Origin: Micromonospora sp. WMMD1102
GTDB lineage: Bacteria; Actinomycetota; Actinomycetes; Mycobacteriales; Micromonosporaceae
DNA: 64,000 nt
Direction of reading: 5' to 3'
Assembly: GCF_029626265.1 (NCBI RefSeq)
Contig: NZ_JARUBN010000001.1
Coordinates: forward strand, 3,100,001-3,164,000
Within the stretch, counting starts at the first letter, position 1. Every line of letters starts with the position of its first letter. This document shows positions 1-64,000 of the stretch, piece by piece. Position numbers and translations under genes: made by a program. Under the pieces are notes generated by a model. It did not search any database and was not told where the DNA came from. It was given only the letters and a program-made list of their open reading frames with translations.

Positions 1-855
1 TTCACCGGCGGACTGGCCGCCGGATCGGCGCTGCTGGCCGCCGGTGCGGACCTGTCCGGGCGGGCGGCACTGCGTCGGGCCGGCCGGCTCGTCTCGCTCG
101 GCGCGGTCGGGGCGAGCACCTTCTTGCTGGTCAACGACCTCGGCCGGCCGGCCCGGTTCCACCACATGCTGCGGGTCGCCAAGCCGACCTCGCCGATGTC
201 GGTCGGCACCTGGATCCTGGCCGCGTTCGCGCCGGCGGCCGGACTGGCCGGGGTGAGCGAAGTGGCCGCCGCGCTGCCCCGGCACGGTCCGCTCGGGCTG
301 GCCCGCCGGCTGCTGCCACCGGCCGGCCGGATCGCCGGGCTGGCCGCCGCCGCCACGGCGCCGGCCCTGGCCACGTACACCGGGGTGCTGCTCGCCGACA
401 CCGCGATGCCGGCCTGGCACGACGCGTACCCGGATCTGCCGTTCCTGTTCGCCGGCAGCGCGCTGGTCGCCGGTGCCGGCGCCGGGCTGGTGGCCGCGCC
501 GGTCACCCAGACCAGCCCGGCGGTCCGGCTGGCGGTGGCCGGCGCGCTGGTCGAGACGGTCGCCGAGCGCCGGATCGACCGGATGGGGTTGACCGGCGAG
601 CCGTACCGGACGGGCCGGCCGGCCCGGCTGATCCGGGGCGGGCGGCTGCTGCTGGCCGTCGGTACGGCCGGCGCGCTGCTGGCCCGGGGCAACCGGGCGC
701 TCTCCGCGCTCTCGGGAGCGGCCCTGCTGGCCGCCTCGCTGCTGACCCGGTTCGGGGTCTTCGAGGCCGGGGTGGCGTCCGCCCGGGATCCGAGGTACAC
801 GGTGCTGCCGCAGCGGGAGCGGCGGGCGAGGCGGGAGGCCGGTGCCGGCCCGTAG
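1..855 (+). CDS. NrfD-family membrane subunit (5'-truncated by window)
   Basis: The reading frame is open from base 1 and ends at TAG 853-855, so only the C-terminal 284 residues are present. Several hydrophobic helices alternate with Arg-rich loops, and the segment LVNDLGRP is typical of the NrfD/PsrC quinone-interacting anchor of polysulfide reductases and formate dehydrogenases. In that family the protein passes electrons between a periplasmic Fe-S/molybdenum enzyme and the quinone pool. The nearby selD-selA-selB genes fit a selenocysteine-containing formate dehydrogenase lying to the left of the window, but that enzyme is not visible here. A 19-bp tandem duplication covers the stop codon (see findings). 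Confidence 0.82.
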   Translation, partial: FTGGLAAGSALLAAGADLSGRAALRRAGRLVSLGAVGASTFLLVNDLGRPARFHHMLRVAKPTSPMSVGTWILAAFAPAAGLAGVSEVAAALPRHGPLGLARRLLPPAGRIAGLAAAATAPALATYTGVLLADTAMPAWHDAYPDLPFLFAGSALVAGAGAGLVAAPVTQTSPAVRLAVAGALVETVAERRIDRMGLTGEPYRTGRPARLIRGGRLLLAVGTAGALLARGNRALSALSGAALLAASLLTRFGVFEAGVASARDPRYTVLPQRERRARREAGAGP

Positions 856-878
856 CCCCGGTGCCGGCCCGTGGCCCC
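841..878. repeat. 19-bp tandem duplication over a stop codon
   Basis: Two adjacent 19-bp copies, 841-859 and 860-878, differ at one position (cgtag versus cgtgg). The first copy contains the TAG that ends the NrfD gene. Confidence 0.9.
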
Positions 879-1561
879 GAGCGGCTGCCGCCGACGAGCC
901 GGGACCGGGGAAGCCCGCCCCGCGCGCGGTCGACCGGGCGACGATGGAGGCCCGGAGGTGATGGCGAGGTCGACGGGCCGCTGCGCACGACCACACCCTG
1001 CCGGTCACGAACGGGCAGGTGGTGGGCCGTGACCGGCGGCACGTTGCGGCGCCCCGGTGCGGCGGCCTCCGGCGGAGCCGGGCGTATCGTGGGCGCGCTC
1101 TACACCGGCCGGCTCCGTACCGACACCGGGCCGGTGCGGGATGGCGAGATCGGAGACCATCCGGGCCTGGCGGGCTCCGCGAACCGGCGGTCACCGGCTG
1201 GCCGGCGGCGGTCACCGGCTGGCGGGCAGCGGGTGATGGTGACCGGTTGGCGCGTGGCGGGCGGCGACCGGACTTCGGGACGTGTCGGGGCCGGTGCGGA
1301 CGGTTGCGGGAGGGAACGGACGAGCGGGGCTTTCCGGCTTCAGCCAGCGCTTTTCCGTATGCTCCGGTCGAACCTCGTGATTGTTCCCGGTTACGGACGG
1401 TCGATGCCCGCAGGCACTCCGGGTGCCGGCCGATGAGCCGGGATCCTGTGAGTTTGTCAAGACCAGGTCACGAAATCTTGCGAAACTTCCTCGCTTTCAA
1501 ATAAGTTCCTCCAGGCAACAAAAGTATGTCAGCCGGTCTGACTACCTGCCCGGAGGCAACA
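856..1561. other. Intergenic region upstream of sugar transporter
   Basis: About 700 bases carry no convincing gene. The open frames here are Arg/Gly/Pro-rich with no family signature and no good ribosome binding site. Near-identical short repeats of ggtcaccggctgg occur around 1188-1225. The last 120 bases are noticeably A/T-richer than the surroundings, as expected for a promoter, and contain the operator-like dyad listed separately. Confidence 0.6.
1452..1486. promoter_or_regulatory. Putative sugar-responsive operator dyad
   Basis: GTTTGTCAAGA (1452-1462) and TCTTGCGAAAC (1476-1486) form an inverted repeat matching at 9 of 11 positions with a 13-bp spacer. A second imperfect pair, GAAACTTCC (1482-1490) and AAGTTCCTCC (1503-1512), lies immediately downstream. 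The position, in the A/T-rich stretch before mmsA, fits a repressor site. ROK or LacI family regulators commonly control such transporters, but no regulator gene is visible nearby, so the assignment is inference. Confidence 0.4.
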
Positions 1562-1694
1562 ATGATGTTGATGACGCGGCGCGGCGACCAGCCGCTGGAC
1601 GCGCGCGGTTCCCTCTGGCGCCCCGACACCGGGTGGCCGGTCCCGGCCGTCCCCGCCGGTCGGCCGTACCGGCCCGGAGCGAGGAGCGTCGGCG

Positions 1695-1702
<8 letters not shown>
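1562..1702 (+). CDS. Putative 46-residue leader ORF overlapping mmsA start
   Basis: ATG at 1562 follows a strong Shine-Dalgarno GGAGG (1552-1556) with a 5-base spacer. The frame runs 46 codons and stops at TGA 1700-1702, just past the mmsA ATG at 1695, in a different frame. The product starts [10 protein letters not shown] and is rich in Arg, Pro and Gly, with no family recognised. The arrangement would couple translation of the leader to mmsA. It may be only a short translated leader, or the ribosome site may be chance; amino-acid composition alone does not prove coding. Confidence 0.4.
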
Positions 1703-3238
<1,536 letters not shown>

Positions 3239-3242
<4 letters not shown>

Positions 3243-4540
3243 GTCGCATAAAGGAACTCCAGAAGTCCCTGTTCGCGGGGACGACGTCCAACGCCCGGCA
3301 GTTCGGGATGATCTTCACGCTGCTGGCGATCGTCCTGCTCTTCCAGATCCTGACCGACGGGCTGACGCTGAACTCGAGCAACCTGATCTCGCTGGTCAGC
3401 CAGTACTCGTACATCCTGATCCTGGCCATCGGGATGCTGATGGTGATCGTCGCCGGCCACATCGACCTGTCGGTCGGCTCGATCGCCGCCTTCGTCGGCA
3501 TCGTGGTGGCCCAGTCGATGCAGGAGTGGTCGCTGCCCTGGCCGGCGGCGATCCTGTTCGGCCTGCTCGTCGGCGCCGCGATCGGCGCCTGGCAGGGCTT
3601 CTGGGTGGCCTACATCGGGGTACCGGCGTTCATCGTCACCCTGGCCGGCATGATGCTGTTCCGCGGCGGCAACCAGTTCATCGGCAGCGCCGACACGATC
3701 CCGGTGCCGGAGGGCTTCCGGCAGATCGGCGCCGGCTTCCTGCCGGAGGTCGGTCCGAACACCGGCTACAACAACCTGACGCTGCTGCTCGGGCTGCTCG
3801 TCGCGGCGGCCATCGTGCTGCGGGAGTGGAAGCTGCGGCGTACCCGGCGGGAGATGGACGCCGACGTCGCCCCGATGTGGATCTCGTTGATCCGGGTCGC
3901 GCTCCCGGTCGCCGTCGTGGTCTACGCGGCCTTCCGGTTCGCCGGCGGCCGGGTCGGCACCAGCTTCCCGATCTCCGGCATCATCCTCGGCGTACTTGTG
4001 GTGGCCTACTCCTTCATCACCCGGAACACCGCCGGTGGCCGGCACATCTACGCGGTCGGCGGCAACGCGCGGGCCGCCGAGCTCTCCGGCGTCAAGCTCA
4101 AGCGGGTCAACTTCCTGGTCATGATGAACATGTCGATCCTGGCCGCGCTGGCCGGCATGATCTTCGTCGCCCGGTCGGCCGCCTCCGGCCCGCAGGACGG
4201 CATCGGCTGGGAGCTGGACGCCATCGCCGCGGTCTTCATCGGCGGCGCGGCCGTCTCCGGCGGCCTCGGCACCATCAGCGGGTCGATCGTCGGCGGCCTG
4301 GTGATGGCGGTGCTCAACAACGGTCTACAGCTGATGGGTGTCGGCTCGGACCGGGTCCAGATCATCAAGGGGTTGGTGCTGCTGCTGGCCGTCGCCCTGG
4401 ATGTCTACAACAAGAACCGAGGGCGTTTCTCGATCATCGGATCGGTGACCCGCCCGTTCCGCCGGGAGGCGCCACCCGCCGGGCCGGCGTCCAGCGTCGA
4501 GACGGGTCAGGAGCCCGCCAAGACTCCGGTGGCCGGCTGA
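3239..4540 (+). CDS. mmsB: Multiple-monosaccharide ABC importer permease (GguB/MmsB type)
   Basis: This 433-residue permease starts at GTG 3239 inside the end of mmsA. About ten hydrophobic segments are visible. The family signature region with [19 protein letters not shown] lies near residue 340. A central charged insertion around residues 195-215 ([13 protein letters not shown]) makes it longer than RbsC, as seen in GguB/XylH-like permeases. It forms the membrane channel for the ATPase and the lipoprotein receptor encoded on either side. The C-terminal tail is Pro/Ala-rich and probably cytoplasmic. Confidence 0.92.
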
Positions 4541-4551
4541 CGGTCACCGCC

Positions 4552-4580
4552 GGTGGGGCGGGGAAAACCCCCGCCCCACC
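4552..4580 (+). promoter_or_regulatory. Intercistronic hairpin mmsB-chvE
   Basis: GGTGGGGCGGGG (4552-4563) and CCCCGCCCCACC (4569-4580) pair perfectly over 12 bp with a 5-base loop AAAAC. It lies in the only gap of the operon, just before the receptor gene. Such hairpins often act as partial terminators or as mRNA 3'-end stabilisers that change the ratio of permease to binding protein. There is no U-tract, so full termination is unlikely. Confidence 0.7.
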
Positions 4581-4611
4581 CCCACCACCCTGCAAAGAAG
4601 GGCAACCTGCA

Positions 4612-5718
4612 ATGCGTAGATTCCTAACCAGGGGTGTCGCCGCCGGCGCCATCGCCCTGTTGGCCCTCACGGCCTGCTCCGAGCGTTCCGATGACGGCGG
4701 AGGCGAGGCGGGCTCCGAGAAGGGCTTCGCCGCCAACTCGCTGATCGGCGTGGCGCTGCCCGCCAAGACCTCCGAGAACTGGGTGCTCGCCGGTGACCTG
4801 TTCACCAACGGGCTCAAGGAGGCCGGCTTCACCTCCGACGTGCAGTACGCCGGTGCCACCAGCACGGTCGCCGACCAGCAGGCGCAGATCTCGGCGATGG
4901 TCACCAAGGGCGCCAAGGTGATCGTCATCGGTGCGACCGACGCCGCGCAGCTGACCACCCAGGTCAACGCCGCCAAGCAGGCGGGCGCGTACGTCATCGC
5001 CTACGACCGGCTGATCAAGAACACCGAGAACGTCGACTACTACGTGGCGTACGACAACTTCAAGGTCGGCCAGCTCCAGGGCCAGGCGCTGCTGGAGGGC
5101 ATGAAGGCGAAGAAGCCGAACGGCCCGTACAACATCGAGCTCTTCTCCGGCTCGCCGGACGACAACAACTCCGGGGTCTTCTTCGAGGGCGCGATGGACG
5201 TGCTGAAGAAGGAGATCGACGCCGGCAACGTGGTGGTCGGCTCGGGCCAGACCGACATCAAGCAGACCGCCACCGACGGCTGGAAGGCGGAGAACGCCCA
5301 GCGGCGGATGGACTCGCTGCTCACCTCGACCTACACCAGCAAGACCCTGGACGGCGTCCTCTCCCCGAACGACACCCTGGCCCGGGCGATCCTGACCTCG
5401 GTCAAGGGCGCCGGCAAGCCGCTGCCGGTGGTCACCGGGCAGGACTCCGAGGTGGAGTCGGTCAAGTCGATCGTGGCTGGCGAGCAGTACTCGACGATCA
5501 ACAAGGACACCCGGAACCTGGTGAAGGAGACCATCGAGATGGTCAAGGCCCTCCAGGCCGGTAACGAGGCGAAGACCAACGACACCGAGTCCTACGACAA
5601 CGGTGCCAAGGTGGTCCCGGCCAACCTGCTGGAGCCGCTGATCGTCACCAAGAAGAACGTGGTCGAGGCGTACGCCAACGACCCGAAGCTGGCCCCGATC
5701 ACCGCCGGCGCCAAGTAG
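4612..5718 (+). CDS. chvE: Sugar-binding lipoprotein (ChvE-like)
   Basis: This 368-residue protein captures monosaccharides outside the membrane and delivers them to the MmsA-MmsB importer. ATG 4612 opens a lipoprotein signal peptide, MRRFLTRG followed by a hydrophobic stretch and lipobox LTAC, with Cys at residue 23. The mature protein is a type I periplasmic-binding fold with ChvE-like motifs (GVALPAKTSENW, YDRLIKNTENVDYYVAYDN, TGQDSEVESVKSI). Longer upstream frames are shadows of mmsB. A strong terminator follows. The sugar specificity cannot be read from the sequence. Confidence 0.92.
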   Translation: MRRFLTRGVAAGAIALLALTACSERSDDGGGEAGSEKGFAANSLIGVALPAKTSENWVLAGDLFTNGLKEAGFTSDVQYAGATSTVADQQAQISAMVTKGAKVIVIGATDAAQLTTQVNAAKQAGAYVIAYDRLIKNTENVDYYVAYDNFKVGQLQGQALLEGMKAKKPNGPYNIELFSGSPDDNNSGVFFEGAMDVLKKEIDAGNVVVGSGQTDIKQTATDGWKAENAQRRMDSLLTSTYTSKTLDGVLSPNDTLARAILTSVKGAGKPLPVVTGQDSEVESVKSIVAGEQYSTINKDTRNLVKETIEMVKALQAGNEAKTNDTESYDNGAKVVPANLLEPLIVTKKNVVEAYANDPKLAPITAGAK

Positions 5719-5755
5719 GCAGCACCAGTAGCAGGTAGCGCGGGTTGCACCGTCC

Positions 5756-5786
5756 GGGTCCCCGGGATCGTCGATCCCGGGGACCC
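5756..5786. terminator. Bidirectional terminator chvE / selD
   Basis: A perfect 14-bp stem, GGGTCCCCGGGATC (5756-5769) with GATCCCGGGGACCC (5773-5786) and loop GTC, sits between two converging genes. No long U-tract is present, as is usual in high-GC actinobacteria. Confidence 0.88.
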
Positions 5787-5820
5787 GTTCCGCGTTACCG
5801 CCAGCGCCGGGGACGTGTCG

Positions 5821-6834
5821 TCAGGCGGTCACCAGCAGGGTGCGGCCGTCCTCCCGGGCCGGCAGCAGCTCGCCGATCACCGGGTGGCCCGGCAGCTCAC
5901 CGGCGACCAGCAGCCCGCCGGAGGTCTGCGCGTCGGCCAGCAGCAGCAACTCGTCCTCGGCGACCCCGGCCGTCTCGGCGTGCGGTCGCACCCAGTCGAG
6001 GTTGCGCCGGGTGCCGCCGCTGACGAAACCGTCGGCCAGCGCCGCCCGCGCACCGTCCAGATACGGTACGGCCGACGTGTCCACCCGGGCGGTCACCCCG
6101 GAGGCCCGGGCCAGCTTGTGCAGGTGGCCGAGCAGCCCGAACCCGGTCACGTCGGTGGCGCAGCGGATCCCGGCCGACAGCGCCGCCGTCGCCGCGGCCC
6201 GGTTCAGCTCGGTCATCACCGCCACCGCCTGGCCGAACACCTCGCCGGTCTGCTTGTGTCGGCTGTTCAGCACCCCGACACCGAGCGGCTTGGTCAGGGT
6301 CAGCGGCAACCCGGGTCGCCCGGCGTCGTTGCGCATCAGCCGCTCCGGGTCGGCGACGCCGGTCACCGCCATCCCGTACTTCGGCTCGGGGTCGTCCACG
6401 CTGTGCCCGCCCGCCACGTGGCAGCCCGCCTGCCGGGCCACGTCCAGCCCGCCGCGCAGCACCTCGGCGGCGAGCGCCAGCGGCAGTACCTCGCGGGGCC
6501 AGGCCAGCAGGTTCACCGCCACCACCGGGGTACCGCCCATCGCGTAGACGTCGGAGAGGGCGTTGGCGGCGGCGATCCGGCCCCAGTCGTACGGGTCGTC
6601 GACCACCGGGGTGAAGAAGTCGGCGGTGGCGACGACGGCGGTGCCGGACCCCAGGCGTACGACGGCCGCGTCGTCGCCGTCGTCGAGGCCGACCAGCAGT
6701 TCGCCCGGCCCGTCCGGCGCGGCGGTGCCGACCAGCCCGGCGACCACCTCGGCCAACTCCCCGGGCGGGATCTTGCAGGCGCACCCGCCGCCGCGCGCGT
6801 ACCGGGTCAGCCGGTGCCGTTCCATCGTGGTCAC
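5821..6834 (-). CDS. selD: Selenide, water dikinase
   Basis: This 337-residue enzyme makes selenophosphate, the selenium donor for selenocysteine synthesis, from selenide and ATP. The N-terminal active-site loop GGGCACKIPP has Cys18, Cys20 and Lys21, matching the essential Cys/Lys of SelD; the position is Cys rather than Sec. Downstream motifs include DDAAVV, TADFFTPVVDDPYDWGRIAAANALSD, here listed by its key residues TADFF and DPYDWG, and CATDVTGFGLLGH. GTG 6834 is used; ATG 6825 (MERHRL) is an alternative. It is divergent from selA and converges on chvE. Confidence 0.95.
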   Translation of the reverse strand: MTTMERHRLTRYARGGGCACKIPPGELAEVVAGLVGTAAPDGPGELLVGLDDGDDAAVVRLGSGTAVVATADFFTPVVDDPYDWGRIAAANALSDVYAMGGTPVVAVNLLAWPREVLPLALAAEVLRGGLDVARQAGCHVAGGHSVDDPEPKYGMAVTGVADPERLMRNDAGRPGLPLTLTKPLGVGVLNSRHKQTGEVFGQAVAVMTELNRAAATAALSAGIRCATDVTGFGLLGHLHKLARASGVTARVDTSAVPYLDGARAALADGFVSGGTRRNLDWVRPHAETAGVAEDELLLLADAQTSGGLLVAGELPGHPVIGELLPAREDGRTLLVTA

Positions 6835-6944
6835 CCGACCACTGTCCCACCCCTGCGCGGTCGCGGCCGGCCGATGGACTTCCCGGGCAGGTGGAGATCA
6901 GGTGTGGTTAAGTGCCGGTGGAGGGGTCTCGGAGCGAGGTGGAG

Positions 6945-8432
6945 ATGGACGGGGCGGTCGATCCTCGGCGGCGGGTGCCGCGCACCGACGTGCTGCTCGC
7001 CGACCCCCGGTTGGCGGCCGCCGGGGCCGCCCTGGGACGGGACCGGCTCAAGGCCGTACTCGGTACCGCGCAGGATCGGGTCCGGCGCGGCGAGATCCCG
7101 CCGGAGGAGGTCGTCCCGGCGACCCTGGCCGCGCTGCCGGTGACCGCCGGGCCGCGTCCGGTGCTCAACGCGACCGGGGTGGTCCTGCACACCAACCTGG
7201 GCCGGGCACCGCTGTCGGCGGCGGCCGTCGACGCGGTGGTGGCCGCGGCCGGGCACACCGACGTGGAGCTCGACCTGCGGACCGGGCGACGGGCCCGGCG
7301 GGGCAGGGGCGCGCTGGCCGCACTCGCCGCCGCGGTGCCGACAGCCGGAGCGGTCCACGTGCTCAACAACGGTGCCGCCGCGCTCGCCCTGGTCGCGACC
7401 GCGCTCACCGCAGCACACCGGACAGCCCGGTCAGCAGGCACGGGGCCGGAAGCGCCGACCGGACCAGCACCGGCCGGCGCGGATCCGGCGGGATGTGCGG
7501 GCGCCGGTCCGCCGGGGCTTCCCCGCGTCGGTCCGGGCAGTGCTGCCGGCATCGGTCCGGGCAGTGCTGCCGGCATCGGTCCGGCCGGCCGGGAGATCGT
7601 GGTCAGCCGGGGCGAGCTGGTGGAGATCGGCGACGGGTTCCGGCTGCCGGACCTGCTGGCCAGCACCGGTGCGACGCTGCGCGAGGTGGGCACCACCAAC
7701 CGGAGCACCCTGGCCGACTACGCGGCGGCGGTCGGGCCGCGCACCGCCTTCGTCCTCAAGGTGCATCCGTCGAACTTCGTCGTCCGGGGGTTCACCGCCG
7801 CCGTACCGGTGCGGGAGCTGGCCACCCTCGGCGTGCCGGTGGTGGTGGACATCGGCTCCGGGCTGCTGGCGCCCGACCCGCTGCTGCCGGACGAGCCGGA
7901 CGCCGCCAGCGCGCTGCGGGCCGGCGCGGCCCTGGTCACGGCCAGCGGCGACAAGCTGCTCGGCGGGCCGCAGGCCGGGTTGCTGCTCGGCGACGCCGGA
8001 CTGGTGGAACTGCTGCGCCGGCATCCGCTGGCCCGGGCGCTGCGGGTGGACAAGCTCACCCTGGCCGCCCTGGAGGCGACCCTGACCGGAGGGCAGACCC
8101 CGACCTGGCGGGCGCTGCGGGTCGCCCCGACCGCGCTGCGGCTGCGCACCGAACGGCTCCGCGACCAGCTCGCCGCCGACGGCCTGAAGGCCGAGGTGGT
8201 CGCGCACGACGCCGTCGTCGGTGGCGGCGGGGCGCCGGAGGTCACCCTCGGCTCGTGGGCCCTCGCCCTCCCGCAGGAGTACGCCGAACCGCTGCGCCTC
8301 GGCGACCCGGCGATCGTCGGCCGGCTGGAGCGGGGCCGGCTGCTGCTCGACCTGCGCTGCGTACCCGCCGAGCGGGACGAGGCGGTGCGGGCCGCCGTCG
8401 CCCGGGTTCCCCGGCCCTGGCGGGAGCACTGA
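6945..8432 (+). CDS. selA: L-seryl-tRNA(Sec) selenium transferase
   Basis: This PLP enzyme converts Ser-tRNA(Sec) to Sec-tRNA(Sec) with selenophosphate. The fold-type I core is complete: RPVLNATGVVLHTNLGRAPL, VLNNGAAAL, SRGELVEIGDGFRLPD and the PLP lysine in ASGDKLLGG. ATG 6945 (MDGAVDPRRR) with GAGG upstream is preferred over GTG 6912, which would give 506 residues. The odd part is about 60 extra Ala/Gly/Pro residues between the NNGAAAL helix and the SRGELVE motif, containing a doubled GPGSAAGI unit. Its stop is 1 base from the selB start, so the two genes form an operon. Confidence 0.93.
   Translation: MDGAVDPRRRVPRTDVLLADPRLAAAGAALGRDRLKAVLGTAQDRVRRGEIPPEEVVPATLAALPVTAGPRPVLNATGVVLHTNLGRAPLSAAAVDAVVAAAGHTDVELDLRTGRRARRGRGALAALAAAVPTAGAVHVLNNGAAALALVATALTAAHRTARSAGTGPEAPTGPAPAGADPAGCAGAGPPGLPRVGPGSAAGIGPGSAAGIGPAGREIVVSRGELVEIGDGFRLPDLLASTGATLREVGTTNRSTLADYAAAVGPRTAFVLKVHPSNFVVRGFTAAVPVRELATLGVPVVVDIGSGLLAPDPLLPDEPDAASALRAGAALVTASGDKLLGGPQAGLLLGDAGLVELLRRHPLARALRVDKLTLAALEATLTGGQTPTWRALRVAPTALRLRTERLRDQLAADGLKAEVVAHDAVVGGGGAPEVTLGSWALALPQEYAEPLRLGDPAIVGRLERGRLLLDLRCVPAERDEAVRAAVARVPRPWREH
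7530..7584 (+). repeat. 24-bp in-frame tandem repeat inside selA
   Basis: Two identical 24-bp copies, 7530-7553 and 7554-7577, are followed by a 7-base partial third copy. They encode GPGSAAGI twice within the low-complexity insertion of SelA and keep the frame open. Confidence 0.92.
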
Positions 8433-8433
8433 C

Positions 8434-10248
8434 GTGCAGGTCGTCGCCACCGCCGGACACGTCGACCACGGCAAGTCCACGCTGGTCCGGGCGCTGACCG
8501 GGATGGAGCCGGACCGCATTCCGGAGGAGCGGCGCCGGGGCATGACCATCGACCTCGGCTTCGCCTGGACCCGGCTGCCCTCCGGGCAGGTGCTCGCGTT
8601 CGTCGACGTACCCGGGCACGAGCGGTTCGTGCCCAACATGCTCGCCGGGATCGGCCCGGTGCCGGCCGCGCTGCTGGTGGTGGCCGCGGACGAGGGCTGG
8701 ATGCCGCAGTCCGCCGAGCACCTGGCCGCGCTGGACGCGCTCGGCGTCCGGCACGGGCTGCTGGTGGTGACCCGGACCGACCTGGCCGACCCGACTGCCG
8801 CCACCGCACAGGCCCGGACCGAGATCGCGGCCAGCTCGCTCGGTCCGGTCGAGACGGTCGCGGTCAGCGGGACCACCGGCGCCGGGCTGCCGGAACTGCG
8901 GGCCGCGCTCGACCGGCTCGCCGCCCGGCTGCCGGTGCCCGACCCGGCCGCCGCGGTGCGGCTCTGGGTGGACCGGGCCTTCACCGTCAGGGGCAGCGGC
9001 ACCGTGCTGACCGGCACCCTGGGGGCGGGGACGCTGCGGATCGGTGACGAACTGGAGCTGACCGGCAGCGGAAAGTCCGGCGGTGGGCAGCGGGTCCGGC
9101 TCCGCGGTCTGCAGGCTCTCGGCAACCCGGTCTCCCAGGTCGCCGGGGTGGCCCGGGTCGCGGTCAACCTGCGCGGGGTGGCCCGCGAGCAGGTCGGCCG
9201 GGGCGACGCGCTGCTCACCCCCGGCCGGTTCGAGCGGACCGACGTGCTCGACGTGCGGCTGCACGGCGACCCGGTGGCCGAGCTGCCGGCCGAGGTCACC
9301 CTGCACGTCGGCTCGGCCGCGGTGACCGCCCGGGTACGCCCGCTCGGCGTCGACACCGCCCGGCTGCGGCTGGACCGCCAGCTGCCGCTGCGGATCGGTG
9401 ACCGGGCACTGCTGCGCGACCCCGGCCGGCGGCACGTGGCCGGCGGGGTGACGGTGCTCGACGTCGTACCGCCGGAGTTGCGTCGTCGTGGTGCGGCGGC
9501 CGTCCGGGCGACGGTGCTGGCCGGGCTGGACGGCCGGCCCGACGAGTCCGCCGAGCTGGCCCGGCGCGGCCTGGTCCGGCGGGCCGACCTGGAGCGGATG
9601 GGCGTGAGCGTGACGACCGCGCCGGTGGCCGGCGGCTGGCACGCCGACCCAGGGCACTGGCGGGACCTGGGACGGCGGCTGGTCGACGAGGTGACCCGGT
9701 GGGCGCGGGCGCATCCGCTGGAACCGGGGATGCCGGTCGAGACCGCCCGCCGGTTGCTGGAACTGCCGGACCGGGCGCTGGTCGAGGCGCTGGTCGCCGC
9801 TCCGCTGGTGAACCGGGGCGGCCGGATCGCCCCGGGCGGTGCGACCGGCACGCTGCCGGAGCCGGTCGCCCGGGCGGTACGCCGGGTCGGCGCGGAGCTG
9901 GCCGGCCGGCCGTTCGGTGCCCCGGAGGCGGCCCGGCTCGCCGAGTTCGGGCTCGGGCACCGGGAGATCGGCGCGGCGGTACGGGCCGGCGTGCTGCTCA
10001 GGCTCGCCGACAACGTGGTACTCCTGCCGGACGCCCCGGAACGGGCGATCCAGGTACTCGCCGACCTGCCGCAGCCGTTCACCCTGAGTACCGCCCGGCA
10101 GGCGCTCGGGACGACCAGGCGGGTCGCCGTGCCGCTGCTGGAGTTGCTGGACCGGCGTGGCGCCACCCGCCGGTTGCCGGACGACGCCCGGATCGTGTTG
10201 GCCGGAGCCGGCGAACCGCCGGCTGTCCCGGCAAACGGCTCCCGGTAG
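8434..10248 (+). CDS. selB: Selenocysteine-specific elongation factor
   Basis: This 604-residue GTPase delivers Sec-tRNA(Sec) to the ribosome at UGA codons marked by a SECIS element. The GTPase domain has G1 GHVDHGKS (residues 8-15), G3 DVPGHERF and G4-like TRTD. Translation-factor beta-barrels follow, and the last 200 residues contain the winged-helix repeats that bind SECIS RNA (DLPQPFTLSTARQALGTTRR near the end). GTG 8434 is 1 base after the selA stop; the in-frame upstream extension is the selA shadow. With selD and selA it shows that the organism decodes UGA as Sec. Confidence 0.94.
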   Translation: MQVVATAGHVDHGKSTLVRALTGMEPDRIPEERRRGMTIDLGFAWTRLPSGQVLAFVDVPGHERFVPNMLAGIGPVPAALLVVAADEGWMPQSAEHLAALDALGVRHGLLVVTRTDLADPTAATAQARTEIAASSLGPVETVAVSGTTGAGLPELRAALDRLAARLPVPDPAAAVRLWVDRAFTVRGSGTVLTGTLGAGTLRIGDELELTGSGKSGGGQRVRLRGLQALGNPVSQVAGVARVAVNLRGVAREQVGRGDALLTPGRFERTDVLDVRLHGDPVAELPAEVTLHVGSAAVTARVRPLGVDTARLRLDRQLPLRIGDRALLRDPGRRHVAGGVTVLDVVPPELRRRGAAAVRATVLAGLDGRPDESAELARRGLVRRADLERMGVSVTTAPVAGGWHADPGHWRDLGRRLVDEVTRWARAHPLEPGMPVETARRLLELPDRALVEALVAAPLVNRGGRIAPGGATGTLPEPVARAVRRVGAELAGRPFGAPEAARLAEFGLGHREIGAAVRAGVLLRLADNVVLLPDAPERAIQVLADLPQPFTLSTARQALGTTRRVAVPLLELLDRRGATRRLPDDARIVLAGAGEPPAVPANGSR

Positions 10249-10295
10249 TCTCCCTGGTCGGCGCCGGGCGCCGCCCGTGCCAGGCCGGACCCCTC

Positions 10296-10413
10296 GACAG
10301 CACCGGGTGTGTCGCCGGGCTCCCGGAGGGTGAGCGCGGCGGCGACCCGGCAGTGCCGCCTAGACAGCGCCGGGTGTGCCGCTGGGCTCCCGGAGGGTGA
10401 GTGCGGCGGCGAC
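10296..10413. repeat. 51-bp direct repeat at ltrA 3' end
   Basis: Copies at 10296-10346 and 10363-10413 match at 47 of 51 positions, a 67-bp repeat unit. The right copy encodes the last residues and stop of ltrA; the left copy lies beyond the stop and would encode nearly the same tail (AALTLREPGDTPGAV). Confidence 0.9.
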
Positions 10414-11535
10414 GACGACGCCCAGCAGCACCACCATCACGGTCGCCGCCACGGCCAGCGGGGGCAGTAGGACCATCGCCGGTGCCATCAGGACCAGCAC
10501 GGCGATCCCGATCGGCCAGGGACCGGCCACCCGGACGAAGACCTCGTGCCCGAGCAGGATCCGGCCGGCGAGGAAGAGCACCGGGCCACCGACGAGCACC
10601 GCGACCCAGCCGCCGGGGGTGTCCTCGGCGGGATGACGGATGATCAGCTCGTCGCCGACCGAGACCAGTACGACGCCGGCCACCATGATCAGATGAGCGT
10701 AGCCCGCCCACTTGGTCTCCCGGCCCGGGTCGGCCGAGCCGGTGATGGCGCTGCCGAGCTTCTCCCGGGCCCGGTAGAAGTAGATCCACCAGAGCAGCAC
10801 GGTGGTGAGGAACGAGATCAGCACGGCGAGGGCCTGGACCGGGCCGTACTCGGTGCCGCGCACCGTACGGGCTGTGATGATGACGGTTTCGCCGAGCGCG
10901 ATGATGATGAACTGGCGGTACCGCTCGGCCAGGTGCTGACCGGCGGTGTTCCACTCCCAGGCTGGTGAGCGGCCGATCCTCGGGGTGGGCCAGCGCAGCA
11001 CCGGCCCCAGGTATTCCAGGGCCAGGGCTGCCGTCCAGAGCACCATCCGCAGCGATCCGGAGACGTAGACCCCGCCGAACCAGAGCACTCCGGAGAGGCT
11101 GAACCAGAAGATGCCGCGCAGCGGCCGGTTGCGCAGCCGGTGACCACGCAGGATCACCGCCAGGGTCGTACTGCGGAACAGGTGGATCCCGACGTACGTC
11201 GAGGCGAAGAGCAGGGCTCGGCCGTTGAACGCCTCGGGCAGCGAGGTGGACATCAGCAGGCTGCCGAGCATGATCGTGATGATCACCAGTTGCACGGCGG
11301 GGCGCCGCGAGTCCAGGGTGTCGGTGGCCAGGTTGGTGTACGACCACACCCACCAGACGGCCAGCAGCAGCAGGAGCGTCTCGTAGGCGCCGAGCGGGGT
11401 CAGCTTGCTGACCAGCGACTCGGCGAGCCGGGCCAGGATGAAGACGAAGACGAGATCGTAGAAGAGTTCCACCGGGGTGGCCCGCATCGGGGTGTCCGGG
11501 TCGCGGATCAGCGTGGAGTGCCGTTCCCTCGCCAT
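10360..11535 (-). CDS. ltrA: Low temperature requirement protein A (LtrA) family membrane protein
   Basis: This 391-residue polytopic membrane protein has about eleven hydrophobic segments. Family hallmarks are TPVELFYDLVFVFILARL near the N-terminus, ALALEYLGP, and AERYRQFIIIALGETVI in the middle. LtrA was named for growth at low temperature in Listeria; its biochemical function is unknown. ATG 11535 follows the usual spacing. The gene stands alone. Its 3' end is tandemly duplicated just beyond the stop codon. Confidence 0.88.
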   Translation of the reverse strand: MARERHSTLIRDPDTPMRATPVELFYDLVFVFILARLAESLVSKLTPLGAYETLLLLLAVWWVWSYTNLATDTLDSRRPAVQLVIITIMLGSLLMSTSLPEAFNGRALLFASTYVGIHLFRSTTLAVILRGHRLRNRPLRGIFWFSLSGVLWFGGVYVSGSLRMVLWTAALALEYLGPVLRWPTPRIGRSPAWEWNTAGQHLAERYRQFIIIALGETVIITARTVRGTEYGPVQALAVLISFLTTVLLWWIYFYRAREKLGSAITGSADPGRETKWAGYAHLIMVAGVVLVSVGDELIIRHPAEDTPGGWVAVLVGGPVLFLAGRILLGHEVFVRVAGPWPIGIAVLVLMAPAMVLLPPLAVAATVMVVLLGVVVAAALTLREPSGTPGAV

Positions 11536-11649
11536 CCGCCGCCCGTTCTCTCGCCGCCGCGCCGAACGAGCTGCCGGTCAGCCTTCTGACCTGCACGAAC
11601 GCACCGCTCGCCCCTGTCGAAGCAGTCGTACCACGACGGGGTGGTCCGA

Positions 11650-11699
11650 TCTGCGGCTTCGCTGGACGGGACGGTCTGCGGCTTCGCTGGACGGGACGG
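11650..11699. repeat. Perfect 25-bp tandem repeat
   Basis: Two identical 25-bp copies lie head to tail, each beginning tctgcggcttcgctgg, in the noncoding gap upstream of ltrA. Confidence 0.92.
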
Positions 11700-11707
11700 T
11701 CGGCGGC

Positions 11708-11729
11708 CACCCACCGGAGCCGGTGGGTG
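11708..11729 (-). terminator. Putative terminator of DUF6461 gene
   Basis: CACCCACCGG (11708-11717) pairs perfectly with CCGGTGGGTG (11720-11729). It lies about 110 bases downstream of the DUF6461 stop in the direction of transcription. There is no T-tract, so confidence is moderate. Confidence 0.5.
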
Positions 11730-11821
11730 CCTCCGGGTTGGCCTCCCGGACGCCCGGCCCGGCCCGGTGCGGGCGACGGCCGGGCCGGCCCGTGCCCCTC
11801 GGAGCGGGGTGGGCTCAGCTC

Positions 11822-11864
11822 CGTAGTCCGGCGAGTAACTCAGGCCCGTAGTTCGGCGAGTAAC
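11822..11864. repeat. 18-bp direct repeat over stop of DUF6461 gene
   Basis: cgtagtccggcgagtaac (11822-11839) and cgtagttcggcgagtaac (11847-11864) match at 17 of 18 positions. The right copy encodes the C-terminal LLAELR; the left copy lies just past the stop codon. Confidence 0.85.
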
Positions 11865-12901
11865 CGGGCCCGGTGGGCGACCCGGGCCGGGTCCCGGGGC
11901 GGAGCCACCCAACCGAGCACCTGGTAGGCCGCCCGCACCTGGTCGGGGAAGAGTGCCGCCTGCACCGCCAGCCCGGCGGAGTGGCGCTGGAACGCCCGCT
12001 GGCGTTCCGCGTCGGTCATCCGGCCGCGCTGGGTCGGCAGCGCCAGCGAGGTGCCGGCGAGGTCGGCCTGGCAGGCCAGTTCGCGCAGCAGCAGGCCGAG
12101 CGCCGAGTCGTCCGGCACGGTCCGCCGCTCGGCCCGGTCCAGTTCGGCCAGCGCGTCGGCCAGCACCGGCTCGGCGGCGATCCCCGCCTCGACGGCACGT
12201 CGCCGCGCCTCGGCGGCCACCACCCGGCGCAGCAGGTCGGGCGGGGCGGCGGTGATCGCGGTCAGCAACTCCTCGTCGTCGCGCAGCATCCAGGTCGGCA
12301 GCTCGGGTGGATCCGACAGCAGCGGCACCAGCTGACCGGTGGTAAGCGGCCCGGCCAGCCGGTCGGCGTCGAGGTGCACACCGGTGACCAGGTCGGCCAG
12401 CCGCAGTGCGGCCTCGAGGCCGGCGCCGGACCAGCCGGGGTCACCCTGGTCGGGCAGGCCGACCCGGCGCATCAGCGGCACCAGGGCGTCCGGCGCCTCG
12501 CCCCAGCGCCGGACCGGGGAACTCGGGTCGAACCCGGTGCGCAGCACGCCGTCCACCGCGTGCGCGAACCGCTGGTTGCCGTTGACGTTCGTGTACACCG
12601 ACAGTGCCTCGGCGCCGCCCGAGACGGCCCGCAGCACCTCGTTCCGGCTGCCCTCGTAGCCGTTCTCCTCCAGCACGAAGACCCAGCCGTCGAGCCGGCC
12701 GGCCAGCACGAGGGGCGTGAGCGGCGACGGGGTGGCCTGGTCGGCACCGGCCAGTGACCGGAGGCTGGCCGGGTCGGCGCCGAACCGGCGCAGCACCGCC
12801 GACTCGTCGGGGTTCCGGACGAACGTCAGACAGAACGCCTCGCGGAGGTTCGTGTCGTCGAGCCAGTCGTACTCGTCGTCGAGCCAGTCGTGGTCGCCCA
12901 T
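11840..12901 (-). CDS. DUF6461 domain protein
   Basis: This 353-residue protein starts MGDHDWLDDEYDWLDD at ATG 12901; a longer frame to 13090 overlaps the neighbouring gene and is rejected. The N-terminal 150 residues match my memory of DUF6461: FCLTFVRNPDESAVLRRFGADP, GWVFVLEENGYEGS and LSVYTNVNGNQRFAHAVDG. These proteins often resemble immunity or substrate-recognition proteins, but no function is established. The C-terminal 150 residues are Ala/Leu/Arg-rich helices of unknown role. It is divergent from a 67-residue gene, with about 100 bases for promoters between them. Confidence 0.75.
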   Translation of the reverse strand: MGDHDWLDDEYDWLDDTNLREAFCLTFVRNPDESAVLRRFGADPASLRSLAGADQATPSPLTPLVLAGRLDGWVFVLEENGYEGSRNEVLRAVSGGAEALSVYTNVNGNQRFAHAVDGVLRTGFDPSSPVRRWGEAPDALVPLMRRVGLPDQGDPGWSGAGLEAALRLADLVTGVHLDADRLAGPLTTGQLVPLLSDPPELPTWMLRDDEELLTAITAAPPDLLRRVVAAEARRRAVEAGIAAEPVLADALAELDRAERRTVPDDSALGLLLRELACQADLAGTSLALPTQRGRMTDAERQRAFQRHSAGLAVQAALFPDQVRAAYQVLGWVAPPRDPARVAHRARLLAELRA

Positions 12902-13007
12902 GCCGTCCCCGTCCCCGTGAAGTGTCGACCGTAACCGACGACAGCCAACCGTGGGCGTACGACAAAACCCGGCGGGCGTCACCGGTGCCGGGATTACGGT
13001 GAGGAGC

Positions 13008-13211
13008 ATGGACCCATCCGCCATCTGGCGGGACAAGAACCATCGCTGGCGGATCGAGGCGATCCGCGCTCCCGACCTGCGGTTCGCCATCTACGCCACC
13101 AACGGCACCACCGAATCCGCCCCGCTCTGGCTATACGGCATGCCGGCGCTGGCCCGGTGGCTGATGATCCAGAACATCGAACTGGGCGACCTGGTGGCGG
13201 AGGACCTGTGA
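13008..13211 (+). CDS. Small conserved-looking hypothetical protein, 67 aa
   Basis: ATG 13008 is preceded by GAGGAG about 4 bases upstream. The product, starting MDPSAIWRDKNHRWRIEAIR, is a compact mix of charged and aromatic residues with LWLYGMPALARWL in the middle and an acidic end. It reads like a small folded protein, but I do not recognise the family. No membrane segment or signal peptide is present. It lies divergently from the DUF6461 gene and upstream of namZ. Confidence 0.65.
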   Translation: MDPSAIWRDKNHRWRIEAIRAPDLRFAIYATNGTTESAPLWLYGMPALARWLMIQNIELGDLVAEDL

Positions 13212-13342
13212 CCCTCGGAGCGGCGGGACGTTCCCCCGGCCGCCGACCCGTCGCGTAGTTTTCCTTCTTGACCAGCTCATGTGTTGTAGGTAACTTCCGG
13301 GACACGTTTCCGTGCCCGCAGCCCCGCCCCCGGGAGGCCGTC

Positions 13343-14674
13343 GTGCGACGCAGAAAGTTCCTCGCCAGCACCGCCGCAGCCAGCGCCCTCGGCGCCACGG
13401 CGGGCACCCTCGGCGGTGCCACCGCCTCCGCGGCCCCGGACACCGACCGCTTCGGCCCGGACGGGCACGGCGGGCACGGCCGGCGGGTCGGCACCGGCCT
13501 GGACGTACTCGTCGAGTCCCGGTTCGCCGCGCTGGCCGGTCAGCGGGTGGGCGTGCTTTCCAACCCGACCGGGGTGGACGCCCGCTACCGCCACCTGGTC
13601 GACCTGATGCACGGCTCCGGCCGGGTGCGGCTGACCGCCGCGTTCGGACCGGAGCACGGCTTCCGGGGCTCGGCCCAGGCCGGCGGCAGCGAGGGGACCG
13701 GGATCGACGCCCGGACCGGCGTCACCGTCTACGACGCGTACGGCGCCTCGCAGGCGAAGTGGGGAGAACTGATCGCCCAGGCCGGGGTCGACACCGTCGT
13801 CTTCGACATCCAGGACGTGGGCGCCCGCTTCTACACCTACATCTGGACCCTCTACGACTCGATGGTCGCCGCCGCCCGGCTCGGCATCCGGTACGTCGTA
13901 CTCGACCGGCCGAACCCGATCGGCGGCCGGGCGTACGGGCCGATGATGACCACGCCGTTCACCTCGGGCGTCGGCAAGAAGGAGATCGTGCAGCAGCACG
14001 GCATGACCGTCGGCGAGCTGGCCCGGTTCTACAACGGCGAGTTCCTGCCGGCCGAGGCGGGCCGGCCGGTCGACCTCACCGTGATCAGGTGCCGGGGTTG
14101 GCGGCGCGGCGACTTCGCCGCCGACGCCGGCGTGCCGTGGGTGCTGCCCAGCCCGAACATGCCGACCCCGGACACCGCGCTCGTCTATCCCGGCACCTGC
14201 ATGTTCGAGGGGGTCGCCTCGATGACCGAGGGACGGGGGACCACCCGGCCGTTCGAGCTGGTCGGCGGCCTGGCCGACGACTTCGACTACCACCTGGTGG
14301 ACCGGGTCGCCGCCCGGGAACTGCCCGGGGTCGAGTTCCGGGAGGCGTACTTCTCGCCGACCGCCGCCGGACAGAAGCCGGACCTGCTCAACAAGCTCTG
14401 CGCCGGCGTCGAGGTACGGGTCACCGACCCGGCCCGGTTCGACCCGGTGCGTACCGGCGTCGCGCTGCTGGTCGAGGCCCGGAAGTACCCCGCGTTCGCC
14501 TGGCGGGCGGACAGCTGGGACGCCGCCCGGCCGTACTGGATCGACAAGCTCACCGGCTCCACCCGGCTGCGCACGATGATCGACGCCGGGGCCGACGTGC
14601 CGGACGTGGTCGGTGCCTGGTCGGCCGAGTTGGCCGAGTTCGACCGGCGGCGCCGGCCCTACCTGCTCTACTGA
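13343..14674 (+). CDS. namZ: Secreted exo-beta-N-acetylmuramidase (DUF1343/NamZ)
   Basis: This 443-residue DUF1343 protein belongs to the family founded by NamZ (GH171), which releases MurNAc from the non-reducing end of peptidoglycan fragments. GTG 13343 has GGGAGG 5 bases upstream. The N-terminus MRRRKFLASTAAASALG is a Tat-type signal with an AXA-like end (ATASAAP). Family motifs are GVLSNPTGVD, FGPEHGFRG, VFDIQDVGARFYTYIWTL, LDRPNPIGG and SPNMPTPDTALVYPGTC. Length fits the family. A secreted amidase of the same theme lies 5 kb downstream. Three stop-containing repeats cover the 3' end. Confidence 0.9.
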   Translation: MRRRKFLASTAAASALGATAGTLGGATASAAPDTDRFGPDGHGGHGRRVGTGLDVLVESRFAALAGQRVGVLSNPTGVDARYRHLVDLMHGSGRVRLTAAFGPEHGFRGSAQAGGSEGTGIDARTGVTVYDAYGASQAKWGELIAQAGVDTVVFDIQDVGARFYTYIWTLYDSMVAAARLGIRYVVLDRPNPIGGRAYGPMMTTPFTSGVGKKEIVQQHGMTVGELARFYNGEFLPAEAGRPVDLTVIRCRGWRRGDFAADAGVPWVLPSPNMPTPDTALVYPGTCMFEGVASMTEGRGTTRPFELVGGLADDFDYHLVDRVAARELPGVEFREAYFSPTAAGQKPDLLNKLCAGVEVRVTDPARFDPVRTGVALLVEARKYPAFAWRADSWDAARPYWIDKLTGSTRLRTMIDAGADVPDVVGAWSAELAEFDRRRRPYLLY

Positions 14675-14731
14675 CCGACGGCGCGCCGGCCCTACTGACC
14701 GACGAACCGTACCCGCCCTACTGACCGGCGG
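14668..14731. repeat. Three copies of a stop-containing 13-mer at namZ end
   Basis: CTACTGACCG(A/G)CG occurs at 14668, 14692 and 14718. The first contains the namZ stop codon; the second TGA is in frame with it (24 bp on), while the third is not. Confidence 0.85.
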
Positions 14732-15820
14732 TCACAGCCCTTCGCACGGCTGGTCCCCGACCGCGCAGCTGGTCGGCCGCTTCTGGGTGAGCGTGGTGTC
14801 CCGGTCCACCTCGAACCAGATCGTCACCGAGCGCTTCGCCGCGAGCGGGGCGCCGGTGAAGGTGACCTGCTGCTCCTCCTGCCGGTAGCTCTCCGCTCCG
14901 GTGGCATCGGCCAGCCGCGCGCCACCGGAGAGGGTGAGCACCAGGGTCCAGCTCGGGGCGGCCGCGTCGCCGTCGTTGGTCACCACCACCTCGCCCTCGT
15001 AGCCCAGCAGCCGGCTCCGCACCGTGCTGTACCGGGCGGCCAGGTTCGGCTGGCCCGCCCTCGGCGGGTTCGCGGCGGCCGGCGACGAGGTGCGGCGGGG
15101 CGTGCTGCCGGGCCGGGCCGGCCGGCTGGGCGGGACCGTGCTGGCGGCGCCGGTCGGGGTCCGGGCGCTCGGCGCGGGCGTACCCGCCGGGGTGCTCGGC
15201 GTGGCGCTGGCGGCGGTGGCCGTCGGTCCGCCGGCCCGGTCGTCGTCCTGGCCCAAGACCAGACCGGTGGCCACGACCGTCGCGCCGACCGCCAGGGCCA
15301 GCACCGCCAGCGCGGCACCGAGCCGCCGCCTGGACCGCCGGCCCGGGTCGGGCCCGCCGGCCGGCACGGCGCTGAGCACCTGGGTGGGCGCCGGCAGTTC
15401 CACCTCGCGGAACGCCAGCCAGTCGAGTACGGCGGGCAGCCGGGTGTCGAGCAGTCCCCGGTGGCACTCCGCGCGCCGTCCGGGTTCGGCGGGCAGCCAG
15501 GGCTCCTCGTCGTCGCCCTGCACGACGGTGAGCCGGCATCCCTCCGCGGTGGGGGTCAGCTCGCACTCCAGCCGGGTCTGTTGTCCCTCGTCGGGCCAGC
15601 GCAGCACGATCCGGTGTGGCCGGTCCACCTCGACCAGCTCGACGACGATCAGCTCGTCGAGTTCGGGCAGGTCGACCGGGCGCAGCTCGAACCGGCTGAT
15701 CGACGAGGGCCGTGGTGCGATCGAGGCGAACCACTTCGGCAGCAGCTCGCGATCGGTGAGCGCCCGCCAGACCCGTTCCGGGGGATGGCGCAGTTCGACG
15801 CTGGTCCGGATTTCGGTCAC
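14732..15820 (-). CDS. SRPBCC domain - TM helix - CBM2-like domain fusion
   Basis: This 362-residue protein has an unusual domain order. Residues 1-145 are an SRPBCC/AHSA1-like domain (TSVELRHPPERVWRALTDRE, LPKWF, HRIVLRWPDEG). A single hydrophobic helix follows (about 168-190, AVLALAVGATVVATGLVLG), then a Ser/Thr/Pro/Ala linker of about 60 residues. The last 110 residues look like a carbohydrate-binding CBM2-type beta-sandwich (GYEGEVVVTNDGDAAAPSWT, LAAKRSVTIWFEV, two Cys near the end). With Arg before the helix, the SRPBCC domain should be cytoplasmic and the CBM outside. GTG 15820 starts it. The fusion suggests a surface sensor or binding protein; function unknown. Confidence 0.75.
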   Translation of the reverse strand: MTEIRTSVELRHPPERVWRALTDRELLPKWFASIAPRPSSISRFELRPVDLPELDELIVVELVEVDRPHRIVLRWPDEGQQTRLECELTPTAEGCRLTVVQGDDEEPWLPAEPGRRAECHRGLLDTRLPAVLDWLAFREVELPAPTQVLSAVPAGGPDPGRRSRRRLGAALAVLALAVGATVVATGLVLGQDDDRAGGPTATAASATPSTPAGTPAPSARTPTGAASTVPPSRPARPGSTPRRTSSPAAANPPRAGQPNLAARYSTVRSRLLGYEGEVVVTNDGDAAAPSWTLVLTLSGGARLADATGAESYRQEEQQVTFTGAPLAAKRSVTIWFEVDRDTTLTQKRPTSCAVGDQPCEGL

Positions 15821-15997
15821 GGCGGAACTGTACGGCCATCCGGCACCGCGGGCCCGTCGGCCCTACCGAGCCACCGACGCAGGCCAGCGCAGACCACCGC
15901 CGGCCCGAGCCGCCCGTCGGGACCCGCCCGGCGGCCGGTCACCGAATCGGAGACGATTGCGTTATTCCGGTAAAACAGACTGTATGCGGCAATTAGC

Positions 15998-16192
15998 ATG
16001 ATCCGAGTGAAAAACAAGGGACTGCGGACCCTGCTGTCGATCGGTGCCGCGCTCGCCGTCATCTACTTCGGCACCACCGGTGCGGAGGGAGGCGAGGGCG
16101 GGGTCACCAACACCGTCCTGCTGCTGGCCGTCGCCGCCGGCCTGATCGTCTGGTACCTGACCCGGCCCGCCTCGGGCAAACCGGTGAGCTGA
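15998..16192 (+). CDS. Small membrane protein, 64 aa
   Basis: ATG 15998 opens MIRVKNKGLRTLLSIGAAL, followed by two hydrophobic segments separated by an Gly/Glu-rich loop (GAEGGEGGV). The preceding 50 bases are unusually A/T-rich for this genome (gcgttattccggtaaaacag), consistent with a promoter. Positive charge at the N-terminus predicts both ends in the cytoplasm. Similar two-helix small proteins are common in Micromonospora relatives, but I cannot name a function. Confidence 0.7.
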   Translation: MIRVKNKGLRTLLSIGAALAVIYFGTTGAEGGEGGVTNTVLLLAVAAGLIVWYLTRPASGKPVS

Positions 16193-16208
16193 CCGCGCAT
16201 CGCACCGC

Positions 16209-16262
16209 CCGGCCTCCTCACACGGCACCGCCTGCGGGCCGACCGGCCTCCTCACACGGCCC
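16209..16262. repeat. 17-bp direct repeat
   Basis: cggcctcctcacacggc occurs at about 16210 and again at about 16246, downstream of the HhH-GPD gene on the minus strand. No coding role is evident. Confidence 0.7.
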
Positions 16263-16276
16263 GCCCACCGGCCCGT

Positions 16277-16936
16277 TCACCGGGCGGCGGCGACGGCCGC
16301 CCTGTCCAGTTCGGCGATCGACTGCTGACCGAGCGAGACGCGGACCAGCGCGGAGGCCAATCGGGGAAAATCGACCCCGTCGACCAGCCCGGCCAGTTTG
16401 TCCGATGTGGACGGCAGACCGAGCCGGCCGGCTGCCTTGACGGCCCTGGCGTCGGCGTACGGCCGGACGTCCGGCCAGACCGCCTGGACCTCCCGGAGGA
16501 AGATGTCCGCACCGGTCGGTCCGATACCCGGAAACCGGGTCAACTCGCGCCGCAGCGCGGACGGGTCCCCACCCGCCTCCCGGTGCAGCCGGCGCAGGTC
16601 GCCGTTCCAGCGTTCCAGGCACAGTCGTGCCCCGTTGCCCAGCATCGTCGCGGTCCGCTCGTCGTAGCGCCGGTAGTGTCCCCGGCCCAGGGCGTCCACC
16701 AACTCCTGCCAGCTGCGCGAGTCGGTGCCCTGCGGGGTACGGCAGCCGGCCGCGAAGAGTTCCCGGGCCGCGGCCACCGCCACGCCGGCCCGGATCCGGG
16801 TGCTGAGCAGCGTCGTCAGCAGCAGCAGCTGGTAGAGCGGGCCCGGCCGGTCGGCCAGCCGGATGCCGGCCTCGTCGGCGTACGTACGGCCCTGCCGGTC
16901 CAGCAGCACCCGCACGATCGCTCGGTCTCGGTTCAT
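16277..16936 (-). CDS. HhH-GPD endonuclease III-like DNA glycosylase
   Basis: This 219-residue protein has the helix-hairpin-helix plus GPD core of base-excision glycosylases: ELTRFPGIGPTGADIFLREV followed by RPYADARAV, where Asp of YAD aligns with the catalytic Asp. An early segment, LLLTTLLSTRIRAGVAVAAA, corresponds to the helical core. The four-Cys Fe-S cluster of classical Nth is absent. Similar Fe-S-free HhH-GPD proteins are common in actinobacteria, and their substrate is uncertain. ATG 16936 is used. It stands alone on the minus strand. Confidence 0.82.
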   Translation of the reverse strand: MNRDRAIVRVLLDRQGRTYADEAGIRLADRPGPLYQLLLLTTLLSTRIRAGVAVAAARELFAAGCRTPQGTDSRSWQELVDALGRGHYRRYDERTATMLGNGARLCLERWNGDLRRLHREAGGDPSALRRELTRFPGIGPTGADIFLREVQAVWPDVRPYADARAVKAAGRLGLPSTSDKLAGLVDGVDFPRLASALVRVSLGQQSIAELDRAAVAAAR

Positions 16937-17294
16937 TCGATCCGATTACCCCGGCGGAGCCGGTCCGTGCACCGGGAGGCCGACCGGACAACGTGCGTTC
17001 GGCCTCCCGCCACCATCGGGCCGCGACCTGGGCCCGGCAGCCCCGGGCCGCTGGCCGCCGGCGAGGCGGGCGATCTCGGCGACCTCGGCCGGCCGGCCGA
17101 CCGAATGGCCGCACCGGCACCGGGTATCCCCATGGCGGGTACCCGGGTGTACGTGGCGCGCTCGGCGAACCGGACGGTCGCGAACCCCCGGGGCACCCTG
17201 CCGGTCGGCGGACCACCGCCGGCCGGCGCCCACGGTGGGCGGCGCGCAGACCTGACGCCGCCGACTGGTACGACGACCTCGGAAGGGGACGGCG
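16937..17294. other. Intergenic, no feature recognised
   Basis: About 360 bases between the divergent glycosylase and the 73-residue gene. Open frames exist on both strands, but they are Arg/Gly/Pro-rich and lack ribosome binding sites or family motifs. It presumably contains both promoters. Confidence 0.5.
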
Positions 17295-17516
17295 ATGACG
17301 AACGTGCAGCAGCCGGAGATGCGCCGCAACGAACTGAACCCGACGGTGCAGGACAGCAAGGGACCCCGCCCGGACGAGCCGACCCGGGTCCGTGGCGGCG
17401 GTGGCCGGCGGATCCCGCCGGACCAGGTCTCCCCGTACGGCCCGTCGGCCCGACGGGTCGCCGAGGATCCGGACCGGAACGCCGCCGGCCGTGCCGACGC
17501 GCGCCGGATCGACTGA
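17295..17516 (+). CDS. Small hydrophilic hypothetical protein, 73 aa
   Basis: ATG 17295 follows GGAAGGGGA at an ideal distance. The product is strongly hydrophilic and Pro/Arg/Asp-rich (MTNVQQPEMRRNELNPTVQD), with no membrane segment, and is probably disordered. The very good Shine-Dalgarno is the main evidence that it is real. Function unknown. Confidence 0.6.
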   Translation: MTNVQQPEMRRNELNPTVQDSKGPRPDEPTRVRGGGGRRIPPDQVSPYGPSARRVAEDPDRNAAGRADARRID

Positions 17517-17539
17517 CCGGGACGGCTTCCGGCCGGGTG

Positions 17540-18061
17540 TCACCGGCGGTGCCGGCCTCGGCTCAGCTGTCCGAGCGTCGCCACCGCGGCCACCCCGTAC
17601 GCCAGGTGCGGGACGATGTCGGTGAGCCAGTCCGTACGGCTCCACCGGCGCGGGTCGGTGACGCCCAGGGCGGTGAGGGTGCCGTCGGAGGCGAGCATCG
17701 CGACGGCACCGAAGAGCCCGGCTGCCACCGGCCCGGGGAGCCGGCGCGACCCGGTGAGGGTGAGCGCCGCCCCGGACAGCACACCGGTCGCGTAGCCGAG
17801 CAGGGGCCCGAGGCCCGAGCGGCGGTTCGCCGCCCGGTCCTCGGGCCCCAGACCGACGTGCAGCATCTCGGCGAGCCGCTGCGCGCTCTCCTCCGGGGTG
17901 TTGCTGGCCGGTCGTGCCCGCAGGGCCATGTCGAGGTAGGTGACCACGTTCAGGGCCACGCTGCCGACCGCGCCCGCGATCGCCCCGTCCACCGCCTCGG
18001 TGAGCGGACCGCCCGGTGCCGGCCGGTCCAGCAGGCCGGTGACGGCACCCCGGCCAATCAC
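17540..18061 (-). CDS. Hypothetical membrane protein, 173 aa
   Basis: GTG 18061 overlaps the stop of the upstream 70-residue gene (GTGA overlap), so the two are one operon. The protein has about four hydrophobic segments (AIAGAVGSVALNVVTYLDM, LGPLLGYATGVLSGAALTL, PVAAGLFGAVAMLASDG, IVPHLAYGVAAVATLG) and an amphipathic loop containing PEESAQRLAEML. The pattern resembles YagU/DUF1440-like small membrane proteins, but I am not sure of the family. The 263-residue longer frame runs through the neighbour and is rejected. Confidence 0.7.
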   Translation of the reverse strand: MIGRGAVTGLLDRPAPGGPLTEAVDGAIAGAVGSVALNVVTYLDMALRARPASNTPEESAQRLAEMLHVGLGPEDRAANRRSGLGPLLGYATGVLSGAALTLTGSRRLPGPVAAGLFGAVAMLASDGTLTALGVTDPRRWSRTDWLTDIVPHLAYGVAAVATLGQLSRGRHRR

Positions 18062-18270
18062 TTGGGCTCTCCCGGGCCGCGTTCGCCCTTCGGCCCGAGT
18101 CCCCGTTCGCCGCGTACGAAGCCGGGTCGGCCGCGGTCCTCCCGGAGGTACCGGTTCGCGGTGTCGTCGGCCTTGCTGTCGTTGGCCCGGCGGCCGGAGT
18201 CGTCGATGTGCTTGCGCAGCCGGGCGCGCTCCACGTCGTACGCGTTGCTGCCCGGTCGTGGTCCTGGCAT
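18058..18270 (-). CDS. Small hydrophilic protein, 70 aa
   Basis: ATG 18270 (MPGPRPGSNAYDVERARLRK) has GGGGAGG about 6 bases upstream. The product is highly charged: an amphipathic helix with Asp/Arg pairs, then a Gly/Arg-rich tail (GRPGFVRGERGLGPKGERG). I recall similar short proteins across Streptomyces and Micromonospora, but no function is known. Its stop overlaps the start of the membrane protein gene, indicating co-expression. Confidence 0.68.
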   Translation of the reverse strand: MPGPRPGSNAYDVERARLRKHIDDSGRRANDSKADDTANRYLREDRGRPGFVRGERGLGPKGERGPGEPK

Positions 18271-18533
18271 GGCTGCCTCCCCGTCGTGTCGGCGCCGTCC
18301 CGGCTGGTCTACCCGCCCGGGTCCGGGCCATTCACGCAGCGTGACGGCCTTGGGGTCGCCCGATGCCGCCGGGCGTAATCTCGCAGTGCGCTCCGGGATG
18401 GGCCGGAACGGATGATCGGACATATGGGACCATCGGCGGATGGCGCAGATCGGCCGGCAGCGGGGGCGGGCAGCGCGGGGGAGTCGCAACCGGCCGACGG
18501 TGACAGCCGGGAACGGGTACGGGTGAGCGGGTC

Positions 18534-19691
18534 ATGCGGGACGTGCTGGACGAACTGGACCGTTGGTGGCGGGCGGGCGAGCCGGTCGGGATGGCGACCG
18601 TCGTCGCGACCTGGCGTTCGGCGCCCCGGCAGGCCGGGGCCACCATGTTGGTCGGCCCGGACGGCGCGGCGGTCGGCAGCGTCTCGGGCGGCTGCGTCGA
18701 GGGCGCGGTCTACGACCTGACCCGGCAGGTCACCGCCACCGGCCGGCCGGCCCTGCACCGGTACGGCGTCTCCGACGACGACGCGTTCGCGGTGGGCCTG
18801 ACCTGCGGTGGGGTTCTGGACGTGTACGTCGAACGGGTCGACCCGGCCGGCTTCGGGGAGTTCGCCGAGGTGGCGGCGTCGATCCGGGTTGGCGAGCCGG
18901 TGGCCGTGCTGACCTGCGTGTCGACCGGCGGGGCGGATCCGGACGGGCGGCTCGGCCGGCGGCTGGTGATCTGGCCGGACCGCACCGCCGGCTCCCTCGG
19001 CACCGACCGGCTGGACGCGGCGGCCGCCGACGACGGGCGGGGCCTGCTCGCCGTCGGCCGTACCGGCATCCTCCGGTACGGCTACCACGGCCAGCGCCGC
19101 GGCGACGACCTGCTGCTCTTCGCCGCCTCGTACGCCGCGCCGCCCCGGATGATCGTGTTCGGCGCGATCGATTTCGCCGCCGCGCTGGCCCGGGTCGGCG
19201 CGTTCCTCGGCTACCGCGTCACGGTCTGTGATGCCCGCCCGGTGTTCGCCACCCCGCGCCGGCTGCCGGACGCGCACGAGGTGGTGGTCGACTGGCCACA
19301 CCGCTACCTACGGGCCGAGGCGGAGGCCGGGCGGGTGGACGGGCGCACCGTGGTCTGCGTACTGACCCACGATCCCAAGTTCGACGTGCCGGTGCTGGAG
19401 GTGGCGCTGCGGCTGCCGCTCGGTTACGTCGGGGCGATGGGTTCGCGGCGCACCCACGACGACCGGTTGGCCCGGCTGCGGGCGGCCGGCCTCGACGCCG
19501 ACGAGCTGGGGCGACTCGCCTCTCCGCTCGGGCTGGACCTGGGGGCGCACACCCCGGAGGAGACCGCCGTCAGCATCGCCGCCGAGATCGTCGCCGGCCG
19601 GTGGGGCGGTACCGGCCGCCCGCTGTCGGAGACGGCCGGCCGGATCCACCACGAGACGCCCGCGCCGGAGGGTGCGGCGCCGGTCGGCTGA
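18534..19691 (+). CDS. XdhC/CoxI-family molybdoenzyme maturation protein
   Basis: XdhC proteins bind molybdenum cofactor, help its sulfuration and insert it into xanthine dehydrogenase-type enzymes. This 385-residue protein has the N-terminal XdhC/CoxI domain (ATVVATWRSAPRQAGATMLV, SGGCVEGAV, VGLTCGG) and the C-terminal Rossmann domain (MIVFGAIDFAAALARVGAFL, VTVCDARPVF, LTHDPKFDVP, GAMGSRRTHDDR). No molybdenum hydroxylase genes lie nearby, so its client is elsewhere, possibly the Mo/W formate dehydrogenase implied by the NrfD fragment. ATG 18534 is used. Confidence 0.9.
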   Translation: MRDVLDELDRWWRAGEPVGMATVVATWRSAPRQAGATMLVGPDGAAVGSVSGGCVEGAVYDLTRQVTATGRPALHRYGVSDDDAFAVGLTCGGVLDVYVERVDPAGFGEFAEVAASIRVGEPVAVLTCVSTGGADPDGRLGRRLVIWPDRTAGSLGTDRLDAAAADDGRGLLAVGRTGILRYGYHGQRRGDDLLLFAASYAAPPRMIVFGAIDFAAALARVGAFLGYRVTVCDARPVFATPRRLPDAHEVVVDWPHRYLRAEAEAGRVDGRTVVCVLTHDPKFDVPVLEVALRLPLGYVGAMGSRRTHDDRLARLRAAGLDADELGRLASPLGLDLGAHTPEETAVSIAAEIVAGRWGGTGRPLSETAGRIHHETPAPEGAAPVG

Positions 19692-19849
19692 CCCGCGCCG
19701 GGTCCCGGCGGGGCCGATCCGGGTCTGCGCGCCGTGGAACTCCCGCCCAGCCCGGTCTAGCGGTGGACGTCGATCCTCTGGTAAGAATTCCTTCAATCTC
19801 CTCCGCCGTCATCAAAGAAACCTTCATCCTCCGTTTCTGGAGGTCCACC

Positions 19850-20965
19850 GTGACCGGCATCCCCCTGTCCCGCCGTGACGTCGTACGCGGCGCGGTGTTC
19901 CTCGGCGTCGGCGCCGCCACCGGCGGCCTGTCGATCGCCGGCGCACCGCCCGCGCTGGCGGCGCCCGACGAGGCGGCCGCGCTCGCCGTCCCCGTTCCCA
20001 CCATCGCCAGCTGCGCCACCTGGGGTGCCCGGTCACCGGGTTCGCTCAGCGTGATCTCGTCCTCGCCCGACAAGATCGTGATCCACCACACCGCCGGTTC
20101 GAACACCACCAACTACACCCAGGCGCAGGCCTTCGCGATGGCCCGCAGCATCCAGAACTTCCACATGGACGGCAACGGCTGGTCCGACTCCGGGCAGCAC
20201 TTCACCATCAGCCGGGGCGGCTACGTCATGGAGGGCCGGCACAACAGCCTTTCCCGGCTGCGCGCCGGCAGCGGCATGGTGGTCGGGGCGCACTGCCCGG
20301 GCCAGAACGACAAGGGCATCGGCATCGAGAACGAGGGCACCTACACCAGTGCCACCCCGCCGGCCGCGCTCTGGGACAGCCTGGTGGCGTTCTGCGCGTA
20401 CGTCTGCGACCAGTACGGCATCGCCGCGTCCCGGATCTACGGGCACCGGGACTACGTCGCCACCGCCTGCCCCGGCAACGTGCTCTACGGCATGCTCCCG
20501 CAGTTGCGGGCCGACGTCGCCGACGCGCTGGCCGGGGGCGGCACCCCGCCGCCGGCGTTCAGCGCGATCGTCGACAACACCACCACCGGCCGGTTCACCG
20601 CCAGCGCGAACTGGCGCACCTCGACGTACTCCACCGAACGCTACGGCGCCGACTACCGGTACGCCGACCCGGCCGCGACCAGTGACGTGGCCTACTACCA
20701 GGTGAACATCCCGGCCGAGGGGACCTACCGGATCGACGCCTGGTATCCGGGCATCGCCGGCTACAACACCGCCACCCCGTACGTCGTGCTGGCCAAGGGC
20801 GGGAACCAGACGGTGGTCGTCGACCAGAGCACCGGTGGCGGGGCGTGGCGCTCGCTGGGCACCTTCACGCTGACCGCCGGGGACCGGAACGTGGTCGGGG
20901 TGAGCCGGTGGAGCGGCGCCGCCGGGTACGTGGTCGCCGACGCCGTCCGGGTCACCCGGGTCTGA
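19850..20965 (+). CDS. Secreted N-acetylmuramoyl-L-alanine amidase with C-terminal binding domain
   Basis: This 371-residue protein starts at GTG 19850 behind TGGAGG. A Tat signal is visible ([20 protein letters not shown], ending ALAAP). Residues about 50-220 are a PGRP/amidase_2 domain with zinc ligands in KIVIHHTAG and [12 protein letters not shown], which cleaves the MurNAc-L-Ala bond of peptidoglycan. The last 135 residues are a golvesin/xanthan-lyase-like beta domain ([35 protein letters not shown]), probably wall or carbohydrate binding. It could act with the secreted muramidase NamZ 5 kb upstream. Confidence 0.9.
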
Positions 20966-21052
20966 CCCCCGCCCGGCGCCACCCGCCGGTCCACGCATCA
21001 TCGGCGGGCCGGCGGGTATCGGCGTACCGGAGCCGGTTACGGGGGTGGGGGA

Positions 21053-21445
21053 GTGCGGTACGACGAGTTCGTCGCCAAGGTGCGCGACCGGGGCGAGTAC
21101 GCCGATCCGGCGGAGGCGGAACGGGTGACCCATCTGGTGCTCGGAATCCTCGCCCAGCGGTTGTCCCCGGACGAGGCGGAGGACCTGGCCGCGCAGTTGC
21201 CCGGACCGCTGGCCGCGACCCTGATCTCGGCCGGTCAGGGCGCGGCGGGCGCCTTCGGGTCCCGGGAGTTCCTCGGCCGGATCGCGACCGGGGCGGGCGC
21301 GACCGCCCGGACCGCCGAGTGGGACGCCAGCGCCGTGCTGTGCACCGTGGCGGAGGCCATCTCCGGCGGTGAGCTCAACGACGTGCTGACCCAGCTCCCG
21401 TCCGGGTATGCCACCCTCTTCGGCCGCGCCGGCCTGAGCGGCTGA
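21053..21445 (+). CDS. DUF2267 protein
   Basis: This 130-residue protein starts at GTG 21053 behind a G-rich site (GGGGGA). DUF2267 motifs are visible: MRYDEFVAKVRDRGEY, VTHLVLGILAQRLSPDEAEDLAAQLPGPL and FLGRIA, with the repeated LAQRL...LPSG pattern at the C-terminus (LNDVLTQLPSGYATLF). Members are small helical proteins of unknown function, sometimes linked to stress. It is a single gene. Confidence 0.85.
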   Translation: MRYDEFVAKVRDRGEYADPAEAERVTHLVLGILAQRLSPDEAEDLAAQLPGPLAATLISAGQGAAGAFGSREFLGRIATGAGATARTAEWDASAVLCTVAEAISGGELNDVLTQLPSGYATLFGRAGLSG

Positions 21446-21800
21446 CTCAAGGCGACCGGCCAACTCTTCCACCAGCTCGCCCGTGGGCGGCCGGACCCGA
21501 AATTGCGAGCTAGCGTCCTAGGATGCTTTACGGGAAGTGGCACCGGTCACACCGGAACGGGCGAAACAACAAGAGACCGGACACGGACGGCCGGTCCGAA
21601 ATCGGGGCGGATATAGTGGCACGGCAATTGAGCAGCCACGGGAGCCGAATGCGCCGTAACCGTGGCTGCGTCAGATGCCGGTGTTCGTCCGGAATGCAGC
21701 AGGCGTTGTCGGGGCAGAGGCCGGTCGGAGTACGCACCGGTTTCTGGACCGCCCTCCGCCACAGCGCGGACGCCGGGCCGTGGCGTTGGAGGGAGGTTCG
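21446..21800. other. Intergenic with promoter-like element before pgsA-type gene
   Basis: About 355 bases without a convincing gene. A/T content rises around 21500-21630. TATAGT at 21612-21617 could be a -10 element for the long downstream operon, but no good -35 is seen. The frame upstream of 21801 lacks a ribosome site. Confidence 0.45.
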
Positions 21801-22451
21801 GTGTCGCGTCGGCCGGCGCGGGCGGGTGACCCCCAGCCAACCGCTGACGCCGCCGCCGGGCCCGTCGGCCCAGCGTGGCGGATCCTCACCGTCCCCAACC
21901 TGATCAGCTTCGTCCGGCTGCTCGGCGTACCCCTCTTCCTCTACCTGTTCCTGGTCGCCGGTGCGGACGTGGCCGCCGTGGTCGTACTCGCCGTCGGCGG
22001 CATGAGCGACTGGGTGGACGGCTTCGTCGCCCGGCGGCTGCGCCAGGTCAGCCGGCTCGGCGAGCTGCTCGACCCGGTCGCCGACCGGCTCTACATCCTG
22101 GCCACCCTGGTCGCGCTGACCGTCCGCGACGTGGTGCCGTGGCAGTTCACCGTCGCGCTGCTCGCCCGGGACGTGGTGATGACGGCCAACCTCGCCGTGC
22201 TGCGCTGGTACGGCTACCGTCCGCCGCCGGTGCACTATCTCGGCAAGACCGCGACGTTCGTCCTGCTGGCCGCTTTTCCGGTGCTGCTGCTCGCGGCTAC
22301 GGTGCCCGGGGCGGCTACCGTCGCCGGGGCGATCGGCTGGGGGCTGGCACTGTGGGGACTGGGCCTGTACTGGCTGGCCGGCGGGCTCTACCTGGGCCAG
22401 ACGGGGCGGCTGGTCCGGGCGGCCCGCTCGGCGCGGGCGGAGGTGGGATGA
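21801..22451 (+). CDS. CDP-alcohol phosphatidyltransferase family protein
   Basis: This membrane enzyme transfers a phosphatidyl group from CDP-diacylglycerol to an alcohol. The invariant signature DGx2ARx8Gx3Dx3D is complete in DGFVARRLRQVSRLGELLDP and the following VADR. About five to six membrane segments follow or surround it. GTG 21801 has GGAGGGAGG upstream and is preferred over an ATG at 21675. The 216-residue product resembles PgsA-like synthases, but the alcohol (glycerol phosphate, inositol phosphate or other) cannot be told. Its stop overlaps the next ATG (ATGA). It heads a conserved actinobacterial operon. Confidence 0.88.
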   Translation: MSRRPARAGDPQPTADAAAGPVGPAWRILTVPNLISFVRLLGVPLFLYLFLVAGADVAAVVVLAVGGMSDWVDGFVARRLRQVSRLGELLDPVADRLYILATLVALTVRDVVPWQFTVALLARDVVMTANLAVLRWYGYRPPPVHYLGKTATFVLLAAFPVLLLAATVPGAATVAGAIGWGLALWGLGLYWLAGGLYLGQTGRLVRAARSARAEVG

Positions 22452-23350
22452 CCGAGCAGGGCAAGCGGACGTACGCGGCCGATTTCCTGACCGAACTGTT
22501 CCAGAACCCCCTCGACCCCGGGTACGCCGACGCGGCCGAACGACGTCGGCGCGGCGGGCCGGTCACCGGGTGGCGCCGGTCCACGCCCCGGGCGGTGACC
22601 CTGGTGACCCTGGTGGTGCTGGGGCTGCTGCTGGCGATGGCGTACCGGCAGACGATGGCGGCGGAGCCGAGCCGGAGCAAGGCACGGGCCGGGCTGGTGA
22701 CCCAGATCAAGCAGCGGGAGGCGGAGAACGCCGAGCTGACCGGGCGGGCCGACCGGTTGCGTGCGGAGGTGCTCCGGCAGCGGGACGCGGCGCTCTCCGG
22801 GAGCGCGGCCGCGAGACTGCGGAACCTCGAGGCGGCGACCGGGCTGGGCCGGGTCCGCGGCGACGGGCTGGTGGTGCGGGTCGCGGACGCGCCGGAGAAG
22901 TCGGACGGGGTCACCGCGGCCGGTGGCCCGAATCTCGGTCGGGTGCTGGACCGGGATCTGCAGGACATCGCGAACGCGTTGTGGAGCGGCGGGGCGGAGG
23001 CGGTCTCGATAAACGGGCAGCGGCTGACCGCCACCTCGACGATCCGGGCGGCGGGCGGGGCGATCCTGGTCGACTTCAAGCCGGTGGTCGGACCGTACGA
23101 GGTGTCCGCGATCGGTCCGGGCCAGTTGGAGCGGCGGTTCCGGGACAGCGAGGCGGCGCGGTTGCTGGACAGCGTCTCCGAGGAGTACGGGATGTCGTTC
23201 GAGTTCCGTCGGGTCGACGACCTGACCCTGCCGGCCGCGACGGAGCCGCGGCTGCGCTATGCCACACCTTCGCCCGAGGCGACGCCGGTGCCGTCCGGCT
23301 CGTCGGCGGGTGGCGGAGGGTCCCCGAGTCCGCTTGGAGGCGGCCGATGA
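22448..23350 (+). CDS. DUF881 membrane-anchored protein
   Basis: This 300-residue protein has a cytoplasmic N-terminus, one membrane helix (about residues 48-67, VTLVTLVVLGLLLAMAY), a coiled coil with RAENAELTGRADRLRAEVL-like heptads, and a DUF881 domain (GDGLVVRVAD, ISINGQRLTATS-like AVSINGQRLTATSTIR, VGPYEVSAIGP). DUF881 proteins occur in actinobacteria and Firmicutes in pairs around the Sbp gene, as here. The role is unknown; cell-envelope or division functions are suspected from conserved linkage. The C-terminal tail is Pro/Ser/Gly-rich. Confidence 0.87.
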   Translation: MTEQGKRTYAADFLTELFQNPLDPGYADAAERRRRGGPVTGWRRSTPRAVTLVTLVVLGLLLAMAYRQTMAAEPSRSKARAGLVTQIKQREAENAELTGRADRLRAEVLRQRDAALSGSAAARLRNLEAATGLGRVRGDGLVVRVADAPEKSDGVTAAGGPNLGRVLDRDLQDIANALWSGGAEAVSINGQRLTATSTIRAAGGAILVDFKPVVGPYEVSAIGPGQLERRFRDSEAARLLDSVSEEYGMSFEFRRVDDLTLPAATEPRLRYATPSPEATPVPSGSSAGGGGSPSPLGGGR

Positions 23351-23679
23351 TCGCTGTGCTCGCGTTGTTCGCCGGGGTGCTGCTCGGCGTCTGGCTGGAT
23401 CCGACGGTGCCGTCGGCGCTCCAGCCGTACCTGCCGATCGCCGTGGTGGCGGCGCTGGACGCGGTGTTCGGCGGGGTGCGGGCCAAGCTCGACGGGATTT
23501 TCGACGACAAGCAGTTCGTGATCTCGTTCATCTCGAACGTGCTGGTCGCCGGGCTCATCGTCTATCTGGGTGACCAGCTCGGTGTCGGTGGGCAGTTGTC
23601 CACCGGTGTCGTGGTCGTCCTGGGTGTCCGGATCTTCGGCAACGTGGCGGCCATACGTCGGCACCTGTTCCGGGCGTAG
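23347..23679 (+). CDS. sbp: Sbp/DUF1290 small basic membrane protein
   Basis: This 110-residue protein has three hydrophobic segments and the conserved block LDAVFGGVRAKLDGIFDDKQ, diagnostic of Sbp (DUF1290), a small integral membrane protein first noted beside ftsZ loci in Bacillus. Its ATG overlaps the DUF881 stop (ATGA), and a second DUF881 gene follows after 11 bases. The DUF881-Sbp-DUF881 triplet is conserved in actinobacteria. Confidence 0.88.
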   Translation: MIAVLALFAGVLLGVWLDPTVPSALQPYLPIAVVAALDAVFGGVRAKLDGIFDDKQFVISFISNVLVAGLIVYLGDQLGVGGQLSTGVVVVLGVRIFGNVAAIRRHLFRA

Positions 23680-23690
23680 GTTCGACGGCG

Positions 23691-24776
23691 ATGGCGGAAG
23701 CGAGCGAGCGGAACGAGTCGGCCGAGTCGGCCGAGGTGGTCGGGCGGGCGGCGCCGGACGGGCGGCCGGCGGGGGACGACGTGTCGGCCGTGTCGGCGGC
23801 GCCGGGTGCCGGGTCGGAGTATCCGGGTGGGCCGGGGTCGGCCGGTGCCGAGGTGTCGGGCGCGGACCCGGGCACCGTGCCGGACGAGGACGGCCCGACG
23901 GAGCGGTTGTCGAGGGGCGACGGCCCGCCGCAGCGGTTGGCGGCCGAGTCGCTGGCGGGCGAGGACGGCCCGACGGTGCCGTTGCCGGGCCGGGACGAGA
24001 TGGTGTCGGTCGGTGCCGAGACGGTGCCGATCCGGAGCGGGGTGTCGGCTGCCGGGCCGGTCGCGCCGGTGCGTCGGCTGCTGCGCCGGTTGACGGCGGC
24101 GAACGCGATGATCGCGGTGTTGCTGGCGTTGCTGGGTTTCACCCTCGTGGTGCAGTTGCGGACCAACTCCACGGACGCGTCGCTGGAGACGGCCCGCCAG
24201 GAGGACCTGGTGCGGATCCTGTCGGATCTGGAGGCGCAGGAGGAGCGGGTCCGGCAGGACATCGCGGGCCTGGAGGAGAGTCAGCGGCAGTTGAACTCCG
24301 GTGCGGAGGGCCGGCAGGCGGCGTTGGACGAGGCGACCCGGCGGGCCGACGAACTGGGCATCCTGGCGGGGACGTTGCCGGCTCGTGGGCCGGGGTTGAC
24401 GGTCGGGTTCATGCCGGTGAGCAAGCCGATCGCGGCATCCCGGGTGTTGGACGCGGTGCAGGAGCTGCGTGGTGCCGGGGCGGAGGCGATGCAGATCTCC
24501 GGTGCCGACGGTGCCACGGTGCGGATCGTCGCGTCGACGTACTTCCTCGACGCGGACGGCGGGATCTCGGTGAGTGGACGGCGGTTGACCGGACCGTACA
24601 TGATCACCGTGATCGGTGATCCGAAGACGATGCAAACCGCACTGAACATCCCGGGCGGGGTGGTGGCATCGGTCAGCGGGGACGGCGGTAACGTGGCGAT
24701 CCAGGAGCGGGAGATGGTCGACGTGTCGGCCGTCAGCTCGCCGAAGGACCTGCAACATGCGCGTCCGGTCTCCTGA
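23691..24776 (+). CDS. Second DUF881 protein with long disordered N-terminus
   Basis: This 361-residue protein begins with about 125 residues of low-complexity Ser/Gly/Ala/Asp sequence, then a membrane helix (AMIAVLLALLGFTLVVQL), a coiled coil (about 155-220) and the DUF881 domain (ARGPGLTVGFMP, AMQISGADGATVRIVASTYF, TGPYMITVIGDP). The N-terminal extension is acidic and longer than in the first paralogue, and is probably cytoplasmic. It is the third member of the DUF881-Sbp-DUF881 block and is likely to form a complex with its neighbours. Confidence 0.86.
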   Translation: MAEASERNESAESAEVVGRAAPDGRPAGDDVSAVSAAPGAGSEYPGGPGSAGAEVSGADPGTVPDEDGPTERLSRGDGPPQRLAAESLAGEDGPTVPLPGRDEMVSVGAETVPIRSGVSAAGPVAPVRRLLRRLTAANAMIAVLLALLGFTLVVQLRTNSTDASLETARQEDLVRILSDLEAQEERVRQDIAGLEESQRQLNSGAEGRQAALDEATRRADELGILAGTLPARGPGLTVGFMPVSKPIAASRVLDAVQELRGAGAEAMQISGADGATVRIVASTYFLDADGGISVSGRRLTGPYMITVIGDPKTMQTALNIPGGVVASVSGDGGNVAIQEREMVDVSAVSSPKDLQHARPVS

Positions 24777-24845
24777 CCGGGTGCGGTCGGGGCGGCGGCT
24801 CGGCGTCCCGGATATCTGGCTGGTGTGACGGAGAAGGACGCGTCT

Positions 24846-25226
24846 GTGATTCCTGAGGACCTGCGGTACACCGCGGAGCACGAGTGGGTGGCCGGCGACG
24901 GCAGCGGTCCGGTGCGGGTGGGCATCACCCACTTCGCGCAGGACGCTTTGGGCGACATCGTGTATGTCCAGCTGCCCGACGAGGGTGTGACGGTGCAGGC
25001 CGGCGAATCGTTTGGTGAGGTCGAGTCGACCAAGAGCGTCTCGGAGATCTACGCACCGTTGACCGGTACGGTGGTGGCCCGTAACGAGCAGCTCACGGAC
25101 ACCCCCGAGGTGATCAACACCGATCCGTACGGGTCGGGGTGGCTGGTCGAGATCGCGCCTGCCGACGCGTCGGCGGTGGCGGGTCTGCTGTCCGCCGGGG
25201 CCTATCGGGAACTGACCGAGAGCTGA
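24846..25226 (+). CDS. gcvH: Glycine cleavage system H protein
   Basis: The H protein carries a lipoyl arm that shuttles the aminomethyl group between GcvP and GcvT. The product (126 aa from GTG 24846) has YTAEHEWV, GITHFAQDALGDIVYVQLP and the lipoylation site ESTKSVSEIYAP with Lys63. GTG 24846 has GGAGAAGGA 7 bases upstream and gives the usual length; GTG 24825 would add 7 residues. Its partner gcvP is about 19 kb away under a glycine riboswitch. The gcvH-garA neighbourhood matches Mycobacterium (Rv1826-Rv1827). Confidence 0.94.
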   Translation: MIPEDLRYTAEHEWVAGDGSGPVRVGITHFAQDALGDIVYVQLPDEGVTVQAGESFGEVESTKSVSEIYAPLTGTVVARNEQLTDTPEVINTDPYGSGWLVEIAPADASAVAGLLSAGAYRELTES

Positions 25227-25441
25227 TCGTGGTGACGCCGTCGCGTGGTTGTGTCCGCGCGTCTGGTTGCCCTGTATTTCGGCGCTGGCTAGGCTCGCCC
25301 AGTCGACCGAGAACCAATAGTTGCGCGTTGCGGAATTTGCCTTCCCGGGCACGGGGGAGCCAGCCGCTGGGCCGCTAGGGCGCCCGGCGGCCAGACCCGT
25401 AACACCCGACGCCGACCGAACAGATCCGTGAGGTGGTCCCA

Positions 25442-25894
25442 ATGACGCGCCCAGACGACGAGTTCCCCCCGCTCGACGTCACATCGACGCTGAACCTCGG
25501 TTCTCTCGACGAGATGTTGGAGGGGCCCGAGACCGACGTCGTTCCGAGCCGGATGTCCGGCTCGCTGCCGCCGGGGATGGCGTTGCTGGTGGTCCGGCGG
25601 GGTCCGAACGCCGGCGCCCGGTTCCTGTTGGACCACGATGTGACGACGAGCGGCCGGCACCCGGACAGTGACATCTTCCTGGACGACGTCACGGTGTCCC
25701 GTCGGCACGCCGAGTTCCACCGGGACGGTGGCACGTTCACGGTCCGGGACGTGGGCAGCCTGAACGGGACGTACGTGAACCGGGAGCGGGTCGAGGCAGC
25801 GACGCTGAGCAACGGCGACGAGGTCCAGGTCGGCAAGTTCCGGCTGGTCTTCATCGCCGGTCCGCGTCCGGAGGAGGGGGCCGTCCGGGGGTGA
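25442..25894 (+). CDS. garA: FHA-domain metabolic regulator GarA
   Basis: GarA binds and inhibits TCA-cycle enzymes such as 2-oxoglutarate decarboxylase and glutamate dehydrogenase until Ser/Thr kinases (PknB/PknG) phosphorylate its N-terminal threonines. This 150-residue protein has a Thr/Ser site near the N-terminus (DVTSTLNLGSLDE) and a C-terminal FHA domain with GRHPDSDIFLDDVTVSRRHA and GSLNGTYVN. ATG 25442 is used; the in-frame GTG at 25433 is 3 codons earlier. The gene overlaps the following MerR gene by 4 bases. The phosphosite motif differs from the mycobacterial ETTS. Confidence 0.93.
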   Translation: MTRPDDEFPPLDVTSTLNLGSLDEMLEGPETDVVPSRMSGSLPPGMALLVVRRGPNAGARFLLDHDVTTSGRHPDSDIFLDDVTVSRRHAEFHRDGGTFTVRDVGSLNGTYVNRERVEAATLSNGDEVQVGKFRLVFIAGPRPEEGAVRG

Positions 25895-26661
25895 GCGAGC
25901 GTGCGGCGGCGGCTGTTCCCGGCCCGGGGGCGGCCGCTCGGAACCAGCCGTTGATGAGTATCGGCGAGGTGCTGGCGCAGCTTCGGGTGGAGTTTCCCGA
26001 CACCACGATCTCGAAGCTGCGTTTTCTGGAGTCCGAGGGTCTGGTCGAGCCGCAGCGCACACCGGCGGGTTACCGCAAGTACAGCTGGGATGACGTGGCG
26101 CGGCTGCGGTTCGTGTTGACCGCCCAGCGTGACCAGTACCTGCCGTTGCGGGTGATCCGGGAGCAGTTGGCGGAGGCGGACCGGGACGGGCTGCCGGGTC
26201 CGGAGCGGCCTCGACCGTCGCTGGTGGCGGTCGGTCCGGATGGTGCGGTGCCGGGTCGGGATGTGGCGGCCCCGGTTGGTGAGCCGGCGGAGACCCGGTT
26301 GGACCGGACCGAGTTGTTGTCCCGCAGTGGCCTCGCCGAGGGGTTGCTCGCGGAGTTGGAGCGGATGGGCCTGTTGGTGTCGCAGCCACCCGGCTGGTAT
26401 GACGCGGACGCGCTGGTGATCGCGCAGGCGGTGGCCGGTTTGGCGGCGTACGGGTTGGAGCCGCGGCATCTGCGCGGTTACCGGACGGCGGCGGATCGCG
26501 AGGTGGGGCTGTTCGCGCAGTTGGTGGCGCCGTTGGCCCGGCAGAGCGATCCGGCGGCCCGGGCGCGGGCGGCGGAGGCGGCGCGGGAGCTGGTGGGCCT
26601 GTCGCAGCGGCTGCACGGTGCGCTGGTCCGGGTGGGGTTGCGCGGAACGTTGGGCCGGTGA
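25891..26661 (+). CDS. ftsR: MerR-family regulator (FtsR / Rv1828 type)
   Basis: GTG 25891 overlaps the garA stop. Residues about 20-85 are a MerR-type winged helix (MSIGEVLAQLRVEFPDTTIS, KLRFLESEGLVEPQRTPAGYRKY). The rest is helical, without the cysteines of metal sensors. Position after garA and length (256 aa) match Rv1828 and FtsR of Corynebacterium glutamicum, which activates ftsZ. A Pro/Gly-rich loop separates DNA-binding and C-terminal domains. The target here is inferred by homology only. Confidence 0.85.
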   Translation: MSERAAAAVPGPGAAARNQPLMSIGEVLAQLRVEFPDTTISKLRFLESEGLVEPQRTPAGYRKYSWDDVARLRFVLTAQRDQYLPLRVIREQLAEADRDGLPGPERPRPSLVAVGPDGAVPGRDVAAPVGEPAETRLDRTELLSRSGLAEGLLAELERMGLLVSQPPGWYDADALVIAQAVAGLAAYGLEPRHLRGYRTAADREVGLFAQLVAPLARQSDPAARARAAEAARELVGLSQRLHGALVRVGLRGTLGR

Positions 26662-26982
26662 GCCGCCGGGCGGGCGTGCGTCCCGTCCCGGGCGGTGCTG
26701 GGTGTTCTTCGGTGGGGTTGTCCGGTGCGGCGGTGCTGACCGGCCGCACCGGGCGGGTCCGGGTGGCGGGCCGGGGCGCCGTGTGCAGAAGATCTGCGGC
26801 GGCGGGCGTGGCGTAGGCTTCCCGGGGTAACCCGTGTGGTGCGGATGTGGGCGGCGCGGGTGGGACGGGGTTATCCGAGCCCGTGTACCGTGCAGGGAAG
26901 GGGCATACCGCCCCCGGCGGCGGGTAGCATCGGCCGCCGCAGGGACGGTGGTGGCGAAGACGACGGCGACACGGAGGCGGCG
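26662..26982. other. Intergenic with GGGGTAACCC motif
   Basis: About 320 bases between the FtsR-like gene and the bifunctional nuclease gene. GGGGTAACCC occurs at 26824-26833, and a related GGGGTTATCC near 26867. No gene is evident; an in-frame extension of the downstream ORF lacks a ribosome site. Probably the promoter region of the nuclease gene. Confidence 0.5.
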
Positions 26983-27447
26983 GTGCGCGAGCTGAGCGTG
27001 GTCGGGGTTCGGGTGGAGCTTCCCACGAACCAACCGATCGTCCTGCTCAGAGAGGTCGAGGGCGACCGTTATCTGCCGATCTGGATCGGGGCGGTGGAGG
27101 CTACCGCGATCGCCTACGAGCAGCAGGGGGTCAAGCCGGCCCGGCCGTTGACCCACGACCTGCTCCGGGACATCCTCGCCGCGGTGCAGGCGCCGCTGCG
27201 GGCGGTGGAGATCGTGGAGTTGAAGGAGAACGTCTTCTATGCCGACCTGCTGATCGGGGACGGTCTGCGGGTGTCGGCCCGGCCGTCGGACTCGATCGCG
27301 TTGGCGTTGCGGGTGGGTGCGCCGATCCGTTGTGCGGAGCAGGTGCTCACCGAGGCCGGGATCATCATCCCGGACGAGCAGGAGGACGAGGTGGAGAAGT
27401 TCCGGGAGTTCCTGGAGCAGGTCCGCCCAGAGGACTTCGCCGGCTGA
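26983..27447 (+). CDS. Bifunctional nuclease family protein (DUF151)
   Basis: This 154-residue DUF151 protein starts at GTG 26983 with GGAGG 5 bases upstream. Motifs: VRELSVVGVRVELPTNQPIV, LREVEGDRYLPIWIGAVEATAIA, RPLTHDLLRDIL and ARPSDSIALALRVGAPI. Plant members have DNase/RNase activity, which gave the family name; the bacterial role is unclear. The orthologue in Mycobacterium (Rv1829) occupies the same place between the two MerR genes. The C-terminus is acidic (DEQEDEVEKFREFLEQV). Confidence 0.9.
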   Translation: MRELSVVGVRVELPTNQPIVLLREVEGDRYLPIWIGAVEATAIAYEQQGVKPARPLTHDLLRDILAAVQAPLRAVEIVELKENVFYADLLIGDGLRVSARPSDSIALALRVGAPIRCAEQVLTEAGIIIPDEQEDEVEKFREFLEQVRPEDFAG

Positions 27448-27518
27448 GGTGCTGGGGTGCGGGCTGGCGGCCCGGCCGCGCCGGTCGTCGGGTAGTCGGC
27501 TAACGATCGATGGGCCGT

Positions 27519-27580
27519 GGGGTAACCCTGCGGTGATCCCCGAGTGCGGCGTGTCGCGGCATTTCCTGCGGGGTAACCCT
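27519..27580. promoter_or_regulatory. Paired GGGGTAACCCT motifs upstream of ResR-like gene
   Basis: Identical 11-mers GGGGTAACCCT lie at 27519-27529 and 27570-27580, 51 bases apart, about 85-145 bases before the second MerR gene. The same 10-mer core is found upstream of the nuclease gene (26824-26833). The motif is nearly palindromic and is a candidate operator of one of the two flanking MerR proteins. This is inference from repetition and position. Confidence 0.45.
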
Positions 27581-27663
27581 TCAGCCGGGCTATAGGGTTG
27601 GCCTGTCGAGGGGTGAACGTCGGCGGAAACGGCGTGTCACCGCACGGGCGGGGAGGTTGTCCG

Positions 27664-28302
27664 ATGCATGAGCTCCAGGACCCTGATCCGGGTACGTCGA
27701 GTCTCCAGGGTACGGGTCAGCCGCACGTCAACGGGCCTGCTCGGGTGCCGGAGGACGACCCGGTCGACGGGGCGTCGGTGCAGGACGGTTCGGTCGGCTA
27801 CCGGGGTGTGACGGCCTGCCACGCGGTCGGGATCAGCTACCGGCAGTTGGACTACTGGGCGCGTACCTCGCTGGTGGTGCCGAGTGTGCGGGACGCCTCG
27901 GGGTCGGGGACGCAGCGGCTCTACTCGTTCCGGGACCTGGTGGTGCTGAAGGTGGTCAAGCGGCTGCTGGATGCCGGGGTCTCGTTGCAGAACATCCGGC
28001 GGGCGATCGACGCGCTGCGTTCGCGTGGGGTGGCGGACCTGGCCGGCATCACGTTGATCTCGGACGGGACGACGGTGTACGAGTGCCGGTCTCCGGAGGA
28101 GGTCGTCGACCTGTTGCAGGGCGGTCAGGGGGTGTTCGGGATCGCGATCGGCGGGGCGTTCAAGGAGGTCCAGGGCTCGCTGTCGCATCTGCCGGCAGAG
28201 CCGGCCGGGGAGACTCCGCTGGCCGGGGAAGATCCGGAGCCCACCGGTGTGCGGGCCGGCGACGAGTTGGCGGCCCGTCGGGCCCGCCGCCGCGCGGGCT
28301 GA
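27664..28302 (+). CDS. MerR-family regulator (ResR/McdR, Rv1830 type)
   Basis: ATG 27664 has GGGAGG upstream and gives 212 residues. A disordered Asp/Pro/Gly-rich N-terminus precedes the winged helix (ACHAVGISYRQLDYWARTSLV, VVKRLLDAGVSLQNIRRAID). It lacks effector-binding cysteines. Position and sequence fit Rv1830 (ResR/McdR), a regulator of mycobacterial division and growth resumption. With GarA, FtsR and DUF151 it completes the conserved block. The C-terminus is Arg-rich. Confidence 0.85.
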   Translation: MHELQDPDPGTSSLQGTGQPHVNGPARVPEDDPVDGASVQDGSVGYRGVTACHAVGISYRQLDYWARTSLVVPSVRDASGSGTQRLYSFRDLVVLKVVKRLLDAGVSLQNIRRAIDALRSRGVADLAGITLISDGTTVYECRSPEEVVDLLQGGQGVFGIAIGGAFKEVQGSLSHLPAEPAGETPLAGEDPEPTGVRAGDELAARRARRRAG

Positions 28303-28404
28303 GTCCTCGGAAAGCGCGGTCCGGCACCACACTGCGGGGCCGTCCCGCCCTGCGGGCCGGTGTCGCGGTCGCCGTAGGCGGGGGCTCGTGATCCTTGTCG
28401 CATA

Positions 28405-29145
28405 ATGGGCGGCATGCCGTCTGGTCCGTCACCGCAGTCGTCCGGGACCCCGCAGCCGGGTTGGTTCGCCGCGCGTCGCGGGCGTCGTCGTCTGCTGTTC
28501 GGAGTTCTGGCCGGGGCGCTGGTCGGGCTGCTGCTGGTGCCGGTGTCGGTGCTCGGCAGTGTGCTCTGGGTGCGGCAGTCGGCGCGGGAGCACGTTTTTT
28601 CGGTGGCCGACGTCCCGGCGGCGCCGGTGGCGCTGGTGCTCGGCGCCCAGGTGTATCCGGACGGTACCCCGTCGCCTTTCCTGGCCGCCCGGCTCGGGTT
28701 GGCCAAGGAGCTGCTGGACGCGGGGAAGGTCCGGGCGATCCTGGTTTCCGGCGACCACGGGAGCTGGGCGTACGACGAGCCGGGGGCGATGAGTCGCTGG
28801 CTGGTACGGCAGGGTGTGCCGGCCCGGCTGGTGGTCCAGGACCACGCCGGGTTCGACACCTACGACTCGTGTTCGCGGGCCCGTCGGGTCTTCGGGGTCG
28901 AGCGGACCATTGTGGTCACCCAGAGCTTCCACATCGAGCGGGCGGTGACGGTGTGCCGGCGGGTCGGTCTCGACGCGGTCGGTGTCGGTGACGATTCGGT
29001 ACGCCGGTTCGAGCGGGCTTGGCGGTGGGGTGGCTTCCGGGAGCACTTCGCGGCGGTGAAGGCGGTCTACGACGTGTTCAGTGGGCGGGATCCGGTGTTC
29101 CTGGGCCCGCCGGAGCCGGGGATCCGGGACGCGTTGACGAGTTGA
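28405..29145 (+). CDS. DUF218 (ElyC/SanA/YdcF) membrane protein
   Basis: This 246-residue protein has one N-terminal membrane anchor (LLFGVLAGALVGLLLVPVSV) and an extracytoplasmic DUF218 domain: ALVLGAQVYPDGTPSPFLAARL, ILVSGDHG, SRARRVFGVERTIVVTQSFH. E. coli relatives (SanA, ElyC) act in envelope integrity and vancomycin sensitivity. ATG 28405 is used; ATG 28414 is as likely, because neither has a strong Shine-Dalgarno and CATAAT at 28401-28406 could be a -10 element overlapping the first ATG. Confidence 0.87.
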   Translation: MGGMPSGPSPQSSGTPQPGWFAARRGRRRLLFGVLAGALVGLLLVPVSVLGSVLWVRQSAREHVFSVADVPAAPVALVLGAQVYPDGTPSPFLAARLGLAKELLDAGKVRAILVSGDHGSWAYDEPGAMSRWLVRQGVPARLVVQDHAGFDTYDSCSRARRVFGVERTIVVTQSFHIERAVTVCRRVGLDAVGVGDDSVRRFERAWRWGGFREHFAAVKAVYDVFSGRDPVFLGPPEPGIRDALTS

Positions 29146-29418
29146 CGAGTTGCGTTGCCGGGTGTCGGCGGTGGCTCAGCGTGACCGGGGTGGCCGGGGT
29201 GGCGTCCGATGGGGATGATGGTCCGGATCGAATCGGGCTCGATGATTGTCGGGCCGGTTGGGTATGGATGACACCGATTCGGGTTGGATGACACGGAACG
29301 GCTGGGCGCGGTAGTGTCCCCACCCAGTGTCACCCGGCGGCCGTCCGCCCGCCGGGCGGCACCGTCGGTGTTTCGCCCCCTCACGCCGCGCGATCCCCCT
29401 CGCGCCGGAAGGAAGACC
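29146..29418. promoter_or_regulatory. Upstream region of hemoglobin operon with direct repeats
   Basis: About 270 bases with above-average A/T. TGGATGACAC occurs at 29265-29274 and 29285-29294, spaced 20 bases (two helical turns), and a weaker relative TCGATGATTG at 29239-29248. These may be activator or repressor half-sites for the globin operon. No known NsrR or FNR consensus is recognised. Confidence 0.4.
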
Positions 29419-29862
29419 GTGACGGATCCACATGACAGCGCCGGGTCGTCCCCCGCGGACGGCGCCACGGCCAACGGGTCGACTCCCAGCCCTTCGCACT
29501 ACGAGCGGATCGGCGGGGCGGAGTCGGTCAGGGCGGCCGTGCGGCTGTTCTACGACCGGGTGCTCGCCGACCCCGAGCTGGCCGGCTACTTCACCTCGGT
29601 GAACATGGAGGAGCAGCGCCGGCACATGGTGCTGATGCTGACCGTGGTGCTCGGCGGACCGAACAACTACGCCGGTCGGGGCCTGGCCGAGGCGCACCAG
29701 CCGTTGAACATCCCGGGCGAGCACTACGCCCGGGTCGGTGCGCATCTGGTCGACACCCTGGTCGGGCTCGGCGTGCCGGAGGACATCCTGGACGACGTAC
29801 GGGCGACGCTGGGCGCGGTGCGTGACCAGGTGGTGTCGAGCGGCACCTCGGCGGGCGTCTGA
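29419..29862 (+). CDS. glbN: Truncated (2/2) hemoglobin, group I-like
   Basis: This 147-residue heme protein has YERIGGAESVRAAVRLFYDRVLADP, YFTSVNMEEQRRHMV, LGGPNNYAGRGLAEAHQ and NIPGEHYARVGAHL. In trHbN proteins it oxidises NO to nitrate. GTG 29419 sits behind GGAAGGAAG; the N-terminal 25 residues are disordered. The next gene, a flavohemoglobin, starts 2 bases after its stop, so both NO-handling proteins are made together. The proximal His is probably in the EAHQPL segment. Confidence 0.87.
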   Translation: MTDPHDSAGSSPADGATANGSTPSPSHYERIGGAESVRAAVRLFYDRVLADPELAGYFTSVNMEEQRRHMVLMLTVVLGGPNNYAGRGLAEAHQPLNIPGEHYARVGAHLVDTLVGLGVPEDILDDVRATLGAVRDQVVSSGTSAGV

Positions 29863-29864
29863 CC

Positions 29865-31043
29865 GTGGACGTCGCTCGTCTCAAGCAGAGTTGGCACCTG
29901 GTCGCCGCGCACGGCGACCAGGTGCCGCTCTACTTCTACTCGACCCTCTTCCTGGCGCATCCGGACGTCCGGCAGATGTTCCCGACGAACATGGCCGGCC
30001 AGCGGGACCGGCTGGTCACCGCGCTCGGTCACATCGTGTCCAACGTGGACCAGGTGGAGCACCTGGTCGGGTTCCTCACCTCGCTCGGCGCCGACCACCG
30101 CAAGTTCGCGGTCCGGCCGGAGCACTATCCGGCGGTCGGGGAGGCGCTGCTGGCCACCCTGGCGCACTTCCTCGGTGAGCAGTGGACCGAGGAGCTGGCC
30201 CAGGACTGGACGGCGGCGTACGGGCTGGTCGCCAAGGTGATGACGGACGGCGCGTCGGCGGCGGAGAACGTCAGCCCGCCGTGGTGGGTCGGCGAGATCG
30301 TCGCGCACGAGCCGCGGACGTTCGACATCGCGGTGCTGACGCTGCGTCCGCAGTATCTGTTGCCGTTCGAGGCGGGGCAGTCGGTCGGGGTGTCGAGCCC
30401 GGCCACCCGGGCGTGGCGGTACTACTCACCCGGCAACGCACCCCGGACCGACGGCACGATCGAGTTGCACGTGCGGGCGGCGCCGGGCGGGGCGGTGAGT
30501 TCCCGGCTGGTGTACGGCACGAGTGTCGGTGACCAGGTGCATCTGGCGGCCCCGGTGGGGGAGCAGCTGACGTTGCGGCAGGCGTCCGGCGGCGGGGACC
30601 TGCTGCTGCTGGCGAACGGGACCGGCTGGGCGCCGTTGAAGGCGCTGGTGGAGCAGGTGGCGGCCGAGGGCGGCGGCCGGCGGGTCGACGCGTACGTCGG
30701 TGCCCGGTCCCGGACGGAGTTCTACGACGTCGACGCGACCGAGAAGCTGGTGGCGTCGTACCCATGGTTGCGGGTGACGTACGTGGTCAACGCCGACCCG
30801 GCACGTCCCGGAGAGTTCGTCCAGGTGGTGGATCGCGCCCTCGCCGACGGTGACTGGCGCAACCGGCACGTCTACGTCTGCGGGTCCGATCCGATGGTGT
30901 CGGGGGCGGTCGGCACGCTGGCGCAGGCGGGCTACCACGCCGGGCAGCTGCACTACGAGGCGCCGGGCGGGCAATGGTATTCGCCCGGTCGGCGGATCGG
31001 CGGGCTGCAGGAGCAGCGGCCGGCAGACGGAGGTACCCAGTGA
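29865..31043 (+). CDS. Flavohemoglobin-type globin-reductase
   Basis: This 392-residue protein has an N-terminal globin domain (MDVARLKQSWHLVAAHGDQV, PLYFYSTLFLAHPDVRQMFP, EHYPAVGEALLATL with proximal His) and a C-terminal ferredoxin-reductase module with FAD motif RYYSPGNAP and NAD motif LLLANGTGWAPLKALVEQV, ending CGSDPMVSG. Flavohemoglobins dioxygenate NO with NAD(P)H. The FAD motif is RYYS rather than the RxYS of Hmp, and length is close to E. coli Hmp. Its stop overlaps the DivIVA-like start. Confidence 0.88.
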   Translation: MDVARLKQSWHLVAAHGDQVPLYFYSTLFLAHPDVRQMFPTNMAGQRDRLVTALGHIVSNVDQVEHLVGFLTSLGADHRKFAVRPEHYPAVGEALLATLAHFLGEQWTEELAQDWTAAYGLVAKVMTDGASAAENVSPPWWVGEIVAHEPRTFDIAVLTLRPQYLLPFEAGQSVGVSSPATRAWRYYSPGNAPRTDGTIELHVRAAPGGAVSSRLVYGTSVGDQVHLAAPVGEQLTLRQASGGGDLLLLANGTGWAPLKALVEQVAAEGGGRRVDAYVGARSRTEFYDVDATEKLVASYPWLRVTYVVNADPARPGEFVQVVDRALADGDWRNRHVYVCGSDPMVSGAVGTLAQAGYHAGQLHYEAPGGQWYSPGRRIGGLQEQRPADGGTQ

Positions 31044-31762
31044 GCGCGAGCCCGATCAGCGAGTACGACCGCGCCACGGCGCTGTCGGGTCCGAGTCCCC
31101 GGGTGCGGATCACCTCGGACCGGGTCCGGCGGTGGGAGTTCTCGGCGGCGTCGTTCACCCGGCGTGGTTTCGACGAGCGGGACGTCGACCGGTTCCGGCA
31201 CCAGGTGGCCGACGAGTTGGATCTGTTGGCGACGCAGGTGGCGGATCTGCGGGCGGAGAACCAGCGGCTGAACGACCATGTGGAGCTGCACCGGCACGGG
31301 GTGCTGCCCAGTGCCGGCAACCGGCCGCAGTTGCCGGGAGCGAAGGAGGTCAACCTGCTGTCGGCGGCGCAGCGGGAGGCGGAGCAGATCATCGCCCAGG
31401 CGCACGACTACGCCCGCCGGGTCGCCGAGTACGCCCGGGTGCAGTACGAGAACTATCTGCGGGCGGCGGCCGAGGAGGCCCGCAGCGAGGCGGAGCGGGC
31501 GGTGCAGGAGTACCGGGCGTCGGCCGGGTCGAGTTTCGACGACACGGTCGCGACCCGGGAGGCGTTGCGGATCTTCGGCGAGATGATGATCTCGCACATG
31601 CAGGCGGCGGCCCGGCATCTCGACGACGGCAGTGAGCATCTGGCCCGCACCATGGACCGGATCGCCCGGGAGGTGGGTCCGGGGAACGGTAACGGCGCCA
31701 CGGCGTCGGGGGGTGTGGTCCGGCAGGCGCTGGCGCCGCGTCCGGAGCAGCCGCGTCGCTAG
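31040..31762 (+). CDS. DivIVA-domain coiled-coil protein
   Basis: GTG 31040 overlaps the flavohemoglobin stop and has GGAGG about 7 bases upstream. The 240-residue protein starts with a DivIVA-like block (SAASFTRRGFDERDVDRFRHQVADE), then a long Ala/Glu/Arg coiled coil (about 60-190, AQREAEQIIAQAHDYARRVAEYARVQYE) and a disordered tail. DivIVA proteins recognise curved membrane and organise polar growth or division in actinobacteria. Placement at the end of a globin operon is unusual. It is shorter than Wag31. Confidence 0.82.
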   Translation: MSASPISEYDRATALSGPSPRVRITSDRVRRWEFSAASFTRRGFDERDVDRFRHQVADELDLLATQVADLRAENQRLNDHVELHRHGVLPSAGNRPQLPGAKEVNLLSAAQREAEQIIAQAHDYARRVAEYARVQYENYLRAAAEEARSEAERAVQEYRASAGSSFDDTVATREALRIFGEMMISHMQAAARHLDDGSEHLARTMDRIAREVGPGNGNGATASGGVVRQALAPRPEQPRR

Positions 31763-31807
31763 CGGGGTGTCGGTCTGGCCCGGTCCGTCGGCGTGACCGG
31801 GCGGGCC

Positions 31808-31840
31808 GGTGGTGACCGCCCGCCGTGGGCGGTCACCACC
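31808..31840 (+). terminator. Strong terminator of globin-DivIVA operon
   Basis: GGTGGTGACCGCCC (31808-31821) pairs perfectly over 14 bp with GGGCGGTCACCACC (31827-31840), loop GCCGT, 46 bases after the DivIVA-like stop. Confidence 0.88.
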
Positions 31841-31846
31841 CTGGCA

Positions 31847-31889
31847 GCCAGGAGCAGCGGTGCCACGCTGCCAGGAGCAGCAGTGCCAC
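31847..31889. repeat. 20-bp direct repeat
   Basis: GCCAGGAGCAGCGGTGCCAC (31847-31866) and GCCAGGAGCAGCAGTGCCAC (31870-31889) match at 19 of 20 positions. They lie between the operon terminator and the transposase remnant. Confidence 0.8.
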
Positions 31890-31899
31890 GTCGACGGCA

Positions 31900-32205
31900 G
31901 CGTCAGTCGACGCCCACCCGGGCTCACACCAACCACAGTGGATCGACGTGCCGCACCGAAGCCACGCCACAGTCGAAGACCGAGTCCGCACCAACAAGGC
32001 CATGGGCCTGCGCAACCCGCCCTTGCAGTCCAGGACCGTCTACCGCGGCCGGGTCCTCACCGCGAACCTAGCCGCCGACCCTCGACGCCTGGACCCGCCT
32101 ACTCGGCCTGCACGACCAACCCGGCCTCCGACACGCCGAACCCGACACCCCTGCGCTACCGGCTCTGGCACCGACCCGCCATACTCACCCGCCTATGTAG
32201 CAGGG
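31900..32205 (+). pseudogene. IS1380-family transposase remnant
   Basis: Conceptual translation gives a typical IS1380 transposase C-terminal region, broken by frameshifts. Frame 1 reads DVPHRSHATVEDRVRTNKAM then GLRNPPLQS and GRVLTANLAAD; after about 32070 the homology continues in another frame as LDAWTRLLGLHDQPGLRHAE; a third frame gives LRYRLWHRPAILTRL. Only the last 100 codons or so remain, and no inverted repeats or start are visible. It marks past insertion directly upstream of the lanthipeptide locus. Confidence 0.75.
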
Positions 32206-32254
32206 TCGCGGTAGGTGAAGTCGAAGGGAAGCCGCGATTCTCTAGTCTGCTGCT

Positions 32255-34900
32255 GTGCTGGCTGACTCGGCGTTCGCGGCGGGGTGGTGGCGACGCGGGC
32301 TGACCCTCCGCGAACGGTCTACCACGCCGCCACCCCGCTGGGCGGTCGACGCGGAACAGGCGCTCGCCGGAGCCGTCGCCACTCGGCCGGGTCCTGCCAG
32401 GTACTCCTCCTGGCAGGACGGGTACGCCGAGGTGGTACGACCGTTGGTGGAGTGGGCGGTCGACCGGGTGCCCGCCCACCCGTGTATCCCGTCGTTCGCG
32501 ACGCGGCTGCAGGCGGATCTGGTGCACCTGGCCGCACGGACGCTTACCCTGGAGCTGCATCAGCGACGGGTTGCGGGTACGCTCGCCGGCGCCGACGGCC
32601 ACGAGCGGTTCGCGGACTTCATCCGGTGGGTCTCCCGGCCGAGCGAGCTTACCAGACTCTTCGAACGGTATCCGGTGCTCGCGCGGCTCCTCCTGCAGGC
32701 GTCCCGGTTCGCTGCCGAGGCGTACGCGGAAACGCTGACGCGGTTCGCGGCGGACCGGGCCGCGATCGCCGACCACTTCCTCGGCGGCGCCGACCCGGGT
32801 GAGCCGGTCGCGATGCACAGCCAGCTCGGCGACCGGCACCGACGCGGCCGGTCAGTGTCGATACTCGAATTTGCCGGCGGCCAACGGGTGGTGTACAAGC
32901 CGCGCTCCCTAGCAGCTTGCGCCGGTTTCGGGGTGCTAGTGCAGTGGCTGAACAAGCAGGTGCCGATGTTTGAGCTTCGGGTCGTACGCTCGCTGGAGCG
33001 GGGGGACTACGGCTGGCAGGAATACATCCGCCAGGCGCCGTGCGCCGATGCCGTCGGTGCTCAGTGGTTCTACCGGCGGCAGGGCGCGCTACTGGCGCTG
33101 CTGTACGCGGTGCACGCCTCCGACGTGCACTACGGGAACCTCATCGCGTGCGGCGACCAGCCCGTGGTCATCGATCTGGAGACCGTGTTCCATCCCGACG
33201 TGCTGCCCGTCAACGTGGCGAGCGACCCGGCGGCGCGGCTGCTCGGCTCGTCAGTGCACCGCACGGGCGTACTTCCCACCTTCCTGCTCGGTGACATCGG
33301 CGCGCTGGACGTCTCGGCCCTCGGCGGCGACCGTGGACATCTCGAACCGACCGACGGGATCGACTGGCTGGCACCGGCGACCGACCAGATGCGGCTGGTC
33401 CGGCGTCCGCGGCTCTTCGCTGGCGGTGCTAATCGCCCCATCGTGGACGGCCGTGAGTTGGAGCCCGCCGACCACGAGGACGCCTTGGTCGACGGCTTCC
33501 AGATCGGCTACGACGCGATCGCCGCGGGCCGAGAGTCGTTCCTCAGCGCGATCGAGCACGCAGCCAACGTCGACGGGACCAGGGTGGTGCTGCGTCCCAC
33601 CCACGTGTACCGGAGGCTGTTGGACGAGTCGACGCATCCAGATCTGCTCCGCGATTCGACCGCCCGGGACGAGCTGTTCGACCTGCTGTCGACCACCGCT
33701 GGCGACGCGCTGCCGCTAACCCGCTCCGTACCACACGAGATCATCGACCTGTGGCACGGCGACGTGCCGATCTTCCTCGGTCATCCGGACTCGACCGACC
33801 TGACGGCTTCGACCGGGACGCGGATCCGCGCCGTCCTCGACGCCGGTGGCCGGTGGTGCGCTGCCGGCAAAGTACGCGCGATGGGTGCGGCGGACCGGCG
33901 TACCCAGGAATGGATCGTCCGGGCGGCGCTGGCCACCCGGCGCCCGCCCGCCGATCGCCGGCACCACGAGGCGCCACCCGGCGATCGGCTGGCCGCCGCG
34001 CGTGTAATCGCCGACAACCTCTGCGACCGGGCGGCGACCGACGGCGCCCGGGCGAACTGGCTCGGTCTCGAACCCGCCGGCGACCGCTTGGCACTCATGC
34101 CGATGGGTGCCGCTCTGGCGTACGGCTATACCGGGGTCGCCCTATTCCTGGCTCAGCTCGCCAGCCTCGACGGCGAGGCCCGCTATGCCGAGACCGCGCG
34201 GCTCGCCGTACGCGGTATTCCACAGCTACTCTCGGCGGTCGCCGGCCGGGCGGACCTGATCGACTCCGTCGGCTGCGGCGGCTACGACGGGTTCGGCGGC
34301 ATCGGCTACGCTCTCGCCCGGATCGCCAACCTGACCAGCGACAGCGAGGCACGCGAGTGGGCCTGCGAGTCGGTTCAGATCGCCGGTACCGCGGTCGCCG
34401 CAGACGGACCGCCGGGGGTTGCTGACGGCCGCGCGGGCTGCCTGGCCGCGATGATGGCCGTGCATGCCGAGCTGGATCACGCGCCTGCCGCCGCGCTCGC
34501 GGCCACATGTGCGCGGCTCATCGCCGGTCTGGCCGACGAACCCCACGAGCCGAGCCGCGCCGCCGTCACCGCCACCGGGTTCGCGCACGGTCCGACCGGC
34601 ATCGCGTGGGCGTTGCGCCGGTACGCCGCCGCGGTGCCCGCACCGCTCTATCGCCGGGCTGCGGACACCATCCGATCATGGGACGACTCCCCGCTCCTGG
34701 AACCGTGGGGCGTCGAACCCGGCGTCGAGACACCCGGCCTTATCAACGGCCTCGCCGGCGCGGGCTACCGCCTTCTGCGACTCGCCGCACCGGAACGCGT
34801 GCCGTCAGTGCTCCACCTGGAACCCGGCCCCACCGCCGCACACACCGTGCGGCACCGTATTGCCAGTCCAGCACCACGCACAACACTGGAGGAACGATGA
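32255..34900 (+). CDS. lanM: Class II lanthipeptide synthetase, atypical cyclase domain
   Basis: LanM enzymes phosphorylate and dehydrate Ser/Thr of a precursor, then cyclise Cys onto the products. This 881-residue protein has a complete N-terminal dehydratase: GWWRRGLTLRER, LGDRHRRGRSVSILEFAGGQ, VVYKPRSL, WFYRRQGALLALLYAVHASD, VHYGNL and VIDLETVFHP. The C-terminal LanC-like half begins about residue 575 (ALMPMGAALAYGYTGVALFL, GVADGRAGCLAAM, ATGFAHGPTGIAWALRRY near 775), then jumps to ETPGLINGLAGAGYRLLRLA (about 826) and LEPG. The usual stretch with WCHGAPG and CHG zinc-ligand motifs is missing, making it about 100 residues short. GTG 32255 lacks a Shine-Dalgarno. The precursor gene overlaps its stop. 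Confidence 0.9.
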   Translation: MLADSAFAAGWWRRGLTLRERSTTPPPRWAVDAEQALAGAVATRPGPARYSSWQDGYAEVVRPLVEWAVDRVPAHPCIPSFATRLQADLVHLAARTLTLELHQRRVAGTLAGADGHERFADFIRWVSRPSELTRLFERYPVLARLLLQASRFAAEAYAETLTRFAADRAAIADHFLGGADPGEPVAMHSQLGDRHRRGRSVSILEFAGGQRVVYKPRSLAACAGFGVLVQWLNKQVPMFELRVVRSLERGDYGWQEYIRQAPCADAVGAQWFYRRQGALLALLYAVHASDVHYGNLIACGDQPVVIDLETVFHPDVLPVNVASDPAARLLGSSVHRTGVLPTFLLGDIGALDVSALGGDRGHLEPTDGIDWLAPATDQMRLVRRPRLFAGGANRPIVDGRELEPADHEDALVDGFQIGYDAIAAGRESFLSAIEHAANVDGTRVVLRPTHVYRRLLDESTHPDLLRDSTARDELFDLLSTTAGDALPLTRSVPHEIIDLWHGDVPIFLGHPDSTDLTASTGTRIRAVLDAGGRWCAAGKVRAMGAADRRTQEWIVRAALATRRPPADRRHHEAPPGDRLAAARVIADNLCDRAATDGARANWLGLEPAGDRLALMPMGAALAYGYTGVALFLAQLASLDGEARYAETARLAVRGIPQLLSAVAGRADLIDSVGCGGYDGFGGIGYALARIANLTSDSEAREWACESVQIAGTAVAADGPPGVADGRAGCLAAMMAVHAELDHAPAAALAATCARLIAGLADEPHEPSRAAVTATGFAHGPTGIAWALRRYAAAVPAPLYRRAADTIRSWDDSPLLEPWGVEPGVETPGLINGLAGAGYRLLRLAAPERVPSVLHLEPGPTAAHTVRHRIASPAPRTTLEER

Positions 34901-35109
34901 AGGAACGAACCCACAACGCACAGTCTGACGTGGCCGGCCCAGACGCCGTCGACGCCGGACACCCGGTCGGCGACATCGAGGTCAAGCCGGCCCGCTCGGT
35001 CGGACTGCGCCGGGCGGTCCTGGCGGGACTTGCCGTCGGCGCCGGCGCTTACGCCATCAGCCTCGACCTCGCCACGTACTCGGTCGCCCACACCACGTGC
35101 TGCGGCTGA
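34897..35109 (+). CDS. Putative lanthipeptide precursor LanA, 70 aa
   Basis: ATG 34897 overlaps the lanM stop (ATGA) and has GGAGGAACG upstream. The peptide has a charged N-terminal half (MKERTHNAQSDVAGPDAVD), then RSVGLRRAVLAGLAVGAGAY, ending AYA, then a 17-residue tail ISLDLATYSVAHTTCCG with two adjacent Cys and five Ser/Thr. The arginine-hydrophobic-AYA pattern resembles a signal peptide, as in cinnamycin-type precursors whose leaders end in AFA. A GA or GAGA double-glycine-like cleavage is the alternative. No dedicated transporter or protease gene is visible. Confidence 0.82.
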   Translation: MKERTHNAQSDVAGPDAVDAGHPVGDIEVKPARSVGLRRAVLAGLAVGAGAYAISLDLATYSVAHTTCCG

Positions 35110-35127
35110 CAGCCTGACGGTACACGC

Positions 35128-35165
35128 GCTGCTGGTGTCCGCCCGCCGTGGCGGACACCAGCAGC
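35128..35165 (+). terminator. Perfect 16-bp terminator after precursor gene
   Basis: GCTGCTGGTGTCCGCC (35128-35143) pairs with GGCGGACACCAGCAGC (35150-35165), loop CGCCGT, 18 bases past the precursor stop. It closes the two-gene lanM-lanA transcript. Confidence 0.92.
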
Positions 35166-35170
35166 CAAGG

Positions 35171-35413
35171 AACGCATGCCGGAACTTCGCAACCTGGCTC
35201 TTCGTCCGCGCGGACAACTTCCAGCCCTGCGGCGAGCTGACGGACGACCAGCTCGCCGCAGCGGAGAACCTGGCCGCGTTCCGCTGATGACGGCTGTCGG
35301 AGATCGCCGGCCATCCGGGACCTGGGCTGTTCTCGCCCCGCGACCTCACCACACTCCTGACCTCGCTGCCCACAGCGGGGCCCCCGGACGAACCGATCCA
35401 ACTCGGCCTCTAG
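35171..35413 (+). pseudogene. Decayed coding fragment with two in-frame TGA codons
   Basis: One frame reads NACRNFATWLFVRADNFQPC then GELTDDQLAAAENLAAFR, two stops TGA TGA (35285-35290), then RLSEIAGHPGPGLFSPRDLT to TAG 35411-35413. Codon third positions after the stops are strongly G/C, as in real genes of this genome. No start codon or family match is evident. It looks like the tail of a lost gene, possibly part of the same island. A short real gene ending at the first TGA is the alternative. Confidence 0.35.
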
Positions 35414-35503
35414 CAGGTTCCAGGGATCACGAGGTGCCCACCGATCTGCGGTGGTCGCCTCGTCGACGATCTCCCGGGGGCTCCCCGTCCCGGGGCGGTC
35501 TGC

Positions 35504-36505
35504 TCAGCTGGCGTCGAGGTGCTCGCCGATCTCGGTGAGTTCGCTGTCGGTGAGGGTCAGGTTGTCCAGCGCGGCGACGTTCGTCTCCAACTGGGCGACA
35601 CTGCTCGCGCCGATGATCAGGCTGGTCATCCGGGGGTCCCGGAGCGCCCAGGCGAGGGCGAGCTGGGCCAGCGACTGGCCGCGCCGTTCGGCGACGGCGT
35701 GCAGTCCGCGTACGGTCGTCATGGTGGACTCGTCGAGGTCGCTCTCGTCGAGGAAGACGCTGGTGCGGACCCGGGAGTCGGCCGGGATGCCGTCGAGGTA
35801 GCGGTCGGTGAGCACACCCTGGGCGAGTGGGCTGTAGGCGATGCAGCCGGCGCCGGCCTCGTCGAGGGTGTCGAGCAGCCCGTCCGCCTCGATCCACCGG
35901 TTGAGCATCGAGTACGACGGCTGCGAGATCAGCAGCGGCGTACCGAGCCGTTCCAGGATCGCGGCGGCCTGCCGGGTCTGCTCCGAGTTGTAGTTCGACA
36001 GCCCGACGTAGAGAGCCTTGCCGGCCCGGACGACCGCGTCGAGCGCCCCCATCGTCTCTTCCAGCGGGGTGTCCGGGTCGGGCCGGTGGTGGTAGAAGAC
36101 GTCGACGTGGTCGAGGCCCATCCGGCGCAGCGACTGGTCCAGCGACGAGACCAGGTACTTGCGGGACCCCCACTCGCCGTACGGGCCGGGCCACATGTAG
36201 TAGCCGGCCTTGGTGGAGATGACCAGTTCGTCGCGGTACGGAGCGAGGTCGGCGGTGAGGATCCGGCCGAAGTTCGCCTCGGCCGAGCCGGGTGGCGGGC
36301 CGTAGTTGTTGGCCAGGTCGAAGTGCGTGACCCCGAGGTCGAACGCCCGACGGCAGATCTCCCGCTGCCGCTGCGACGGCCGCTCGTCACCGAAGTTGTG
36401 CCACAGGCCGAGCGAGACGGCGGGCAGCCGCAGGCCGCTGCGGCCCGCCCGGCGGTAGGTCATCGAGTCGTAGCGGTCGTCCGCGGCAAGGTAGGTCACG
36501 ACCAC
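35504..36505 (-). CDS. Aldo-keto reductase, YghZ/MgrA type
   Basis: This 333-residue NADPH-dependent reductase belongs to the YghZ/Kv-beta-like branch, which reduces L-glyceraldehyde 3-phosphate and methylglyoxal. It has GRSGLRLPAVSLGLWHNFGD, HFDLANNYGPPPGSAE with catalytic Asp and Tyr, and VISTKAGYYMWPGPYGEWGS. Further motifs are YVGLSNYNSEQT, SQPSYSMLNRW and LIIGASSVAQL. Start at GTG 36505 or GTG 36499. Single gene, divergent from the carbonic anhydrase. Confidence 0.9.
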   Translation of the reverse strand: MVVTYLAADDRYDSMTYRRAGRSGLRLPAVSLGLWHNFGDERPSQRQREICRRAFDLGVTHFDLANNYGPPPGSAEANFGRILTADLAPYRDELVISTKAGYYMWPGPYGEWGSRKYLVSSLDQSLRRMGLDHVDVFYHHRPDPDTPLEETMGALDAVVRAGKALYVGLSNYNSEQTRQAAAILERLGTPLLISQPSYSMLNRWIEADGLLDTLDEAGAGCIAYSPLAQGVLTDRYLDGIPADSRVRTSVFLDESDLDESTMTTVRGLHAVAERRGQSLAQLALAWALRDPRMTSLIIGASSVAQLETNVAALDNLTLTDSELTEIGEHLDAS

Positions 36506-36808
36506 CAGCCTATTGGATCTTCCCGCCGCCCGGCCGGAGACGGCACACCCGCCGACCGCGACCCGGTGCGGGGGCCGTTCGCGGCCGCGCCGCGCCCGGC
36601 CGGGGCGCCGGTGGACCCGTAGCCTGGACGGTGCACCGACGCACCGGCCGTCCGGGGCGTCGGCGGCGTGTTCCGTCGATCACTGCCGACGCCGTACGGG
36701 TGGGGCGGGGCGGCTGTTCCGTGGTATCTGAATCGGTACGCAACCGGGTCGCCGAAGGCGCCGACCTCGCTTCACCACCCGCGGTGGTGCCGTCGCAAAG
36801 GGGACGTC
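36506..36808. other. Divergent promoter region, aldo-keto reductase / carbonic anhydrase
   Basis: About 300 bases without a gene. A hairpin CACCACC-CGC-GGTGGTG at 36773-36789 lies just before the carbonic anhydrase ribosome site (AAAGGGGA) and could influence its translation. Frames through the region are shadows. Confidence 0.5.
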
Positions 36809-37444
36809 ATGGCATACCTGGACCACCGGCCGGCCACGCCCAGCGAGGCGCTCGGCGAGCTGCTCGCCGGCAACGAGCGGTTCGTCGCCGGTACCCGGAT
36901 CCACCCGCACCAGGACGCCGAGCACCGCGCGGTGGTGGCCGCCGCCCAGCGGCCGTTCGCGGTGGTGTTCGGCTGTTCCGACTCCCGCCTCGCCGCCGAG
37001 ATCATCTTCGATCGGGGTCTCGGCGACCTGTTCGTGGTCCGCACCGCCGGGCACATCGTCGGCCCGGAGGTGACGGCGAGCATCGAGTACGGGGTGGTGG
37101 TGCTCGGGGCGCCGCTCGTCGTCGTCCTCGGCCACGACAGCTGCGGGGCGATCCAGGCGACCCGGGCGGCCCGGGACGGTGCCCGGCTGCCCGGCCGGAA
37201 CCTGGGCGCGATCGTCGAGCGGGTCGACCCGAGCATCGAGGAGGCCCAGGCGCGGCAGGTCACCGACGACGCCGGGATCACCGCGATCCACATCCGGCAC
37301 ACCGTCGACCAGCTCACCCGGCCGGGCACCGAACTCGCCGACGCGGTCGCCGCTGGCCGCTGCGACGTGGTCGGGATGTTCTACCAGCTGGCCGACGGCC
37401 GGGTGTCGGTGACGGTGCCCGGGGCGGCCCCGACCGGCAACTGA
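36809..37444 (+). CDS. Beta-class carbonic anhydrase
   Basis: This 211-residue zinc enzyme interconverts CO2 and bicarbonate. Zinc ligands and the Asp-Arg dyad are visible in VVFGCSDSR and LGHDSCGAI (Cys, Asp-Arg, His, Cys). Other motifs are LLAGNERFVAGT, LFVVRTAGHI and SIEYGVVVLG. ATG 36809 is preceded by AAAGGGGA. The C-terminal region VVGMFYQLADGRV is typical of mycobacterial relatives. Single gene. Confidence 0.93.
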   Translation: MAYLDHRPATPSEALGELLAGNERFVAGTRIHPHQDAEHRAVVAAAQRPFAVVFGCSDSRLAAEIIFDRGLGDLFVVRTAGHIVGPEVTASIEYGVVVLGAPLVVVLGHDSCGAIQATRAARDGARLPGRNLGAIVERVDPSIEEAQARQVTDDAGITAIHIRHTVDQLTRPGTELADAVAAGRCDVVGMFYQLADGRVSVTVPGAAPTGN

Positions 37445-37457
37445 GCTACCGGCGGGG

Positions 37458-37475
37458 CGCCCGGGGTGCCGGGCG
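37458..37475. terminator. Weak hairpin between converging genes
   Basis: CGCCCGG-GGTG-CCGGGCG in the 60-bp gap between the carbonic anhydrase and the last gene of the ABC operon. The stem is only 7 bp. Confidence 0.4.
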
Positions 37476-37504
37476 GCTGAGCCCGGCTCGGCGGGGCGGC
37501 GCCG

Positions 37505-38491
37505 TCACCCGGGTGCCGGGCCGGTGTCGGGCCGGTGCAGCCAGCAGCGGGCCGTCTGCCCGGCGCCGACCGGGAACTCCGGCACCTCGGTACGGCAGAT
37601 CTCCATCGCGGCCGGGCAGCGGTCCCGGAACAGGCAGCCGGCGTCGTCGGTGGCCGGCTGCTGCCCGCCGCGTAGTGCCCGCAGCCCGCCCGGCGCGGCG
37701 GTGCGGGGGCGGCCCGGGTCCGGCGCCGCCGACGCCAGCAGCCGGGTGTACGGGTGCGCCGGGCGCAGGATCACCTCGTCGGCCGGGCCGGACTCGACCA
37801 CCTGGCCCCGGTACAACACCATGATCGACGTCGCGAAGTAGCGGGCGGTGGCGAGGTCGTGGGTGACGTACAGGACGGCCAGTTCCTCTTCTCGCTTGAG
37901 CCGGTCGACCAGGTTGAGGATCTCCAGCCGGATGGAGACGTCGAGCATCGACACCGGCTCGTCGGCGAGCAGGATCCGGGGCCGGGGTGCCAGGGCGCGG
38001 GCGATCCCCACCCGCTGCCGCTGCCCGCCGGACAGTTCGTGCGGCAGCCGCCGGGCGACCTGCTCGGCCGGGGTGAGGTTGACCCGGGCCAGCAGCTCGT
38101 GCACGGCCGTCCGGGTCTGCGCGGCGGTCCGGGTGATCCCGTGCAGGCGCAGCGGCCGACGCAGGTGGTATTCGACGGTGTGTGCCGGGTTCAGCGACCC
38201 GAACGGGTCCTGGAAGACCATCTGCACGTCCCGGCGGTAGCGCCGGACCGCCCGCCGGCCGTCGTTCACCGGGATGCCGTCGAGCCGGATCTCGCCGGCG
38301 GTCGGCCGGGTCAGCCGGACCAGCATCCGGGCGATCGTCGACTTTCCGCTGCCGCTCTCGCCGACGAGTGCCACCGTCTGCCCGGAACGCAGTTCGAAGG
38401 AGACGTCGTCGACCGCCCGCAGGGTGCGGCGGTGCCGCCCGTCCCGCAGCGTGAAGTGCCTGCTCAGGTGGCTGACCGTCAGCGTGGTCAT
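37505..38491 (-). CDS. Oligopeptide/oligosaccharide ABC ATPase (DppF type)
   Basis: This 328-residue ATPase is the second nucleotide-binding subunit of the family-5 importer. Walker A GESGSGKST, Q-loop FQDPFGSLNP, signature LSGGQRQRVGIARAL, Walker B ILLADEPVSMLD and switch His VTHD are complete, and the C-terminal oligopeptide-transporter Cys motif (CLFRDRCPAAMEIC) is present. ATG 38491 overlaps the stop of the preceding ATPase gene (ATGA). It is the last gene of a five-gene operon. Confidence 0.93.
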   Translation of the reverse strand: MTTLTVSHLSRHFTLRDGRHRRTLRAVDDVSFELRSGQTVALVGESGSGKSTIARMLVRLTRPTAGEIRLDGIPVNDGRRAVRRYRRDVQMVFQDPFGSLNPAHTVEYHLRRPLRLHGITRTAAQTRTAVHELLARVNLTPAEQVARRLPHELSGGQRQRVGIARALAPRPRILLADEPVSMLDVSIRLEILNLVDRLKREEELAVLYVTHDLATARYFATSIMVLYRGQVVESGPADEVILRPAHPYTRLLASAAPDPGRPRTAAPGGLRALRGGQQPATDDAGCLFRDRCPAAMEICRTEVPEFPVGAGQTARCWLHRPDTGPAPG

Positions 38492-39705
38492 CGGCCGGCA
38501 CCTGTCTCGGGGTCCGGTCCGGTGTCCGGCGGCGGTGCTCCGGGTCGGCGGTGTGCTCCGGCGCCGCCGTCCGGACCGGCCGGCAGGCCGGTATCCGGGG
38601 CGGGCCGCGCGCCCGCGTCGGCCGGCTCGACCTGGCCGGCCGGCGTCTCGGCCGGCTCGAACCGGCCGGCCAGCAGTGCTGCCGGTGGGCCGGCCGGGCG
38701 CAGCGTCGGGTCGTGGTGCAGGCAGGCAGCCCGGCTGGCCGGAGCGGCCAGCAGCGGCGGGTCGACCCGGTGGCAGGCGTCGAAGACGTACGGGCAGCGG
38801 GCGGTGAACGTGCAGCCGGTGATCGGCCGGGACAGGTCCGGCGGGCTGCCGGGGATGCCGTGCAGCACCGTCCGTTCGCCGCGCAGCCGGGGGAAGGACC
38901 GCAGCAGCCCGACCGTGTACGGGTGGGTGGCCGAGGTGTGCAGGTCGGCGGCGCGGCCGTACTCGACGATCCGGCCCCCGTACATGACGGCGAGCCGGTC
39001 GCTGACCTCCAGCAGCAGGGACAGGTCGTGGGTGATGAAGACGACGGCGAAGCCGAACCGGGCCCGGAGCCGGTCGATCTCGGTCAGGATGTCGCGCTGC
39101 ACCACCACGTCCAGCGCGGTGGTCGGCTCGTCGAGCACCACCACGTCGGGGCGCAGCGCCATCGCCATCGCGATCAGCACCCGCTGGCGCATCCCGCCGG
39201 AGAGTTCGTGCGGATAGGCCGAGAGCCGTTCCGGGCCGATCCCGACCAGGTCGAGCAGTTTCCGGCACCGTCGGTCCCGTTCGACGCGGCGCAGTTCGGG
39301 GCGGTGCGCGGTGAAGACGTCGGCGAGCTGGTGGCGTACCGACAGCACCGGGTTGAGGGCGTTCATCGCCCCCTGGAAGACCATCGCGACCCGGTTCCAG
39401 CGGAACCTGCGCAGCTCCTCGCCGTGCAGTGCCGACAGGTCGACCGGTGGACCGTCGGCGGGGTGGAAGACGACCTGTCCGGAGGCGAGCCGGCCGGGTG
39501 GCCTGAGCAGCCGGGTGATCGCGTAGGCGAGGCTGGACTTGCCGCAGCCGCTCTCGCCGGCGATCCCGAGCACCTCGCCGCGGGCCAGGTCGAAGCTGAC
39601 GTCGCGGACCGCCCGGACCGGGTCGGCACCGTCGTAGACGACGCTGAGGTCGCGGACCGACAGCACCACGTCGGTGCCGCTGGCGGTGCTGTGCTCGGAG
39701 GTCAT
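38488..39705 (-). CDS. Oligopeptide/oligosaccharide ABC ATPase (DppD type)
   Basis: This 405-residue ATPase pairs with the DppF-type subunit. Walker A GESGCGKSS, signature LSGGMRQRVLIAMAM, Walker B VVLDEPTTALD and FITHDLSLL are present, as is the Cys motif CTFTARCPYVFDAC. The last 60 residues are a Pro/Gly/Ala-rich extension that most DppD proteins lack. ATG 39705 overlaps the permease stop. The 449-residue longer frame is a shadow of the permease. Confidence 0.93.
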   Translation of the reverse strand: MTSEHSTASGTDVVLSVRDLSVVYDGADPVRAVRDVSFDLARGEVLGIAGESGCGKSSLAYAITRLLRPPGRLASGQVVFHPADGPPVDLSALHGEELRRFRWNRVAMVFQGAMNALNPVLSVRHQLADVFTAHRPELRRVERDRRCRKLLDLVGIGPERLSAYPHELSGGMRQRVLIAMAMALRPDVVVLDEPTTALDVVVQRDILTEIDRLRARFGFAVVFITHDLSLLLEVSDRLAVMYGGRIVEYGRAADLHTSATHPYTVGLLRSFPRLRGERTVLHGIPGSPPDLSRPITGCTFTARCPYVFDACHRVDPPLLAAPASRAACLHHDPTLRPAGPPAALLAGRFEPAETPAGQVEPADAGARPAPDTGLPAGPDGGAGAHRRPGAPPPDTGPDPETGAGR

Positions 39706-40625
39706 GCCGGTCCGGTCCGTCGGGGGCGGCGGGGCACCCGCAGCCTCGGATTGATCAGCTCGTCCAGGCTGAAGTTGATCAGGGCGAGTCCGGCGCCGAC
39801 GAGCGCGATGCAGAGGCCGGGCGGCAAGAACCACCACCAGGCGCCCTGGGACAGCGCCTGCGAGTTCTGCGCGAAGTAGAGCATCGTGCCCCAGGAGCCG
39901 GCGCCGCCGAGGCCGAGGAAGGCCAGGGCCGCCTCGGTGAGGATGCCGCCGATGACCGCGAAGACGAACTGGGCGGCGATCAGCGGCAGCAGGTTCGGCA
40001 GGATCTCGAAGGTGACGATCCGCCAGCCGGGTTCGCCGCTGACCCGGGCGGCGTCGACGTAGTCGCGGGAACGCAGCGACAGGGTCTGGGCGCGCAGTAC
40101 CCGGGCCGAGCCGGCCCAGGCGGTGATCGAGACGATCAGGGCGATCGCGAGGGCTCCCCGGGTCTGCACGTAGTCGGTGATCAGGACCACCAGCGGCAGG
40201 CCGGGCAGCACCAGGAAGACGTTGCTGACCAGGGAGAGAGACTCGTCGGCGTGCCCGCCGGCGTAGCCACCGAGGACGCCGACGAGCACCGAGACGACGG
40301 TGGCGAGCAACCCGACGACGAGTCCGACGAGCATCGAGGCGCGGGTGGCGACGACGAGCTGCCGGAGGACGTCCTGGCCGGTGGTGGTGGTGCCGAGCGG
40401 GTGCGTGCCGGAGGGGGCGAGCAGCCGGTCGTCGCTGACCCGGTTCGGGTCGTCGACGAGCAGCGGCCCGAGTACGGCGACCACTGTGAAGAAGCCGACG
40501 ATGGCGAGCCCGGCGGCGAGCTTGCGGGAGCGCAGCAGGCCGCGCCAGCGGGGCCGCCGGGCCGGCACCACCACCCCGGGCACGACGTTCCCGGTCACGT
40601 CGTGCCGGGTCTCGACGGTCGCCAT
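39702..40625 (-). CDS. ABC permease (DppC type)
   Basis: This 307-residue inner-membrane permease has about six helices, with the EAA-loop region around RDYVDAARVSGEPGWRIVTF and EILPNLLPLIAAQF. The N-terminal 30 residues are cytoplasmic and Arg-rich. It forms the channel with the DppB-type partner. ATG 40625 overlaps the stop of that gene by 1 base. Confidence 0.92.
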   Translation of the reverse strand: MATVETRHDVTGNVVPGVVVPARRPRWRGLLRSRKLAAGLAIVGFFTVVAVLGPLLVDDPNRVSDDRLLAPSGTHPLGTTTTGQDVLRQLVVATRASMLVGLVVGLLATVVSVLVGVLGGYAGGHADESLSLVSNVFLVLPGLPLVVLITDYVQTRGALAIALIVSITAWAGSARVLRAQTLSLRSRDYVDAARVSGEPGWRIVTFEILPNLLPLIAAQFVFAVIGGILTEAALAFLGLGGAGSWGTMLYFAQNSQALSQGAWWWFLPPGLCIALVGAGLALINFSLDELINPRLRVPRRPRRTGPA

Positions 40626-41608
40626 CAGCCGGCCTGCCGGGTACGCGGGTCGATCACCGCGTAGAGCAGGTCGACGACGAAGTTGGCGCCGAGCACGGCC
40701 AGCGAGATGACCAGGAAGATGCCCTGTAGCAGCGGGTAGTCGGCGTTGGCGACGGCGGCGACCAGGTTCATCCCGACGCCGGGGTAGGAGAAGACGATCT
40801 CGGTGGCGATGGAGCCGCTGACCACGAAGCCGAGGGTGATGGCGAACCCGGCCACGCTGGGCAGTACGGCGTTGCGGGCCGCGTACTGGAGCATGATCCG
40901 GCGCGGGCGCAGCCCCTTGGCCTCGGCGGTCAGCACGTAGTCCTCGCCCATCGTGGAGACCATCATGTTGCGCATCCCGAGCAGCCAGCCGGCGACCGAG
41001 GCGAGCACGATCGAGGCGGCCGGCAGGATGCCGTGGTAGACCGCGCTACGCAGGAACGGCCAGTTGAGGCCGATGGTGGTCTCGTAGCTGTAGCCGCTGT
41101 TCAACGGAAACCAGCCGAGCACCCCGGCGAGCAGCCAGAGCAGCACCAGGGCGAGCCAGAAGTACGGGATGGCGGCCAGGAAGGTGGTGGTCGGCACCAG
41201 CGCGTCCAGCCAGGTGCCGCGCCGCCAGCCGGCGAGCGTGCCGAGGGTGAGCCCGAGCAGCACGCTGAGCACGGTGGCGATGCCGACCATCACCACCGTC
41301 CACGGCAGGCTCTGGCCCAGCACCGTCGACACCGGGGTGGGGTAGTAGGCGACCGAGAGCCCGAACTCGCCGCGCAGCAGGTTGCCGAGATAGCCGAGGT
41401 ACTGCTGCCACAGCGGGTCGTCGCTGACCCCGAACTGGAGTTCCAGGGCGTGCCGGGCCTCCGGTGACATCGGGGTCATGTTCTGGGTCTTGGCCAGTAC
41501 GGCGTCGACCGGGTTGCCCTTGATCAGCCGGGGGATCAGGAAGTTCAGGGTGACCGCCGCCCAGACCGCGACCAGGTAGAACAGCGCCTTGCGCCGCAGG
41601 TAGCGCAT
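40625..41608 (-). CDS. ABC permease (DppB type)
   Basis: This 327-residue permease has six helices. N-terminal FYLVAVWAAVTLNFLIPRLI is typical of DppB, and the C-terminal half has the family loop (MVSTMGEDYVLTAEAKGLRP, AARNAVLPSVAGF). ATG 41608 lies 9 bases after the receptor stop, so all five genes are one operon. Confidence 0.92.
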   Translation of the reverse strand: MRYLRRKALFYLVAVWAAVTLNFLIPRLIKGNPVDAVLAKTQNMTPMSPEARHALELQFGVSDDPLWQQYLGYLGNLLRGEFGLSVAYYPTPVSTVLGQSLPWTVVMVGIATVLSVLLGLTLGTLAGWRRGTWLDALVPTTTFLAAIPYFWLALVLLWLLAGVLGWFPLNSGYSYETTIGLNWPFLRSAVYHGILPAASIVLASVAGWLLGMRNMMVSTMGEDYVLTAEAKGLRPRRIMLQYAARNAVLPSVAGFAITLGFVVSGSIATEIVFSYPGVGMNLVAAVANADYPLLQGIFLVISLAVLGANFVVDLLYAVIDPRTRQAG

Positions 41609-41617
41609 CGGGGCGGC

Positions 41618-43288
41618 TCAGCCTGCCGGGGTGAGGTTCTTGGCCACGATCCCCATGTCCGGCCCGTTGTACGGGGTGGTCAGCGCGTAGTGGTTCTCCT
41701 CGGTGGGGAAGTTGCCGATGTGCTCGGTGCGGTACTCGATCAGCGACGCGGACTGCTGCAACGGGATGTACGGCAGCCGCTCCACGATCACGTCCTGGAT
41801 CTTGAACAGCTGTTCCCGGATCGCGTCCCGCGCCTCCGGCGGGGTGCTCTCCATCGCCGCCAGGGCGGCGTCGACGGCCGGGTCGCGGAACCGGCCGTAG
41901 TTGGAGCCGGCCTGCTGTCCCAGCGGTGCGGTCCGCTTGCTGGAGAACGCCCGGCTGTACCAGGAGTACGCGGTCCCCTCGCTGTACAGGTTCGTGATGA
42001 TCACGTCGAAGTCGCCGGTCTGCTGGTCGGTGGAGAAGGCGGTGAAGGAGACCTCCTGGGTCTTCATCTCGATCCCTACCGCCTTCAGCGACTGGGTCAT
42101 GATCTGGAGCGCGGAGATGTAGTCGTTGTAGCCCTGCACCACCTTGACGGTGAAGGAGAGTCGCCGGCCGGCTTTGGCGTAGATCCCGTCGGCGCCCTTG
42201 GCCCAGCCGTCGGCCCGCAGCGTCTGCTCGGCCCGGGCCGGGTCGAACTCCAGCCGGCGGTCCCTGTACTCCGGTTTGATGTAGTCGTCCCAGAGCGGCC
42301 GGGGCAGCTGTGCCGGGCTGGCCTCCCTGCCGTACCCGGAGAAGGCCAGCTTGATGATCTGCGCACGGTCCAGGGCGAGGCTTGTCGCCTGGCGGACCGC
42401 GACGCTGTCGAACGGTGCCCGGTCCAGGTTCGGGATCAGGTTGGTCAGGTAGAGCTGCGACTCGTTGATGTACCTGTTGTGTTCCGGGTCCTTGCTGACG
42501 TACTGCTTGTCGATGTCGGCGATGAACGAGCCGGCCCAGTCGAGCTGTCCGGCGGCGAGCGCCGCGATCGCGCTGTCCGCGCTGGCGAACTGGTGGAACC
42601 GCATCCCCCTGATCTTCGGCTTGCCGGTCTCCCAGTAGTTCGGGTTCCGTTCGAAGACGTAGTTCTGCTGGCTGAACGAGGCCAGCGTGAACGCCCCGGT
42701 GCCGACCGGCTTGTCGTTGGTGAAGGCGGCCGGGTCGGCGACTGTCGACCAGATGTGCTTCGGCACGATCCAGATCCGCCCGGCGATCAGGTTGAGCTGG
42801 GTGTAGACGCCCTGGCTGAAGCTGATCGTGGCGTGCGTCGGGTCGGCGGCGACCGCCTCGACGATCGGCAGCCCGTTCTGGTTGATCTTCGGATGGTCCC
42901 GCAGCAGGTTGAAGGTGAAGGCCACGTCCTCGGCCGAGAACGGCTTGCCGTCGCTCCACCTCACCCCCTCCCGGATGGTCAGGTCGAGCCGGCGGCCGTC
43001 GTCGGCGAAGCTGTACTCCGTGGCGAGCAGCGGTTGCACGTCGTCGACCCGGGCGCCGTTGAAGTAGAGCAGCGGCTCGTAGAGCACGCTCATCGTGCCG
43101 GCGACGCTGTTCTGGGAGAACGGGTTGAAGTTCGGCACGAAACCGGCGTTCGCCCCCGAGAAGACGTTGATGATCCTGCCCTCGGCACCGGTGGACCGGT
43201 CGCCGTCGTCTCCGCAGCCGGCGGCACCGATCGCCAGCGTCGCCGTGGCCAGCCCGGCGAGCAGCCGGCGGGCGAGGGTGGGGCGCAT
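41618..43288 (-). CDS. Family-5 substrate-binding lipoprotein
   Basis: This 556-residue receptor starts at ATG 43288 behind GGGAGG. The signal MRPTLARRLLAGLATATLAI ends in lipobox GAAGC. Family-5 motifs are TIREGVRWSDGKPFSAEDVA, GTGAFTLASF, NPNYW and LDRAQIIKLAF. Such receptors usually bind peptides, but many actinobacterial members bind cello- or other oligosaccharides. The LacI-like palindrome upstream makes a sugar substrate plausible. Confidence 0.9.
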   Translation of the reverse strand: MRPTLARRLLAGLATATLAIGAAGCGDDGDRSTGAEGRIINVFSGANAGFVPNFNPFSQNSVAGTMSVLYEPLLYFNGARVDDVQPLLATEYSFADDGRRLDLTIREGVRWSDGKPFSAEDVAFTFNLLRDHPKINQNGLPIVEAVAADPTHATISFSQGVYTQLNLIAGRIWIVPKHIWSTVADPAAFTNDKPVGTGAFTLASFSQQNYVFERNPNYWETGKPKIRGMRFHQFASADSAIAALAAGQLDWAGSFIADIDKQYVSKDPEHNRYINESQLYLTNLIPNLDRAPFDSVAVRQATSLALDRAQIIKLAFSGYGREASPAQLPRPLWDDYIKPEYRDRRLEFDPARAEQTLRADGWAKGADGIYAKAGRRLSFTVKVVQGYNDYISALQIMTQSLKAVGIEMKTQEVSFTAFSTDQQTGDFDVIITNLYSEGTAYSWYSRAFSSKRTAPLGQQAGSNYGRFRDPAVDAALAAMESTPPEARDAIREQLFKIQDVIVERLPYIPLQQSASLIEYRTEHIGNFPTEENHYALTTPYNGPDMGIVAKNLTPAG

Positions 43289-43363
43289 GATGCCTCCCGG
43301 GGAAGGAGATTTCGGACCGGTCGCCACCCGGAGTCCGGGTCGGTGAGCATCGATGACAACACC

Positions 43364-43373
43364 GAACCGGTTC
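43364..43373. promoter_or_regulatory. LacI-type palindrome upstream of ABC operon
   Basis: GAACCGGTTC is a perfect 10-bp palindrome with central CG, the form of LacI/GalR family operators. It is 76 bases upstream of the receptor gene in its A/T-richer promoter region. TTGACT, reading leftward from about 43381, may be a -35. The regulator is not in the window. Confidence 0.5.
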
Positions 43374-43650
43374 AGAGTCAATAGACGACAGACGATCGCA
43401 ACCCGATTCCCGGCGTCGGCCCGGACCTGCGCCCTGGGGCCGTCGGACGGGCGCGAGCCGGCCGGTCAGTGCAGGGACTTAACCGGTTCTGCCAACTGGC
43501 CGGACCTGCGCGTCCGGATCAGACCGTCCCGGCCCCCGCGGGGTGACACCCGCCGGCCCGCGGACGGCCCGGACGCCGCCCGGCGATGATCTACGGGGAA
43601 CGGCCGAAACCAGACGGAAACGAGGTCACTGGTACCGTTGCCAACGCCGA
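43374..43650. other. Divergent intergenic region, no gene seen
   Basis: About 280 bases between the ABC-operon promoter and the riboswitch. Open frames are Arg/Pro-rich shadows. The gcvP promoter must lie here, but no clear -10/-35 is recognised. Confidence 0.45.
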
Positions 43651-43654
43651 CAAC

Positions 43655-43795
43655 ACTCGCGAGCGAGAGACCGCCCGGCAGGTCGGGCGGCGCCGAAGGG
43701 GCAAATCCTCCCCGGAACCTCTCAGGCAAAAGGAGCCCGCGGGCAGGCGACTGTGGAGCGCCCGCGACGCCGCGGAGCGTGACAGAGGGGGAGGC
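43655..43795 (+). promoter_or_regulatory. Glycine riboswitch
   Basis: The core motifs of the glycine aptamer are present in order: GCGAGCGAGAGACC, GCCGAAGGGGCAAAT, CTCCCCGG, CTCTCAGGCAAAAGGA, GGCGACTGTGGAG, followed by a partial second or ghost aptamer element (GTGACAGAGGGGGAGG). It ends about 35 bases before gcvP. Binding of glycine would raise expression of the glycine cleavage enzyme. Boundaries are approximate, and the tandem/single status needs modelling. Confidence 0.93.
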
Positions 43796-43827
43796 CGCCG
43801 CGTCGACCTCGCCCGGGAGTGCCCCCC

Positions 43828-46698
43828 ATGACCACAGCGCAGTATTCCGCCCGCGACGGCGGCCAGTTCGCCGACCGGCACGTCGGCCCCGACCTCGACG
43901 CGACACGCCGGATGCTGGAGACCGTCGGCTACGCCTCCGTCGACGACCTGATGGACGCCGCGATCCCCGAGGCGATCCGCTGGACCGGCCGGCTCGACCT
44001 GCCGCCGTCCGGCACCGAGGAGGAGGTCGTCGCCGAACTGCGCGCCCTCGCCGCCCGGAACACCCCCGCCGTCTCCATGATCGGCCTCGGCTACTCCGGC
44101 ACGCACACCCCGGCGGTGATTCGCCGCAACGTGCTGGAGAACCCGGCCTGGTACACCGCCTACACGCCGTACCAGCCGGAGATCAGCCAGGGGCGCCTCG
44201 AAGCGCTGCTGAACTTCCAGACCATGGTCACCGACCTGACCGGGCTGGCCACCGCGAACGCCTCCATGCTCGACGAGGGCACCGCCGCCGCCGAGGCGAT
44301 GACCCTCGCGCGCCGCGCCGGCAGGACCAAGAGCAACGTGTACGTCGTCGACGCCGACACCCTCCCGCAGACCCTCGCCGTACTGGCCACCCGGGCCGAA
44401 CCGCTCGGCATCGAGGTACGCGTACTCGACCTGACCACCGAGGCGCTGCCGGCGGAGTACTTCGGCCTGCACCTGCAGTACCCGGGCGCCTCCGGCGCGG
44501 TCCGTGACCACGCCGGACTGGTCGAGGCCGCGCACGCCGCCGGGGCCCTGGTCACCGTCGCCGCCGACCTGCTCGCGCTCACCCTGCTCCGCCCGCCCGG
44601 CGAGATCGGCGCCGACATCGCCGCCGGCACCACCCAGCGGTTCGGCGTACCGATGGGCTTCGGCGGCCCGCACGCCGGCTACCTGGCGGTCCGGGCCGGC
44701 CTGGAGCGGATGCTGCCCGGCCGGCTGGTCGGGGTCTCCCGGGACGCGGCCGGCGACCCCGCCTACCGGCTGGCGTTGCAGACCCGGGAACAGCACATCC
44801 GCCGGGAGAAGGCGACCAGCAACATCTGCACCGCCCAGGTGCTGCTCGCCGTGATGGCCAGCATGTACGCCGTCTACCACGGCCCGGCCGGCCTGCGGGC
44901 GATCGCCGAACGGACCCACCGGCGGGCCGCCGCCCTCGCCGCCGGGCTGCGCACCCTCGACGGCGTCGAGATCGTGCACGAGGCGTACTTCGACACCGTG
45001 CTGGCCCGCCTCCCCGGCCGGGCCGCCGAGGTGGTCGACCAGGCCCGCCGGCACGGCGTCAACCTGCGGCTGGTCGACGCCGACCAGGTCGGCATCGCCT
45101 GCGACGAGACCACCACCGAGGCGCACCTGGCGACCGTGCTGGCCACCTTCGGCGCCGTCACCGGGCAGGCGGCACCCACCCCGACGACCGGCGAGCCGGA
45201 GTCGGCACTGCCGGCCGGACTCGCCCGGACCGGTGACTACCTGACCCACCCGGTCTTCCGGTCGCACCACTCCGAGACGGCGATGCTGCGCTACCTGCGC
45301 CGGCTCGCCGACCTCGACTACGCCCTCGACCGGGGCATGATCCCGCTCGGCTCCTGCACCATGAAGCTGAACGCCACCACCGAGATGGAACCGGTGAGCT
45401 GGCCGGAGTTCGCCGACGTGCACCCGTTCGCCCCCGACGAGCAGACCGCCGGCTACCGCGACCTGGTCGCCACCCTGGAGGGCTGGCTCGCCGAGGTGAC
45501 CGGCTACGACGCGGTCAGCGTGCAGCCGAACGCCGGCTCACAGGGCGAACTCGCCGGTCTGCTGGCGATCCGCGCCTACCACCGGGACCGCGGCGAGGCA
45601 CACCGGGACGTCTGCCTGATCCCGTCCTCGGCGCACGGCACCAACGCGGCCAGCGCGGTGATGGCCGGGATGCGGGTGGTGGTGGTCGGCTGCGACACCG
45701 ACGGCGACGTCGACCTCGCCGACCTGGACCGCAAGATCGAGGCGCACCGGGACACCCTCGCCGCGATCATGGTCACCTACCCGTCCACCCACGGCGTGTA
45801 CGAGGGCGGCATCGCCGCCCTCTGCGCCAAGGTGCACGACGCCGGCGGCCAGGTGTACGTCGACGGCGCCAACCTCAACGCCCTGCTCGGATACGCCAAG
45901 CCGGGCCGGTTCGGTGCCGACGTGTCACACCTGAACCTGCACAAGACGTTCTGCATCCCGCACGGCGGCGGCGGGCCCGGGGTCGGGCCGGTGGCGGTCC
46001 GGGCACACCTGGCGCCGTACCTGCCCGGTGACCCGTTCGGCGCCGACGGGGCGGGCCGGCCGGCGGTCTCGGCCGCCCGGTACGGCTCGGCCGGCATCCT
46101 GCCGATCCCGTGGGCGTACCTGCGGCTGATGGGACCGGACGGGCTGCGCCGGGCGACCGGGGTGGCGGTACTGGCCGCCAACTACGTCGCCGCCCGGCTG
46201 CGCGGCCACTACCCGGTGCTCTACGCCGGCAACAAGGGCCTGGTCGCGCACGAGTGCATCCTCGACCTGCGGCCGCTGACCAAGGCGACCGGAGTCAGCG
46301 TGGACGACGTGGCGAAGCGGCTGGTCGACTACGGCTTCCACGCACCGACGATGTCGTTCCCGGTCGCCGGAACCCTGATGGTGGAACCGACCGAGAGCGA
46401 GGACCTGACCGAACTCGACAGGTTCTGCGACGCCATGATCGCCATCCGGGCGGAGATCGACAAGGTCGGCTCGGGGGAGTGGCCGAAGCAGGACAACCCG
46501 CTGGCGAACGCGCCGCACACCGCGGCGATGGTCAGCGGCGACGAGTGGCCGCACCCGTACCCGCGCTCGGTGGCCGGCTATCCCGGCGGGGTCGACCGGC
46601 GGGCGAAGTACTGGCCGCCGGTGCGCCGGATCGACGGCGCGTACGGCGACCGGAACCTGGTCTGCGCCTGCCCGCCGCCGGAGGCGTTCGCGCACTGA
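43828..46698 (+). CDS. gcvP: Glycine dehydrogenase (P protein)
   Basis: This 956-residue PLP enzyme decarboxylates glycine and loads the aminomethyl group on GcvH. It is the fused single-chain form. N-terminal [18 protein letters not shown] and [19 protein letters not shown] are typical, as is [19 protein letters not shown]. The C-terminal half has [12 protein letters not shown], the PLP lysine in [17 protein letters not shown], and [18 protein letters not shown] 43828 has GGGAG upstream; GTG 43819 is an alternative. It is controlled by the upstream riboswitch; gcvT is not in the window. Confidence 0.97.
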
Positions 46699-46711
46699 CC
46701 CGGCGGCCGGT

Positions 46712-46735
46712 CGCTGCGGTCGACGACCCGCAGCG
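46712..46735. terminator. Terminator-like hairpin after gcvP
   Basis: CGCTGCGG (46712-46719) pairs with CCGCAGCG (46728-46735) over an 8-base loop, extended by further pairing outside. It lies between converging gcvP and the DUF5999 gene. Confidence 0.6.
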
Positions 46736-46785
46736 GCGTGACCGGTCGGCACCTCAGGCGCCGGCCGGTCACTGTCGGTTACTTG

Positions 46786-46986
46786 CTAGCCGACCAGGGC
46801 GTGCCGGGCCGGACCACGGTGCGGCGCTATGGTGCTGCCGTCGGGCAGCAGCTCGCCGGTGTCCTCGAAGAGGATGACGCCATTGCAGAGCAGGCTCCAG
46901 CCCTGCTCACGGAAGCAGGCGAGGACGCGGGCCGCTTCCCGGTCGGTCGCTTCAGCGGAGGGGCAGGACGGTTCGTGCTGGCACAT
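46786..46986 (-). CDS. DUF5999 small Cys-containing protein
   Basis: ATG 46986 gives 66 residues: MCQHEPSCPSAEATDREAAR, EQGWSLLCNGVILFEDTGEL, LPDGSTIAPH. This pattern matches the short DUF5999 family common in Streptomyces and relatives. Conserved Cys/His near the N-terminus could bind metal. Function unknown. It is divergent from pabB. Confidence 0.85.
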   Translation of the reverse strand: MCQHEPSCPSAEATDREAARVLACFREQGWSLLCNGVILFEDTGELLPDGSTIAPHRGPARHALVG

Positions 46987-47109
46987 CGGGTTCTCCGGAC
47001 TAAGGGGGCACTGTGGCATGGTTCACATGACCAGTGACGGACGGTACCCCTTCACGCCCAGTGATGACGAGCGGGTATCCGTCTCTGACCGAGGAAATCC
47101 ACTTTTCGG

Positions 47110-48330
47110 ATGAGGCAGATCCATCCGTACGTCGTGGAAGCGCTCCCATTCGCGCCACCGGGAGCGCCGGCGAGCTGCGTACCCCGGCTCGTCGAACACG
47201 ACCGGCTTCAATGCCGCGCCGACGGCCCCGACGACCCCGCCACGCTGCTACAGGAGTTCCTCGCCGGACACGGCCTGCCGGTCCGCGACCTGACCAGACC
47301 CGGCACCCACCCGCCGGACGCACCGACCGGCACCATCTGCGGCGCCGCCGTCTTCGTCTCCGCCGCCGCCGGAGCCCGGATGGTCGGCGCACCCGCCGGC
47401 CCGGCCAGCCCGGCACCCGCCGTCCCCGACCTGGTCGCCGTGGTCTACCGGCACGGCGACACCCCGACACCGCCCGCCGGCCCGGCACACCGGCACCCGG
47501 CCGGCTGGCAGCTCGACCCCTGGACCGAGAGCTGGACGCCGCGGCAACACGCCGACGCCGTCCGGCAGGCCCGGGACGCCATCGCGGCCGGCGACATCTA
47601 CCAGGTCAACATCGTCGGACACGCCGCCGCCCGGTACGCCGGAGACCCGCTCCCCGCCCTGCACCGGCTGACCCGGCTGCCCGGCGCCCGCTACGGCGGC
47701 ACCCTCGGCGGCGCCGGCTGGGCCATCGGCTGCGCCTCACCGGAAACCCTCGTCGAGGTGACCGACGGCCGGGTACACACCCGCCCGATCAAGGGCACCC
47801 GGCCGGCGACCGGTCCCGGCCGACGGGAACTGCTGGAATCCGCCAAGGAACGCGCCGAACACGTCATGATCGTCGACCTGGAACGCAACGACCTGGCCCG
47901 GATCGCCCGCACCGGCACCGTACGCGTCGACCAGCTCTACGCCATCCGGCGCTGGTCCGACCTGTGGCAGGCCGAGTCGACCGTCTCCGCCGCCCTCGCC
48001 GACGGATGCGGCCTCGCCGACCTGCTCCGCGCCGTCTGCCCCGGCGGCTCGGTCACCGGCGCACCCAAGCTCTCCGCACTCGCCCGGATCGCCGCCCTCG
48101 AACCCGTCGGCCGGGGCGCCAGCATGGGCGGACTCGGCTGGATCGGCCCGGACCGGCTCGACCTCGGGCTGACCATCCGGACCGCTGCCGCCGACACCGA
48201 CCGGATACACGTCTGGGCCGGCGGCGGCATCACCTGGGGCAGCGACCCCGCCGCCGAGGTCGCCGAGGCGGCCGCCAAGTCCGGCCCGGTCCGCGCCGCC
48301 CTGGCCGGCCCCGCCCGCCGTGCACACTGA
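47110..48330 (+). CDS. pabB: Aminodeoxychorismate synthase component I
   Basis: PabB converts chorismate and ammonia to 4-amino-4-deoxychorismate for folate or aromatic-metabolite synthesis. The 406-residue protein has the chorismate-binding core: RPIKGTRPATG, VMIVDLERNDLARI, PGGSVTGAPKLSALARI and SMGGLGWIGPDRLDLGLTIR, ending AGGGITWGSDPAAEVAE. The first 110 residues are less conserved. No amidotransferase (pabA) or lyase gene lies next to it. An anthranilate-synthase role cannot be excluded, but the short length favours PabB. ATG 47110. Confidence 0.86.
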   Translation: MRQIHPYVVEALPFAPPGAPASCVPRLVEHDRLQCRADGPDDPATLLQEFLAGHGLPVRDLTRPGTHPPDAPTGTICGAAVFVSAAAGARMVGAPAGPASPAPAVPDLVAVVYRHGDTPTPPAGPAHRHPAGWQLDPWTESWTPRQHADAVRQARDAIAAGDIYQVNIVGHAAARYAGDPLPALHRLTRLPGARYGGTLGGAGWAIGCASPETLVEVTDGRVHTRPIKGTRPATGPGRRELLESAKERAEHVMIVDLERNDLARIARTGTVRVDQLYAIRRWSDLWQAESTVSAALADGCGLADLLRAVCPGGSVTGAPKLSALARIAALEPVGRGASMGGLGWIGPDRLDLGLTIRTAAADTDRIHVWAGGGITWGSDPAAEVAEAAAKSGPVRAALAGPARRAH

Positions 48331-48377
48331 CCGGCGCCGCTCGCCACCCCACCGACCGACCCGCTCCACCCCGCCGG

Positions 48378-48414
48378 CCCGTGACTGCTCCGCCGCCCCG
48401 TGACTGCTCCGCCG
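48378..48414. repeat. 18-bp tandem duplication downstream of pabB
   Basis: cccgtgactgctccgccg occurs at 48378-48395 and 48397-48414. It is in the gap between converging pabB and the SWIM gene. Confidence 0.85.
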
Positions 48415-48449
48415 ATCGTCGTGTCCCGGCTGCGGTGCCCGACGGTCCG

Positions 48450-49724
48450 TCAGTCACCGAGCAGGTCGGCCAGCGCGTCGGCGGGATCGGGTCGGGGCGG
48501 CCCGGCCGGCCACCAGTCCCCGTCGGCCCGCTCCCGGTACGGGTACCAGCGCCCGTCGTGGCCGTACCGCAGCTGGACCCGGTACCCGGGAAACGTCCAC
48601 CGGTTACGCCACACCTGCGGCCGCGGCGGCTCGTCACCGGCCCAGCCGGCGGTCAGCTCGGCCCTGGCCCGGGCCAGCCGTACCGGCGGCGGTGTCCACG
48701 GCTCGTCCAGCACCGCCAGCCCGCCCGGCCCGCCGTACTCCCAGGCCCGGACCGCCCGGCCGAACTCCCGAACCGTCCGGCCGCCGGCCTGCCGCAGCCG
48801 GGCCAGCACGGGACCGCCAGCCCCGACGGCGAGCCGGACCGCGTCGACCTGCTCCGGCAACGTCAGCGCAACCGCGGCGCCGTCCGGGGCGGCCCCGAGC
48901 AGCGCGGCGGCCCGTCCGGCGGCGTTCTCGACCAGCCTGTGCAGCGCCTCCGCCGGTATCCCCGGCGCGGCCGGCAGCACCGGTCCCGGTACCCCCGCCC
49001 GCGGAGCCGGCGGTGGGTCCGGCAGCGGCGGGTCCGGGCGGGCGTACGCCAGCGCCGCCGACTGCGCCGACCCGCCGGCCGGCACCCGAAGCGCCGGCCC
49101 GGCCGCCGGCTCCGGGGCGTCGGCCGCCGGCCGGTCACCCCGGCGCCGCACCTCGTCGAGCAGCTCCCGGGTACCCCGGCCCCGGATCAGCAGCAACAGG
49201 AACGGGTCGGCGTCGAGCAGCCAGGACATCTGGTAGCAGAGCGCCGCCGCGTGCCGGCAGGCCGCCGCGACCAACTCCGGGCAGTCGCACTCCGGTTGCA
49301 GCTCGCCGAGGCCGGGCAGCAGGCCGATCCCGGCGTCGTCGGCCGCCGACGCCAGGTCCCGGGGCAGCTCCCCGTCCAGCAGCGCGGCGACGTGCCCGGC
49401 CCTCGCCACCAGCTGGTCCAGGAACCGGGACCACTGCGCGCCGGTCATCGGCTCGACGTAGACCCGGGTCCGGTACGGCACCTCCCGCACCCCGTCGGAG
49501 ACCTCGGCGGCGATCCGGCCCGGGCTGACCGTGATCGGACCGACCTGCCCGGCCGACGCGGCCCGCCGGCCCCGACGCAGCAGGGTCTCGTCCAGCGTCG
49601 TCTCCTCCAGCGCCCGGACCCAGGCGTCGCTCCACCAGGAGCGGCCCCGCCGGGCCCGCCGCCCCGCCGGAAACGCCGGAAAGCCCCGGACCCGGTCCTC
49701 GCCAGCACTCACCACGACCTCCAT
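48450..49724 (-). CDS. SWIM zinc-finger protein
   Basis: This 424-residue protein carries a SWIM finger near residue 145 (ECDCPELVAAACRHAAALCY: C-x-C...C-x-H). The N-terminal third (TTLDETLLRRGRRAASAGQV, ITVSPGRIAAEV) is typical of partners of SNF2 helicases. The remainder is Pro/Ala-rich with a basic C-terminal region (WTFPGYRVQLRYGHDGRWYP). ATG 49724 lies 22 bases after the helicase stop, so the two are one operon and probably a DNA-repair or chromatin-like complex. GTG 49715 is an alternative start. Confidence 0.87.
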   Translation of the reverse strand: MEVVVSAGEDRVRGFPAFPAGRRARRGRSWWSDAWVRALEETTLDETLLRRGRRAASAGQVGPITVSPGRIAAEVSDGVREVPYRTRVYVEPMTGAQWSRFLDQLVARAGHVAALLDGELPRDLASAADDAGIGLLPGLGELQPECDCPELVAAACRHAAALCYQMSWLLDADPFLLLLIRGRGTRELLDEVRRRGDRPAADAPEPAAGPALRVPAGGSAQSAALAYARPDPPLPDPPPAPRAGVPGPVLPAAPGIPAEALHRLVENAAGRAAALLGAAPDGAAVALTLPEQVDAVRLAVGAGGPVLARLRQAGGRTVREFGRAVRAWEYGGPGGLAVLDEPWTPPPVRLARARAELTAGWAGDEPPRPQVWRNRWTFPGYRVQLRYGHDGRWYPYRERADGDWWPAGPPRPDPADALADLLGD

Positions 49725-49746
49725 CCGGCCCGCCGCACCACGCCAC

Positions 49747-52700
49747 TCACGCCGGCCCCCGCAACTCGACCAGGGACGCCAGCTCGGCGTCGGAGAGCTC
49801 GGTCAACGCGGCCTCCCCACCGGACAGGACCGCGTCGGCGAGCTCCCGCTTGACCACGAGCAGGGCGGCGATCCGGTCCTCGACCGTCCCCTCGGCGACC
49901 AGCCGGTGCACCTGCACCGGACGGGTCTGCCCGATCCGGTACGCCCGGTCGGTGGCCTGCTCCTCGACGGCCGGGTTCCACCACCGGTCGTAGTGCACCA
50001 CGTGATCGGCCCGGGTCAGGTTCAACCCCGTGCCGGCCGCCCGTAGCGACAACAGGAAGACCGGCACCTCACCGGCCTGGAACCGGCGTACCTGCTCGTC
50101 GCGGCGGGCGACCGGGGTGCCGCCGTGCAACAGCTGTGCCGGTACGCCCCGGTCGCTCATGTGCCGCTCGATCAGCCGGGCCATCGCGACGTACTGGGTG
50201 AAGACCAGCAGCGCGCCGCCCTCGGCGAGAATCGTGTCGACCAGCTCGTCGAGCAGCTCCAGCTTGCCGGACCGGCCGGCCAGCCGGGGCCGCGTCTCCC
50301 GCAGGTAGTGCGCCGGATGGTTGCACACCTGCTTCAACGAGGTCAGCAGCTCCAGCACCAGACCCCGGCGGGCAATCCCGCTGCTGTCCCGGATCCGCGC
50401 CATCGTCTCCCGGACCACCGCCTCGTAGAGACCGGCCTGCTCGCCGGTCAACGCGACCGCATGATCGGTTTCGGTCTTCGGCGGCAGCTCCGGCGCGATG
50501 CCCGGATCCGACTTGCGACGGCGCAGCAGGAACGGGGCGACCAGCCGGGCCAGCCGTCGCGCCGCCGCCGGATCCCGGCCGGACTCGACTGGCGCCGCCC
50601 AGCGGGCCCGGAACCGGGACAACGGGCCGAGCAGGCCGGGCGTGGTCCAGTCCAGGATCGCCCACAGCTCGGTCAGGTTGTTCTCCACCGGGGTACCGGT
50701 GAGGGCGACCCGGGCGGCGGACGGGATCCGGCGCAGCGCCCGGGCGGTACCCGAGGCACGGTTCTTCACGTGCTGTGCCTCGTCGGCGACGACCAGCCCC
50801 CACCGCACCCCGGCCAGCCGCTCGACGTCGCGCCGCATCGTCCCGTACGTCGTCAGCAGGAACCCGCCGGTCACCCCGTCCAGGCTGCGCCGGCCGCCGT
50901 GGAAGCGCCGCACCGGGACGCCGGGGGCGAACCGGCCGATCTCCCGCTCCCAGTTGCCCAGCAGCGAGGCGGGGCAGACCACCAGGGTCGGGCCGGCGGT
51001 CGCCGGATCGGCACCCCGGTGCAGGTGCAGGGCGATCAACGTGATCGTCTTGCCCAGCCCCATGTCGTCGGCGAGGCAGCCACCCAGCCCCAACTCCGTC
51101 ATCCGGGCCAGCCAGCGCAGCCCGCGCAGCTGGTAGTCCCGCAGGGTGCCGGCCAGCCCGGCCGGTGCCCCGACCGGCTCCGGCCCACCGCGCCGCGACC
51201 GCCCACCGGACTGGCCGGGATCGGCGCCCCGGTCCGGCTCGTCATCCCGGTCCGGCTCCCCACCGGTCGGCTCCGGGTCGGCGATCCGGCGCCGCAGCCG
51301 GTCCAGCCAACCGGTGGTGTCCACCGGAACGGTCTGCCCGTCGAGTTCGATCGTCCCGGTCAACGCGGCACCGAGCGCCTCGATCGCGCCGACCGGCGGC
51401 AGCCCCGGCTTACGGGCCCGGGCGGCCAGCTCAGGGTCGACGAGTACCCACCGGTCACGCAACCGGACCACCGGCCGGTGCGCCTCGGCGAGCACGTCCA
51501 GTTCGGCGGCGGTCAGCCGCCGCCCACCGAGGGTCAGCTGCCAATCGACCCGGAGCAGCCCGTCCCCGCCGAAGAAGGCGGGCAGATCCGACGGCGGCTC
51601 CTCGACGGCACCGAGTACCGCCCGGGAGGTAAGCCCCTCGACCAGCTCCCGGGGCCAGTGCACCGCCATCCCGGCCGCCGCCAGCCGGCCGGCCGCGCCG
51701 GCGACCAGCTCGCCGACCTCCTCGTCGGTCAACAGCAGTTCACCCGGTACGGCGGCGTCGAGCAGGTGCCCCAGCGGCGGCCAGACGCCGGCTGCCCGCC
51801 GGATCGCCACCGTGGCGTCCAGCCGGGCCCGGGGGCCGAAGCCGGCGGCGCCGCCGTGCCACAGCGCTGCCGCGTCGGCCACCAGCGCCGGGTCCAGCAG
51901 GCTGTGCACCTGCACCACCGCCCGCAGCCCGGGCCGGCTGAGGTCGCCGTCGACCGGCTCCAGCCGTACCGAGACGCGGGTCCCGGGGTCGAGGCCGGCG
52001 CGGACCTCCTCGGCCCAGCCGCGCAGCCGGGGCACCGACTGCGGCGCCATCGCGGCGAACGTGTCGGTGCCGGCGGCGTGCCGGGCGGCGGGGGAGCGCG
52101 GCAGGATGTCCGCGACCGCGTCGAGGAAACCGCGCAACAGGGCCGCCGGGTCCGGCAGCAGCGGGCCGGCCGGCGGGTCGCTGTCCGGGTCCGCCGGCAC
52201 CGGATTCGCCCGGGCCAGGGTCGGCATCGCCGCCGCCAGTTCCCGGATCCGGTCCGCGTCGGCCGCGTCCAGCGCCCCGACGGCCCAGGCGTCGACGCCG
52301 GCCGGTGACACCGCCGGCAGGATCCGGCGCCGGGCCACCAGGTGCAGCGCCAGCCGCGCCGCCGCCGACCAGTACGCCAGCGCCGGCTCGACCGGCCGGT
52401 CCGCAGTCGCCAGCAGCAGCGGCAGTGCCTCGCCGACCGGCAGCCGACGCGCCGGCACCACCCGGATACGCACGCCAGCCCCCTCCGGTACGACCACGGT
52501 CAGCTCGCCGCCCCGGCCCGGCTCGTCTACCGGGCGCCCACCGTCGCCCGGGAGCCGACCGTCGCCCGGGAGCCCGCTACCACCCGGGAGTTCGTCGCCG
52601 TCCGGGCGCCAGAACACCAGCATCCCGGCCCGGGGCGGATCGGCCGGCTCGAACGCCACGGCGCAGCCGGCCACCCAGCGCTGCTCCGCGTCGTTCCCGG

Positions 52701-52758
52701 CATCGTCGCCGGGCCGGAGTGGCCGTCCGGCGGGCTCCACCGTCGTCTTCGGTCGCAT
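49747..52758 (-). CDS. SNF2-family helicase
   Basis: This 1003-residue DEAD/SNF2 ATPase has Walker A LADDMGLGKTITLIALHL, DEAQ box VVADEAQHVKN, SALTGTPVENN-like VALTGTPVENNLTELW, and the C-terminal helicase motifs (LLVFTQYVAMARLIERHMSD, SLRAAGTGLNLTRADHVVHY, QATDRAYRIGQTRPVQVHRL). The N-terminal 470 residues are a bacterial SNF2_N-type region. ATG 52758 is used rather than a start in the preceding gap. The region near residues 60-80 contains a short LPGDG repeat. SNF2 plus SWIM pairs are common in actinobacteria; function is inferred as remodelling or repair. Confidence 0.93.
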   Translation of the reverse strand: MRPKTTVEPAGRPLRPGDDAGNDAEQRWVAGCAVAFEPADPPRAGMLVFWRPDGDELPGGSGLPGDGRLPGDGGRPVDEPGRGGELTVVVPEGAGVRIRVVPARRLPVGEALPLLLATADRPVEPALAYWSAAARLALHLVARRRILPAVSPAGVDAWAVGALDAADADRIRELAAAMPTLARANPVPADPDSDPPAGPLLPDPAALLRGFLDAVADILPRSPAARHAAGTDTFAAMAPQSVPRLRGWAEEVRAGLDPGTRVSVRLEPVDGDLSRPGLRAVVQVHSLLDPALVADAAALWHGGAAGFGPRARLDATVAIRRAAGVWPPLGHLLDAAVPGELLLTDEEVGELVAGAAGRLAAAGMAVHWPRELVEGLTSRAVLGAVEEPPSDLPAFFGGDGLLRVDWQLTLGGRRLTAAELDVLAEAHRPVVRLRDRWVLVDPELAARARKPGLPPVGAIEALGAALTGTIELDGQTVPVDTTGWLDRLRRRIADPEPTGGEPDRDDEPDRGADPGQSGGRSRRGGPEPVGAPAGLAGTLRDYQLRGLRWLARMTELGLGGCLADDMGLGKTITLIALHLHRGADPATAGPTLVVCPASLLGNWEREIGRFAPGVPVRRFHGGRRSLDGVTGGFLLTTYGTMRRDVERLAGVRWGLVVADEAQHVKNRASGTARALRRIPSAARVALTGTPVENNLTELWAILDWTTPGLLGPLSRFRARWAAPVESGRDPAAARRLARLVAPFLLRRRKSDPGIAPELPPKTETDHAVALTGEQAGLYEAVVRETMARIRDSSGIARRGLVLELLTSLKQVCNHPAHYLRETRPRLAGRSGKLELLDELVDTILAEGGALLVFTQYVAMARLIERHMSDRGVPAQLLHGGTPVARRDEQVRRFQAGEVPVFLLSLRAAGTGLNLTRADHVVHYDRWWNPAVEEQATDRAYRIGQTRPVQVHRLVAEGTVEDRIAALLVVKRELADAVLSGGEAALTELSDAELASLVELRGPA

Positions 52759-52841
52759 CTCCGGTCGTCCCCTTCGCCCGCCTGCCCGCCTGCCCGCCCG
52801 TGTCCGTGATCGGCGGAGGCACCCCCGTACCAAGCGGCGCC

Positions 52842-52860
52842 ATTATACTGTACAGCGTAC
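52842..52860. promoter_or_regulatory. Bidirectional -10 elements and CTGTACAG palindrome
   Basis: ATTATA at 52842-52847 is a perfect TATAAT on the minus strand, correctly placed for the helicase gene. TATACT at 52844-52849 faces def. The palindrome CTGTACAG (52848-52855) and a second GTAC at 52857-52860 overlap them and could be an operator. No convincing -35 is seen on either side. Confidence 0.5.
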
Positions 52861-52964
52861 GGAAAACTGCCCGGGCCATCCCACGACCTCGGCCACAGGG
52901 GAGCGGCGGCGTCACAGCGCACCGGGACACCCCGGGACGGTAACGAACCGATAGGGTTCCGGTC

Positions 52965-53468
52965 ATGACGATGCGGCCCATCCGGATCATCGGAGACCCC
53001 GTGCTCCGCACCCCCTGCGAGCCGGTGACCAGCTTCGACACCGAACTACGCGACCTGGTCACCGACCTGATGGACACCCTCCTCGGCGCACCCGGCCGCG
53101 CCGGAGTCGCCGCACCGCAGATCGGCATCAGCGCCCAGGTCTTCGTCTACGACGCCGACGGCGAGCGCGGCCACCTCGTCAACCCCACCCTCGAACTCTC
53201 CGCCGAGACGCAGGACGACGACGAAGGCTGCCTCTCCATCCCCGGCCTCTACTTCCCGACCCCACGCGCCATGCACGCCACCGCACACGGCTTCGACCAG
53301 CACGGCGAACCCTGCACCATCACCGGCAGCGGCTTCCTCGCCCGCGCCCTGCAACACGAGACCGACCACCTCGCCGGCCGCCTCTACGTCGACACCCTGC
53401 GCGGCGACACCCGCCGCCACGCCCTACGGGAAATCCGCGCCGGACGGTTCGCCAGCCCCGAACGCTGA
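52965..53468 (+). CDS. def: Peptide deformylase
   Basis: This 167-residue metalloenzyme removes the formyl group from new N-termini. The three active-site motifs are GVAAPQIG (GxGLAAPQ), EGCLSIPG and QHETDHLAG (HExxH). ATG 52965 is used. In actinobacteria it is a single gene, as here. The C-terminus is Arg-rich. Confidence 0.95.
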   Translation: MTMRPIRIIGDPVLRTPCEPVTSFDTELRDLVTDLMDTLLGAPGRAGVAAPQIGISAQVFVYDADGERGHLVNPTLELSAETQDDDEGCLSIPGLYFPTPRAMHATAHGFDQHGEPCTITGSGFLARALQHETDHLAGRLYVDTLRGDTRRHALREIRAGRFASPER

Positions 53469-53505
53469 CCGCACCCGCCCAGCCGACCACGACCCCGCCA
53501 GCCGA

Positions 53506-53613
53506 TCAGCGACCCCGCCTGCGCCGCAACCAGACCCCGACCGCGCCCAGCGCCACGAACACCAGCGCGGAACAACACAGCGCTTTGAAGACCACGCCGA
53601 AACTGTCGCACAT
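53506..53613 (-). CDS. Possible 35-residue membrane protein
   Basis: ATG 53613 opens MCDSFGVVFKALCCSALVFV and the frame continues into an Arg-rich end (WLRRRRGR) before TGA 53506. One membrane helix with C-terminal positive charge is predicted. It is in the gap between def and the EEP gene, with only a weak G-rich ribosome site, so it may be chance. Confidence 0.42.
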   Translation of the reverse strand: MCDSFGVVFKALCCSALVFVALGAVGVWLRRRRGR

Positions 53614-53632
53614 CCCGCCGTAAGGTGTGCAG

Positions 53633-54412
53633 GTGCGCCTGGCAACCTTCAACCTGCTGAACGGTCGATCCCCGCACGACGGCCTCGTCGACGAGACCCG
53701 ACTCGCCGCCGCCGTCGCCACCCTCGACGCCGACATCCTGGCCCTCCAGGAAGTCGACCGCGACCAGTCCCGCAGCAACCACCTCGACCTCACCGCCGTC
53801 GCCGCCCGGGCGATGAACGCCCCCGAACACCGATTCGCCGCCGCCGTCGTCGGCACCCCCGGCGAACGGTTCCGCCCACTGACCCACGACGACGACGGCC
53901 ACGGCGAACCCCTCTACGGCATCGGCCTGGTCAGCCGCTACCCGGTCCGCTCCTGGCAGGTCACCCGGCTCTCCCCGGTACCCGTACGCTCCCCGGTCAT
54001 CGACCCCGGCCCCGGCGGCGGCATCATCCTGCTCCGCGACGAACCCAGGGTCGTCCTCGCCGCCATCCTCGACACCCCGTACGGGCCGATCACCGCCGCC
54101 GCCACCCACCTCTCGTTCGTACCCGGCTGGAACATCCGACAACTACGCCAGGTCGTCCGCGCCCTGCGCAGCCTGCCACCACCCCGGATCCTGCTCGGCG
54201 ACCTCAACCTGCCCGCCGGCCTCGCCACCCTCGTCTCCGGCTGGCGCTCCCTGGCCCGCCGCCCCACCTACCCGGCCGGGCAACCCCGCGTCCAACTCGA
54301 CCACATCCTCGCCGACCCCCGCGACGGACAACCACTGCCCGCCGTCACCGCCGTCGACACCCCGATCGCCACCATCTCCGACCACCGGCCACTCGTCGTC
54401 GACCTCGCCTGA
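53633..54412 (+). CDS. Endonuclease/exonuclease/phosphatase (EEP) family hydrolase
   Basis: This 259-residue metal-dependent hydrolase has the EEP fold: MRLATFNLLNGRS, DADILALQEVDR (catalytic Glu), GDLNLPAG and ISDHRPLVVDL (catalytic Asp-His). Substrate could be a phosphodiester, DNA or lipid; it cannot be told. GTG 53633 has AAGG at 8 bases; GTG 53627 is an alternative. The MFS gene follows after 64 bases. Confidence 0.88.
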   Translation: MRLATFNLLNGRSPHDGLVDETRLAAAVATLDADILALQEVDRDQSRSNHLDLTAVAARAMNAPEHRFAAAVVGTPGERFRPLTHDDDGHGEPLYGIGLVSRYPVRSWQVTRLSPVPVRSPVIDPGPGGGIILLRDEPRVVLAAILDTPYGPITAAATHLSFVPGWNIRQLRQVVRALRSLPPPRILLGDLNLPAGLATLVSGWRSLARRPTYPAGQPRVQLDHILADPRDGQPLPAVTAVDTPIATISDHRPLVVDLA

Positions 54413-54476
54413 CCGCCAGCCTGGCCGGGTCCGTTCCCCGGCCGAGCCACCCACCCGACCCGCCCCGGAGCACACC

Positions 54477-55709
54477 TTGACCGCCGCCGCCACGGCCGCG
54501 CCCACCCGGCAGGCACGCCAGGCCCGCGCCGCCGTCGCCGCGCTGTTCCTCACCAACGGGGCCGTGTTCTTCAGCGTCGTCCCGCGCTACCCGCAGATCA
54601 AGGCCGACCTCGGCATCAGCAACGCCGTGCTCGGCACCGCCATCGCCGGGTACTCGATCGGCGCGCTGGTAGCCGGCCTGCTCGCCGGCGCGGCCATCCG
54701 CCGGTTCCGCTCCGCCCGGGTGGCGGCCTTCGGGATCGTCACCACCACCATCGCGACACTTGCCGTCCCCGTCGCCCCGACCTGGATCGCCTTCGGCGCC
54801 GTGCTGCTCCTCGTGGGCGCACTCGACGCGATCGTCGACGTCGCCCAGAACGCCCACGGCCTGCGGGTGCAGCGGCTCTACGGCCGATCCATCCTCAACT
54901 CGCTGCACGGCGTGTGGAGCATCGGCGCGGTCCTCGGCGGTCTGATGGGCTCCGCCGCCGCCGGCCTCGACCTGCCCCTCGCCGTGCACCTGGGCATCTC
55001 CGCGGCGACGTGGAGCCTCGTCGCCCTGGTCGCCTACCGGTTCCTGCTACCCGGCCCGGACGACGCCGAACGGACAGCCGAAGTCCGGGACCTGGCCGCC
55101 GCGGACGGCCAGCCGGGCGACCCGCCGGCCCGCCCCGGCGGCTGGCGCTCCTGGGGTGGACCCACCGTACGGATGCTCGCCGCGCTGAGCGCGCTGGCCG
55201 CGTTCGGCGCCCTGGTGGAGGACTCCGGCGCCTCGTGGGGCGCACTCTTCCTCACCAGCCTGCACGCCAGTGCCGCCGTCGCCGGCCTCGCCGTCGTGGT
55301 CTTCCAGGCCGCCATGACGATCGGCCGCCTCGCGGGCGACCGCATCGTGGATCGCTTCGGGCAGCGCCCGGTCGCCAGGGCCGGGGCGGCACTCGCCGCC
55401 GTCGGCATGGGTGCCGCCCTCGCAGTACCCTCGGTGGGCACGGCGCTGGCCGGATTCGCCCTCGCCGGCCTCGGGTTCGCCACCCTCGTGCCCGCCGCCA
55501 TGCACGCCGCCGACGAACTACCGGGAATACCCCACGGGGCCGGCCTGACCATCGTCAGCTGGCTACTGCGCGTGGGCCTGCTGCTGTCCCCACCACTGGT
55601 CGGCTTCATCGCCGACCTCACCAGCCTGCGCGTCGGCCTACTCACCGTGGTGGTGGCCGGCATCGCCACCTTCGGCCTCGCCCGGGTCTTCCCGAACCGG
55701 ACCGGGTGA
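54477..55709 (+). CDS. MFS transporter
   Basis: This 410-residue protein has about twelve membrane segments with a central Arg/Pro-rich loop. It resembles the FucP/YbjJ-like branch (FFSVVPRYPQIKADLGISNA, GAALIRRFR-like GAAIRRFRSARVAAFG, NSLHGVWSIGAVLGGLMGS). Substrate unknown. TTG 54477 is the only start that keeps the N-terminal helix and lies just after the EEP gene. Confidence 0.85.
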   Translation: MTAAATAAPTRQARQARAAVAALFLTNGAVFFSVVPRYPQIKADLGISNAVLGTAIAGYSIGALVAGLLAGAAIRRFRSARVAAFGIVTTTIATLAVPVAPTWIAFGAVLLLVGALDAIVDVAQNAHGLRVQRLYGRSILNSLHGVWSIGAVLGGLMGSAAAGLDLPLAVHLGISAATWSLVALVAYRFLLPGPDDAERTAEVRDLAAADGQPGDPPARPGGWRSWGGPTVRMLAALSALAAFGALVEDSGASWGALFLTSLHASAAVAGLAVVVFQAAMTIGRLAGDRIVDRFGQRPVARAGAALAAVGMGAALAVPSVGTALAGFALAGLGFATLVPAAMHAADELPGIPHGAGLTIVSWLLRVGLLLSPPLVGFIADLTSLRVGLLTVVVAGIATFGLARVFPNRTG

Positions 55710-55733
55710 ACCCCACCTCGATCCGGAAACCGC

Positions 55734-56735
55734 TCACGCCGTCCGCGACGACAGCAGCCGACCCAGCGAACGGTTGGTCCGGTTCGCCCGCACCGCCGCC
55801 CGCTCCTGCTCGGCAGTCACCTCGATGTAGCTCTGACTCGTCGCCAGACTCGCATGCCCCAACAGACGCATGATCTCCGGCGCGCTCGCCCCGTCCTCCG
55901 CCAACCGGGTCGCGAAGGTGTGCCGCAGCGCGTGCAGCCGCGCTCCCGGCGGCACCCGGTCGGTGATCCCGGCCCGCCGATAGCAGGACTCCACCAGATA
56001 CTGCAGGCCACCTCGGCGCAGCGGCGCCCCCTGCCGGTCCACCAGCAGCACCGAGTCCGGCCCGACGGTACGGGCGCCGAACCGGCGACGCCGGCTCTCC
56101 AGGTAGTCCACGACCACCCGGTCGAGTTCCGGCTCCACCGGAATCAGCCGGGACCGGCTGCCCTTGCCGGTCACCTCGATCCGGCGCTCACCGTCCCGGC
56201 CGACCAGCGAACCCGTGCGCAATGCCAGCAGCTCGGCCAGGCGCAGCCCGGCGCAGAGTGCCAGGGCCAGCACCGCGAGGTCCCGCTCCGGCCACGGATC
56301 ACGCTGCCGCCGGTCGGGCCGGGCCACCCCGTCCAACAACTGCTCCGGCGTGCGTTCGCCGCGCAGCGGTTTCGGTGGGGCAGGAGGCACCCGGGGCTTG
56401 TCGACGGCCGGCATCGGGTTGCCGCCGAGCACCTGCTCGGCCACCAGGAAGTCGAAGAAGCCGTTCCAGGTGGACCAGGCCCGGTAGATCGACGCGGCGG
56501 CCCGGGGAGCGGCGAACCTCGCGAACGCCGCGCGCAGCGACCGGGCGGTCAGGGCACTGACCGGCAGCGCCGGCAGGGGGAGGGGAGTGGCCAGGCCGTC
56601 GGCGACCAACCGGGCGACCGCCAGCAGATCCCGGCGGTACGCGGCCAGCGTGTGCGGGGACGGCTTGCGGGTGGCTCGGGAGATCAGGAACTGTTCGACC
56701 AGGGGGAGTAGTAGAAAGTCCTCTTTGTCCTGCAT
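55734..56735 (-). CDS. Tyrosine recombinase (XerC-like)
   Basis: This 333-residue phage-integrase-family recombinase has an N-terminal core-binding domain (SPHTLAAYRRDLLAVARLVA) and a catalytic domain with Arg in ALCAGLRLAELLAL, Lys in VTGKGSRSRLIPV, HALRHTFATRLAED (HxxR), LLGHASLATSQSYIEV (His and nucleophile Tyr). ATG 56735 lies inside a palindrome. No att site, excisionase or phage genes are near, so it is more likely a chromosomal XerC/D-like or orphan recombinase than a live integrase. Confidence 0.88.
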   Translation of the reverse strand: MQDKEDFLLLPLVEQFLISRATRKPSPHTLAAYRRDLLAVARLVADGLATPLPLPALPVSALTARSLRAAFARFAAPRAAASIYRAWSTWNGFFDFLVAEQVLGGNPMPAVDKPRVPPAPPKPLRGERTPEQLLDGVARPDRRQRDPWPERDLAVLALALCAGLRLAELLALRTGSLVGRDGERRIEVTGKGSRSRLIPVEPELDRVVVDYLESRRRRFGARTVGPDSVLLVDRQGAPLRRGGLQYLVESCYRRAGITDRVPPGARLHALRHTFATRLAEDGASAPEIMRLLGHASLATSQSYIEVTAEQERAAVRANRTNRSLGRLLSSRTA

Positions 56736-56750
56736 AACGAATATTATGCA
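56731..56750. promoter_or_regulatory. TGCATAA dyad overlapping the recombinase start codon
   Basis: TGCATAA (56731-56737) and TTATGCA (56744-56750) form a perfect inverted repeat with a 6-base spacer. The start codon ATG is within the left arm on the minus strand. A/T-rich palindromes of this sort are rare in the region and suggest autorepression or a recombination target. Confidence 0.55.
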
Positions 56751-56865
56751 TGATTTAGGACGATCGAGCGATAGGCGATCTTGATCGGTCGCGACGGGCG
56801 ACGATCTCCGGGTGGGAGAGAGGGGGTGTCCCACCCGGGGTCGCTGCGGCCGGTACGGAGCGCGG

Positions 56866-57633
56866 TCACTCCAGCGGCGCGCGGCTGTCGTCGGGGCGAT
56901 CGTGGGGCGACTTCTGCCAGACCGAGACGTGCGCGCGACTCTCGCCGGTGAACGGCGTACGGTGCCAGTCGCTCCAGCGCCCGACCAGCCGCAACCCGGC
57001 CAGCCTCGCCATCAGGTCGAGTTCGGCGGGCCAGACGTAGCGGTGGGGCGAGGAGAACGTACGCAGCCGCTCGTCCAGCACCCAGTAGTGGCGCGAGTAC
57101 GCCAGCTGCGCCGTCAGGTCGTACTCCTCGAAACCGAGGTGGGTCGGCGTGGCGGTGAAGACCCGTACGGTCTCACCGGGAGGCAACTGGCGAATCCCCG
57201 GGATGTAGTTCTCCACCACGAAACAGCCGCTGGGCTCCAGGTGCCGGGCGGCGTTGCCGAACGCCGCCACCTGCTCGTCCTGGCTGGTCAGGTTCGTGAT
57301 CGTGTTGCGCACCAGGTACACGACGCGGAACGTCGCGTCGACCCGGGCGGTGGCCAGGTCGCCGACGGTGACACCGACGTCTCCGCCGCCGGGATGGGAC
57401 CGGAGCTGGTCGACCATGGCGCGGGACAGCTCGATCCCGTGCACGGGCACGCCCCGGCGGGTAAGCGGCACCGCGAGGCGCCCGGTGCCGACGCCGAATT
57501 CGAGCGCCGGACCGGTGCCGGCCAGCTCGGCCAGGAAATCGACGGCCGGGTCGACGACGGCGGGGTCGAACAGCTCCGGCCAGAGCGTCTCGTACCGCTG
57601 CGCGATCCACTCGTCGAAGAAGGTCTCGGCCAT
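56866..57633 (-). CDS. SAM-dependent methyltransferase
   Basis: This 255-residue class I methyltransferase has motif I ALEFGVGTGRLAVPLTRRG, an acidic motif II IELSRAMVDQL, and FRVVYLVRNTITNLTSQDEQ, ending with an aromatic core (HYWVLDERLRTFSSPHRYVW). ATG 57633 is used. The acceptor is unknown. It lies downstream of an A/T-rich palindrome (57725-57738) on the minus strand. Confidence 0.86.
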   Translation of the reverse strand: MAETFFDEWIAQRYETLWPELFDPAVVDPAVDFLAELAGTGPALEFGVGTGRLAVPLTRRGVPVHGIELSRAMVDQLRSHPGGGDVGVTVGDLATARVDATFRVVYLVRNTITNLTSQDEQVAAFGNAARHLEPSGCFVVENYIPGIRQLPPGETVRVFTATPTHLGFEEYDLTAQLAYSRHYWVLDERLRTFSSPHRYVWPAELDLMARLAGLRLVGRWSDWHRTPFTGESRAHVSVWQKSPHDRPDDSRAPLE

Positions 57634-57724
57634 ACCGCGAAGCGTCGCTCCGACCATCCGGCGCCGCCACCGATTTCCCGCCCGCCGTGCCCCGGTCGGG
57701 GCGGCCCGAAGTTGGCAGGTTGAC

Positions 57725-57738
57725 ATAATGTACATTAT
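57725..57738. promoter_or_regulatory. ATAATGTACATTAT palindrome
   Basis: A perfect 14-bp palindrome about 90 bases upstream of the methyltransferase start. Similar ATGTACAT-centred sites are used by PadR and some TetR/MarR repressors. No such regulator is adjacent. Confidence 0.55.
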
Positions 57739-58000
57739 CGACCTCGCGTTATCGCTGTCGAGCGAGGGCTTCCCGGCGGCTCGGCCGCCCCGACGACAGC
57801 CTCCGACTCGACGGCCGCTGTCGCTTCGGTCGCGCCGCCTGGACGCACGTCGCCGACCAGTGGCGACCACCGTCGGGATTGCCGGCGGCCTCTCGGTGGC
57901 CTCGTGTCCCGCGTGCCGCCGAGGGTCCTCATGGGTGCGCCGTTCGGCGTCGAACACGTGTGCTCCCCCCTGTGGCGGTGGCTTTCGTGCGGCCCTGTTA

Positions 58001-58062
58001 TGCAACCGGCGGTTGCGCGTCGCTGAGTGGATCGGCTAGCGTGATGTGCAACCAAACGTTGC
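58001..58062. promoter_or_regulatory. Two ArsR-type operator dyads
   Basis: GCAACC-GGC-GGTTGC (58002-58016) and GCAAC-CAAAC-GTTGC (58048-58062) are two related inverted repeats upstream of the SRPBCC-ArsR operon. They are the expected position and size for autoregulation by the downstream ArsR protein. Confidence 0.65.
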
Positions 58063-58077
58063 GGAAAGGTGGCAGAC

Positions 58078-58545
58078 ATGGAGTTCGGAACGATCGAGCG
58101 GGAGATCCACGTCGACGCGGCACCCGAGGTCGTCTTCGACGTGGTCAGCAGTCCCGAGCATCTGCGCGAGTGGTGGCCGGACGAGGCGGAGTACCCGGCG
58201 GTGCCCGGCGGTGCGGGCCGGATCGGCTTCGGGGACTTCTCGCCGGACGGGACCTGGGTGCAGTTCGCGGTCGTCGACGCCGTACCGCCGCGGCTCTTCT
58301 CCTTCCGGTGGACGCACGACGAGGGGCAGCGTGCCGTGCCGGGCAATTCGCTGCTGGTCGTCTTCGAACTGGAGCCGGCGGATGGTGGGACGCGGCTGCG
58401 GATGACCGAGAGCGGCTTCCGGGAGCGCGGCTGGGACGAGGCGAAGGCCGCCGCCGAGTACGCCGATCATGTCACCGGCTGGGACTTCTACCTGCCGCGA
58501 CTGCCGGTGTACGCGGCACGGGTCGGTGCGGGCGCCCGACGGTGA
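58078..58545 (+). CDS. SRPBCC/AHSA1-family protein
   Basis: This 155-residue protein has the SRPBCC fold: TIEREIHVDAAPEVVFDVVS, HLREWWPDEAEY, LFSFRWTHDEGQ and a C-terminal helix (WDFYLPRLPVYAARVG). Such proteins are commonly paired with ArsR regulators in actinobacteria, and may bind a small hydrophobic ligand. ATG 58078 has GGAAAGG 8 bases upstream. Its stop overlaps the ArsR GTG. Confidence 0.88.
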   Translation: MEFGTIEREIHVDAAPEVVFDVVSSPEHLREWWPDEAEYPAVPGGAGRIGFGDFSPDGTWVQFAVVDAVPPRLFSFRWTHDEGQRAVPGNSLLVVFELEPADGGTRLRMTESGFRERGWDEAKAAAEYADHVTGWDFYLPRLPVYAARVGAGARR

Positions 58546-58919
58546 GGGTGGACGACGACCTCTGGTCGGCGGTCGGCGACCCGATCCGGCGTCGGATGCT
58601 CGACCTGCTGCTCAGTGCGGGCGGCGGGACGGCGACCAGCCTGAGCGAGCGGTTGCCGGTGACCCGGCAGGCGGTGGCGAAGCATCTGGTCGTCCTCGAC
58701 CGGGTGGGTCTGGTGCGGGCCAGCACCGTCGGCCGGGAGCGGCAGTTCCGGGTCGACCAGGCCCAGCTCGCCCGTGCTGTCGCCCAGCTCGCCGAGGTGG
58801 GGACCGCCTGGGACGCCCGGCTGCGCCGGATCAGGCGCATCGCGGAGGCGGTACAGCGCGACCGGGACCCGGATGGGGACGGGACAGCGGACGGGGACCG
58901 GTCGGCAGAAGGGGGATGA
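58542..58919 (+). CDS. ArsR-family regulator
   Basis: This 125-residue winged-helix protein has DLWSAVGDPIRRRMLDLLLS, LSERLPVTRQAVAKHLVVLD and LVRASTVGRERQFRVDQ. It lacks metal-binding cysteines, as usual for the SRPBCC-linked group. GTG 58542 overlaps the SRPBCC stop. It probably binds the two dyads upstream and controls its own operon. A Gly/Asp-rich C-terminal tail follows. Confidence 0.9.
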   Translation: MRVDDDLWSAVGDPIRRRMLDLLLSAGGGTATSLSERLPVTRQAVAKHLVVLDRVGLVRASTVGRERQFRVDQAQLARAVAQLAEVGTAWDARLRRIRRIAEAVQRDRDPDGDGTADGDRSAEGG

Positions 58920-58990
58920 CTCGCTGCGCACCCGGTCGGCTCCGCCGGTGCCGGTGCCGGTGCCGGCCGCGACCGGCACGGCGACGGGGG

Positions 58991-59027
58991 CCCGTCCGGG
59001 CACCGCGAACGGCGGTGCCCGGACGGG
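58991..59027. terminator. Perfect 16-bp bidirectional terminator
   Basis: CCCGTCCGGGCACCGC (58991-59006) pairs with GCGGTGCCCGGACGGG (59012-59027), loop GAACG, between converging arsR and uvrA-like genes. Confidence 0.92.
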
Positions 59028-59048
59028 GATCGTCCGGGGTGACGGCGG

Positions 59049-61430
59049 TCAGCGGCCGACGTAGGCGGCGAGGTGCTGGCCGGTGAGGGTGGTACGGGCG
59101 GCGACCAGGTCGGCGGGGGTGCCTTCGAAGACGACCTGGCCGCCGTCGTGGCCGGCGCCGGGGCCGAGGTCGACGATCCAGTCGGCGTGCGCCATGACCG
59201 CCTGGTGGTGTTCGATGACGATCACCGACTTGCCGGAGTCGACGAGCCGGTCGAGCAGGCCGAGCAGTTGTTCGACGTCGGCGAGGTGCAGGCCGGTGGT
59301 CGGTTCGTCGAGGATGTAGGTGCCGCCCTTGCTGCCCATGTGGGTGGCGAGTTTGAGCCGCTGCCGCTCGCCGCCGGAGAGGGTGGTGAGGGGTTGGCCG
59401 AGGCTGAGGTAGCCGAGTCCGACGTCGGCGAGCCGGTCGAGGATGCTGTGCGCGGCGGGTGTCTTCGCGTCGCCGGTGCCGAAGAACTCCTCGGCTTCGG
59501 TGACCGACATCGCGAGTACTTCGGCGATGTTGCGGCCGCCGAGGGTGTATTCGAGTACGGAGGCCTGGAACCGCCTGCCTTCGCATTCCTCGCAGGTGGA
59601 TTCGACGGTGGCCATGACGCCGAGGTCGGTGTAGATCACCCCGGCGCCGTTGCAGGTGGGGCAGGCGCCTTCGGAGTTGGCGCTGAACAGGGCCGGCTTG
59701 ACGCCGTTGGTCTTGGCGAACGCCTTGCGGATCGGGTCTAGCAGTCCGGTGTAGGTGGCCGGGTTGCTGCGCCGTGAGCCGCGGATGGCGACCTGGTCGA
59801 TCGAGATGACCCCGTCGCGGCCGGCGACGGAGCCGTGGATGAGTGAGCTCTTGCCGGAGCCGGCGACGCCGGTGACGACGCAGAGCACTCCGGTCGGGAT
59901 GTCGACGTCGACGTCGCGCAGGTTGTGGGTGGCGGCGCCGCGGATCTCCAGTTTGCCGGTGGGGGTGCGTACGGTTTTCTTGAGGGTGGCGCGGTCGTCG
60001 AGGTGTCGGCCGGTGACGGTGTCGCTGCGGCGTAGTCCGTCGACGGTGCCTTCGAAGCAGACGGTGCCGCCGTTGGTGCCGGCGCCGGGGCCGAGGTCGA
60101 CGACGTGGTCGGCGATGGCGATCGTCTCGGGTTTGTGTTCCACGACGAGTACGGTGTTGCCCTTGTCCCGCAGGCGCAGCAGTAGGTCGTTCATCCGTTG
60201 GATGTCGTGCGGGTGCAGTCCGATCGTCGGTTCGTCGAAGACGTAGGTGACGTCGGTGAGGGCGCTGCCGAGGTGGCGGATCATCTTGGTGCGTTGCGCC
60301 TCTCCCCCGGACAGTGTGCCGGAGGGGCGGTCGAGGGAGAGGTATCCGAGTCCGATCTCGGCGAAGGAGTCGAGCAGGTGTTGCAGGCCGGCGAGGAGCG
60401 GGGCGACCGATGGTTCGTCGAGGTCGCGGATCCAGTCGGCCAGGTCGCTGATCTGCATGGCGCAGACGTCGGCGATGTTCTTACCCTTGATCTTCGAGGA
60501 GCGGGCTTCCTTGCTCAGCCGGGTGCCGGCGCATTCGGGGCAGGTGGTGAAGGTGATCGCCCGGTCGACGAAGGCGCGGATGTGCGGTTGGAGTGCGTCG
60601 ACGTCCTTGGACAGGAACGACTTCTGGATCTTGGGGATCAGTCCTTCGTAGGTCAGGTTGATCCCGTCCACCTTGATCTTGGTGGGTTCCTTGTGCAGCA
60701 GGTCGTGCAGTTCCCGCTTGGTGTACTTGCTGATTGGCTTGTCCGGGTCGAAGAAGCCGCAGCCGCGGTAGATGCGGCCGTACCAGCCGTCCATGCTGTA
60801 GCCGGGGATGGTGAGGGCGCCCTCGTTGAGGGAGAGACTGTCGTCGTAGAGCGCGGTCAGGTCGAAGTCGGTGACCGAGCCCATCCCCTCGCAGCGCGGG
60901 CACATGCCGCCGAGCCGGGTGAAGGTCGCCTTCTCCGTCTTGGTCTTGCCGGCGCCGCGTTCCACGGTGATCGCACCGCTGGCCTTCACCGAGGGGACGT
61001 TGAACGAGTACGCGTTCGGCGAGCCGATGTGCGGGTCCCCGAGCCGGCTGAAGAGGATCCGCAGCATGGCGTTGGCGTCGGTCGCGGTGCCGACCGTGGA
61101 GCGGGGGTTGGCGCCCATCCGTTCCTGGTCGACGATGATCGCCGTCGTCAGCCCGTCGAGCAGGTCGACCTCGGGTCGGGACAGCGACGGCATGAAGCCC
61201 TGTAGGAAGGCGCTGTAGGTTTCGTTGATCAGCCGCTGTGACTCGGCGGCGATGGTGCCGAACACGAGTGAGCTCTTGCCGGAGCCGGAGACGCCGGTGA
61301 AGACCGTCAGCCGGCGCTTCGGGATCTCGACGTCGACGTCCTTGAGGTTGTTCTCCCGGGCGCCCTGTACCCGGATCAGGTCGTGACTGTCGGCGGCGTA
61401 CGGGGCCGACGCCCCGGTCTCGGTGGCCAT
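59049..61430 (-). CDS. UvrA-like ABC ATPase
   Basis: This 793-residue protein has two ABC cassettes ([31 protein letters not shown]), two signature motifs ([30 protein letters not shown]), and Cys-pair zinc modules ([26 protein letters not shown]). It is shorter than the 950-residue repair UvrA and matches the second, drug-resistance/DrrC-like group. Role may be in antibiotic-damage tolerance or specialised repair. ATG 61430. Confidence 0.88.
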
Positions 61431-61493
61431 GCTTATCGAATCTCCATCGGGCTCTGCGGTCGGGATCGGTGGTGGTCGTCCTGGACGCCCCGG

Positions 61494-61904
61494 TCAGCCG
61501 ATCTGGTTGATCCGGATCAGGTTGCCGGTGGGGTCCCGGAAGGCGCAGTCGCGGATGCCGTACGGCTGGTCGGTCGGCTCCTGGACGACGTCGGCGCCGC
61601 TGGCCTGGAGCCGGTCGAAGACGCCGTCGAGGTCGTGGGTGGCCAGGGTGATGGCAGTGTAGGTGCCCTTGGCGATCAGTTCGAGGATGGTGCGCCGCTC
61701 GTCGTCGGTGATGCCGGGGTCGGCGGCCGGCGGGTGCAGCACGATGGAGGTGCCCGGCTGTTCGACGGGGCCGACGGTGATCCACCGCATTCCGGAGTAT
61801 CCGACGTCGTTGCGGACCTCGAAGCCGAGGACGTCGCGGTAGAAGCCCAGGGCGGCGTCCGGGTCTGTCTGCGGAAGGAAGGCCGAGTGAATGGTGATGT
61901 CCAT
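61494..61904 (-). CDS. VOC-family (glyoxalase-like) protein
   Basis: This 136-residue protein has the VOC repeat pattern: FLPQTDPDAALGFYRDVLGF, WITVGPVEQPGTSIVLH, DCAFRDPTGNLIRINQIG. Conserved His/Glu positions suggest a metal site. It starts 6 bases after the AraC-family gene, so they form an operon in which the regulator controls a resistance or detoxification enzyme. Substrate unknown. Confidence 0.86.
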   Translation of the reverse strand: MDITIHSAFLPQTDPDAALGFYRDVLGFEVRNDVGYSGMRWITVGPVEQPGTSIVLHPPAADPGITDDERRTILELIAKGTYTAITLATHDLDGVFDRLQASGADVVQEPTDQPYGIRDCAFRDPTGNLIRINQIG

Positions 61905-61909
61905 GCCGG

Positions 61910-62356
61910 TCACGCTAGTTGTGGCCGCACGGGCCCCGCTTCTCGATTCCTGATCGGTCTGGTCACCTGTTTGGCCAGGCAGGACGGCAATTCGCCGGTC
62001 CCGTCCGCCACCCGGGCCCGGTAGGTGCTCGGCGGCATGCCGACCAGTTCGGTGAAGCGGGTGCTGAAGGTGCCCAGGGAGGAGCAGCCGACCGTGAAAC
62101 AGACTTCGGTGACGCTGAGGTCGCCGCGGCGCAGCAGCGCCATCGCGCGCTCGATGCGCCGGGTCATCAGGTACGAGTAGGGCGACTCCCCGTAGGCCTG
62201 CCGGAACTGGCGGCTGAGGTGGCCGGCGGACATGTTCACGCCCCGGGCCAGCGCCTCGACGTCCAGCGGCCGTGCGTGCTCCCGGTCGATGCGGTCGCGG
62301 ACGCGGCGCAGCCGGGCCAGGTGCCGCAGGTGCTGTTCGGCGGAGGTGCTGGTCAC
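61910..62356 (-). CDS. AraC-family regulator (short)
   Basis: This 148-residue protein consists of the two-helix-turn-helix AraC domain: LDVEALARGVNMSAGHLSRQ, FRQAYGESPYSYLMTRRIER, SVTEVCFTVGCSSLGTFSTR, FTELVGMPPSTYRARV. No effector domain precedes it. GTG 62356 is the only in-frame start near the domain and has a poor ribosome site. It heads the AraC-VOC operon. Confidence 0.87.
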   Translation of the reverse strand: MTSTSAEQHLRHLARLRRVRDRIDREHARPLDVEALARGVNMSAGHLSRQFRQAYGESPYSYLMTRRIERAMALLRRGDLSVTEVCFTVGCSSLGTFSTRFTELVGMPPSTYRARVADGTGELPSCLAKQVTRPIRNREAGPVRPQLA

Positions 62357-62487
62357 CTGGGCGATGGTGCCATGTCGTGGCAGGGGTTGCCCAGGTGGCG
62401 GCTGCCGGTCGTCGGGTTTGTACCTGTGACCTGCTGTCCGGTGCCGTTTCCGCGTTCTGTCCGAACCGCGGGATTCCGGCTGGCCGG

Positions 62488-63216
62488 TCAGCGGCCACCG
62501 GCGACGCGGAGCACGGTGCCGGTGGTGTAGCTGGCGCCGGGGCCGAGCAGCCAGGTGATCGCGGCGGCGACCTCGTCGGGTTCGCCGGCCCGGCCCAGCG
62601 GGATGGCGGCGGCGGCCTGGTCCGGCCGGTCCGGTTGACCGGAGCGGGCGTGGATCTCGGTGCGGATGATGCCGGGGGCGACGGCGTTGACCCGGATGCC
62701 GCGCGGGCCGAGTTCCTTGGCCAGGCCGACGGTCAGGGTGTCGGTGGCGGCCTTGACCGCGGCGTAGTGCACGTACTCGCCGGGGCTGCCGAGGGTGGCG
62801 GCGCCGGAGGAGACGTTGACGATGGCGCCGCCGGGACGCATCCGGCGGGCGGCCTGTTGGGCGCAGAGGACGTACCCGATCAGGTTGACGTCGACGACGT
62901 GCCGCAGGTCGTCGACGGTGAGCTCGGTGAACGGGCCGATCGGGCTGGTGACGCCGGCGTTGTTGACCAGGCCGGTCAGCTCGCCGAGTTCGCCGGCCCG
63001 GTCGAAGAGCCGGGTCACCTGGTCGGGGTCGGTGGTGTCGGCGCGGACGGCGAGGCAGCGGCGTCCGGCGGCGGTGACGTCCCGGACCACCTCGTCGGCG
63101 GCGGTGCCGTCGCTTCGGTAGCAGAAGACCAGGTCGTGCCCTTCGGCGGCGAGCTGGCGCACGGTCGCGGCGCCGATCCCCCGGCTGCCGCCGGTCACCA
63201 CCGTCAGTGGAGTCAC
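62488..63216 (-). CDS. Short-chain dehydrogenase/reductase
   Basis: This 242-residue SDR has cofactor motif TGGSRGIGAATV, NNAGV, catalytic Ser-Tyr-Lys (VNVSSGAATLG, YVHYAAVKAATD) and the C-terminal VAGGR typical of FabG-like oxidoreductases. The Asn-Ser-Tyr-Lys tetrad is complete. NADPH preference is likely from ...YRSDG. Single gene; substrate unknown. GTG 63216. Confidence 0.9.
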   Translation of the reverse strand: MTPLTVVTGGSRGIGAATVRQLAAEGHDLVFCYRSDGTAADEVVRDVTAAGRRCLAVRADTTDPDQVTRLFDRAGELGELTGLVNNAGVTSPIGPFTELTVDDLRHVVDVNLIGYVLCAQQAARRMRPGGAIVNVSSGAATLGSPGEYVHYAAVKAATDTLTVGLAKELGPRGIRVNAVAPGIIRTEIHARSGQPDRPDQAAAAIPLGRAGEPDEVAAAITWLLGPGASYTTGTVLRVAGGR

Positions 63217-63439
63217 GCGTCGTCTCCCTCGCTCGTCGCGTCGCGTCGTCGGGCCGTCCGGTGCCCCGGGGGTCCGGTAGCAGGCGATCCTGCCAGGCGC
63301 GGGCCGGTCGGGGCGGATCGGGGCCGGCCGGTACGCTCCCCCGGTTCTGTTGATCTCGGATCGGTGTGTCCGTCTCGACGTTGTCGGGCCGGCCTGGTAG
63401 TAAGTCAGAAATCAAACAGGTGTACGGAAGAGGGGTTCG

Positions 63440-64000
63440 ATGGCTGCCGCGCGTACCGCCGACCAGGGGTTGTCCACCGAGGAGTTGCAGCAGATCAGGG
63501 ACGCGTTGGCGGGCGGTCGCAAGCCGAAGGTGGTGTTCACCGAGGCTGCTGGGCAGATCGCCGGTCAGCTCGGTCAGGTGGTGGAGTTGACCGATCCGGA
63601 GGTCTCCGAGGAGTGGGTGGTGGTCCGGTTCGGCCGCGACGAGTTGCCGTTCTCCCCGACCGACCTGGCGATCGCGCCGAAGGGTGCGACGGGGCGGCGG
63701 GCGCCGGCCCGGTCCGAGCCGGAGCCGGTCGCCGAACCAGAGTTCAAGATTGTCCGGGAGCCGGTTCCGGTACCCCGCAAGGAGGCAGCAGTGACCGCAG
63801 TGGACACGCCCCCGGCCAGCCCGGCGGGCGGCGAGGGCGAGCCGAAGCCGGTCCGGCGGGCGGCCAAGGCGACGAAACCGAAGGGTCCGGCCGGCCTGAC
63901 GGTGACGTTGACGTACGCCGACGGCGAGTGGACGCTGGCGGCGGCTCAGGGTACGAAGTCGCTGGCCAAGCCGTACATGATCAAGCCGGCCGAGGCGTTG
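63440..64000 (+). CDS. DUF6319-like protein, truncated by window end
   Basis: ATG 63440 has GAAGAGGGG upstream and the frame is open to the last base. The 187 visible residues begin MAARTADQGLSTEELQQIRD, ALAGGRKPKVVFTEAAGQIA, GQVGQ-like GQLGQVVELTDPEV and VVVRFGRDELPFSPTDLA, followed by an acidic/Pro-Ala-rich linker. I recall this pattern as the actinobacterial DUF6319 family of unknown function. The C-terminus is missing. Confidence 0.75.
   Translation, partial: MAAARTADQGLSTEELQQIRDALAGGRKPKVVFTEAAGQIAGQLGQVVELTDPEVSEEWVVVRFGRDELPFSPTDLAIAPKGATGRRAPARSEPEPVAEPEFKIVREPVPVPRKEAAVTAVDTPPASPAGGEGEPKPVRRAAKATKPKGPAGLTVTLTYADGEWTLAAAQGTKSLAKPYMIKPAEAL

Follow-up and report, generated by a model that had tools for sequence, protein, structure and literature searches.

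A conserved loss of the cyclase zinc site beside a Thr-Thr-Cys-Cys precursor tail in a class II lanthipeptide-like gene pair of Micromonospora

Among class II lanthipeptide synthetases, CylM is the source of the phosphorylation and elimination residues and of the zinc ligands (Cys875, Cys911, and His912) with which other enzymes can be compared (available sections of PMC4550811). Class III cyclase domains do not have these zinc residues (PMC7268733, excerpted text), and the accessible part of PMC11251773 names 'Unk' cyclases with no defined triad. In the dehydrazoles, made with CcaM or LanMbC, the cyclase domain joined to DUF4135 likewise has no zinc ligands. CcaM combines DUF4135 with a class III-type cyclase domain that is independent of zinc; it yields dehydroamino acids and no lanthionine, and its dehydratase domain was inactive once separated (PMC10676384, available text). 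Dehydration can thus still depend on a domain that has no zinc. On the precursor side, the cinnamycin-like coerumycin precursor carries an -AYA- motif at which a cut by type I signal peptidase is postulated (available portion of PMC12837462); the portion of PMC10885120 available does not mention signal peptidase.

We analyzed a stretch of 64,000 nucleotides from Micromonospora sp. WMMD1102 (the window) that contains a lanM gene (32255..34900, + strand) encoding an 881-aa protein with a DUF4135 dehydratase (residues 139-507) and a shortened LanC-like domain (LANC_like, residues 617-803). This protein scored 590.6 bits against the LanM profile TIGR03897, above the curated cut-off of 304, and 35.6 bits against the class III synthetase model, far below its cut-off of 575. 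All nine CylM-equivalent dehydratase residues are kept (D193, H195, K215, D290, H292, N295, D307, R443, and T449), and all three ligands of the Cys-Cys-His zinc site are missing, so ordinary lanthionine formation cannot be assumed. Compared with the class II synthetases LicM2 and CylM, the window LanM lacks the zinc ligands along with roughly 100 LanC residues. Its alignment to LicM2 jumps from 793/809 to 819/939, leaving 104 residues missing by an alignment whose second piece is weak (5.6 bits), and the junction therefore lies between residues 793 and ~819 (34632..34711, + strand), with the exact joint undefined. Two loose anchors enclose 138 residues in the window LanM, whereas the median over 110 rows with zinc ligands is 218, which puts the deficit at ~80 residues; in zinc-bearing relatives the missing stretch is occupied by the motifs GWCxG and LCHGE. 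An AF2 model of the protein was confident (mean pLDDT 89.7, pTM 0.88) and nearest to LicM2 and CylM, and searches with this model using Foldseek and VIA-align returned no fold besides LanM, LanC, and kinase relatives. By analogy, CcaM is the best precedent for keeping such a LanC remnant. The dehydrazole systems differ: their class III-type cyclase domain is complete, and a YcaO partner and azoles go with it (PMC10676384, available text), whereas the window encodes a LanM-type domain with a deletion. A dehydrazole cluster was ruled out because no YcaO gene lies nearby: there are three in the genome and none in the window, the nearest more than 1 Mb away.

The loss is shared by the closest relatives of the enzyme. 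In 146 of 160 LanM rows, C, C, H occupies the zinc-ligand columns; the 160 rows comprise the best 120 of 1052 matches plus the LanMs of 40 loci, with some proteins present twice (P0105 = L094; P0045 = L076). The triad is absent from the window LanM (P0008) and from P0009-P0012, which are 866-908 aa long, 62-81% identical to it, and its closest relatives among the matches listed (best 120 of 1052); P0011 has WC at the first ligand position with the other two ligands gone. All nine dehydratase residues are kept in each of these five proteins. Because four further LanM clusters have the same loss, an assembly fault or one-off event was ruled out. In a second, substituted group, both zinc Cys are replaced in all four proteins while the LanC domain is full-length; the columns read S,A,S in P0087, S,D,R in P0105/L094, S,A,G in P0125, and S,G,H in P0127, the only one to keep the His. 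The precursor at L094, the one locus at hand from this group, still ends in STCCINPS. The other rows departing from C, C, H were P0046 (H,C,H), P0116, and the L089 and L090 proteins, which are cut short. A tree of the dehydratase part, built from 97 of the 160 rows with L090 left out and by a quick method without bootstrap, grouped the five short LanMs into one clade (SH-aLRT 100), on a stem of 0.49 changes per column, and the substituted proteins into another (support 100); five zinc-state changes are needed on this tree, three of them forced by starred branches.

The precursor gene, lanA, occupies 34897-35109 on the + strand (70 codons; ATG at 34897, stop at 35107-35109). Its start overlaps the lanM stop in the sequence ATGA at 34897-34900, and a GGAGG ribosome-binding site lies 4 nt 5' of the ATG (34888..34892, + strand); the ORF, its overlap, and a ribosome site had been proposed in an earlier sequence-only reading of this DNA. 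Codon-position G+C of lanA (0.73/0.55/0.85) matches that of lanM (0.76/0.55/0.83). A search of 5.8 billion proteins recovered five homologs (P0003-P0007) of 67-70 aa that are 56-89% identical to the 70-mer and all end in TTCCG; a source name is given for just two of them, P0004 (from Plantactinospora sp. ZYX-F-223) and P0006, both annotated as 'hypothetical protein'. No NCBIfam family matched the window precursor up to an E value of 10. These homologs rule out a chance overlapping ORF, and the ORF at 34897-35109 is genuine. The 70-mer is very probably the substrate of LanM, given the overlapping genes, the related small ORF 3' of LanM in many relatives, and the conserved tail. Looking for the pair in related genomes had been suggested by the sequence-only reading, and such an ORF is indeed present 3' of LanM in many of them; that reading would have been refuted by a tail unconserved in relatives, which is not what we found.

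The six close rows share the pattern LRRAVLAGL.V.A.AYA.SLDLATY.VA.TTCCG, and their mean pairwise identity rises from 0.54 over residues 1-33 to 0.86 over residues 34-70 and 0.89 over residues 54-70. Judged by sequence, the hydrophobic part and the tail are the constrained portion of the precursor. The leader contains the motif HPVGDIEV (residues 22-29; 34960..34983, + strand), a putative recognition element for LanM; HP.G is found in five of the six close rows, and P0007 has DPTG. A P-x-G in the leader is shared with mersacidin/lichenicidin-type leaders (TIGR03898), but those leaders have a double-glycine site where the window precursor has a hydrophobic segment instead, and the TIGR03898 model did not match the window precursor and gave its relative at L065 only 14.8 bits against a cut-off of 23.5. 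A few relatives (L065, L067, and L069) start like mersacidin-type leaders.

Downstream of the leader motif, the features named by the sequence-only reading are all present: an RR followed by a hydrophobic segment (residues 38-59; 35008..35073, + strand; KD19 mean 1.69), an AYA motif (residues 51-53; 35047..35055, + strand), and a 17-residue tail with two adjacent Cys and five Ser/Thr (S55, T60, S62, T66, and T67). The RR is invariant in the six close rows and variable in wider relatives, so export by Tat is possible yet unsupported. AYA is invariant in all six rows and is one candidate signal-peptidase site. The other is SVA (residues 62-64; 35080..35088, + strand), which appears as [ST]VA directly ahead of [HNY]TTCCG in six of six rows. 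Both are weak candidates because [small]-x-A is frequent in Ala-rich sequence. The invariant TTCCG (35092..35106, + strand) follows, and the window precursor ends in HTTCCG. The predicted product may thus be a 17-mer, the boundary first suggested, if the cut falls after AYA, or a 6-residue peptide if it falls after [ST]VA. The cinnamycin group, whose synthetase is a LanM (class II) as in the window, was the model on which the signal-peptide-like AXA leader had been proposed. The likeness holds in kind, since an AYA/AFA motif is proposed for signal peptidase there as well and -AYA- has a precedent in coerumycin, but the cinnamycin core CxxxCSxGPFTxxCDGxTK is absent from the window tail, which has only two adjacent Cys (PMC12837462, available portion). 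Kinship with cinnamycin is therefore unsupported.

LanM matches at E 1e-60 or better were present in 79 of 354 genomes of the host family and precursor matches at E 0.001 in 20 of 354, the window's own genome included in both counts. Nine of the 19 weak precursor matches outside the window's genome were read, and seven lay directly 3' of LanM; L044 and L047, which have no adjoining LanM, look like chance matches. Across 40 LanM loci, a precursor candidate was found in 38, including a chance ORF at L089 (E 4.4), with none in L086 and L088. With the tree rooted at its midpoint, all 23 loci in the part that holds the window clade have a precursor with adjacent Cys (CC), vs one of 16 (L103) in the other part, where two of the 16 have no candidate; the split has a support of 91. 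A 19-residue segment with a mean Kyte-Doolittle value of at least 1.6 precedes the CC in 29 of 29 CC-type precursors (six close, 23 from the loci), and a strong hydrophobic segment occurs in six of the 15 remaining precursors, a group in which the CC-bearing L103 and the chance L089 ORF were counted.

A 19-row profile retrieved 51 proteins at E 0.001 or better, and all 51 carry [ST][ST]CC followed by 1-13 residues, a count partly shaped by the profile itself, which was built from CC proteins and does not include L095 (TGCC). Across the 23 CC-type loci, Ser/Thr occupies position -1 in 22 and position -2 in 22. The CC accounts for both Cys in 47 of the 51 proteins, the other four having three Cys; 30 have P-x-G in the leader and six have HP-x-G, and those with displayed names are called hypothetical or uncharacterized proteins. 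Adjacent C-terminal Cys, thought uncommon from the sequence of the window alone, are thus the signature of this family. The window pair shows the same features: a precursor gene adjoining lanM, a hydrophobic segment, and an [ST][ST]CC tail. Class-wide, a LanM search at E 1e-110 matched five of 394 genomes, the window's own included; among the four others, by eye, the precursor-like ORFs of L120-L122 have no CC, and the layout at L123 is different. Queries of lanM and the precursor against genome contigs, of the precursor against viral contigs, and by tblastn against plasmids returned no relatives.

A gene for a ~970-aa protein, alike throughout, adjoins lanM in 36 of the 40 loci and in 23 of 23 CC-type loci, on the same strand as lanM in 35 and on the opposite strand in L115; it is absent from L086, L088, L089, and L113, and L085 gave a partial match. 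A Pfam check of one of them, the L098 gene that begins 303 bases past the lanM stop, showed AAA_16 and GerE domains in a LAL/LuxR layout, and this LAL/LuxR-type regulator is a possible sensor of the peptide. A tblastn search of the 64-kb window found no such regulator (best E 0.14). Three of 40 loci (L086, L088, and L089), none of them CC-type, have an L086-like transporter no more than 4.5 kb from the lanM stop, in a search that used this LanT-like protein as its single probe and would miss unlike transporters. The unit of lanM, TTCC peptide, and LAL regulator occurs in Micromonospora, Actinoplanes, Plantactinospora, and others. An antiSMASH table for Actinoplanes SE50/110 lists a class II region (PMC11626248, available part) that by its coordinates should include one such LanM. 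A literature search, with subscription journals mostly outside its reach, found nothing on a TTCC precursor, a LanM with a LAL partner, or a LanM with such a deletion. The TTCC precursor family thus seems undescribed. The sequence-only reading had overlooked the main oddity, a cyclase zinc site that is consistently missing beside a conserved Thr-Thr-Cys-Cys tail, and this too seems unreported.

Within the genus, a DivIVA-like gene upstream and an aldo/keto reductase gene downstream are kept in seven of seven genomes. The gap between them measures ~160 bp in G002, 270 bp in G005, 8.7 kb in G006, and 19.7 kb in G003, and in G001 and G004 (2.8-2.9 kb) it holds, by eye, an FAD-monooxygenase-like and a regulator-like ORF, or an ABC-transporter-like pair. 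No lanM relative was present in the six other genus genomes or in the gap stretches fetched, which for G003 covered part of the gap. Because gap size and content differ among these genomes, the lanM-lanA pair lies in a variable slot (31760-35506). Elsewhere in the same genome, at ~3.28 and 8.51 Mb, we saw other lanthipeptide-like loci, partly by eye (L145 and L147): a small FDLD ORF with a 1014-aa ORF and a LANC_like frame, and two LanM frames near a stand-alone LANC_like frame.

We suggest, at about even odds, that the pair makes a RiPP of class II (LanM) origin that is dehydrated and probably poor in thioethers. LanM would bind the leader in the cytosol, and the DUF4135 domain would phosphorylate and then eliminate Ser/Thr of the tail, with T66 and T67, beside Cys68-Cys69, the likeliest targets. 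Because the zinc-bearing part of the cyclase is missing, ring closure would not be zinc-catalyzed; it may be absent or spontaneous, and at best slow or non-canonical, and the LanC remnant could serve as a scaffold or substrate-binding part. The RR and hydrophobic segment may direct the peptide into the Sec (or Tat) pathway, and type I signal peptidase would then cut at one of the two candidate sites and release a short Dhb/Cys peptide. Such a built-in signal peptide would make a dedicated exporter or protease unneeded.

Against a thioether-poor product speaks that two Cys stand invariant beside dehydratable Thr, as would be expected if rings form; the WC that P0011 has at the first ligand position is a further point against it. 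We consider it unlikely that the peptide is an ordinary lanthipeptide whose (methyl)lanthionine rings are closed by the shortened LanC-like domain without zinc, in the manner of class III. Zinc loss is no proof of cyclization loss, since zinc-less class III cyclase domains belong to lanthionine-forming enzymes (as in the available text of PMC7268733), and the invariant TTCCG and the well-conserved, confidently folded LanC remnant fit this explanation. The ~100 toroid residues missing relative to LicM2 go beyond the ligands alone, however, and the poor class III score also tells against it.

It is improbable that the cluster is a decaying remnant from which cyclase and regulator have gone. The missing LAL regulator (over its full length, the best genomic match has 26% identity) and the absence of lanM from the six other genus genomes would suit decay, but the five LanM clusters at 62-81% identity keep the zinc-less state, catalytic residues, open frames, and tail. 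Over the remaining LanC part, short-clade pairs are 0.65-0.89 identical, and zinc-bearing pairs of equal divergence average 0.64 and 0.89; the remnant is as conserved as its zinc-bearing counterparts and so appears to be maintained. Its conservation and confident AF2 fold argue against decay, and bear on that question rather than on the role of the domain. That a different LanC in the cell closes the rings in trans has very little in its favor: other LANC_like frames (445 and 451 aa) are present in the genome, at 3.28 and 8.51 Mb, but both are far off and, by eye, beside other lanthipeptide-like genes. Equally hard to credit is an unmodified small membrane or signal protein merely beside lanM, for which the strong hydrophobic segment could be cited, because lanA overlaps lanM, related ORFs lie 3' of LanM in 37 of 40 loci, and the conserved tail consists of dehydratable Thr and Cys.

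Judged from its sequence, we rate the window pair as a variant of class II lanthipeptide-like RiPPs that is new in the loss of the cyclase zinc site beside a TTCC tail. If a dehydrated, thioether-poor product is made, a LanM can evolve into a dehydration-only catalyst while retaining a Cys-containing substrate, and experiments could then ask which roles the LanC domain has besides zinc chemistry and whether an enzyme is required for small thioether rings. A common and possibly signaling peptide family may also have been overlooked, the LanM itself being already recognized. A broader and rather doubtful proposal is that these very short TTCC peptides form an undescribed class, in which LanMs lost the zinc cyclase in two lineages, tails of Dhb-Dhb-Cys-Cys lack enzymatic rings, export relies on the built-in signal peptide, and the peptides are ligands of the adjoining LAL regulator (self-sensing) in most lineages, a link lost in the lineage of the window.

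Two smaller observations concern the surroundings of these genes. Following lanA is a 16-bp hairpin with a 6-nt loop (35128..35165; z-score -3.3); the earlier description of a perfect terminator holds for the pairing, which is perfect, but what follows the hairpin is CAAGGAACG, not a run of T, and this leaves an intrinsic terminator unproven. At six loci with C, C, H LanMs (L077, L078, L080, L108, L102, and L104), the precursors have no Cys in the last 30 residues, e.g., IIDTGGTGGHSSE, and the same LAL neighbor is present; their products may possibly be dehydration-only as well.
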